Source: Acidobacteriota bacterium
GTDB lineage: Bacteria > Acidobacteriota > UBA6911
Length of the DNA: 35,374 nucleotides
Assembly: GCA_016933615.1 (NCBI GenBank)
Contig: JAFGAO010000182.1
Span: 1-35,374 of the forward strand
Direction of reading: 5' to 3'
How positions within the stretch are numbered: the stretch's first letter is position 1; the number at the start of each line of letters is the position of its first letter. Below are positions 1 to 35,374 of the stretch, one piece after another. Under the pieces are notes generated by a model, which was not told the origin of the DNA, ran no database searches, and saw nothing but the letters and a program-made list of their open reading frames with translations. The position numbers and the translations under genes are program-made.

Positions 1-67
1 CTGAAAAGCGATGGCTTGCTGGAAGCTGAATTATCTATCAGAAATATTGCTTAATGGAAGCGAAGAA

Positions 68-88
68 GGGCGAACACAAGGTTCGCCC
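68..88. repeat. Short perfect inverted repeat GGGCGAAC-ACAAG-GTTCGCCC, possibly REP-like or a terminator stem for the minus-strand operon
   Basis: 8-bp stems at 68-75 and 81-88 with a 5-nt loop, just beyond the stop codon (133) of the minus-strand kinase. On the minus strand it is followed by TTCTTC, a weak T-rich tail. Confidence 0.55.
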
Positions 89-132
89 CTACGGGCCTCC
101 GAAGGGTTTCAGTATCCCGAAAACACGAATGT

Positions 133-1614
133 CTATGTGTTCCCGGTCCCTTCAATGAAAACAGGCCGTGCAACGGGAACATTCAAATGGGGAATCAGGG
201 AGGACTCCAGGGAATAAACAGCCTCCAGCAGGCTGTTGCGCACCTTCTCGTCGCTTTCAACGGAAGTGTGTTCCTTCAACGCCTTCAGAGACTCCCCGGA
301 TTTTATGGATGCAAGGGCGCGGATCGAAGTCTGGCGCAGGACGGACATTTCGTGATTCAAATAATGGCGGATGCAGGGAACAGCCTTTTCCTTGCCGGTC
401 TGGGCCAGTGGAATCAAAGCAATAAGGGCGCTTTCGGGATGGTTTTCAACATGCTGCAGGATCGGCTCAAATGCCTCGCCCGATCCTATCTTGCCCAGGG
501 CTTCCATGGCACATTCTGCATGGAACGGATTTTTCAAGTCGTTTAGAATCAGCGGTGTAGCGGAAGGAATCCTCAGTTCGCCCAGGACGCGCATCAAACC
601 CCAGCGTACACGTTCGTTTTCCCCGGAGTAGAGTTTCAGTACGGCTTTTATCTCCGACGGTTTTATGGTCTCGACCATGTCGCGAACGGCCGCGAGGCGT
701 TCCCGCGTCGTTCCGGCTCTCATGCTGTTCAGCCATGATTCGATCCTGTCGGATTGCTGACTCCAGGCGTCGGCGGTTCTATCGTTGGTAATCGTAGATT
801 CCGGTAAAGCGTGTACGGCACCGCTTTCTGTTCCTTCAAAAATTTTAAACTTTTCCAGTTCACGTTCCAGTTCTTCGGCATTTGCAAACCTGTTGTCCGG
901 CCTGTTGGCCAGGCATTTTTCAAATACCGGCTGAAGAAATTCCGGAGACCCGGGCAATACGTCCTGCGGCCAGGGAAACTTGCCTAGAGGAGGGAATCCC
1001 ATCAACATCTCGTAAAGTATCGCCCCCAATGCATAAACATCGGCTCTTTGATCGACTCTCTTGGAATCATAGCGCTGCTCAGGGGCCAAATAAGCGATGG
1101 TTCCAAGAATTTCACCGGACTGCGTCAGCGCACCTTTCTCTATCGCAAGTGATTTCGCTATTCCGAAATCCGAAATTACGGGCTCTCCCTCGATCCTGAG
1201 AAGTATATTCGAAGGCTTCAAATCCCTGTGGACGACCCCCCTTTTGTGCGCATGCGCCATTGCAGAACAAATGCGAAGGAAAATTTTCAGAGCGGCAGTG
1301 ATATCGCCCCTTTTCCCGGCCAAGCTTTGCGACAGATTTCCACCACCCATGTACTCCATGGAATAGAAATAGCAGTCCTCCAAAACTCCGCTTTCGTAAA
1401 TCGTTATGATGCCGGGATGAGACAGGCTGCCAATGATCTCAATTTCACGCAGAAATCTTGTGAAGTCCGACGGATATTTCGTGACTCTTTTCTTTAGGAT
1501 TTTATATGCCCGTTTCCGGCGTGTTCTGGGGTCCATCGCCAGGTAGACATCGGACATTCCTCCGGAACCTATTTTCTCCACGAGATAAAAGCCGCCTATT
1601 TTCCTTCTCAGCAT
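133..1614 (-). CDS. Soluble Hanks-type Ser/Thr protein kinase with C-terminal HEAT-like repeats
   Basis: GSGGMSDVY glycine loop, RAYKIL lysine, HRDLKPSN, DFG and APE motifs. C-terminal alpha-helical repeats (ERVRWGLMRVLGEL, AECAMEALGKIGSGEAFEPIL, VLRQTSIRALASI). No TM segment seen. The track ORF begins at 1713, but MLRRKIGGFYLVEKIGSGG at 1614, 4 nt after the upstream stop, is the more plausible start. Confidence 0.9.
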   Translation of the reverse strand: MLRRKIGGFYLVEKIGSGGMSDVYLAMDPRTRRKRAYKILKKRVTKYPSDFTRFLREIEIIGSLSHPGIITIYESGVLEDCYFYSMEYMGGGNLSQSLAGKRGDITAALKIFLRICSAMAHAHKRGVVHRDLKPSNILLRIEGEPVISDFGIAKSLAIEKGALTQSGEILGTIAYLAPEQRYDSKRVDQRADVYALGAILYEMLMGFPPLGKFPWPQDVLPGSPEFLQPVFEKCLANRPDNRFANAEELERELEKFKIFEGTESGAVHALPESTITNDRTADAWSQQSDRIESWLNSMRAGTTRERLAAVRDMVETIKPSEIKAVLKLYSGENERVRWGLMRVLGELRIPSATPLILNDLKNPFHAECAMEALGKIGSGEAFEPILQHVENHPESALIALIPLAQTGKEKAVPCIRHYLNHEMSVLRQTSIRALASIKSGESLKALKEHTSVESDEKVRNSLLEAVYSLESSLIPHLNVPVARPVFIEGTGNT

Positions 1615-1618
1615 CCGG

Positions 1619-2608
1619 TCACGACTTTTCAGGTAAAAGACTTGCCGACTTCTGCCATAGCTCCACTCGATTCCGGCCGAGGGACTTGGAACGATACAGG
1701 GCAATATCGGCATGATCGAGAAGCTGTTCCGGTCCCGCTTCCGTGGCGCGAATGAAAGCGGCGCCGAAACTTGCCGTCACCTTTTCTTTGAGCCCGAGAA
1801 CCCGGCACACCGAGGATTCCAGGCGGCCGCGGATTCTTTCCGCTATTTGCACCGCTCCATTCCCCTCTGTTTCCGGCAGAACCAGAAGGAACTCATCCCC
1901 GCCGAACCTGCCGACTTTGTCGCGCCGTCTGATGGAAGTGCGAACCACGTCGGCAACCGTCTGCAGGATCAGATCCCCCTTAAGGTGTCCATAAATGTCA
2001 TTCAGGCTTTTAAACCGGTCGATATCCGCCAGAACGACCGAGATCCAGCGCCGGTCACGGGCATCACGGGCGACTTCGTCTTTAAGAATTCTGGTGATGG
2101 TCGCTTTATTATTCAGAGAGGTCAGATTGTCTATGGTTGCAAGGCGATAAATTTCATCAAAGAATTGCTGTTCCGCCAGGTCACGCTGTTCGTATTTCAG
2201 AATCACCCTACCAAGAATTATTTTGTCTCCCGGTTTTAAAACCGTTTTATTTATCAATGAATAATTCAATAATGTACCATTTTTACTTCCTAAATCTTTA
2301 AGTACTACTTTAATATTTGAAGGTTCTGATTTTTTTACGATCTTTCTGCAGCTTATCTTTAAATGCTTTCTGGAGACGGCGGGATCCGGTATGACAATAT
2401 CGCAATCGTACCCTCGCCCGAGGGTGATCTCACGGTGGAGAAGAGGAATTTCTTTACCGATGGATGGCCCGGAAAGAAAGGTTAGGGTCGGAATGTATGC
2501 GGAAACGTTTCCGTGAATCGAATTCTCCCTGACGGTGCTGTCCATTTCCGCAAGGATGCTTTCGTCCAAATTAAAATTGGTGGTAATGCTCTGCATTGTT
2601 TTATGCAC
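1619..2608 (-). CDS. FHA domain-GGDEF diguanylate cyclase
   Basis: FHA: ITLGRGYDCDIVIPDPAVSRKHLKI...DLGSKNGT. GGDEF: RFGGDEFLLVLPE, with an RRRD I-site five residues upstream. Confidence 0.93.
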   Translation of the reverse strand: MHKTMQSITTNFNLDESILAEMDSTVRENSIHGNVSAYIPTLTFLSGPSIGKEIPLLHREITLGRGYDCDIVIPDPAVSRKHLKISCRKIVKKSEPSNIKVVLKDLGSKNGTLLNYSLINKTVLKPGDKIILGRVILKYEQRDLAEQQFFDEIYRLATIDNLTSLNNKATITRILKDEVARDARDRRWISVVLADIDRFKSLNDIYGHLKGDLILQTVADVVRTSIRRRDKVGRFGGDEFLLVLPETEGNGAVQIAERIRGRLESSVCRVLGLKEKVTASFGAAFIRATEAGPEQLLDHADIALYRSKSLGRNRVELWQKSASLLPEKS

Positions 2609-2655
2609 CGTTTACCCCGCCGTTTATTATTTAAAAAAACTATCGCTCCCCTGTT

Positions 2656-3510
2656 TTAATTGAGAACGACCGGCCTGTTTCTTGTGCTGTGCGGGATCAG
2701 ATGGATCTCTTTTGCACCGTCACGAATGACAAACAAGTCATAGACTCGGGTCCTGGTTCTCTGGAGTCGGCTGGAAATACTGTATATAATAGCTTTCTCA
2801 TCGTTGAGAAAATGTAGTGTCGATATCATCTCCACAGGGACATGCCGAAAAACGGCAACAAGTTCGCATTCATCCGCTGGAAAATTCTTTTTTTGCTCCG
2901 CCTCCTCCAGATAACCCTGTTTCTCGGGTTCCGGAAGCAGCCGGATATCCACGCTTTTCCGGTAAATCGGCAAATTCAAGGCTTGGGGCATCAAAGATTT
3001 TATCTCCGGGCTTCCCGGTATCAGAGCGCCGGCTCCGGTTGTTCTCGGATGGGGCAACTGCATAACCGCGGTAGACCTTACCGGAACGGGACCGACAAGC
3101 GTTCTAAATCTCCGGCAGCAGGAAACAAAGGTCAGGGGAGCCTCCCGGATCCGTATTTTGTATATACCCGGAAGGTCCAGTGGAATCACCTCTACGGCCT
3201 CCTGCATCAAATCGGCCCCGTAAATCAAAGTCGAAGTTCCGATGGCGCCAAGCTTGTTCCGTTGCTGAAAAGCCACTTCTTGGACGAGCACCCCCAGACC
3301 GTCTGTAACAGCCACCGGACCGCAGAGCGGAGCTCCAATATCTTCGATACAGGGTTGTATAGCCAGGTGGAAATCCTGCACATTCCCGTTTAAACGCCGG
3401 AAGCGGGCCCTTCCCTTCCGTCGGTCACTTCTTTCCCGTTCAGGACCCGGATCCGCAGAATTCCATGATCTTTGCAACCAGTAATTCAGCCCTTCCCGCC
3501 TTCTCCACAT
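2656..3510 (-). CDS. Uncharacterised protein (start uncertain; GTG at 3381 is an alternative)
   Basis: Open frame on the same strand, between and close to clear genes. No family recognised. The first ~40 residues look non-coding-like, so the start may be internal. Confidence 0.55.
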   Translation of the reverse strand: MWRRREGLNYWLQRSWNSADPGPERERSDRRKGRARFRRLNGNVQDFHLAIQPCIEDIGAPLCGPVAVTDGLGVLVQEVAFQQRNKLGAIGTSTLIYGADLMQEAVEVIPLDLPGIYKIRIREAPLTFVSCCRRFRTLVGPVPVRSTAVMQLPHPRTTGAGALIPGSPEIKSLMPQALNLPIYRKSVDIRLLPEPEKQGYLEEAEQKKNFPADECELVAVFRHVPVEMISTLHFLNDEKAIIYSISSRLQRTRTRVYDLFVIRDGAKEIHLIPHSTRNRPVVLN

Positions 3511-4058
3511 ATGCTTTTCAGTGCGGATGCAATCCGATCCATAGGCTCCAGCAGGTTCATCGTCCGGGCAATTTCCTGCAGCCAGGCGGCAATATCATGC
3601 TGGACGGATTCATTCGTTGTTGAAAAAGCCAGTCGCAGCAGCAGCGACTCTTCTTCGAGCTCGATTACCGCTTCGCGGTCTCGTATTCTATTGAACGGCC
3701 CCGATAATTCTCCTGGAGGCATGTTATATTTTTGAATCGCCACCATTTCCCTGCTTTTTATGGGGCCGAGAAATTCCTTTTCATCGTATGGGGCGATGAA
3801 AAACTCCGGCAGCATCCTTATTTCAGCACCCAGCCGGTCCCGAATCACGGTTTCGTGGAGGTATTTTTCAAGCACGGATCCGTAGAGAATTTTGTGCAGC
3901 TTTGTCGCCACTACAGGCTCGGTATATTTAAATTCCAGCGGGATGCCGACCTGGTTTGTAATCAGCATCCCTCCCATATGTTTATCGTCGACTTTCAGAT
4001 GGCAGAAGTACCCAACCTGTCTGTGGTTGCGCTCTCCGGCTTTGACCAATTCGGACAT
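3486..4058 (-). CDS. Uncharacterised cytoplasmic protein
   Basis: ATG at 4058 preceded by AGGGGG Shine-Dalgarno; 190 aa protein MSELVKAGERNHRQVGYFCHLKVDDKHMGGMLITNQVG... No TM or signal seen. No family recognised. Confidence 0.75.
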   Translation of the reverse strand: MSELVKAGERNHRQVGYFCHLKVDDKHMGGMLITNQVGIPLEFKYTEPVVATKLHKILYGSVLEKYLHETVIRDRLGAEIRMLPEFFIAPYDEKEFLGPIKSREMVAIQKYNMPPGELSGPFNRIRDREAVIELEEESLLLRLAFSTTNESVQHDIAAWLQEIARTMNLLEPMDRIASALKSICGEGGKG

Positions 4059-4226
4059 TCCGATTCCCCCTAGCAATTATCGGCGGTCAGCGCGTTATTC
4101 TTTACGAACGGAGAGGGAAAAGGGGCTTCGCCCTCCGGCATGATGCGCTTAATTTCAAAGACGTCATTTTGGGAATGGATTCGCGGTTGAAGCGGGTGCG
4201 CCCGGTGAAGCCCGAAGGGTTATGCG

Positions 4227-4302
4227 TGGTGGGCGCCACAGGACTCGAACCTGTGACCCCTGCGGTGTGATCGCAGTGCTCTACCAGCTGAGCTAGGCGC
4301 CC
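4227..4302 (-). tRNA. tRNA-Val (anticodon CAC), CCA encoded
   Basis: Minus strand GGGCGCCTAGCTCAGCTGGTAGAGCACTGCGATCACACCGCAGGGGTCACAGGTTCGAGTCCTGTGGCGCCCACCA: complete cloverleaf, anticodon loop ATCACAC, GGTTCGAGTCC T-arm. Confidence 0.96.
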
Positions 4303-4426
4303 GACGGAGTGTTTTTAACATTCTGCATGGATACTTACAAGCGAATTCTCATCAGGATTCCTCTCACTAATCGGATCGATTGGGTTAGAATAGGATGGCC
4401 TGCTTCATTGCTCAAAGGAACAGCGA

Positions 4427-7408
4427 ATGACGGTTGATACAATCGCACATTACGAGCTTCTGGAAAAAATTGGGTCTGGCGGCATGGGAGTCGTATACCG
4501 GGCGCGGGATACAAAACTGGGCCGCGAGGTGGCCCTGAAACTGCTGCCCGAAAAATTGGCCGACAATCCCGCTCACCTTCAGAGATTTCAGCGCGAGGCA
4601 AGGGCGGCTTCCGCATTGAATCATCCCAATATCTGTACAATCTACGAAATCGGGGAGCACGACCGGCGGCATTATATCGCGATGGAACTCCTCGAAGGGA
4701 GCACGCTGCGCAGTCGAATGCAGGGGAAGCCGCTCGAGATCGATCAAGTCGTTCCCATGGCGCTGCAAATCGCAGAAGCGCTCGAGGCGGCCCATTCAAA
4801 AGGCATCATTCACCGGGACATCAAACCAGCCAACATCTTCCTGACAAACCGGGGACACATAAAAATCCTGGATTTCGGCCTGGCCAAGTGGACAACACCG
4901 AAATCGGATCTCCCCGAAGCGCAGCCGACGCCGGCGCATATAAACTCGTACGAAATAACATCCGAATACACAAGCGCCCCTCATGTCACGATAGGCACGC
5001 TCCCCTATATGTCGCCGGAGCAGGCCCTCGGAGAAGACCTGGATCCGAGGACGGATCTTTTTTCCCTCGGAACCCTGCTCTACGAGCTTCTAACAGGCAC
5101 GGCGGCTTTTAAGGGGATCCATCCTCCTGTGCTTTTTCAGGAAATTCTTACGAAAAATCCCGCCCCCCCCATGCAAATAAACAAGGCGATTCCTCCCAAG
5201 CTGGAGGATATCGTTTTGAAAGCGCTGGAAAAGGATCGGGAACTCCGCTACCAGACCGCATCCGACCTGCGCGCCGACCTGAAACGGCTGAAACGGGATA
5301 GGGAGGTTCGAGGTTCCGTTGCCAGGCTTGCATCGGGCGCATCGACGCACTCCTGGCACTCCGCAGGCTTGAACCAGGCACAACCGGTTTCTCCGGCCAA
5401 TGAGAGCAGCGGGCTCAGGGATAAAAAATTCGTGCGCGTTCTGAAAAGACCGAAAATTCTTGTTGCGGCTGCCTCCGCCGGCGCACTTATTCTGGCCGCC
5501 GCATTCATCTTTTACCTCGGGAGGTCCGTTTACTATCCCTGCATACAATTCGTCGAATTTGAAGGCGGTTCCGAATCCGTGAATGCCCAACTGGTCGGAT
5601 TCGTTCTTAAAAGAATCCTATCTCAGTTCCCAGAATTGACGGTTGTGGACGGTGAAGAATTCAACCATCTGGTCACGATAGAAAAGAACCGCAGGCGTCA
5701 GGAGAGATCCAACGCGCGCGGTCTTTCCAGATTGCGCGATCTTTTCGGATGGCGAAGTGAACTCCGGGAACCGGCGATGATCGTTTCCGCCGAAGTCAAG
5801 GATTCTCTTGGACTCCTGGAGCTTATTTTGACCTGTAAAACCAGGGGCGAGAACGAAATTCTGAGAAAACAGCTCCGCGGGGTGGACGAGTTTCTGAATA
5901 AAGGGATCGATGGTCTGGTCCTGGATCTTATCGAGCGTTACGATCCAATCCTGGCAGAACGGCACATTACCGGAAGACAACCCGACTACCGCCCTGCGGT
6001 TCAGCTCCTTTCCTCCAGCTGGGATGCGCTGCGCCATTATTATCATGGAGCCCGGGCCTGGGAGCGGCTCGACATGAATACATCGGAGCGCGAACTCCAG
6101 GCGGCGCTGGAAATCGATCCCCGATTCGCCGACGCCCACCGGATACTGGGAGAAGTGCGCGTGTTCCAGAATCAGTGGGACGCCGCACAGTCGGAAATAC
6201 TGGAGGCGCGCAAAGAAGCGGGGGCGCTGACCGAGGTGGATCAACTGCGCGTGGAAGCCCTGCTTGCGAGGGTTTTCGGCAAGCCCTTTGACGAAAGGGT
6301 TTTTCTCCAGAAACTGATCGATCTTCAGCCGTACAAGAAGGAATACTTATATGAATTGGCGGAGTCCTACTTCCACACGGCCGACATCGATTTCGCCATC
6401 GTAAAATATCGGGATGCGATAACGCTGAACAAAGACTACGAAAAAGCCTACAACCATCTCGCCTATTGTTATTCCTGGCGGGGAGACCACGATCAGGCAC
6501 TGGAAGCCTGCAAGCGCTATCTGGAACTGGACGCATCGGCCAACGCCTATGACAGTATGGGAGACATTTACATGCTGGCGGGCGATTACGCCAAAGCCGA
6601 GGAAATGAAACTGAAGGCGATAGAGCTCGATCCGCAGATTTATTATGCCAGCCGGAACCTCTCCTATATTCACATGCTGTGCGGGAGAAATCGGGCCGCG
6701 GAGATAAGGCTTCAGTCCCTCCTTTCATCCGCCGAGGACAATATACAAAAGTCGCAGTATTATGCCGCCCTGGCGTTTTTATATTACAGACAGGGCGAAT
6801 GGAATCGGGGACGACAAATGTGCGAACAGGGATTGAGCCTGATCGGATCTTTTCAGAATGATGCCCCGCTCGATGAGCTGATCTGGATGAAAGGCCTGAT
6901 CGAAGTTGAAAGAAACCACATTCCCTCCGCACGGCAATCGATGAAGGACCTGAATGAAATCCTGGAGATAAATTCCATCAACAACCAGAACTACAAGCCG
7001 GCCCTGAAATTTTATCTGCACCTGTCGGCTCTGATTTTATCGCGTGAAGGCAAAGTCAAGGACGCGAATGACAAAATCGCGGATCTCGAATGGATAAAAG
7101 AAAAGCTGGGGTACTGGAGTACGGCCTACGATCGCGCATTTTTTCTCGATGCGATCGGGCAGATATATGAAACGCTGAGCCAGCCGGAAGACGCCGAAAA
7201 CGCCTACCGCGAAGCTTTATCCTACAACACGCATTACGCGCTGGCGCGCTTTCACCTGTCCCGCCTGCTGGCCCTGAAGGGCAGCCGCGAAGAGGCGCGG
7301 AGTGAAATGAAAAAATTTCTTGAAGACTGGAAAGATGCCGATGACGGCGTGAGCGAACTGGCTGAAGCCCGACAATTCCTGAATTCCGCCGGAGAAAGAA
7401 CTCGATGA
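4427..7408 (+). CDS. Membrane Ser/Thr protein kinase with single TM segment and C-terminal TPR repeats
   Basis: [65 protein letters not shown]-like repeats follow (e.g. [28 protein letters not shown]). SD AAAGGA before ATG. Confidence 0.93.
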
Positions 7409-8052
7409 TTCGGGGGGTTTTATTCGACATGGACGGCGTGATCGTCGACACTCCCCGCTATCACTATCTGGCCTGGCGTCACGTATTCGCAAAACGAGGG
7501 GCGACCGTCGGCGAGGAAGTCGTTCTTCTCAATGAAGGAAGGAAGTCCCGGGAAATCCTTCCTGTTCTCATGCGTCACTGCGGTGTTCGGATCCCCGAAG
7601 ACAGTCGGGACAAGTTGATTGAAGAGAAAAGGATCTTTTACCGCAGCATTGCAAAAGTCTCTCAATATCCCGGCGCTTTTGAAGCCGTCGATTCCCTGAG
7701 GCGGCGCGGGTTCAAAACCGCCCTTGTGACAGGCTCCGCTCTTGAAAACATGGAATACGCCCTGAAACCCGGACAAAGGGCCTGTTTCGACTTCATTCTG
7801 ACCGGAGATGATTTGCAGCGGTCGAAACCGGATCCGGAACCCTATATAAAAGCAGCCGAAGGCCTCGACCTGGAACCGGCGGATTGCGCCGTGGTCGAAA
7901 ACGCGCCGCTGGGGATTGAGGCAGCCAAAGCCGCCGGTATGTACTGTTTCGCGATTGAATCCACTCTGGAAGGAAAACACCTCCGGGCTGCGGACTGCAT
8001 CTTGAAAAGCGTTGGAGATTTGATCCGGCACCCGATCTTTACACGGGGCTGA
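7405..8052 (+). CDS. HAD-family hydrolase, beta-phosphoglucomutase-like
   Basis: [68 protein letters not shown]. Overlaps the kinase stop as ATGA. Confidence 0.88.
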
Positions 8053-8070
8053 TCCGCTCTTCCCGGGGGG

Positions 8071-10116
8071 CTAGGGTGCTTCGATGGCGCCGATATCCCC
8101 CAGGGCGTTTCCCGGGCGCAGGCTGTTCAACTGATCCAACGGCTGAAGTTCCACTTCGAAGAATGCGGTCGGAAGCTTCCTAATTTCGATGTCCGGATTC
8201 TCATTGAGAGGGCCGGAGTCAAACAGCGCATCCCAAGCGCTGCTCCCGAGAAGTTCGGCTCCCATACCCGGCACATTTTCGTCCCGCAGATTCCGGTCCA
8301 GCCTGTGCCAGAATTCGATATAAGGGTAGTTCGGAAGTTCCTTGGGCCAGGTCTCCGCCGGTCCGAACCACTGGGTATCGGCCAACGTCAATATCGGATC
8401 CCCGTCGGGATCTGTGTACGGCTGATTTCCGGCGATCCCGTCATCGATATCCACACTGTTCAGAAAAGACTCGAAATCAGACGTAAAGTCCGCGGCAAAT
8501 CCGGGAAGCGCGTAATGGTCCTCAATCCGGGAAAGCAGGATACTCAGGAAATCATTGGTGGTGTTGAAAGCGATGGAATAGTCCATGTAGGAGCCCGTGA
8601 TGTCGTAGGGCCCGGCGGGAATCCTGTCCAGAGCGCTTCCCCGAGGATTGTAATAGAGGGGCGCCGGGTTGCCGGGGTCCGCGCCGACCGAAAGAATCGT
8701 ACCGGATCGGACAACCCCGGTCGCCAGATCCAGTACTTCGGATGCGTCCACTCCATCCTCATCCCCTGCCATGGGGTAGAATTTTCTATTGAGGGATCTC
8801 CAACCCCGCTGCCCTACCGGCACGAGGATCTGGCTGAAGTCGATTTCTCCGATTCGGTTGTACCCCATGCTCTTGAAATACATGAGCGATCCGGTGAATA
8901 TGTCGTGCTCGTATACATTCCCCATGAACTCATGAACGGTGTTCCCGGAGACAATCGAGTGCCCGATGATCATACTATCGACCGCATGGGCATTGCCGAC
9001 GGTTGCGGCGACGCCTCCTGCGAGGTTCCGTCTTCCGAGGGAATCCGTTCGCGGCACGCCGTGAACCTGGTTCTCCACAATGGTGCAGCCTTGTATGCGC
9101 AGCGAACCGTTGGATATGTATACGCCGCCCCCGCGCCAGTAGCCGAACGACAGGGGGGCCGGGAATTCGACGACATTGGCCGCGATGGTGGAATTGATCA
9201 ACTCGAGCGTTCCCGCATTCCCAATCCCGCCTCCATCGGAGTAGACGCCGCCACCGTAGGCAAAAAGTGCGCTTATGGCGTTGCCCGAGATGGAAGAGCG
9301 GGTTATGGTCGAGGTGTCGCCCGAGGCCTCCCTGCCCCCAACCGAAAATACACCTCCGCCGGACGCGCCGCCCCCCAAAATGTAGTTACCGCTGACGATG
9401 CAGCCCTCCATCTCGACGATGTCGGCGTAAAGCCCCCCGCCGAAGGCCCCGCGATCCCTCGACGAATCAAAGTCGCCCTCGCAATAGTTATCGAAGAGGA
9501 CGCAGTCGGTAAGCCGGGCCGTGCCCCATACGGCTACAGCTCCTCCCCTTGCCAGAGTCCAGGGCTGGTCTTCCGGGTCGGCCGTGGAGATATCTTCGGC
9601 CACACTGCGCCCGCCCGTGATCGTCACGCTCTTCATCGTCAAATCACCGTAAACCGCAAGAACGCGGGCGGAATTGGCGGCGCCCCCGGTCCACGCTATC
9701 GTGATGCCGGAAGGCAGATCGGAGGCGTCGATATGAACGTCTTTGACTGCATAGAGGGCGGATTTGCCGTAATCGCGGTCGAAGTAACCCACGAGATACG
9801 ATACCGGGCCGCTCGGCTCAGTCCGCATGCCCATGACCTCGCCTTTAAGGATTGTGTGGCTTTCGCCGATAATGGAAAGCTCAATGGTTCCTCCATCAAG
9901 GCTCGGATCGAAGCGTATCCCCTGTCCGCTGCTGGCCGAGGCAAGAGCGGACCGGAGAGTGACCGTGCCGGAGGCGGGACTATCCAAATCCTCCAGACTG
10001 TTCACGACTATGGGATTTAAAGCGTTCAATTCGCGCATATCGGAGCATGCGGAGATCAGCGTCGCTGCCGATATAACCAATAAAGTTTTGAAAAATCCGC
10101 CTACGTTTGCCGTCAT
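8071..10116 (-). CDS. Predicted lipoprotein with right-handed parallel beta-helix (choice-of-anchor/Pmp-like) repeats
   Basis: ATG at 10116 with AGGAGT SD; lipobox LISAC; VVNSLEDLDSPASGTVTLRSALASA opening and repeated GGGVYS/GNAGTLELINSTIAAN patterns. The track ORF extends upstream to 10188. Confidence 0.85.
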   Translation of the reverse strand: MTANVGGFFKTLLVISAATLISACSDMRELNALNPIVVNSLEDLDSPASGTVTLRSALASASSGQGIRFDPSLDGGTIELSIIGESHTILKGEVMGMRTEPSGPVSYLVGYFDRDYGKSALYAVKDVHIDASDLPSGITIAWTGGAANSARVLAVYGDLTMKSVTITGGRSVAEDISTADPEDQPWTLARGGAVAVWGTARLTDCVLFDNYCEGDFDSSRDRGAFGGGLYADIVEMEGCIVSGNYILGGGASGGGVFSVGGREASGDTSTITRSSISGNAISALFAYGGGVYSDGGGIGNAGTLELINSTIAANVVEFPAPLSFGYWRGGGVYISNGSLRIQGCTIVENQVHGVPRTDSLGRRNLAGGVAATVGNAHAVDSMIIGHSIVSGNTVHEFMGNVYEHDIFTGSLMYFKSMGYNRIGEIDFSQILVPVGQRGWRSLNRKFYPMAGDEDGVDASEVLDLATGVVRSGTILSVGADPGNPAPLYYNPRGSALDRIPAGPYDITGSYMDYSIAFNTTNDFLSILLSRIEDHYALPGFAADFTSDFESFLNSVDIDDGIAGNQPYTDPDGDPILTLADTQWFGPAETWPKELPNYPYIEFWHRLDRNLRDENVPGMGAELLGSSAWDALFDSGPLNENPDIEIRKLPTAFFEVELQPLDQLNSLRPGNALGDIGAIEAP

Positions 10117-10196
10117 GATTTTACTCCTGGATTTTGCCGGGCAGATTTCGGTCCATCCTGCCTGACATTGATTTCCCTTTGACTCCAAAAGGAGGG

Positions 10197-10862
10197 CTAA
10201 TCCGCCATTTTCAGAATTTCGGAAACCAATTTCTCGACACCGTCCCCGACTTCTTTTATGCTCTCGGCCAGCATGTAGCAGGGCGTGGTGACCAAGCGGT
10301 TTTCTCGGTCCACCACAATTTCGTCCACTTTGGCCGTCCTATGTTTCGCTCCCATCTTTTCCAGCGACGATGCGGTAGCGGCATCCGAACCGATGGTAAT
10401 TTCGACGGCCCGGGACCGTCCGAACAACCTGGCCAGAAGAGTCGGCGCTATGCAGAGGGCGCCGATGGGTTTCTTCTTTTCGAACATGGATTGGAGCAGC
10501 CGGGAGACGTTCTCATCTGCGCTGCAATCCGCGCCTTTGGAAGCAAAATCCGTCAGATTTTTCGCGGCGCCGAACCCTCCGGGAATTATGATCCCGTCAA
10601 TTTCATCCGATGTGACCGTGCCGACGTCGCGGATATTTCCACGGGCGATGCGCGCGGCCTCAACAAGCACGTTCCGGGTTTCTCCCGCCGCCTCCCCGGT
10701 CACGTGATTGACAACGTCCGCCTGTGCCTTGTCGGGCGCGATGCACACGGCTTCCGCTTCATGCTTGCTTAAAAAATATAAAGTCAGCGTGGCTTCATGG
10801 ATTTCGCTGCCGTCCTTGACGCCGCATCCGGCCAGCAGGACCCCGATCTTTTTCCGGCTCAT
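10197..10862 (-). CDS. elbB: Isoprenoid biosynthesis glyoxalase ElbB-like (DJ-1/PfpI superfamily)
   Basis: KKIGVLLAGCGVKDGSEIHEATLTL, IIPGGFGAAKNLTDFA, PIGALCIAPTLLA. SD AGGAGG. Confidence 0.9.
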   Translation of the reverse strand: MSRKKIGVLLAGCGVKDGSEIHEATLTLYFLSKHEAEAVCIAPDKAQADVVNHVTGEAAGETRNVLVEAARIARGNIRDVGTVTSDEIDGIIIPGGFGAAKNLTDFASKGADCSADENVSRLLQSMFEKKKPIGALCIAPTLLARLFGRSRAVEITIGSDAATASSLEKMGAKHRTAKVDEIVVDRENRLVTTPCYMLAESIKEVGDGVEKLVSEILKMAD

Positions 10863-10936
10863 ACCGTCCTCCTTCTTTTCTTTGCAAAATTAAAGAATCA
10901 AGATTGAACATCGAAAGTTAAAGGGCTGCCGGGATC

Positions 10937-11731
10937 TCATTCACCCGACCGGGAATTATTCCACCTGAAAACGTAAATCGGCAGTCCGGCCGCAAGCACA
11001 ATCAAAGCGACAAACTGGGATGTGGACAGCAGGCCGTCGAGTATAAAGCCCCGGTCCGCGTCCCCCCTGGCGAACTCAATCAAGAACCGCAGGATCGCAT
11101 AGAGTATCGAATAGGCAAGAATCACCTGGCCCTCAAAGCGCTTTCGGCCCGAAAGCCGCACAAGGAAAAAAAACAGGGCGAAGCACGTCAGGGATTCGTA
11201 TGCCTGTGTGGGATGCAGGGGGATTCCCAGCGGCGTACCGACTATTTCCGCAGCGGCGGGGTCGGTGTATGCCACCCCCCATGGAAGCCCCGTCGGTCGC
11301 CCGTAGCAGCATCCGGCCATGAAACACCCGATTCTTCCGATTCCCTGTCCCAGCGCAATTGCGGGGCCGCACAAATCGGCAATCTTCCAGCGGGAAAGTT
11401 CCCGGTGCCTTCCCAAATAAATGATCGAAGAAACCAGAGCCCCGACAAACCCTCCGTAGAAATCTCCTCCGCTTTGCAGTGTCGAAAAGGACCAAAATGC
11501 CGAAGGATGCTCCAGGTAGTAGGGTGCCATTCGCAGAATCAGCAGAAGTTTGGCGCCCAGGATGGCGCCGATAATTGCCCACAGGGCAAGTCCCGCAATG
11601 CGCTCCCGGTTGATCCCTTCCCTCTGTGCGCTGCGGGACAGCCACAGGTAGGCGCAGAGATACGCAACGGCCAGGATCACGCCGTATGTATGAAGGGTGA
11701 AATAAGGGGTTTCGAGTAATTTAGGGTGCAT
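10937..11731 (-). CDS. lgt: Prolipoprotein diacylglyceryl transferase
   Basis: Multi-TM; GQGIGRIGCFMAGCCYGRPT signature; HPTQAYESL; FARGDADRG. Confidence 0.95.
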   Translation of the reverse strand: MHPKLLETPYFTLHTYGVILAVAYLCAYLWLSRSAQREGINRERIAGLALWAIIGAILGAKLLLILRMAPYYLEHPSAFWSFSTLQSGGDFYGGFVGALVSSIIYLGRHRELSRWKIADLCGPAIALGQGIGRIGCFMAGCCYGRPTGLPWGVAYTDPAAAEIVGTPLGIPLHPTQAYESLTCFALFFFLVRLSGRKRFEGQVILAYSILYAILRFLIEFARGDADRGFILDGLLSTSQFVALIVLAAGLPIYVFRWNNSRSGE

Positions 11732-11788
11732 GCGATGAAAACTATAGTCTTTCGAAGGAAAACGTTCAAGGATGTAAAAGCCGTCTGT

Positions 11789-14700
11789 TTACTCTTCCTT
11801 TTTCCGATGCCGTTTCCGCCCCAGATCGTCGAGAAGAGAATACGCGACGGGAACCGCGATCAGCGTCAGCAATGTCGACGTGATCAACCCGCCGATCACG
11901 GCCCGCGCCATGGGGGCGCGCATTTCCGAACCGGCGCCGATTTCAAAGGCAAGGGGAAGCATGCCGAAAATCATCGCCATCGTCGTCATGATGATGGGCC
12001 GGAACCTCGTTCTGCCCGCTTCCACCAGGGCAGACATCCTGTCTTTTCCCTGCAGTCTCATTCTTTTCGTATAGTCCACCAGGAGGATGGCGTTTTTTGT
12101 CACCAGCCCCATGAGCAGAACCAATCCGATCATCGACATGATATTCAGGGTGTCGCCGGACAGCGCCATCATGCCGACCACGCCGATCAGGGACAGCGGC
12201 AGGGACAGCATAATGGACAACGGATGGATGAAGCTGGCGAACTGGGAAGCAAGAATGATGTAAATGAACACCACCGCCAGGAACAATGCATCAAAAATGT
12301 ATTCGAAGGTTTCCCCCATTTCCTCCGATTCTCCCGTAAAGGAAACCTCAAAGCCGGCGGGGAACTCCATTTCCTCGAGGCCTTTCTTGATGTCATCTTC
12401 CACGCTTCCCATCGGCCTTCCTGCCATATTGGCGTAAACACGGACTTCCCGGGCCAGATCCAGCCGGCGGATCTGGGATGCAGCGGCGCTCCTTTTGAAA
12501 CTGGCTACCTGCCCTGCAGGTATCAGAATATCGTTGCCGTCTCCGTCCTTTTCAGAACTTAAAAGATCGATGTCCTTCAGGGCATCCACGGAGTTCCGGA
12601 ACCGTTCCGCCAGCCGGACCCTGACATCGTAGGCATCCCCGTCCTCGTCTTCGAATTGCGTGGCCACTTCCCCGTACAGCAGCGTCCGCATGGTGACAGC
12701 CAGCGACTCCAGATCAATGCCCAATTCCGATGCCATGTGCCGGTCAATTTCCACGACAATTTCAGGCTTTTCGGGATCCAGGCTACGGTCGATATCGACG
12801 GCCCCGTCCACGGTCTTCAGATAATCGGCCACCTGCACCGAAATCTCGTCCAGCCTGTCGATGTCGGATCCCTGGACGCTCAACTGAAACGGACGTGCAT
12901 CCCCCATGTCCGGAACGTCTTCTATGCTGACGATCGCCTTCCCGTAACCGGCCAGGTCTCTTCTCAGCTGAATCCTCATTGCATCCATCGAAAAGGGCCT
13001 TTCGTTTTTAGGCTTCAGCTTTACGTAGACGGCCCCTTCATTCAGGGCGGCGTTGGAACCGGATCCGATGGTTATGAAGGTGGAGTCCACTCCCGGCATT
13101 TCCGTTATAATCCGGTCGATCTCATTCCCTATCGCCTCCGTCTGTTCGATTGTGTTGCCGGGCGAAGTCTTGAAACTTACCTGGAATTCTCCGCGGTCAT
13201 ACGACGGCATGAACTCCTGCCCCAGGAACTGAAATGCGTAGAGGCTGCACGCAAAAAGAACCACGGAAACGCCCAGAACCAGCCCGCGGTGGCGGAGCGA
13301 AAACGTGACAGCCTTCTTGTAGGACTCGCCCAGATCGTTGAAACCTTGATCGAATCGGGCGAGTAACCGTGCCAATCCGCGCCGTTTCCGCCTTGTTTCC
13401 ACAGCGGGATCGTACCACCTCGAAGACAGCATCGGATCGAGCGTGAAGGATACGAACAGGGAAACAAGAACCGCGAACGCCACCGTAATGCCGAATTCGT
13501 AGAAAAACCTTCCAACGATACCCTTCATAAACGCAATGGGAACAAACACGGCGATGATGGAAAAAGTCGTGGCCATCACGGCAAGCCCGATTTCCGACGT
13601 TCCCGCGCGGGCGGCTTCGTAGTGGTCGCGGCCGAACTGCATGTGGCGGACGATATTCTCCCGCACCACAATGGCGTCGTCGATCAGCAGGCCGACCGAG
13701 AGCGAAAGTCCCATAAGGGTCATGAAATTGATTGAAAACCCCAATATCTTCATGATTATGAAGGCGGAAATGATGGATACGGGCAGGGTCAGGCCGGTAA
13801 TCACCGTACTGCGCCAGCTGTTGAGAAAGAGGAAAACGATGAAAACCGTAAAAACGGCGCCCAGAATCAGGGCATTCTCGACATCCTCCACCGACTCCTT
13901 GATGAAATGAGAGGAATCCTTCACGACACTGAGTCGTGTCCGCCCGGGCAACTCGCGGTTGAGCGCCGGAAGGGCGGCTGCGACGGCTTCGGCGACATCG
14001 ACCGTATTGCTTCCCGACTGCTTGCGGAGTTCCATTGCAACCGCGCGTTCCCCGTTGAGGAGCGCCAGCGTTCTCTGTTCCTCATACCCGTCCGCGATTC
14101 CGGCTATTTCGTGGAGATAGACGGGAGTGCCGCCGATGTTCTTTACGATGAGATCCCGAAACAGCCCGGGATCGGCCAGCTTTTCATCGATCCGAACCAG
14201 TTCCTCCATGGACCGGTTGAACACTTTTCCGGCCGGAATCTCCATATTGCCCCGCCGGATCGCGAGGACTGCATCCGGAACCGTCAGACCGTATGCCTTC
14301 ATGCGCGTGGGGTCGAGATACACCTGTATTTCGCGCCGTTGTCCGCCGATGATCGTCAGGGACCCGACACCCTCGATTCCTTCGAGCCTGCGTTTGATCA
14401 CTTTCTCGGTCAGGGTGGTCAGCTCGACGGGATCCAGCTCAGGGGAAGCAACCGAAAGCGTAACGATCGGCATGTCCGCAGGATCCAGGCGCTCGATGAC
14501 GGACTCCTCCACCCCGGCGGGGAAATCGCGCCGCAGGGCGCTTATCTTGCTCCGGACCTCCTGTTCGGCGGTATGAATGTCGGTTCCGAGTTCGAACTCG
14601 GTGACGACGACGGAAACGCCCTCGGTCGATGTCGAGGAAATATGCCGGACGCCCTCGATGGGATTGATCGCCTCCTCGATCCTTTTGGTTACTTCGGTTT

Positions 14701-14878
14701 CGACTGTTTCTGGGGATACGCCGGGGTACTGAGTCTGGACCGTAACCACGGGCATGTCCACATCGGGAAACAGGTCGATCGGCAGTTCCTTGTAGGAGAA
14801 AATCCCCAGGACAACCAGAGCCGCCATCATCATCGTGGCAAAGACCGGCTGCTTAACGGAAAGGTCTGAAAGTATCAT
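11789..14878 (-). CDS. RND efflux permease (AcrB/HAE1-like)
   Basis: 1029 aa; LPIDLFPDVDMPVVTVQTQYPGVSPETVE; SLSVGLLIDDAIVVRENIVRHM; duplicated 12-TM layout. Confidence 0.96.
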   Translation of the reverse strand: MILSDLSVKQPVFATMMMAALVVLGIFSYKELPIDLFPDVDMPVVTVQTQYPGVSPETVETEVTKRIEEAINPIEGVRHISSTSTEGVSVVVTEFELGTDIHTAEQEVRSKISALRRDFPAGVEESVIERLDPADMPIVTLSVASPELDPVELTTLTEKVIKRRLEGIEGVGSLTIIGGQRREIQVYLDPTRMKAYGLTVPDAVLAIRRGNMEIPAGKVFNRSMEELVRIDEKLADPGLFRDLIVKNIGGTPVYLHEIAGIADGYEEQRTLALLNGERAVAMELRKQSGSNTVDVAEAVAAALPALNRELPGRTRLSVVKDSSHFIKESVEDVENALILGAVFTVFIVFLFLNSWRSTVITGLTLPVSIISAFIIMKILGFSINFMTLMGLSLSVGLLIDDAIVVRENIVRHMQFGRDHYEAARAGTSEIGLAVMATTFSIIAVFVPIAFMKGIVGRFFYEFGITVAFAVLVSLFVSFTLDPMLSSRWYDPAVETRRKRRGLARLLARFDQGFNDLGESYKKAVTFSLRHRGLVLGVSVVLFACSLYAFQFLGQEFMPSYDRGEFQVSFKTSPGNTIEQTEAIGNEIDRIITEMPGVDSTFITIGSGSNAALNEGAVYVKLKPKNERPFSMDAMRIQLRRDLAGYGKAIVSIEDVPDMGDARPFQLSVQGSDIDRLDEISVQVADYLKTVDGAVDIDRSLDPEKPEIVVEIDRHMASELGIDLESLAVTMRTLLYGEVATQFEDEDGDAYDVRVRLAERFRNSVDALKDIDLLSSEKDGDGNDILIPAGQVASFKRSAAASQIRRLDLAREVRVYANMAGRPMGSVEDDIKKGLEEMEFPAGFEVSFTGESEEMGETFEYIFDALFLAVVFIYIILASQFASFIHPLSIMLSLPLSLIGVVGMMALSGDTLNIMSMIGLVLLMGLVTKNAILLVDYTKRMRLQGKDRMSALVEAGRTRFRPIIMTTMAMIFGMLPLAFEIGAGSEMRAPMARAVIGGLITSTLLTLIAVPVAYSLLDDLGRKRHRKKEE

Positions 14879-14881
14879 CGC

Positions 14882-16057
14882 CTAACTCCCGCTATCCGCA
14901 GCATCGGACAGGACGCGCACGGCGCTTCCGTCTTTCAATGACGGGCCCCTTTCCACGATGATCCATTCCCCTTCCTCAAGTCCTTCCCTCACCCATAGGC
15001 GATCCTGCCTGCCGTCGCCGACCAGGATGCGCCTGAGCACGGCCTTCCCGTTTTCAACGACGAAGACGCTCCCGTATTCGGATGCATGCTCTTCGGGAAC
15101 AAGGGCGTCCCTAGGAATGACCAGCGCATCCTTCTGCCTGTCCGTTGTAATCTCGCCTCTCGCGTACATACCGTCCCGCAGCTCCATGTTTCGATTTTCG
15201 ACTTTGAGCCGGATCCTGACCGAGCGGCTTTCGGGATCAATCGTCGGATTGATGGCTGAAACGACGCCTCCAAACTTTCTTTCTCCCCATGAAGGGGTTG
15301 TGAATTCAGCCGGCTGGCCCAGACGGATGGACACAAGCTGGTAGGAGGGAACGACACACTCCATTTCCAGCCTGCTGTTGTCGACCAATGTAAAAACAGA
15401 CGCGCCCGGACCTAGAAGGGATCCTGCATCAAAGAAACGTTTCTGGACGATCCCAGGTGCCGGGGCGAATATTTTGCAGTCCCCCAGGGCCTTTTCGGCG
15501 ATCGCCAAAGCCGCCTCGGCCTGCGCGCACTGCGCTTCGGCGAGCCCGACTTGCGTTGCAGCCTCCCTCATCCCGGTAGCGGCCGCCTGGTGATCCTTCT
15601 CGGTTATGCCTCCGCTCTTGAGAAGGTTGTCCGCACGCTCCTTTTCCGTTTGGGCGAATTCGGCCGAAACGAGTGCCCGCTCAAGGCCCGCCCGCGCCAC
15701 CTGCAGAGCCGCCGCGGCCTGCCGGTAGGCCAGTTGATAGTTGGTCTGCTCAATTTCCGCCAGAAGCTGCCCCTCCCGGACCAGGTCTCCTTCGTCGGCA
15801 AGGGTGGAGACCAGGCGCCCGCCGACTTCGGGTTTCACTTCCACTTTGGAAAGCGTCCGCAGGTTTCCGGATATGGCCACGGTGCCGGCCCATTCGGTGC
15901 GCACTACGGGCTCCACTTTTACCGTGAGTGCAGGGGCGGCGCCGGGCCCGCTGCCTGAATCGTCCTTTTCTTCCGCCGGCGCACCGCAGCCCGGCAAACC
16001 GAACACGGCGGTTGTCAGGACAGAAATCAATATAAAAATTGGAAATGAAATCTTCAC
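14882..16057 (-). CDS. RND efflux periplasmic adaptor (membrane fusion protein), lipoprotein
   Basis: Lipobox GLPGC; KVEVKPEVGGRLVSTLADEGDLVREGQLLAEIE; IFAPAPGIVQKRFFDAGSLLGPG lipoyl half-motifs. Confidence 0.94.
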   Translation of the reverse strand: MKISFPIFILISVLTTAVFGLPGCGAPAEEKDDSGSGPGAAPALTVKVEPVVRTEWAGTVAISGNLRTLSKVEVKPEVGGRLVSTLADEGDLVREGQLLAEIEQTNYQLAYRQAAAALQVARAGLERALVSAEFAQTEKERADNLLKSGGITEKDHQAAATGMREAATQVGLAEAQCAQAEAALAIAEKALGDCKIFAPAPGIVQKRFFDAGSLLGPGASVFTLVDNSRLEMECVVPSYQLVSIRLGQPAEFTTPSWGERKFGGVVSAINPTIDPESRSVRIRLKVENRNMELRDGMYARGEITTDRQKDALVIPRDALVPEEHASEYGSVFVVENGKAVLRRILVGDGRQDRLWVREGLEEGEWIIVERGPSLKDGSAVRVLSDAADSGS

Positions 16058-17427
16058 CGGTTTCCCTCCCGATCCAGAATCGGACTGCCCGAAGCCAAGC
16101 GCAATCGCGCTTTCGTCATCTCGTATTCGTAAATGGCGCTGATCTGGGCGTTCCGGGCGACTGCCAGCGCGGTCTGAGAATCCAGGACATCCAGGGTGGT
16201 CGCCGCGCCGTATTGATAGTTTGCCTGCATCATCTCCAGGACCTTTTCGGCCTGTCTCACGCTCAAACGGGCGGCGAAGATCGCTTTCGCCGAGGACTCC
16301 ATATCGTCGTACGCCTGCTTCACCTCGAGGCGAACGTCATTTTCGGATTTCGCCAGCCTGTGTTCGGCGGCCCGCACCCGGGCCTGCGCCTGCACCACCA
16401 GCCCCGACTTGCGCCCGCTGTCGAAGAGAGGAAGGTTGAAATTCGCCGTGATGCTCCAGCGCGAGAAATCGTTGTCGAAAAAATTCTCCGGCTTGCGAAC
16501 CGTGTAGCCGATCTGTCCCTCAAGATCCACGCTCAGCCTGTTTTCAGCATGCGCCAGCGAAAGGGTCCATTTTGCCTGCTCGAGCTGATGCCGCAGCGCC
16601 TGAAGGGATTTCCGCTGCGCGAGCGTCCGATCCTGAACGGACGCCAGATCCCCGGGCATCCAGGGATGAAACTCCAGATTCCCTTCGACCCTGGTGGGAT
16701 TCTCCAGGTCGGTGACGATGAGGCTGTTCAGACCGGATCGGGCCAGGCGCACCTGGTTGTCAGCACGGATCAGCTCCGGCTCCATATTGGCCACATTCAC
16801 TTCAGATCTCAGGACATCGATTTCCGTCGCCACGCCGTTTTCAAGGCGAATGCGCGCCTGTTCCAGGTGCTTCACCCTCTGGCCGTAGGTTTCCCGCACC
16901 ACGTCCCGATTGGCTTCTGCAAGCAGGAGATTTTGAAAAGCCTGAAAAACCAGGAAGGTCAGCTGCTCCCGCACGGAATCCCCGTTTGTTTCCGCTTCTT
17001 CCAGGCTTGCTTCGGCCAGGCGCAGAGCGGCGCCCACTTTCCCGGCCGTGTAGAGGGGCTGCCGGACGGTCACCCCCATATCGAACATGTTGCTAGCCCG
17101 AGGAACCAGGGCATCGCGGAATTCCTGCGGGACTTCGTCGAAGCTGGAGCTGTTCAGTATGCTGGGATCGCGCAGCCGGAGTCCGAATCCCTGGAAGGAA
17201 ACCTGGGGAAATGCCGAAGAGCGCACTTCGGTAATTTTCCCCCGCAGTTCCGACATCTGGTCCAGCGCAATTTGGATATCGGGGTGCCTTTCCAGCGCCA
17301 GTCGGACCGCCGTTTCAAGACTCAGCGGCTGGCTCTCGTCCCAGGCACTGGCTGGAAGCAGAGTCGCGGCGGCGATTATGAAAAATGTGGTCAATTTTCG
17401 AGTCCCTGATGGCATCGGCTTCCTCAT
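16054..17427 (-). CDS. TolC-family outer membrane efflux protein (internal start at 17415 possible)
   Basis: LSLETAVRLALERHPDIQIALDQ; repeated coiled-coil; YQYGAATTLDVLDSQTALAVARNAQISAIYEYEMTKARLRLASG. 4-bp overlap with adaptor gene. Confidence 0.93.
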   Translation of the reverse strand: MRKPMPSGTRKLTTFFIIAAATLLPASAWDESQPLSLETAVRLALERHPDIQIALDQMSELRGKITEVRSSAFPQVSFQGFGLRLRDPSILNSSSFDEVPQEFRDALVPRASNMFDMGVTVRQPLYTAGKVGAALRLAEASLEEAETNGDSVREQLTFLVFQAFQNLLLAEANRDVVRETYGQRVKHLEQARIRLENGVATEIDVLRSEVNVANMEPELIRADNQVRLARSGLNSLIVTDLENPTRVEGNLEFHPWMPGDLASVQDRTLAQRKSLQALRHQLEQAKWTLSLAHAENRLSVDLEGQIGYTVRKPENFFDNDFSRWSITANFNLPLFDSGRKSGLVVQAQARVRAAEHRLAKSENDVRLEVKQAYDDMESSAKAIFAARLSVRQAEKVLEMMQANYQYGAATTLDVLDSQTALAVARNAQISAIYEYEMTKARLRLASGSPILDREGNR

Positions 17428-17428
17428 G

Positions 17429-17446
17429 ATTTACCGAGCGGTATAT
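17429..17446. promoter_or_regulatory. Candidate TetR operator: ATtTACCGagCGGTAtAT near-palindrome in the tetR-tolC gap
   Basis: ACCG-N2-CGGT core with flanking symmetry; occupies most of the 22 nt between the tetR stop (17450) and tolC start (17427). Confidence 0.55.
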
Positions 17447-17449
17447 TTT

Positions 17450-18025
17450 TTAGCACCAATCGGCCGGTGGCGGCAACAGCAGGCCGATCAGCTTCCGGGC
17501 GTTCTGCTTGGTTAAAGTGTTCCGTCCTGTAAAAAGAAACTCAAGAATCTGAATCAGCATCATTCCCATCAGCGCCGTGGAAAACAGCTCCGGATCCGCT
17601 TCATGGGCCGCCGCTTCTTCCCTGCCGCTCAGGGACTCCGCAATGATCGCCCTTTCCCTGACGTACTCCTCGATAAAATTGAAAAAGGGATACCCTTCCT
17701 CCGGCGAAAACATCATTCTGAAGACAAGCCGGATGCTGTTGGCATCCCTCTTGCAGTCGTTGAATTCCGAGGATACGAATTCGATCAGCCGATCCCGGAT
17801 CGGGCCGCAGGATTTGGAAAGCCGGAGAAGATTCTTCCGGGTATTGTCGAAAATGTCGAGCATGAGCTCCCGATACAGGTTCTCCTTGCCTTGAAAGTGA
17901 TAATAAAGAACCGGCTTGGTAACCCCCGCTTCCCGGCAGATCTCGCGGATCGTGCATCCGGCATACCCTTTCTCCGCGAAGAGCTTCATGGCTGCGTTGA
18001 TGATATTCTCTCTCGTGTCTTTCAT
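17450..18025 (-). CDS. TetR-family transcriptional regulator
   Basis: N-terminal HTH: TRENIINAAMKLFAEKGYAGCTIREICREAGVTKPVLYYHFQGKENLYRELM. Heads the efflux operon. Confidence 0.94.
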   Translation of the reverse strand: MKDTRENIINAAMKLFAEKGYAGCTIREICREAGVTKPVLYYHFQGKENLYRELMLDIFDNTRKNLLRLSKSCGPIRDRLIEFVSSEFNDCKRDANSIRLVFRMMFSPEEGYPFFNFIEEYVRERAIIAESLSGREEAAAHEADPELFSTALMGMMLIQILEFLFTGRNTLTKQNARKLIGLLLPPPADWC

Positions 18026-18038
18026 AATGGATCCGTAA

Positions 18039-18056
18039 CTATACCGGACGGTTTAG
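18039..18056. promoter_or_regulatory. Candidate TetR operator: CTAtACCGgaCGGTtTAG near-palindrome upstream of tetR
   Basis: Inverted repeat, 7 of 9 pairs matched, same ACCG-N2-CGGT core as 17429-17446, 13 nt upstream of the tetR ATG. Confidence 0.6.
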
Positions 18057-18185
18057 AAAAGTCAAAAGATTTTATTCCTTCTTCATCGAATTTTAACTGC
18101 AAATTAAGGAATTTTCGATTTAGCGGCGGATTTGCGCGCTTCAATGAAAAGGATCGGATGATGGATTTATAAAGTATACCGTATG

Positions 18186-19190
18186 TTATTCATTTTTCAG
18201 GGAACGCCCCATGAGTTCCCCGATGGCTGCCCCGGGTGCGATTTCGTCCCGCAGAATAAGGGAAACCTGCCGCGTTATCGGCATTTCAACTCTTTTAGCC
18301 GCGGCGAGCGCCAACGCAGCTGCCGTGGTTTTCACGCCTTCGGCCACCGAATGTGTAGACGCCAATATCTCCTGAAGCTTTCTCCCCCTGCCGAGCTCCA
18401 CACCGACACTGCGATTTCGGCTGAGATTTCCGGTGCACGTAAGAACCAGGTCGCCCAGCCCCGCCAATCCGGACAGGGTTTCCGCGCGAGCTCCGCAGGC
18501 ACGGCCCAACCGGGAAATTTCCGCCAATCCCCTCGTAATCAACGCGGCCATCGGATTATGACCCAAACCCAGGCCCTCGATAATTCCGGCCGCGATCGCT
18601 ATGACGTTCTTCACCGCGCCGCCGATTTCGGCGCCGGCAACGTCGGTCGAGGTGTAAAGCCGAAGCGAGCCCGATGAGAAGTCTTTCTGGATCCTCCCGG
18701 CCACCGCAGGGTCCTCGGAGGCCACCACGACCGCCGTGGGGCGACCGAGCGCGACTTCCGGAGCAAAGCTAGGCCCGGAGACGACGCCTACATGCGGATT
18801 AAAACGCTTCCCCACCACACTGTGAATGACTTCGCTCACCCGCAACCGACTATTTTCTTCCAGCCCCTTGGTCGCGCTTACCAGAGTCATTTCCGGCTGC
18901 AGATGAGGAAGCAGTCTTTCGTACAGGCTGCGGCAGACGTGCGACGGCATGACCGTCAGAACGTAGCGCGCGCCGGAAACTGCATCCGCGATGTCCGTTG
19001 TCGGCCGGATGGACTCCAGGAGTTTTATTCCGGGAAGATAGGGCCGGTTTTCCCCTGCGGATAGAATGCCGTCCGCCACTTCCCTTTCGTAAGCCCAGAG
19101 GCGCACTTCATGGTTCAATCCGGCCAGGTGCTGGGCCAATGCCGTTCCCCAGCTTCCGGCGCCTATCACTGCGACTGTGATTTTTTTCAA
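18186..19190 (-). CDS. gpsA: NAD(P)-dependent glycerol-3-phosphate dehydrogenase
   Basis: VAVIGAGSWGTALAQHLA; SATKGLE; GAVKNVIAIAAGIIEGLGLGHNPMAALITRGL. TTG start at 19190 with AGAGG SD preferred; the track ORF begins at 19208. Confidence 0.95.
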   Translation of the reverse strand: MKKITVAVIGAGSWGTALAQHLAGLNHEVRLWAYEREVADGILSAGENRPYLPGIKLLESIRPTTDIADAVSGARYVLTVMPSHVCRSLYERLLPHLQPEMTLVSATKGLEENSRLRVSEVIHSVVGKRFNPHVGVVSGPSFAPEVALGRPTAVVVASEDPAVAGRIQKDFSSGSLRLYTSTDVAGAEIGGAVKNVIAIAAGIIEGLGLGHNPMAALITRGLAEISRLGRACGARAETLSGLAGLGDLVLTCTGNLSRNRSVGVELGRGRKLQEILASTHSVAEGVKTTAAALALAAAKRVEMPITRQVSLILRDEIAPGAAIGELMGRSLKNE

Positions 19191-19372
19191 CCCGGCAACC
19201 TCTCTCAAAATACGTTAAATGTTGCGCGTTGAGCGTCGCACCCTAAAAAGAAAAGCATCGTTGAACGTTGAAGGCCTTCTGTCTTCTGTCTTCAAGGGTA
19301 CAGCCTTCTGCTTTTATATAGTAATATTCCTTCCGATAGTTTTTATTTTAATAATCTGCAATGAGGGACGGA

Positions 19373-20188
19373 ATGTTCAAAAGGCAAAAAGAGGGATCGG
19401 TCGTCTGCCCCTACTGCGGCAAGCTGGTGGGAGTCAACGATTCCGAGTGCTGGAACTGCGGCAGGCGCAACCCGGGCATGTGGGGCTTTGCCCCCTTGCT
19501 GCGCCGTTTCGGTTACAACCTGAGCTTTGTCTCGATTGTGACCTGGGCCTGCGCCGGCCTCTTCATCGCCACCCTGCTTTATGACCCGCGCGGTATCCGG
19601 CCGGGAGGGATGTCGTTGATTCAGCCCAGTTCCGTCAGCCTTTTTATGTTCGGTGCCAGTGGAAGCATTCCTGTCTTCGAGGCCGGCAGGTGGTGGACAC
19701 TCCTCAGTGCCTCTTGGCTTCACGGCGGCGTATTGCATATTCTTTTCAACATGCTGTGGATTCGCCAGCTCGCACCCGCAACGTGTGAGTTGTTTGGAAC
19801 CTCCCGTACGGTGATTATTTACACCGCCTCCTCCATCACAGGGTTCCTGCTCAGTACTGTCGCAGGAATTCCGCTGACGATCGGCGCCTCTGCTCCCATC
19901 TTTGGGCTACTGGGCGCATTGGTTGCCTATGGACGCAGGGGCGGGAGCAGCCGCATAAGCGGCCAGGCCATGACTTACGCCGTGATTTTGTTTGTTTTCG
20001 GATTTCTTGTTCCGGGCATAGACAATGCCGCTCATCTGGGAGGTTTCGCGGGCGGCTTTGCCGTTGCGTGGTTACTGAATCCGTTTCAGGAGGAAAGAGC
20101 GGAACATTTCATTGCTGCCGCCGTCTGTCTTGCGGCGACAGCCCTGTCCATTGTCGTGTCTTTTATCCATACACCCGGCTTGCGATGA
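19373..20188 (+). CDS. Zinc-ribbon/rhomboid-family intramembrane serine protease
   Basis: N-terminal CPYCGKLVGVNDSECWNCGRR; rhomboid WLHGGVLHILFNMLW, GASAPIFGLLGALVAYGRR, AAHLGGFAGGF. SD GAGGGA before ATG 19373; the track ORF begins at 19361. Confidence 0.9.
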   Translation: MFKRQKEGSVVCPYCGKLVGVNDSECWNCGRRNPGMWGFAPLLRRFGYNLSFVSIVTWACAGLFIATLLYDPRGIRPGGMSLIQPSSVSLFMFGASGSIPVFEAGRWWTLLSASWLHGGVLHILFNMLWIRQLAPATCELFGTSRTVIIYTASSITGFLLSTVAGIPLTIGASAPIFGLLGALVAYGRRGGSSRISGQAMTYAVILFVFGFLVPGIDNAAHLGGFAGGFAVAWLLNPFQEERAEHFIAAAVCLAATALSIVVSFIHTPGLR

Positions 20189-20204
20189 ACCGGCGCCTAA
20201 TCCG

Positions 20205-21236
20205 TCATCCTCCAAGGCTGATCATTTCGATCTTTTTCTTCGAATTGGGCCGGTATTCGCCCGAATTCATCGCCTCCAGGCGCTCTTCCGAATAGCGGTC
20301 CCGTCTGGCGCTCCAGAGCGAACGGATGGCTGCCACAAGTTCCCCGTCGGTCGCGCCTCCCCGCAGCAGGCGTTTCAGGTCAAATCCCTTGTCCGAAAAC
20401 AGGCACAGCACCAGCTTCCCGTCCGCCGTGAGGCGCGCCCTGGTGCAGCCCCGGCAGAACGGTTCGGTAACGGAGGCGATGATCCCGACATTCCCCGCGC
20501 CGTCCCGGAAGCGGTAATCGACGCTGGGTGCGCTTTCGTCGTTCCTTGCGCCCTCATCCAGCGGGAAAAGCTTTCTGATGGCTTGGAGGATCTCGCCCTT
20601 GGGAACCATAAGGTCGGAAACCCAGTTGTTGGAATTTCCTACGTCCATGTACTCGATGAATCGTATCGGATAGCCGTTCTTTCGGGCGAACGCCACCAGC
20701 TCGATTATGTCGTCATCATTGACGCCCCGCTGAATGACGGAATTCAGCTTTATCGGACTCAATCCGCAAAGGGTGGCTTGCTTCAGCCCGGAAAGGACGT
20801 TGTCGAGGCCGTCTTTGCGGGTCAGACGGTGGAATTTTCCCCGATCAAGAGTGTCGAGGCTGGCGTTGATCCTTTTCAATCCCGCTTTTGCCAGCCCTCG
20901 GGCCTGTTCCGCCAGCAATGAAGCATTCGTTGTAAGGGAAAGATCCTTCAGTCCGTCGACATGCGAAATCTGTCCAACCAGAAATTCCAGGTTATGCCGC
21001 ATCAGCGGTTCGCCGCCGGTAAGGCGAATCTCCTCGACGCCCAGCCCGACAAAAAGGCCCGCCAGCCGGGTAATCTCTTCAAAGGTCAGTATTTCGTGCC
21101 GGTCGATCCACGCGTACTTTTCGAGCGGCATGCAGTATTGGCAGCGGAAATTGCACCGGTCCGTAACCGAAATTCTCAGGTCCTTGAGCGGACGGCCGAG
21201 AGCGTCCGTCAGTCCCCCATCCGTGTTCCTGTCCAT
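20205..21236 (-). CDS. moaA: GTP 3',8-cyclase (molybdenum cofactor biosynthesis)
   Basis: CNFRCQYC radical SAM motif; RLTGGEPLMR; second cluster CRGCTRARLTADGKLVLCLF; C-terminal GG. Confidence 0.96.
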   Translation of the reverse strand: MDRNTDGGLTDALGRPLKDLRISVTDRCNFRCQYCMPLEKYAWIDRHEILTFEEITRLAGLFVGLGVEEIRLTGGEPLMRHNLEFLVGQISHVDGLKDLSLTTNASLLAEQARGLAKAGLKRINASLDTLDRGKFHRLTRKDGLDNVLSGLKQATLCGLSPIKLNSVIQRGVNDDDIIELVAFARKNGYPIRFIEYMDVGNSNNWVSDLMVPKGEILQAIRKLFPLDEGARNDESAPSVDYRFRDGAGNVGIIASVTEPFCRGCTRARLTADGKLVLCLFSDKGFDLKRLLRGGATDGELVAAIRSLWSARRDRYSEERLEAMNSGEYRPNSKKKIEMISLGG

Positions 21237-21431
21237 CCCTCACTCATTCCTCAAGACCATTGGCGAATTTACATGATAGCACGCCCGGTGCGCGGGTCAT
21301 CCCGAAAATTGATACGGCGGTCTTCCATTCCCCCGCGAGGCAAAAATTCCGCAAGTTTGGGGCTCCCCGGTTCCATTTTAAACAGGTTGAGGTATCATGC
21401 ATACCCGATGCTTTATGGGAAGGGACTCATA

Positions 21432-22139
21432 ATGACGCACTCCATTTCTCATGTTATTTTCGATATGGACGGTCTCCTGTTGGACACGGAGCCTTTTTAT
21501 ACGGAAGCTCACGAGATGCTGGCCGCACGATACGGCAAGGTTTTCGACTGGACCGTCAAAAAGAAAATGATCGGTCTTCCCGCCCACGCTTCGGCCCGCG
21601 CCATGATCGATGCCCTCGAGCTGCCTCTTTCCGTCGAGCAATACCTGGAAATGAGGGCGCCTTTGCTGGAGGCCCTTTTCCCGAAAGCGGAACCTATGCC
21701 CGGCGCCGTCGGTCTGACCCGGCGCTTCGAGGGCATGTCCATTCCCCAGGCGGTGGCGACCAGCTCCACCCGGCATCATTACGATCTCAAAACCATCCGG
21801 CACGGTGAGTGGTTCCGCATCTTCAGCATCGTCCTTACAGGAGACAATCCGGGCATCAAAAAAGGAAAGCCGGCCCCGGACATCTTTCTCCTCGCCGCGA
21901 GAATGCTCGGGGTCTCCACGGAACATTGCCTTGTCCTGGAAGATTCTCCCGCGGGCATAGAAGCCGCCCGCGAGGCGGGCATGTACGCCGTAGCGGTACC
22001 GGATCCCAATATGCCCGACAGCGACTATGGACGGGCCCACCAGGTTATCCGTAGCCTGGAGGATTTTGATTTCGCTTCCTGGAGATTCAACCCCCCTTCG
22101 GGATTCGCCGCGGCAACCACGACGCCCTCATTAGGATAA
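21432..22139 (+). CDS. HAD-family hydrolase (pseudouridine-5'-phosphatase/beta-PGM-like)
   Basis: MTHSISHVIFDMDGLLLDTEPFYTEAHEMLAARYGK; GKPAPDIFLLAARMLGV; LEDSPAGIEAAREAGM. True start taken at 21432; the ORF track extends upstream to 20961. Confidence 0.9.
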   Translation: MTHSISHVIFDMDGLLLDTEPFYTEAHEMLAARYGKVFDWTVKKKMIGLPAHASARAMIDALELPLSVEQYLEMRAPLLEALFPKAEPMPGAVGLTRRFEGMSIPQAVATSSTRHHYDLKTIRHGEWFRIFSIVLTGDNPGIKKGKPAPDIFLLAARMLGVSTEHCLVLEDSPAGIEAAREAGMYAVAVPDPNMPDSDYGRAHQVIRSLEDFDFASWRFNPPSGFAAATTTPSLG

Positions 22140-22228
22140 TCCGCGAATTTTTCAGGCGGGAGTTGTCCAAATAAAAACGGGGGCGGGCATCTTGCTTCAA
22201 GAACAGCCCTTACTCTCCCGTCCTTATT

Positions 22229-23326
22229 TTATCCAGCCATGCTGCAAATCCTGCCGGCCGCGACCGAATCGCCGCCATGGCGCAGCGGCGCCTTCCCCTC
22301 CGGGCGGGTCCAGATACGTTCCAGGCTGGATTCGAGATTCCCGATATAAAGGTCCGATGCGGGTATGTGAAGATGCTTCAGGTGGCGCCGGATTCCGGCT
22401 TCCAGAACTTCAAACTCGGGGAAATCGCTGCGATCGGCATAGATCAGCGGTTTGCGGTTGACCACGCAGTCCGACAGGATCCCGAAACCGGGTTTCGATA
22501 CAACGGCGTCCACGGAAGCGACGATATCGGAAAACGGGAACTGCTCCCGCAGCAGGGTATGGATGTTACACCGGCTCCAGGAAAGCGGATGAACGGTGAA
22601 GAATTCATAGTCTTTCAACCGCTCTATCCGGTCCAGGGCCTGCCCGCTCCAGGAAAGGCTCGTAAACGAAATGAGAATCCATTTTTTCCTCATATCGCAG
22701 CGAACTAATCCGGCTATGGCATCCCGCCGGTATTTTCCGGGAGAAGCGACAAGCGGGATGTCCTCAATGACCGGAAACGCCTCCATCGAGTCGCTGAAAG
22801 GCAGCCTCAGCAGCAGATCCGTCTTCCCGTAGGCCTCGCGGATCCTGTCGACTATGCCCGCCCACCGGGGATCCCTTCCGGTAAAACCGGCGTAGATCCA
22901 GTCCCATCCGAAATTTCCGACCGCCATCCGCGGAACGCCCGCTTTCGCCGCGGCTTCCAGAGGAAGGTCTGGAATGTCGCAGATCACCAGGTCGACGCCG
23001 CTCTCCTGCAGGTACCGGATCTCCCGCTCGATCCGCTCTTCCCTCCGGTCAAAAAGCCGTTCGAGGCGGTTTAAGGTTGCGGGTACATCCACGCGTATGG
23101 AGTCCTTCTGAACCATTCCCAGATCGAAGGCATCATTACGGAAGCTGTTCGGTGCGCTGCTGATGCGGTTGAAAAGGAATTCCTGCGGCAGGCCGCTGAC
23201 AACATCAACGGTTAAATCCGGATCCAGGCGATTGAGGGCCCGGATGATGTCGCAGGACCGGACTCCATGCCCGTAGCCGTGGGCGCTGACGTAATAGGCA
23301 ATGACTTTTTTCTTGGAATTTCCCAC
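22229..23326 (-). CDS. Glycosyltransferase-like protein (GT-B fold, related to the N-terminal part of L-arabinokinase-type proteins)
   Basis: KVIAYYVSAHGYGHGVRSCDIIRAL; VDLVICDIPDLPLEAAAKAGVPRMAVGNFGWDWIY; VVSKPGFGILSDCVVNRKPLIY. Confidence 0.75.
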   Translation of the reverse strand: MGNSKKKVIAYYVSAHGYGHGVRSCDIIRALNRLDPDLTVDVVSGLPQEFLFNRISSAPNSFRNDAFDLGMVQKDSIRVDVPATLNRLERLFDRREERIEREIRYLQESGVDLVICDIPDLPLEAAAKAGVPRMAVGNFGWDWIYAGFTGRDPRWAGIVDRIREAYGKTDLLLRLPFSDSMEAFPVIEDIPLVASPGKYRRDAIAGLVRCDMRKKWILISFTSLSWSGQALDRIERLKDYEFFTVHPLSWSRCNIHTLLREQFPFSDIVASVDAVVSKPGFGILSDCVVNRKPLIYADRSDFPEFEVLEAGIRRHLKHLHIPASDLYIGNLESSLERIWTRPEGKAPLRHGGDSVAAGRICSMAG

Positions 23327-23489
23327 GACCTCAATTCCGTTACTGCGACGTATGAAAAGTCCGATGCCAATGGATCAAGACAAGCGAACGAGTGAGGATC
23401 CAATTTCACCTAAGTCGAGAGCAACGCCTGTAAGCCGTTATTTATTGATAGGCAAACAATTTAGGGATTCTTGAGCTCTGGAATTGAGG

Positions 23490-24431
23490 CTATGATTGCG
23501 TGCCGCGCCCGTCCAGCCAGCGTTCCGCCGTCAAAGCGGCCATGCATCCGAAGCCCGCCGCCGTAATGGCCTGCCGGTAATGGCGGTCGTGCACGTCCCC
23601 TGCGGCGAAGACTCCCTCCATGCTGGTTTCCACGCCGTTTTGCGTCACGATGTACCCCTTTTCATCCAGTTCGAGGACGCCCCCCAGGAATTCCGTATTC
23701 GGATGGTGCCCGATACCCATGAAGACGCCGGATACGGGCTCCACTCCCTCTTGCCCGGTTACCGTGTTTTTGAGCTTGACCGCCTTGAGAACTTCGTCGC
23801 CTTCATATCCCGTAATGACGGTATTCCAGAGAAACCGGATTTTGGGATTGTTGCGGGCCCGGTCCTGCATTATTTTGCTGGCCTTCAATGCATCCCGTCT
23901 ATGCACGACCGTCACCTTTGAAGCATGATGCGTCAGCGTCAGCGCCTCCTCCATGGCCGAATCACCGCCCCCTGCAACCATGACTTCCTGGTTGCGGAAA
24001 AACATCCCGTCACAAACGGCGCAGGCGGAGAGCCCCCGGTTGCGGAATTTCTCTTCCCCGGGAAGTGCGAGCCATTTCGCCGCTGCGCCCGTTGCGATAA
24101 TGACCGAACGCGTTTCATGCCAGCCGGATTGGGAACGGATTCTGAATGGCCCGCCGGGCTTGAAATCCGCCTCAAGAGCATCCTCTTCGATCATTTCCGT
24201 CTCGAAGCGAAGCGCCTGTTTTTTCATCATTTCCATCAAATCCGGGCCCTGCACCCCGTCGGGAAAGCCGGGGAAATTTTCCACGTCCGTGGTGAACATG
24301 AGCTGGCCGCCGGGCATCTGTTGCCCCCTTGGTTCCGACGCAAGAATGACCGGAGACAGGTTTGCGCGCGCAGCGTATATGGCTGCGGTGTACCCTGCAG
24401 GCCCTGATCCGACAATAATTACATTGTGCAT
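23490..24431 (-). CDS. trxB: Thioredoxin-disulfide reductase
   Basis: VGSGPAGYTAAIYAARANLSPVI; CAVC redox motif; AGGGDSAMEEALTLTHHASKVTVVHRR; GVFAAGDVHDRHYRQAITAAGFGCMAAL. Confidence 0.95.
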   Translation of the reverse strand: MHNVIIVGSGPAGYTAAIYAARANLSPVILASEPRGQQMPGGQLMFTTDVENFPGFPDGVQGPDLMEMMKKQALRFETEMIEEDALEADFKPGGPFRIRSQSGWHETRSVIIATGAAAKWLALPGEEKFRNRGLSACAVCDGMFFRNQEVMVAGGGDSAMEEALTLTHHASKVTVVHRRDALKASKIMQDRARNNPKIRFLWNTVITGYEGDEVLKAVKLKNTVTGQEGVEPVSGVFMGIGHHPNTEFLGGVLELDEKGYIVTQNGVETSMEGVFAAGDVHDRHYRQAITAAGFGCMAALTAERWLDGRGTQS

Positions 24432-24618
24432 GGCGTCACCTTAAGAAAATTCCTGTTACAAAACCTTTAGATTATAAGCAATTCAGCCGGATTTTGAAAC
24501 GCAATCCATACGCCGTTCTAAATTCGTCCCGCGTTCCATAAACCGCATTGTGCCCGAAAATTTTTCATGATCCGTTTCCCGCCCGGTTTTCACATTATCC
24601 GGTTGAAAGGAGCTCAAC

Positions 24619-25290
24619 ATGAAAACCGACGTAAAATTGCACATTCGTGAAAACAGGGGCCTGCTGGCGATTCCCGAAAAAAAAGCCCTGAACCTGCTGG
24701 CCCGAAACATGCCGCGGTGGATTCATTCCGACCATATGACTCTTCTCGGGCTTTTCGCGATGATTGCAGCCGGCGCAAGTTTCTGGATGTCCGGGATCCA
24801 TAAACCGGTCCTTTTCCTTGTCGTTTTCTTTCTGGCCGTCAACTGGTTCGGAGACAGCCTGGACGGCACGCTGGCACGCTTCCGCAACCGGCAGCGTCCG
24901 CGCTACGGATACTACGTGGATCACGTTATCGACCTGATCGGCACGGCAGCCCTGCTGGGCGGGATCGCTCTGTCCGGATACATGAGCCCGATCATGGCCG
25001 TGGCGCTGCTTGCCGCATTCGCACTGGTCGAAGCGGAAGTTTTTCTAGCCACGCATGTACGGCAGGTCTTCCGTCTGGCCACATTCGGTTTCGGCCCTAC
25101 CGAACTGCGGGTCGTTCTGTCTGCCGGTGCGCTGGTCCTCATGGTCCATCCGTATGTTCAAATCGGCGGGTTTGGACCTTACCTGCTCTTTGACGTGGGC
25201 GGAGCCCTGGCGATTGCGGGTCTTATAACGGCTTTCACATTCTCGTCGATCCGAAACACACGCATCCTGTATCAGATGGAAACCCGGTAG
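24619..25290 (+). CDS. CDP-alcohol phosphatidyltransferase family protein
   Basis: DSLDGTLARFRNRQRPRYGYYVDHVID matches DxxDGxxAR...GxxxDxxxD; multi-TM; SD AAAGGAG. Confidence 0.9.
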   Translation: MKTDVKLHIRENRGLLAIPEKKALNLLARNMPRWIHSDHMTLLGLFAMIAAGASFWMSGIHKPVLFLVVFFLAVNWFGDSLDGTLARFRNRQRPRYGYYVDHVIDLIGTAALLGGIALSGYMSPIMAVALLAAFALVEAEVFLATHVRQVFRLATFGFGPTELRVVLSAGALVLMVHPYVQIGGFGPYLLFDVGGALAIAGLITAFTFSSIRNTRILYQMETR

Positions 25291-25331
25291 AGCACACGAA
25301 CGACCTATTGGAAATTACCCGGATTACCGAC

Positions 25332-25775
25332 ATGCAAATACATTTACGGAATACTTCAACGGCCGGACGATGCCTGATCTTCTATTTGGTGGGAGCCATG
25401 GGCTTTGCCGTCCACATGGGGACTCTTTCCCTGCTTGAAATGGGGATTGGAATGGATTATTACCCGGCATCCATCCTGGCGGTTGAAGCGGCAATCCTGC
25501 ACAACTTCATCTGGCACGGACGGTGGACGTGGGCGGACCGACGCCGAACGTCGCGGAATCCCATCATTGTGCGGTTTCTGTATTTTCACCTGGCAAACGG
25601 CATGACATCACTTTCGGGAATCCTTCTTCTTGTGCCCATTTTTGTGGATACCGTGTCCTTTGATTCCCGGCTGGCCAACATCCTTTCCATAGCCATTTGC
25701 TCCGTCATTAATTTTTTCGCAGGGGATCGTTTTGTTTTCCGCTGCAGCCATACTCAAATGAACTCGGGAGACTGA
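25332..25775 (+). CDS. GtrA-like membrane protein
   Basis: FYLVGAMGFAVHMGTLSLLE...AVEAAILHNFIWHGRWTW...ANILSIAICSVINFFAGDRFVF, four-TM GtrA pattern. ATG 25332 preferred over TTG 25308. Confidence 0.85.
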   Translation: MQIHLRNTSTAGRCLIFYLVGAMGFAVHMGTLSLLEMGIGMDYYPASILAVEAAILHNFIWHGRWTWADRRRTSRNPIIVRFLYFHLANGMTSLSGILLLVPIFVDTVSFDSRLANILSIAICSVINFFAGDRFVFRCSHTQMNSGD

Positions 25776-25777
25776 AC

Positions 25778-26650
25778 ATGGATACAACGCACCGTAAAAA
25801 CGCATTACGGATGCTCGCACTTTCTGCAGGGCTTTTGATTTATCCGATCGCGGCAATCCAGGCCGCCGTTTTGAATCCGGAAACAGCGGAAGCCTGGGAC
25901 GCCTATGTAAGCGCCACCGAAGCGCGCATCGGGCGCGAACTGGAATCAGAAAAAGGATTTCTCGCCGGCGATTTCACTGAGAACGTGAAGGATAAAAGCG
26001 AACGCAATAAAGTATTGTCCGGGGAAATTCCCGTTGCGGCGATGGAATCCACCGGTGAGAATGCCACTCGCATCGAAATTTCCAGGGGAAGGATTCATCA
26101 CTGGCGGGGCGCCATTTTTGTTCCGGGAGTGACACTCGGCGGGGTTCTTTCGAGAATTGAAAATCCCGTTCCCGCAGATATGGAACAGGAGGACGTGCTC
26201 GAATCCAGGGTTCTGGAACACTCTCCCGTCCATCTGAAAGTATTCTTGAAATTGCAGCGCTCGAAAATCATCACTGTCGTATACAACACCGAACACAGGG
26301 TCCGTTTCGAGCGCCACGGACCTTACAGGGCTTCCAGCAGAAGCCACGCGACTAAAATTGCGGAAGTCGAACGGCTTGACGGAAACAGGGAACGTGAAAA
26401 ACCCGAAGGGAACGATCACGGGTTTCTGTGGCGCATGAATTCCTACTGGCGTTATGAAGAAACAGACGGCGGAGTCATCGTGGAATGCGAATCTATAACC
26501 CTGAGCCGGTCCGTTCCGGCAGTCCTGGAATTCATGATCCGTCCCCTAATCAAAAAAGTCGCCCGTGAATCGATGGAGAGGACGCTTGTGTCCATGCGCG
26601 AACGGCTGATCCGGAATTTGAAAAACGCACAAAACGGCGCCGCAGACTGA
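25778..26650 (+). CDS. Exported/anchored protein of unknown function, possibly SRPBCC/START-like fold
   Basis: N-terminal hydrophobic signal ALRMLALSAGLLIYPIAAIQAA; GGGAG-type SD replaced by CGGGAG; 2 nt after the GtrA stop. Fold suggestion only by sequence feel (FLWRMNSYWRYEETDGGVIVECESITLSR). Confidence 0.7.
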   Translation: MDTTHRKNALRMLALSAGLLIYPIAAIQAAVLNPETAEAWDAYVSATEARIGRELESEKGFLAGDFTENVKDKSERNKVLSGEIPVAAMESTGENATRIEISRGRIHHWRGAIFVPGVTLGGVLSRIENPVPADMEQEDVLESRVLEHSPVHLKVFLKLQRSKIITVVYNTEHRVRFERHGPYRASSRSHATKIAEVERLDGNREREKPEGNDHGFLWRMNSYWRYEETDGGVIVECESITLSRSVPAVLEFMIRPLIKKVARESMERTLVSMRERLIRNLKNAQNGAAD

Positions 26651-26714
26651 CGCTCGGCTGCGGCTTTCGGGTTTCAGGGCGGATATCCCCGTAAAGCGGA
26701 CCGGCGGCGGAATT

Positions 26715-28238
26715 TCAACGTTCGTCCTTCAATGCCGCACGGGCCGTGGTGGGTTCTATCAGGGTGAAAGCCACCAGACTCCCGATCGCGACGGCCATCA
26801 GCAGCGTTGCGATAACAGCGTGCATCGTGTGAATACGGACGGCCGAGATCGCCAGCATGCATACGAAGAGACAGTCCGCCGAACGGATCCATAACGACAC
26901 CTTCCGGCGCTGCCGGGCAAGCTCGGAAGCATAATATCTGGAAGTGAACCACAGGTGCAGGCGCAGGTTGGCTGCAATCATTACGGCAGCCAGCAGGGGA
27001 AAAAACAGGAGGGAGCCCTCAACGCCTCCCAGCCACTGCTTTACGCGCCACTGTGGGTACACCATGCCGTAGTAACCGAAGCCGGCTGCGGCCTGGTGAA
27101 ACTGCCACCACCAGAGCGGGTGAAGCCGGGGGCCTTTCGTCGCTTTATTGCCGTCGGCGGCACGGGAAGGTTTCGATTCCACTCCGCAGGTTTGGCCCAG
27201 AAGTTCCAGGTCGTCGAGCAGGGCCTGCATGTCCGGATAGCGGTTCTCCGGCCGTTTCCGGGTGCAGCGGCGGACGATACGGTCCAGTTCCTCCGGGATC
27301 GACGGGTCCTCGCGGGTAAGATCCGGCGCTTCCCCTTCAAGGATCCGTGCAATAGTGGCGATGTATCCCGCTTCACCGAAAGGGTGCTTACCCGCTGCCA
27401 TCTCATAGAGAAGAACGCCGAAGGAGAAAATATCCGTACGAAAATCGACATCCGTTCCCAGCAGCTGTTCCGGGGATGCGTAGGCCGGCGTGCCGAGAAA
27501 CATTCCGGCACCGGTAAGACGTGTGTCGTTCCTGCGGCGCTCCCCTTCCTCTATCCGGGCCAGACCGAAATCGAGAATTTTGATGCTTCCTCCGGAGGCA
27601 TGCATGATATTTTCAGGCTTAAGGTCCCGATGAAAAACCCCGTGCCTGTGCGCTTCGGCAACCGCTCTTGCGGTTTGCAGGGCAATATCCAAAAGAGGTC
27701 TTAAGGTCAGGCGGGATCCTCCCATAACTTCGCGCAGTGTCCGCCCCTTTACATACTCCGACACGATGTAAATATCGTCCCCGGATTCCTCAAGGGAATA
27801 CACCGTGGCAATGCCCGGATGGGACAGCCTGGCAGCGGCGCGGGCTTCCCTCCGGATCCGTTCTTTCTGCCGGGAATCCTCCAGGAACTCCTTTGGAAGC
27901 ATCTTTATCGCAACCTGCCGGTCGAGCCGTTCGTCATGGGCCAGATAGACGATACCCATACCGCCCCTGGCAATTTTTTCGATGATCGTATAGGATCCCA
28001 GGCGTTTTCCGGGAGAAATACCGTCCACAACGCTGTCGAGCAGATCGGGAAATGCCCGGGAAGCGGGATTTTCGAGAAAGCCGTCGCTTTTGTGGTGTTT
28101 CAGAAGCGCCGCTATTTCATTCTTTAAATCGGTATCTTCCCCGCAGGCTTTTTCCAGGAAATCGGCCCGGCCGGATTCATCCGCCTCCGCCGCCTCTTCA
28201 AAAATCTCCTTGAGCCGCCGCCACCTTTCAGGGTCCAC
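26715..28238 (-). CDS. Ser/Thr protein kinase with multi-TM C-terminal region (GTG start)
   Basis: IARGGMGIVYLAHD, VAIKMLPKEF, HRDLKPENIM, DFGLARIEEG, SPEQ; C-terminal hydrophobic segments; 1 nt after the ECF sigma stop. Confidence 0.93.
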   Translation of the reverse strand: MDPERWRRLKEIFEEAAEADESGRADFLEKACGEDTDLKNEIAALLKHHKSDGFLENPASRAFPDLLDSVVDGISPGKRLGSYTIIEKIARGGMGIVYLAHDERLDRQVAIKMLPKEFLEDSRQKERIRREARAAARLSHPGIATVYSLEESGDDIYIVSEYVKGRTLREVMGGSRLTLRPLLDIALQTARAVAEAHRHGVFHRDLKPENIMHASGGSIKILDFGLARIEEGERRRNDTRLTGAGMFLGTPAYASPEQLLGTDVDFRTDIFSFGVLLYEMAAGKHPFGEAGYIATIARILEGEAPDLTREDPSIPEELDRIVRRCTRKRPENRYPDMQALLDDLELLGQTCGVESKPSRAADGNKATKGPRLHPLWWWQFHQAAAGFGYYGMVYPQWRVKQWLGGVEGSLLFFPLLAAVMIAANLRLHLWFTSRYYASELARQRRKVSLWIRSADCLFVCMLAISAVRIHTMHAVIATLLMAVAIGSLVAFTLIEPTTARAALKDER

Positions 28239-28239
28239 T

Positions 28240-28851
28240 TTAATTTTCCATCTCCCTTTTCAGCCAGGCTTTTGCCATGTTCCAGGCACGTTTTACGGAT
28301 ATTGCGGAAAGATTCAGGGCCTGGGCCGTTTCCTCAACCGTGAGCCCGCCGAAAAAGCGAAGTTCCACGACCCGCGCCAGCCGGGAATCCTGCCTCTCGA
28401 GCCGTTGCATTGCCTCGTCCAGCGACAGCAGATCGATCGACTGTTCTCCGCCGGATGCGATATCATCCGTGTAACTAATCCGAGCCCGGGATCCGCCCCG
28501 CTTGCCGGCAGCCCTGGCTCTGGCCTTTTCAACCAGGATTTCCCTCATGGCACGGGCCGCGATTGCGCAAAAATGGGCCCGGTTGCGCCACGCGCGCGCC
28601 TTTTCTTTTTTCAGTCTCAGGTAGGCCTCGTTCACCAGCGCGGTCGCCTGCAAAGTCTGCATTCCGCGCCTTTCCCTCGCCATGTAGCCGCGCGCCAGCC
28701 TCCGGAGATCTTCATAGGCTTCCGGCATTATCTTCGAAAGATGCAGGGCGGAAGCATTCGCATCTTTTCCGGAAAGTACCGAAATTTCGATTCCTTTTGT
28801 CATGACGTTTCCGGACGGTATTCTAAACCGGAAAGCCTCCCCGGTATCCAT
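28240..28851 (-). CDS. ECF-type sigma factor (TIGR02999-like); start may be 28803
   Basis: LRRLARGYMARERRGMQTLQATALVNEAYLRL...NRAHFCAIAARAMREILVEKARARAAGKRGG; region 4 VVELRFFGGLTVEETAQALNLSAISVKRAWNMAKAWLKRE. Confidence 0.92.
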   Translation of the reverse strand: MDTGEAFRFRIPSGNVMTKGIEISVLSGKDANASALHLSKIMPEAYEDLRRLARGYMARERRGMQTLQATALVNEAYLRLKKEKARAWRNRAHFCAIAARAMREILVEKARARAAGKRGGSRARISYTDDIASGGEQSIDLLSLDEAMQRLERQDSRLARVVELRFFGGLTVEETAQALNLSAISVKRAWNMAKAWLKREMEN

Positions 28852-28974
28852 AGAAAAAAGATATCTTCCAAACCGCTTTGTGATACTCTGGCTTCATCAT
28901 GCGGTCCGCAGCGGATGAACAGCACGCATCAGGAGAACCCGTTCTAAAAAAGTAAATTCGATTCTCTCCATGCC

Positions 28975-31647
28975 ATGAAACTTTTTAAGACCCCAAAATC
29001 CGCCTTCATACTTCTTGCAATCCTGTGTGCGCTCCTCTTCTATGGAGCCGTCTCCCGGTTGCCGTCCGTAGACTCCGAGCAATTCGAATACAGGATTGAA
29101 GCGCCGGATCAGGCCTGGGTGACGGAAACCCTCGCCGCAATGACGCTCCGGGAAAAAATCGGCCAGCTGATTCATGTGAGAGTACGGGGGAATTTCCTCA
29201 ATCAAAAAGATGAAAGGTTCCGGGAGCTCGAGGAGGAAATAGTGCGATACCATGTCGGCGGCTTTGTGCTTTTTGCCGGCAACATTTATGAATCGGCCCT
29301 TCTTCTCAACGAACTTCAGTCCCGCTCCAAATTGCCGCTGCTGGTTTCGGCCGACTTTGAAAACGGCGCCTCGTTCCGAATCGCGGACACCACCTCGTTC
29401 CCATGGAACATGGCGGTGGGAGCAACAGGGTCCGAAGATTTTGCGCACCGGCAGGGGCTGATTACGGCCCGGGAAGCCAGGGCCCTCGGCGTCCACTGGC
29501 TTTTTGCCCCCGTGGTCGACGTCAACAACAATCCGGATAATCCCGTCATCAATATCCGCTCCTACGGCGAGGATCCGCGGCTGGTGGCCCGGATGGGGTC
29601 CGCTTACATCCGGGGCGCCCGCGAGGGCGGGGCCCTGACGACGGCCAAACATTTTCCCGGGCACGGGGATACGGCAACCGACACCCATGTCGGCCTGGCG
29701 GTGGTGCCGTCGAATCTCGAACGGCTGCTCGCCGTAGAACTGGTGCCTTTTAAAAGTGCAATCGAAGCGGGGGTCGATGCCGTGATGACGGCCCATGTCG
29801 CCGTTCCCGAATTGACCGAAGAAGCTTCCGTACCCGCAACTCTTTCCAGGGAAATTCTAACGGATCTTCTGCGCGGAACGCTTCTGTTTGACGGTATCGT
29901 CGTGACCGACGCACTGGAAATGGGTGGTATAAGGAATAAATACTGGACGGGCCTGGCCGCAGTCGGCGCCATCCAGGCGGGAGCGGATGCCGTGCTGCTT
30001 CCCACGAACGTCTCCGCCGCCGTCAACGGAATCGAGCGCGCCGTCGAGATGGGAGTTATCCCGGTCAAACGGATCGATGCATCGGTCGCAAAAATTCTCC
30101 GGGCAAAAAGCAGCCTGGGGCTGCATCGCGAAAGAACGGTTTCCATCGACCGACTCAGGGAAACAGTCTCCTCTCCTGAAAACCTGGCGTTCGCTCAGGA
30201 AATCGCCGATCGATCCATAACGGCGGTCAAAAACGACGATCGTCTCCTCCCCGTTGATCCCACAGCCAACCCGAAGATATTCAGCCTGGCGCTAGACTCC
30301 GGCTTGGCAACGAATCCGGGCGAAATCTTTCAGTCGGGTATGCGCGAGGTCTATCCTTCCCTTGTCGCCGAGTGGGCCAATGCCCGCGTATCCGAGGATC
30401 AGATCGACAGAATCCTGAGATACGCAAGGAATTCCGACCTGACCGTCTGCGCCACCTTTGCGCGCGTGAGTTCCGGCAGCAACAGCATCTCCATTCCAAA
30501 GGAGCAGCAGACGATAGTAGAAAAGCTCCTGAAAACGGGGAAGCCGTTCGTGTGGATCGCTTTTGGAAATCCCTATGCACTCGAGCGTTTCCCGAAAGCC
30601 GGAACCTACCTGTGCACCTTCAGCTATTCGGACGTATCCCAGCGGGCAGCGGTCAAAGCCGTCTCGGGGGCGATTCCCGTTGCGGGCAGGATGCCGGTTT
30701 CCATCCCCGAACATGCCGCTGTGGGCGACGGACTGGAGATTCCCAGGTTGGAAATGGCTCTGAAACCGCTGCCGAATGAAATAGCAAATTCCTTAAGTGA
30801 TACATTAGATGATATAAGACAAATTCTATTCAGTTATATTAAATCCGGAATGTATTCCGACGTTCAACTCGTCGCCGGATATAAGGGATCCATCATACTG
30901 GATATCGACTACCATGAAGATTTACCTCCCTTCTATCCCGAAAATAATGGTTCAGGAATACGGCTGCCTTTGTCGAACGTTTGGGGAAGCGGCAGTTTCG
31001 GAACAATTTTTACAGCAATGCTGGCAACCGAATCCGGAGAGCTTCTCCTGGATGCCCCAGTGCAGGATTACCTTCCGGAGCAGCGGGAGACCGACCTCGG
31101 CAAAATCCCCGTTTACGACCTGCTGGCCGATATCGGTGGAGAGAGCCAAACAGCGCCCGGGCAAAAAATATCCAATCGCATCCTGATAGATGAGATCGTG
31201 GACCGCGCATCCGGTTCGACCGAACGGATGATGGCTGGACTCCCTGGAGAGTTGGCGCCAAAAGTTACAGGCTTATGGAAAAGTTCATATCTTGATGATG
31301 ATGTTGCCATATTCTCTCAACTGCTGCTCAATAGCGGCATCTACAATCACCGACGCATCTTCAAACCCGACACGATAAAAGTGTTCACAAGGCCCCGCAG
31401 AGGTACTACAAAGGCGCTGGGGTGGATGAAACCCGACAAAAGCGATTGGACGGGGCGCCTTTTTTCCGGTGGATCATTCGGGTCGATGGACGACTTGGGC
31501 CGGTTCATCTGGATCGATCCTGAAAAACGGCTCTTTATTGTTTTGGAGTTATTTGCAGATCAACTGGAAAAATCCGCAATTGAAGCAGCCTATGAAAAAA
31601 TCGCGCAATCGATTACGGATGCTATCAAAAACGACAACGCAAAGTAG
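28975..31647 (+). CDS. GH3 (NagZ-like beta-N-acetylhexosaminidase type) fused to C-terminal serine-hydrolase/beta-lactamase-like domain, signal-anchored
   Basis: TLREKIGQLIHV; KHFPGHGDTATDTH; GIVVTDALEMGGI; GH3_C-like region to ~residue 590; then LLLDAPVQDYLPE and IWIDPEKRLFIVLELF beta-lactamase-fold landmarks. Confidence 0.88.
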   Translation: MKLFKTPKSAFILLAILCALLFYGAVSRLPSVDSEQFEYRIEAPDQAWVTETLAAMTLREKIGQLIHVRVRGNFLNQKDERFRELEEEIVRYHVGGFVLFAGNIYESALLLNELQSRSKLPLLVSADFENGASFRIADTTSFPWNMAVGATGSEDFAHRQGLITAREARALGVHWLFAPVVDVNNNPDNPVINIRSYGEDPRLVARMGSAYIRGAREGGALTTAKHFPGHGDTATDTHVGLAVVPSNLERLLAVELVPFKSAIEAGVDAVMTAHVAVPELTEEASVPATLSREILTDLLRGTLLFDGIVVTDALEMGGIRNKYWTGLAAVGAIQAGADAVLLPTNVSAAVNGIERAVEMGVIPVKRIDASVAKILRAKSSLGLHRERTVSIDRLRETVSSPENLAFAQEIADRSITAVKNDDRLLPVDPTANPKIFSLALDSGLATNPGEIFQSGMREVYPSLVAEWANARVSEDQIDRILRYARNSDLTVCATFARVSSGSNSISIPKEQQTIVEKLLKTGKPFVWIAFGNPYALERFPKAGTYLCTFSYSDVSQRAAVKAVSGAIPVAGRMPVSIPEHAAVGDGLEIPRLEMALKPLPNEIANSLSDTLDDIRQILFSYIKSGMYSDVQLVAGYKGSIILDIDYHEDLPPFYPENNGSGIRLPLSNVWGSGSFGTIFTAMLATESGELLLDAPVQDYLPEQRETDLGKIPVYDLLADIGGESQTAPGQKISNRILIDEIVDRASGSTERMMAGLPGELAPKVTGLWKSSYLDDDVAIFSQLLLNSGIYNHRRIFKPDTIKVFTRPRRGTTKALGWMKPDKSDWTGRLFSGGSFGSMDDLGRFIWIDPEKRLFIVLELFADQLEKSAIEAAYEKIAQSITDAIKNDNAK

Positions 31648-31682
31648 AAAATCTGTTTTTTCAAACGCATATGCAAATCCTT

Positions 31683-31718
31683 CGATACCGACAACGACTT
31701 CGACTCCGATTCCGATTT
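31683..31718. repeat. Degenerate hexanucleotide tandem array, 6 units of CGAYNN
   Basis: CGATAC CGACAA CGACTT CGACTC CGATTC CGATTT, in phase, in the intergenic space between two convergent genes. Confidence 0.65.
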
Positions 31719-31818
31719 GCTCCTGACCTCAACATTCGCCGCAACGGCTGAGCCTCTCATGGTTGCGCGTCCAGAGGCCGTGGATTTAGCGGCAATTAAT
31801 TAAATAAGGGAGCAGGAG

Positions 31819-34356
31819 TCACAGGCTGGCTACTTTCAATGCCAGATCCCTGGCTATGTCAGCAGGATCCATACCGGATTTGTAACTCACTGCCGTACCA
31901 ATATTTACCGTTACGGTCCCGGGACGTGGGAACTTTTTGCCCGCTTTCTTCAAGGCATACAGCCCGTCGATGCGCACGGGCACCACAGCAACGTTGAGGT
32001 TCGTAGCCAGCAGCCCGATCCCGGCCTGAAAAGGCTGCAGTTTCCCGTCACGGGTGCGGCCCCCTTCGGGGAATACCAGGACCGAATATCCGCGGTCCAA
32101 ACTCTCCCCCGCAAAGTTGAAGCTGCCCCGGAACCCGGATTTCTGGGGCAGGGGAAACACGTTGAACAGGGCTGTCACCAGTCCATATTCGATAATCGAT
32201 AACCAGCGTTTCCAGAATCGCGTGTCGGGGTCGGGATGCCTCATTTCCTGCAGAAGCTCCCCACGCATGGCCACTGCCAGGCGATGCCGGAAACGGGGCG
32301 GCAGAGCGGCCAGAACAAACGCGGCGTCCGCCCGGGTGATGTGGTTCGAGACAAACAGAAAGGGGGCCCGCAATCCATCCAGGCGTTCCCTGCCACGAAC
32401 AAGCGGCCGGGCCAACAGTGAAATTGCCGGAAATGTCAGCAGATAGAATGTAAAATTTCTCAGAAGGGCCACAGGCTTGCGCTGGGTCCATCGCGGATAT
32501 CCGTAGTCCGGAACTGCCGACGAGGGACTTTGCAGCATCGCTTCCAAATCCCCGACAGTGCTCGCCTCCGTAAAAGAGGATTCGTTCAAATCCATCTGAA
32601 ACCTGTCTTCCAGGGCGCCCAGCAGCTGGACCCTTTCAATCGAACTCAAATCGAGGTCCGAAGACAGACGGCTGTCCGGCTGCAGCGTTTCAATTCTTCT
32701 ACCCGTTACCTGCCGTATGAGTTCGGCAAGAATGCCGCCGTAAGGTTTTCCCTCCGATGATTTTTGCGCAGCTTCCCGCAGTTTTGAAGCGGCGAAATCC
32801 CTGATTATCCCCAATTGAGGTTTTCGTGTGGGAGTCCGGGGGAAATCCCCGTCCGGCCAGACATACCAGTGGCGGATATGCTGGTAATCGGACAGCGATT
32901 CATTCACACGCCGTATGACGGGCTGCGGCTGCAGTTTTGTGTCGCGCAACAGGAGCACGGCACAAACCTCCGGGTTTCCCTGCCTCTCGATCCCCGCGAC
33001 GACACAGTCCCTTACCTCCGGCTGCCGCAGGAGAGCCGCTTCCAAATCTTCCGGGTAGATATTCAGGCCTTCGGCGGTGACGATGACGTTTTTCCGGCGC
33101 CCCTTGAAATGCAGATTTCCCTCGTCATCCAAAACTCCGAGGTCGCCGGTGGCAAACCAGCCGTCCCTATCCCTTACCGGAGTGGTCTCCTCTCCGCGCA
33201 AATACCCGTCCGCGACGCTCTCCCCGCGCACCAGGATCTCGCCGTCGGGCGCCAGCCTGATCTCGCGACCCGGAAGCGCTTTGCCGATTGTTCCGCGGCT
33301 TATCTTCAGGGGATGATTCAGGCTGACCATGGAGCTTGTTTCCGTAAGGCCGTAGCCCTGGACCAATGCGAAGCCTAGCCTTCCCCAAAACTTTTCCGTC
33401 TCTTCATCGAGCCTTGCGCCCCCGCAGACGATGGCCCAGAATTTCCATCCGAATTCCCGGTGGAGGCGGCGGAAAATCCACCACCGCCTCAGAAAATGCC
33501 TGTTTCCGGCCTTTTCGAAACGCCTTTGAAACCGCGGCAACGCACCTTCGGACTCCAGATCCCATTCCACTTTATCCCTGAGGGCCTGAAGAATTTTGGG
33601 CACCGCCACCAGCACCGATACGCGCTCCCTGCGAATCGCCCGCAGGATATCCGCGGGCCTGAGTGAGTTCTCGAAAATGACAGTCCCTCCGAAGATCCGG
33701 GGTATGAACAGACCCAGATATTGCCCGAAGACATGGCTGAGCGGCAGCAGATTCAGAAAGCGCAGCGGATGCACGATCCTTTCGTATTTCAGGTACTTGT
33801 TGATTTCCTTTTCCAGCGGATCGAGATTGGACAGGATGTTTTTATGAGACAGGACGACGCCTTTGGGATCGTCGGTTGTTCCGGATGTAAAGACTATTTC
33901 GACAGCGTCCCCTGGCCTGACGCTCGGCATTGCCAGAGGCGCCCCGGAACGGGCTTGGAGAATTTCCTGGAGATTTTCCAGCGGTACCTTCGGTATGCCC
34001 GGACCGGGCGGCGGCATACTGTCCGGGCAGACGCACAGCCGGGCATTCACCTGGCGGTAGACCCGGGACGCGAATTCCCGGGAGGCGGTCCGGTCCATCG
34101 GAACCAGGGTTGCGCCGCGCAGAACCGATCCGAAGAAGGCAACGGCCCACTCGGCGCAGTTTTCGCCCCAAAGGAAGACGCGATCTCCCCGGTGGACGTC
34201 CCGGGCCTCCAATTCCCGCGCAAACCGCCGGGCTGAATCCGCAACCTGGCGGTAAGACCAGCGCTGCATCCTGTAGCCGCGCCTTTGAACAAACGCCGTA
34301 TCGTCTCCATACCTGAAAAAATCTTCAATGATAAGGGAAAGCGTCCGTTCGCTCAT
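31819..34356 (-). CDS. AMP-dependent acyl ligase - acyl carrier domain - PlsC-type acyltransferase fusion
   Basis: VEIVFTSGTTDDPKGVVLSH, GYGLTETSSMVS, FATGDLG; carrier SDLDLSSIERVQLLGALED; acyltransferase NHITRAD (HX4D) and FPEGGRTRDGKLQPFQAG. Confidence 0.92.
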   Translation of the reverse strand: MSERTLSLIIEDFFRYGDDTAFVQRRGYRMQRWSYRQVADSARRFARELEARDVHRGDRVFLWGENCAEWAVAFFGSVLRGATLVPMDRTASREFASRVYRQVNARLCVCPDSMPPPGPGIPKVPLENLQEILQARSGAPLAMPSVRPGDAVEIVFTSGTTDDPKGVVLSHKNILSNLDPLEKEINKYLKYERIVHPLRFLNLLPLSHVFGQYLGLFIPRIFGGTVIFENSLRPADILRAIRRERVSVLVAVPKILQALRDKVEWDLESEGALPRFQRRFEKAGNRHFLRRWWIFRRLHREFGWKFWAIVCGGARLDEETEKFWGRLGFALVQGYGLTETSSMVSLNHPLKISRGTIGKALPGREIRLAPDGEILVRGESVADGYLRGEETTPVRDRDGWFATGDLGVLDDEGNLHFKGRRKNVIVTAEGLNIYPEDLEAALLRQPEVRDCVVAGIERQGNPEVCAVLLLRDTKLQPQPVIRRVNESLSDYQHIRHWYVWPDGDFPRTPTRKPQLGIIRDFAASKLREAAQKSSEGKPYGGILAELIRQVTGRRIETLQPDSRLSSDLDLSSIERVQLLGALEDRFQMDLNESSFTEASTVGDLEAMLQSPSSAVPDYGYPRWTQRKPVALLRNFTFYLLTFPAISLLARPLVRGRERLDGLRAPFLFVSNHITRADAAFVLAALPPRFRHRLAVAMRGELLQEMRHPDPDTRFWKRWLSIIEYGLVTALFNVFPLPQKSGFRGSFNFAGESLDRGYSVLVFPEGGRTRDGKLQPFQAGIGLLATNLNVAVVPVRIDGLYALKKAGKKFPRPGTVTVNIGTAVSYKSGMDPADIARDLALKVASL

Positions 34357-34412
34357 GAGGAATCATTTTTGAGAGATGTTTTCGACAAGGCTGTCCGGAC
34401 GGCGGATACCGA

Positions 34413-35033
34413 TCAGAGGAGCCGGACGTCCGAAGCGTCGATCTCGACTGAAATCGCCCTCTGGATTAGATCCACCTGGACTACGAAACGGAACTTTCCC
34501 CGTTTTGAGACCAGGATCCCCTGGATGCCTTTAAGCGGGCCTGCGATGACTTCCACACGGCTGCCCACGCGGATATAAGGATAGGAATCGACCGAAATGC
34601 TGGCTTCCAGGAACCGCCGGACGTATTCGATCTGCTCCTCGGGGATTGGTTCCGCCCGGCCCTGCTGGCCCACGAACCGGACCGCGCCCGGGATATTGAG
34701 AACGCGGAACCTGTTCTCGGGCGTATTGACATGATGGACAAAAATGTAGCCGGGAAAAAGCGGAATCCAGATTATCTTTTTGCGGTCCTTCCAGCGGCTC
34801 AAAACCTCGCGCATGGGAAGAAAGACTTCAATGCTCCGGTCCGACAATTCACCCAGCATTTTCTTCTCGAAACGGCTGCGCGTGTAAAGCGCGTACCATT
34901 CCGGTTTGGGCAAGACTTGATCGCCGGGCGGTTGCCTGAGGAGGCCTCCCTGCTCACAAAAAAAATCGGTTTTCCCCATCATCAAATAGAGCGCTATCGA
35001 GAAGTTGTCGCATATCCATTCCGGGCTCCTCAA
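34413..35033 (-). CDS. NusG-like specialised antiterminator (UpxY/LoaP type) with KOW; start uncertain (TTG 35033 or ATG ~34982/34979)
   Basis: PEWYALYTRSRFEKKMLGELSDRSIEVFLPMREVLSRWKDRKKIIWIPLFPGYIFVHH NGN domain; GSRVEVIAGPLKGIQGILVSKRGKFRFVVQVDLIQRAISVEID KOW. Confidence 0.9.
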   Translation of the reverse strand: MRSPEWICDNFSIALYLMMGKTDFFCEQGGLLRQPPGDQVLPKPEWYALYTRSRFEKKMLGELSDRSIEVFLPMREVLSRWKDRKKIIWIPLFPGYIFVHHVNTPENRFRVLNIPGAVRFVGQQGRAEPIPEEQIEYVRRFLEASISVDSYPYIRVGSRVEVIAGPLKGIQGILVSKRGKFRFVVQVDLIQRAISVEIDASDVRLL

Positions 35034-35340
35034 TGATCCCGGGCAGGCATCGGCAAAGCCGAGTTTGGAATATATCCGGTGCGGCCGGAGCTGTCAAGTC
35101 GCCACCGCTGCGCGCGAAATACGCATTGGGAACCGGTGAATCAACCCTGCTGTTTCGCAGATCGGAAAAAGGGTCCGCTTATCCTCCGGCCGGGGCCCGG
35201 TCGAAAATACCGCTATCGCAGCGGAGCGGATATTTTTGGGCTCGTCTTGCATGGAGGAATGCCGTAATATCGCCTTAGGGTTCGCGTAAAAATAAGTTTA
35301 CATTTTGGCGCGAGCGCCGGACGGGCAGATGCTAAGGCGG

Positions 35341-35358
35341 CGCAACTCAAGAGTTGCG
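35341..35358. repeat. Perfect inverted repeat CGCAACTC-AA-GAGTTGCG
   Basis: 8-bp arms with a 2-nt spacer at the right edge of the window. Confidence 0.5.
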
Positions 35359-35374
35359 TTCCCGCGACGCAGGC

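Follow-up and report, generated by a model that had tools for sequence, protein, structure and literature searches.

An 890-residue protein encoded in the window, by which we mean the whole 35,374-nucleotide stretch of DNA analysed here, is probably an exported NagZ-type GH3 enzyme fused to a serine-hydrolase partner that was inactivated once and has since been kept mainly for folding or packing, with a separate hydrolase covering the missing chemistry. As read from the encoded motifs, it is strongly supported that the active-site motifs of the GH3 half are intact and that the serine-hydrolase-fold domain is catalytically dead. The GH3–serine hydrolase fusion is already known, and the version with a dead half is a variant of that architecture.

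Domain organisation and the GH3 half

The gene occupies positions 28975–31647 of the + strand and its reading frame is unbroken along the full length. A hydrophobic segment at the N-terminus (residues ~9–27, 28999–29055), read from the translation, may be a signal or a membrane anchor, and it is the basis on which the protein is predicted to be exported. It is followed by the GH3 N-terminal TIM-barrel domain (residues 57–376, 29143–30102; PF00933, 300.7 bits), the GH3 C-terminal domain (residues 418–582, 30226–30720; PF01915, 41 bits) and a degenerate class C beta-lactamase/PBP-like domain (residues 606–890, ~30790–31644) recognised by PF00144, AlphaFold2 and Foldseek. The match to PF00144 is weak, with 27.6 bits for the domain alone and 23.4 bits within the whole protein against a cut-off of 27. 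According to Pfam, the order GH3_N, GH3_C, PF00144 on one chain is the architecture of RmNag3 (see below). Several NCBIfam GH3 models matched the GH3 part, all below cut-off, the beta-N-acetylhexosaminidase model coming nearest (156 bits, cut-off 207); for the C-terminus the nearest model was PBP4B (NF002968), at 32.6 bits and far under its cut-off.

Both motifs of the GH3 half are intact, as the original prediction had claimed. The NagZ-type Asp-His motif (KHFPGHGDTATDTH, 29647–29688) contains KHFPGHGDT and conforms to the KHFPGHG...D-x-H pattern of NagZ-type GH3 enzymes, with its D and H invariant across the clade of dead fusions described below; the motif of the GH3 nucleophile Asp, VTDALEM (29902–29922), is likewise invariant in the clade. 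The best reading is that the protein is a NagZ-type beta-N-acetylglucosaminidase related to RmNag3, a specificity predicted from motif and homology.

The C-terminal domain lacks the serine-hydrolase motifs

Alignment with intact fusions located all three former catalytic sites, and the losses originally claimed at each of them were confirmed. The SxxK position, ASVSK or ASLTK in intact fusions, falls around N-V-W-G-S-G in the window protein; the former site reads GSGSFG (30985–31002, residue 671) without a Lys, and there is no Lys anywhere between domain residues 38 and 109. The former YSD/YxN site reads QKISNRI (31162–31182; KISN at residue 731, nucleotide 31165), and the Tyr and Asp of the intact YSD align to a gap beside KISN. 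Where intact fusions have GHTGFTG, the window protein has GSMDDLG, and the site reads SGGSFGSMDD (31465–31494, residue 831). A fourth lesion, absent from the original prediction, is the deletion of the lid segment (GEVHDENAxxxGGVAGHAGLF in intact relatives) at 31243–31302, which explains why the domain measures ~290 residues as against ~360 in intact fusions. Two parts of the core are retained: GIYNHRR (31336–31356), whose G, Y and RR are invariant in the dead clade, and the fold-core strand WIDP (31510–31521), whose W, D and P are. Judged by its sequence, the C-terminal domain is almost certainly a pseudoenzyme.

The AlphaFold2 model of the window domain, computed with 35 relatives, reached a pLDDT of 83.5 and a pTM of 0.83, with low confidence at residues 654–669; in it the helix after the former SxxK site starts at S674 and contains no Lys. 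The divergent domain from genome G007 gave a pLDDT of 92.2 and a pTM of 0.90. Foldseek matched the window domain to EstG, carboxylesterases and others with a probability of 1.00 and E ~1e-11, as well as to 4ivi and 5tgf; the kinds of protein matched at probability 1.00 were family VIII carboxylesterases, 6-aminohexanoate-dimer hydrolase, DD-carboxypeptidase-like proteins and AmpC. The G007 model gave TM scores of up to 0.81. AlphaFold2 and Foldseek agree for the window protein and for G007, and the predicted structures show that the dead domain keeps the class C beta-lactamase/PBP-like fold (PF00144) in two divergent members, as had been claimed for the window protein.

A single loss in the ancestor of the genus

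Relatives were searched for in the class (38 genomes), the family (15) and the genus (10), plus named genomes; the relatives are Acidobacteriota MAGs, and sampling was MAG-based throughout. The dead version is present in eight genomes of the genus (G000, G001, G003, G004 and G006–G009). The G002 copy is interrupted by a contig end. In G005, which is nested within the dead clade on the GH3 tree, the protein stops after GH3, and no remnant of the serine-hydrolase domain was found downstream of it. A ninth dead copy lies on contig C623 of G014 (L177), where its surroundings share synteny with members of the genus; given this synteny and a contamination rating of 8% for G014, the copy may stem from contamination or transfer or be a second copy. 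G014 also holds an intact fusion, on contig C450 (L067).

The alignment of the nine dead copies shows the same pattern of loss throughout. The SxxK Lys and the YSD/YxN Tyr are present in none of them, the lid core (GxVHDE) is gapped in all, and HTGFTG is absent from all, with the H retained in five, the T in none and the next G in one. The Ser of SxxK is retained in only a third of the members, edge pieces of the lesion regions survive in some, and in G003 the domain is shortened further. None of the nine copies of the domain contains a stop or frameshift. Since G008, an independent MAG whose protein is 75% identical overall, shares the lesions of the window protein, and since Lys, Tyr and HTGFTG are missing from 9/9 members, the lesions are beyond chance or error, and the original claim of a pseudoenzyme is upheld across the clade. 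A frameshift, assembly error or chimera is excluded by the intact reading frame and by the motif losses shared with the independent MAG and seven further copies.

Outside the clade, the motifs are kept in all fusions examined from Acidobacteriota, Bacteroidota, Balneolota and Ignavibacteriota wherever the region is covered (the G010 contig ends before HTG, the L089 contig ends after SxxK, and for L136 no domain is aligned), in agreement with the original statement that such fusions normally carry SxxK. On a tree built from the GH3 columns only, by a quick method without bootstrap, the dead and lost copies form one side of a branch, requiring one change (SH-aLRT 99). The loss of the active site is thus a single event in the ancestor of this genus of uncultured Acidobacteriota, and this single ancestral origin excludes recent decay within one genome.

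Selection on the dead domain

We estimated pN/pS for the dead domain in near pairs (Nei-Gojobori) and obtained 0.27 [0.20–0.36] for the window genome and G008, and 0.29 [0.21–0.43] for G006 and G004, while G007 gave 0.46 with G006 and 0.45 with G004; all values are below 1, with upper confidence limits of ≤0.60. When the tree topology was held to that of GH3, the branch lengths of the C-terminal domain stood to those of GH3 in a ratio of 0.86 in intact lineages (summed); for the dead clade the ratio was 5.1 on its stem and 2.62 among its members, so that relative to GH3 the dead domain evolves ~3x faster than intact domains do. Taken together, these values indicate a burst of change at the loss, followed by weakened but real constraint: the dead domain is shown to be under purifying but relaxed selection. 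Because it still folds and is still under this weakened selection, it is a genuine pseudoenzyme domain and not a sequencing error.

The window lineage itself is slower. The ratio on its own tip is 1.27, and in the pair with G008 the dN of the dead domain relative to GH3-N is ~1.5, nearly as slow as in active domains, which is compatible with a regained function of the dead domain. The positions kept in 9/9 members are mostly fold core (G788, R794, W817, G836, G842, W846, D848 and P849 in the numbering of the window protein). A comparison of fusions with stand-alone proteins for interface residues gave a weak signal, with W893, D924 and N862 of the G012 fusion being kept.

Pathway context and a stand-alone serine hydrolase

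The genome carrying the window also encodes, on contig C236, a stand-alone serine hydrolase with intact motifs (FDVSSLTKV, YSDVN and GYGHTGFTG), the sole other PF00144 protein found in this 82% complete genome. Its orthologs are present in 14 of the 15 family genomes, among them all ten of the genus (in G001 as two pieces). Stand-alone hydrolases also occur in genomes with intact fusions, and hence the gene did not arise as a replacement; as it predates the loss, it permits replacement without proving it. The C236 hydrolase can supply the chemistry lost from the fusion.

Although 14 of the 15 family genomes have NamZ, the MurNAc-6P etherase MurQ (TIGR00274) exceeds its cut-off in G014 only, which makes it uninformative as a pathway marker for the genus. 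Other Acidobacteriota encode triple fusions of GH3, PF00144 and NamZ (L048 in G051, L085:1218-5780 and L103:4290-8939; 1009+ to 1550 residues), apparently uniting NagZ, AmiE-like and NamZ steps on one chain, and by association these tie the PF00144 domain to the muropeptide pathway. In L050 and L051 (frames of 895 and 785 residues) GH3 is absent, and a PF00144 serine hydrolase is followed by a NamZ-like C-terminal part on the same chain.

The neighbours of the GH3 gene in the window are genes for a Ser/Thr kinase and an ECF sigma factor, the latter separated from it by 124 bases only (28851–28975). Convergent with it on the − strand (31819–34356) lies a gene for a single 845-residue protein combining acyl-AMP ligase, acyl carrier protein and acyltransferase. 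Among the genes next to the GH3 gene, none for peptidoglycan recycling was seen. A DinB-like gene lies upstream of the GH3 gene in G008, G009, G001, G003, G006, G007 and L177, and an asparaginase-like gene in some. At seven loci (L097, L098, L099, L102, L104, L105 and L106) residues of a query of one GH3 unit were matched over ~3.4–3.7 kb, a span suggesting that Pyrinomonadaceae and allied Acidobacteriota carry GH3 genes in tandem.

Possible roles of the dead domain

The acceleration of ~3x, the loss in G005 and the conservation of mostly fold-core positions favour a tolerated or structural pseudo-domain. In the scheme that we consider probable, a C-terminal PBP4B/AmiE-like serine-hydrolase domain would have been inactivated once in the ancestor of the genus. 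The GH3 half would still strip GlcNAc from muropeptides, the C-terminal domain would perform no chemistry, and its former reaction may be carried out by the stand-alone hydrolase on C236. The domain would owe its persistence chiefly to its part in the folding or packing of GH3, through a presumed contact, and as a structural pseudoenzyme domain it would remain losable, as in G005.

A role for the dead domain in regulating GH3, or in binding peptidoglycan or stem peptides, with the emptied cleft serving as binding site, could explain why the domain persists throughout the genus at a pN/pS well below 1, as well as the confident predicted folds of the window and G007 domains, and the near-normal relative rate on the window tip and in the pair with G008. 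However, such a role, also proposed originally, found no positive evidence: the conserved positions (G, W, WxDP) include no clade-specific motif that stands out, the lid, which makes up much of the substrate cleft, has been lost, the rate is relaxed overall and G005 dispenses with the domain. We regard it as unlikely. A specific form of it, in which the G000/G008 lineage has re-used the lid-less pseudo-amidase to bind peptide stems or act allosterically, so that muropeptides are positioned or gated when a periplasmic NagZ-type enzyme cuts the sugar, seems to us a little more doubtful. We give slightly less credence again to a functionless relic, tolerated, constrained only against misfolding and heading for loss; the accelerated evolution, the further shortening in G003 and the complete loss in G005 are what such decay would produce, but the low pN/pS of the near pairs, the nine copies free of stops and frameshifts and the good confidence with which AlphaFold2 folds the domain argue against it. 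That the domain is still a hydrolase acting through other residues is very improbable. Ser 672 and Ser 674 do remain near the former SxxK helix, but at the SxxK, YSD and HTG sites the window protein has no Lys, Tyr or His except K731, which is not aligned with the Tyr, and the clade-wide absence of the SxxK Lys and the YSD Tyr, with the SxxK Ser kept in a third, speaks against it. An intact Ser-Lys-Tyr triad elsewhere in the sequence was looked for and not found, and the motif and alignment check yielded no conserved Lys, Tyr or His candidates for a moved triad.

Within this one protein family the plain GH3, the intact bifunctional fusion, the dead fusion and the fusion with its domain lost form an ordered series, so that one can test directly what becomes of a fused enzyme once one of its halves has died. 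The family also calls for caution in annotation, as domain matches alone would mislabel such proteins ‘beta-lactamase’.

Comparison with known systems

In the literature searched we came across no GH3–serine hydrolase fusion whose hydrolase half is described as catalytically dead. RmNag3 of Rhodothermus marinus (Rmar_0925) is described as the sole characterised enzyme of the GH3-beta-lactamase architecture, with a signal peptide, GH3 domain 1, domain 2 and a C-terminal beta-lactamase domain; it is a beta-N-acetylglucosaminidase acting on pNP-beta-GlcNAc, chitobiose and chitopentaose (PMC6987092). Its beta-lactamase domain is neither modelled nor, apparently, assayed there (PMC6987092). Compared on the basis of this published description, its domain order is like that of the window protein. 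The Balneolota and Bacteroidota fusions examined keep their catalytic motifs, unlike the window protein. Other Acidobacteriota fusions (such as G012, G014 C450, L078 and L082) are whole-length relatives, ~34–55% identical to the window protein, yet their ASxxK, YSDLG, HTGFTG and lid are all intact, and the G014 C450 protein scores 240 bits with PF00144 as against 27.6. With PBP4B (NF002968), the PF00144 family, EstG and the family VIII carboxylesterases the window domain has in common the fold and a weak profile match, whereas all the catalytic motifs and most of the lid are missing from it.

In B. subtilis, NagZ (GH3) and AmiE, a MurNAc-L-Ala amidase, are encoded by separate genes adjoining ybbC and act successively on released muropeptides (PMC5061867). 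The authors of the RmNag3 study liken its architecture to B. subtilis NagZ plus AmiE (PMC6987092), and this parallel, together with the association with NagZ-type GH3 and NamZ, suggests that the intact PF00144 domain is AmiE-like. The fusions, the GH3-PF00144-NamZ triple fusions of other Acidobacteriota included, would follow the same order, removal of GlcNAc and then of the peptide, on a single chain. By this parallel and that of the triple fusions, an intact fusion would carry out two successive steps; unlike the B. subtilis pair, which has both activities, the window protein, with its second activity predicted to be dead, would carry out the first only.
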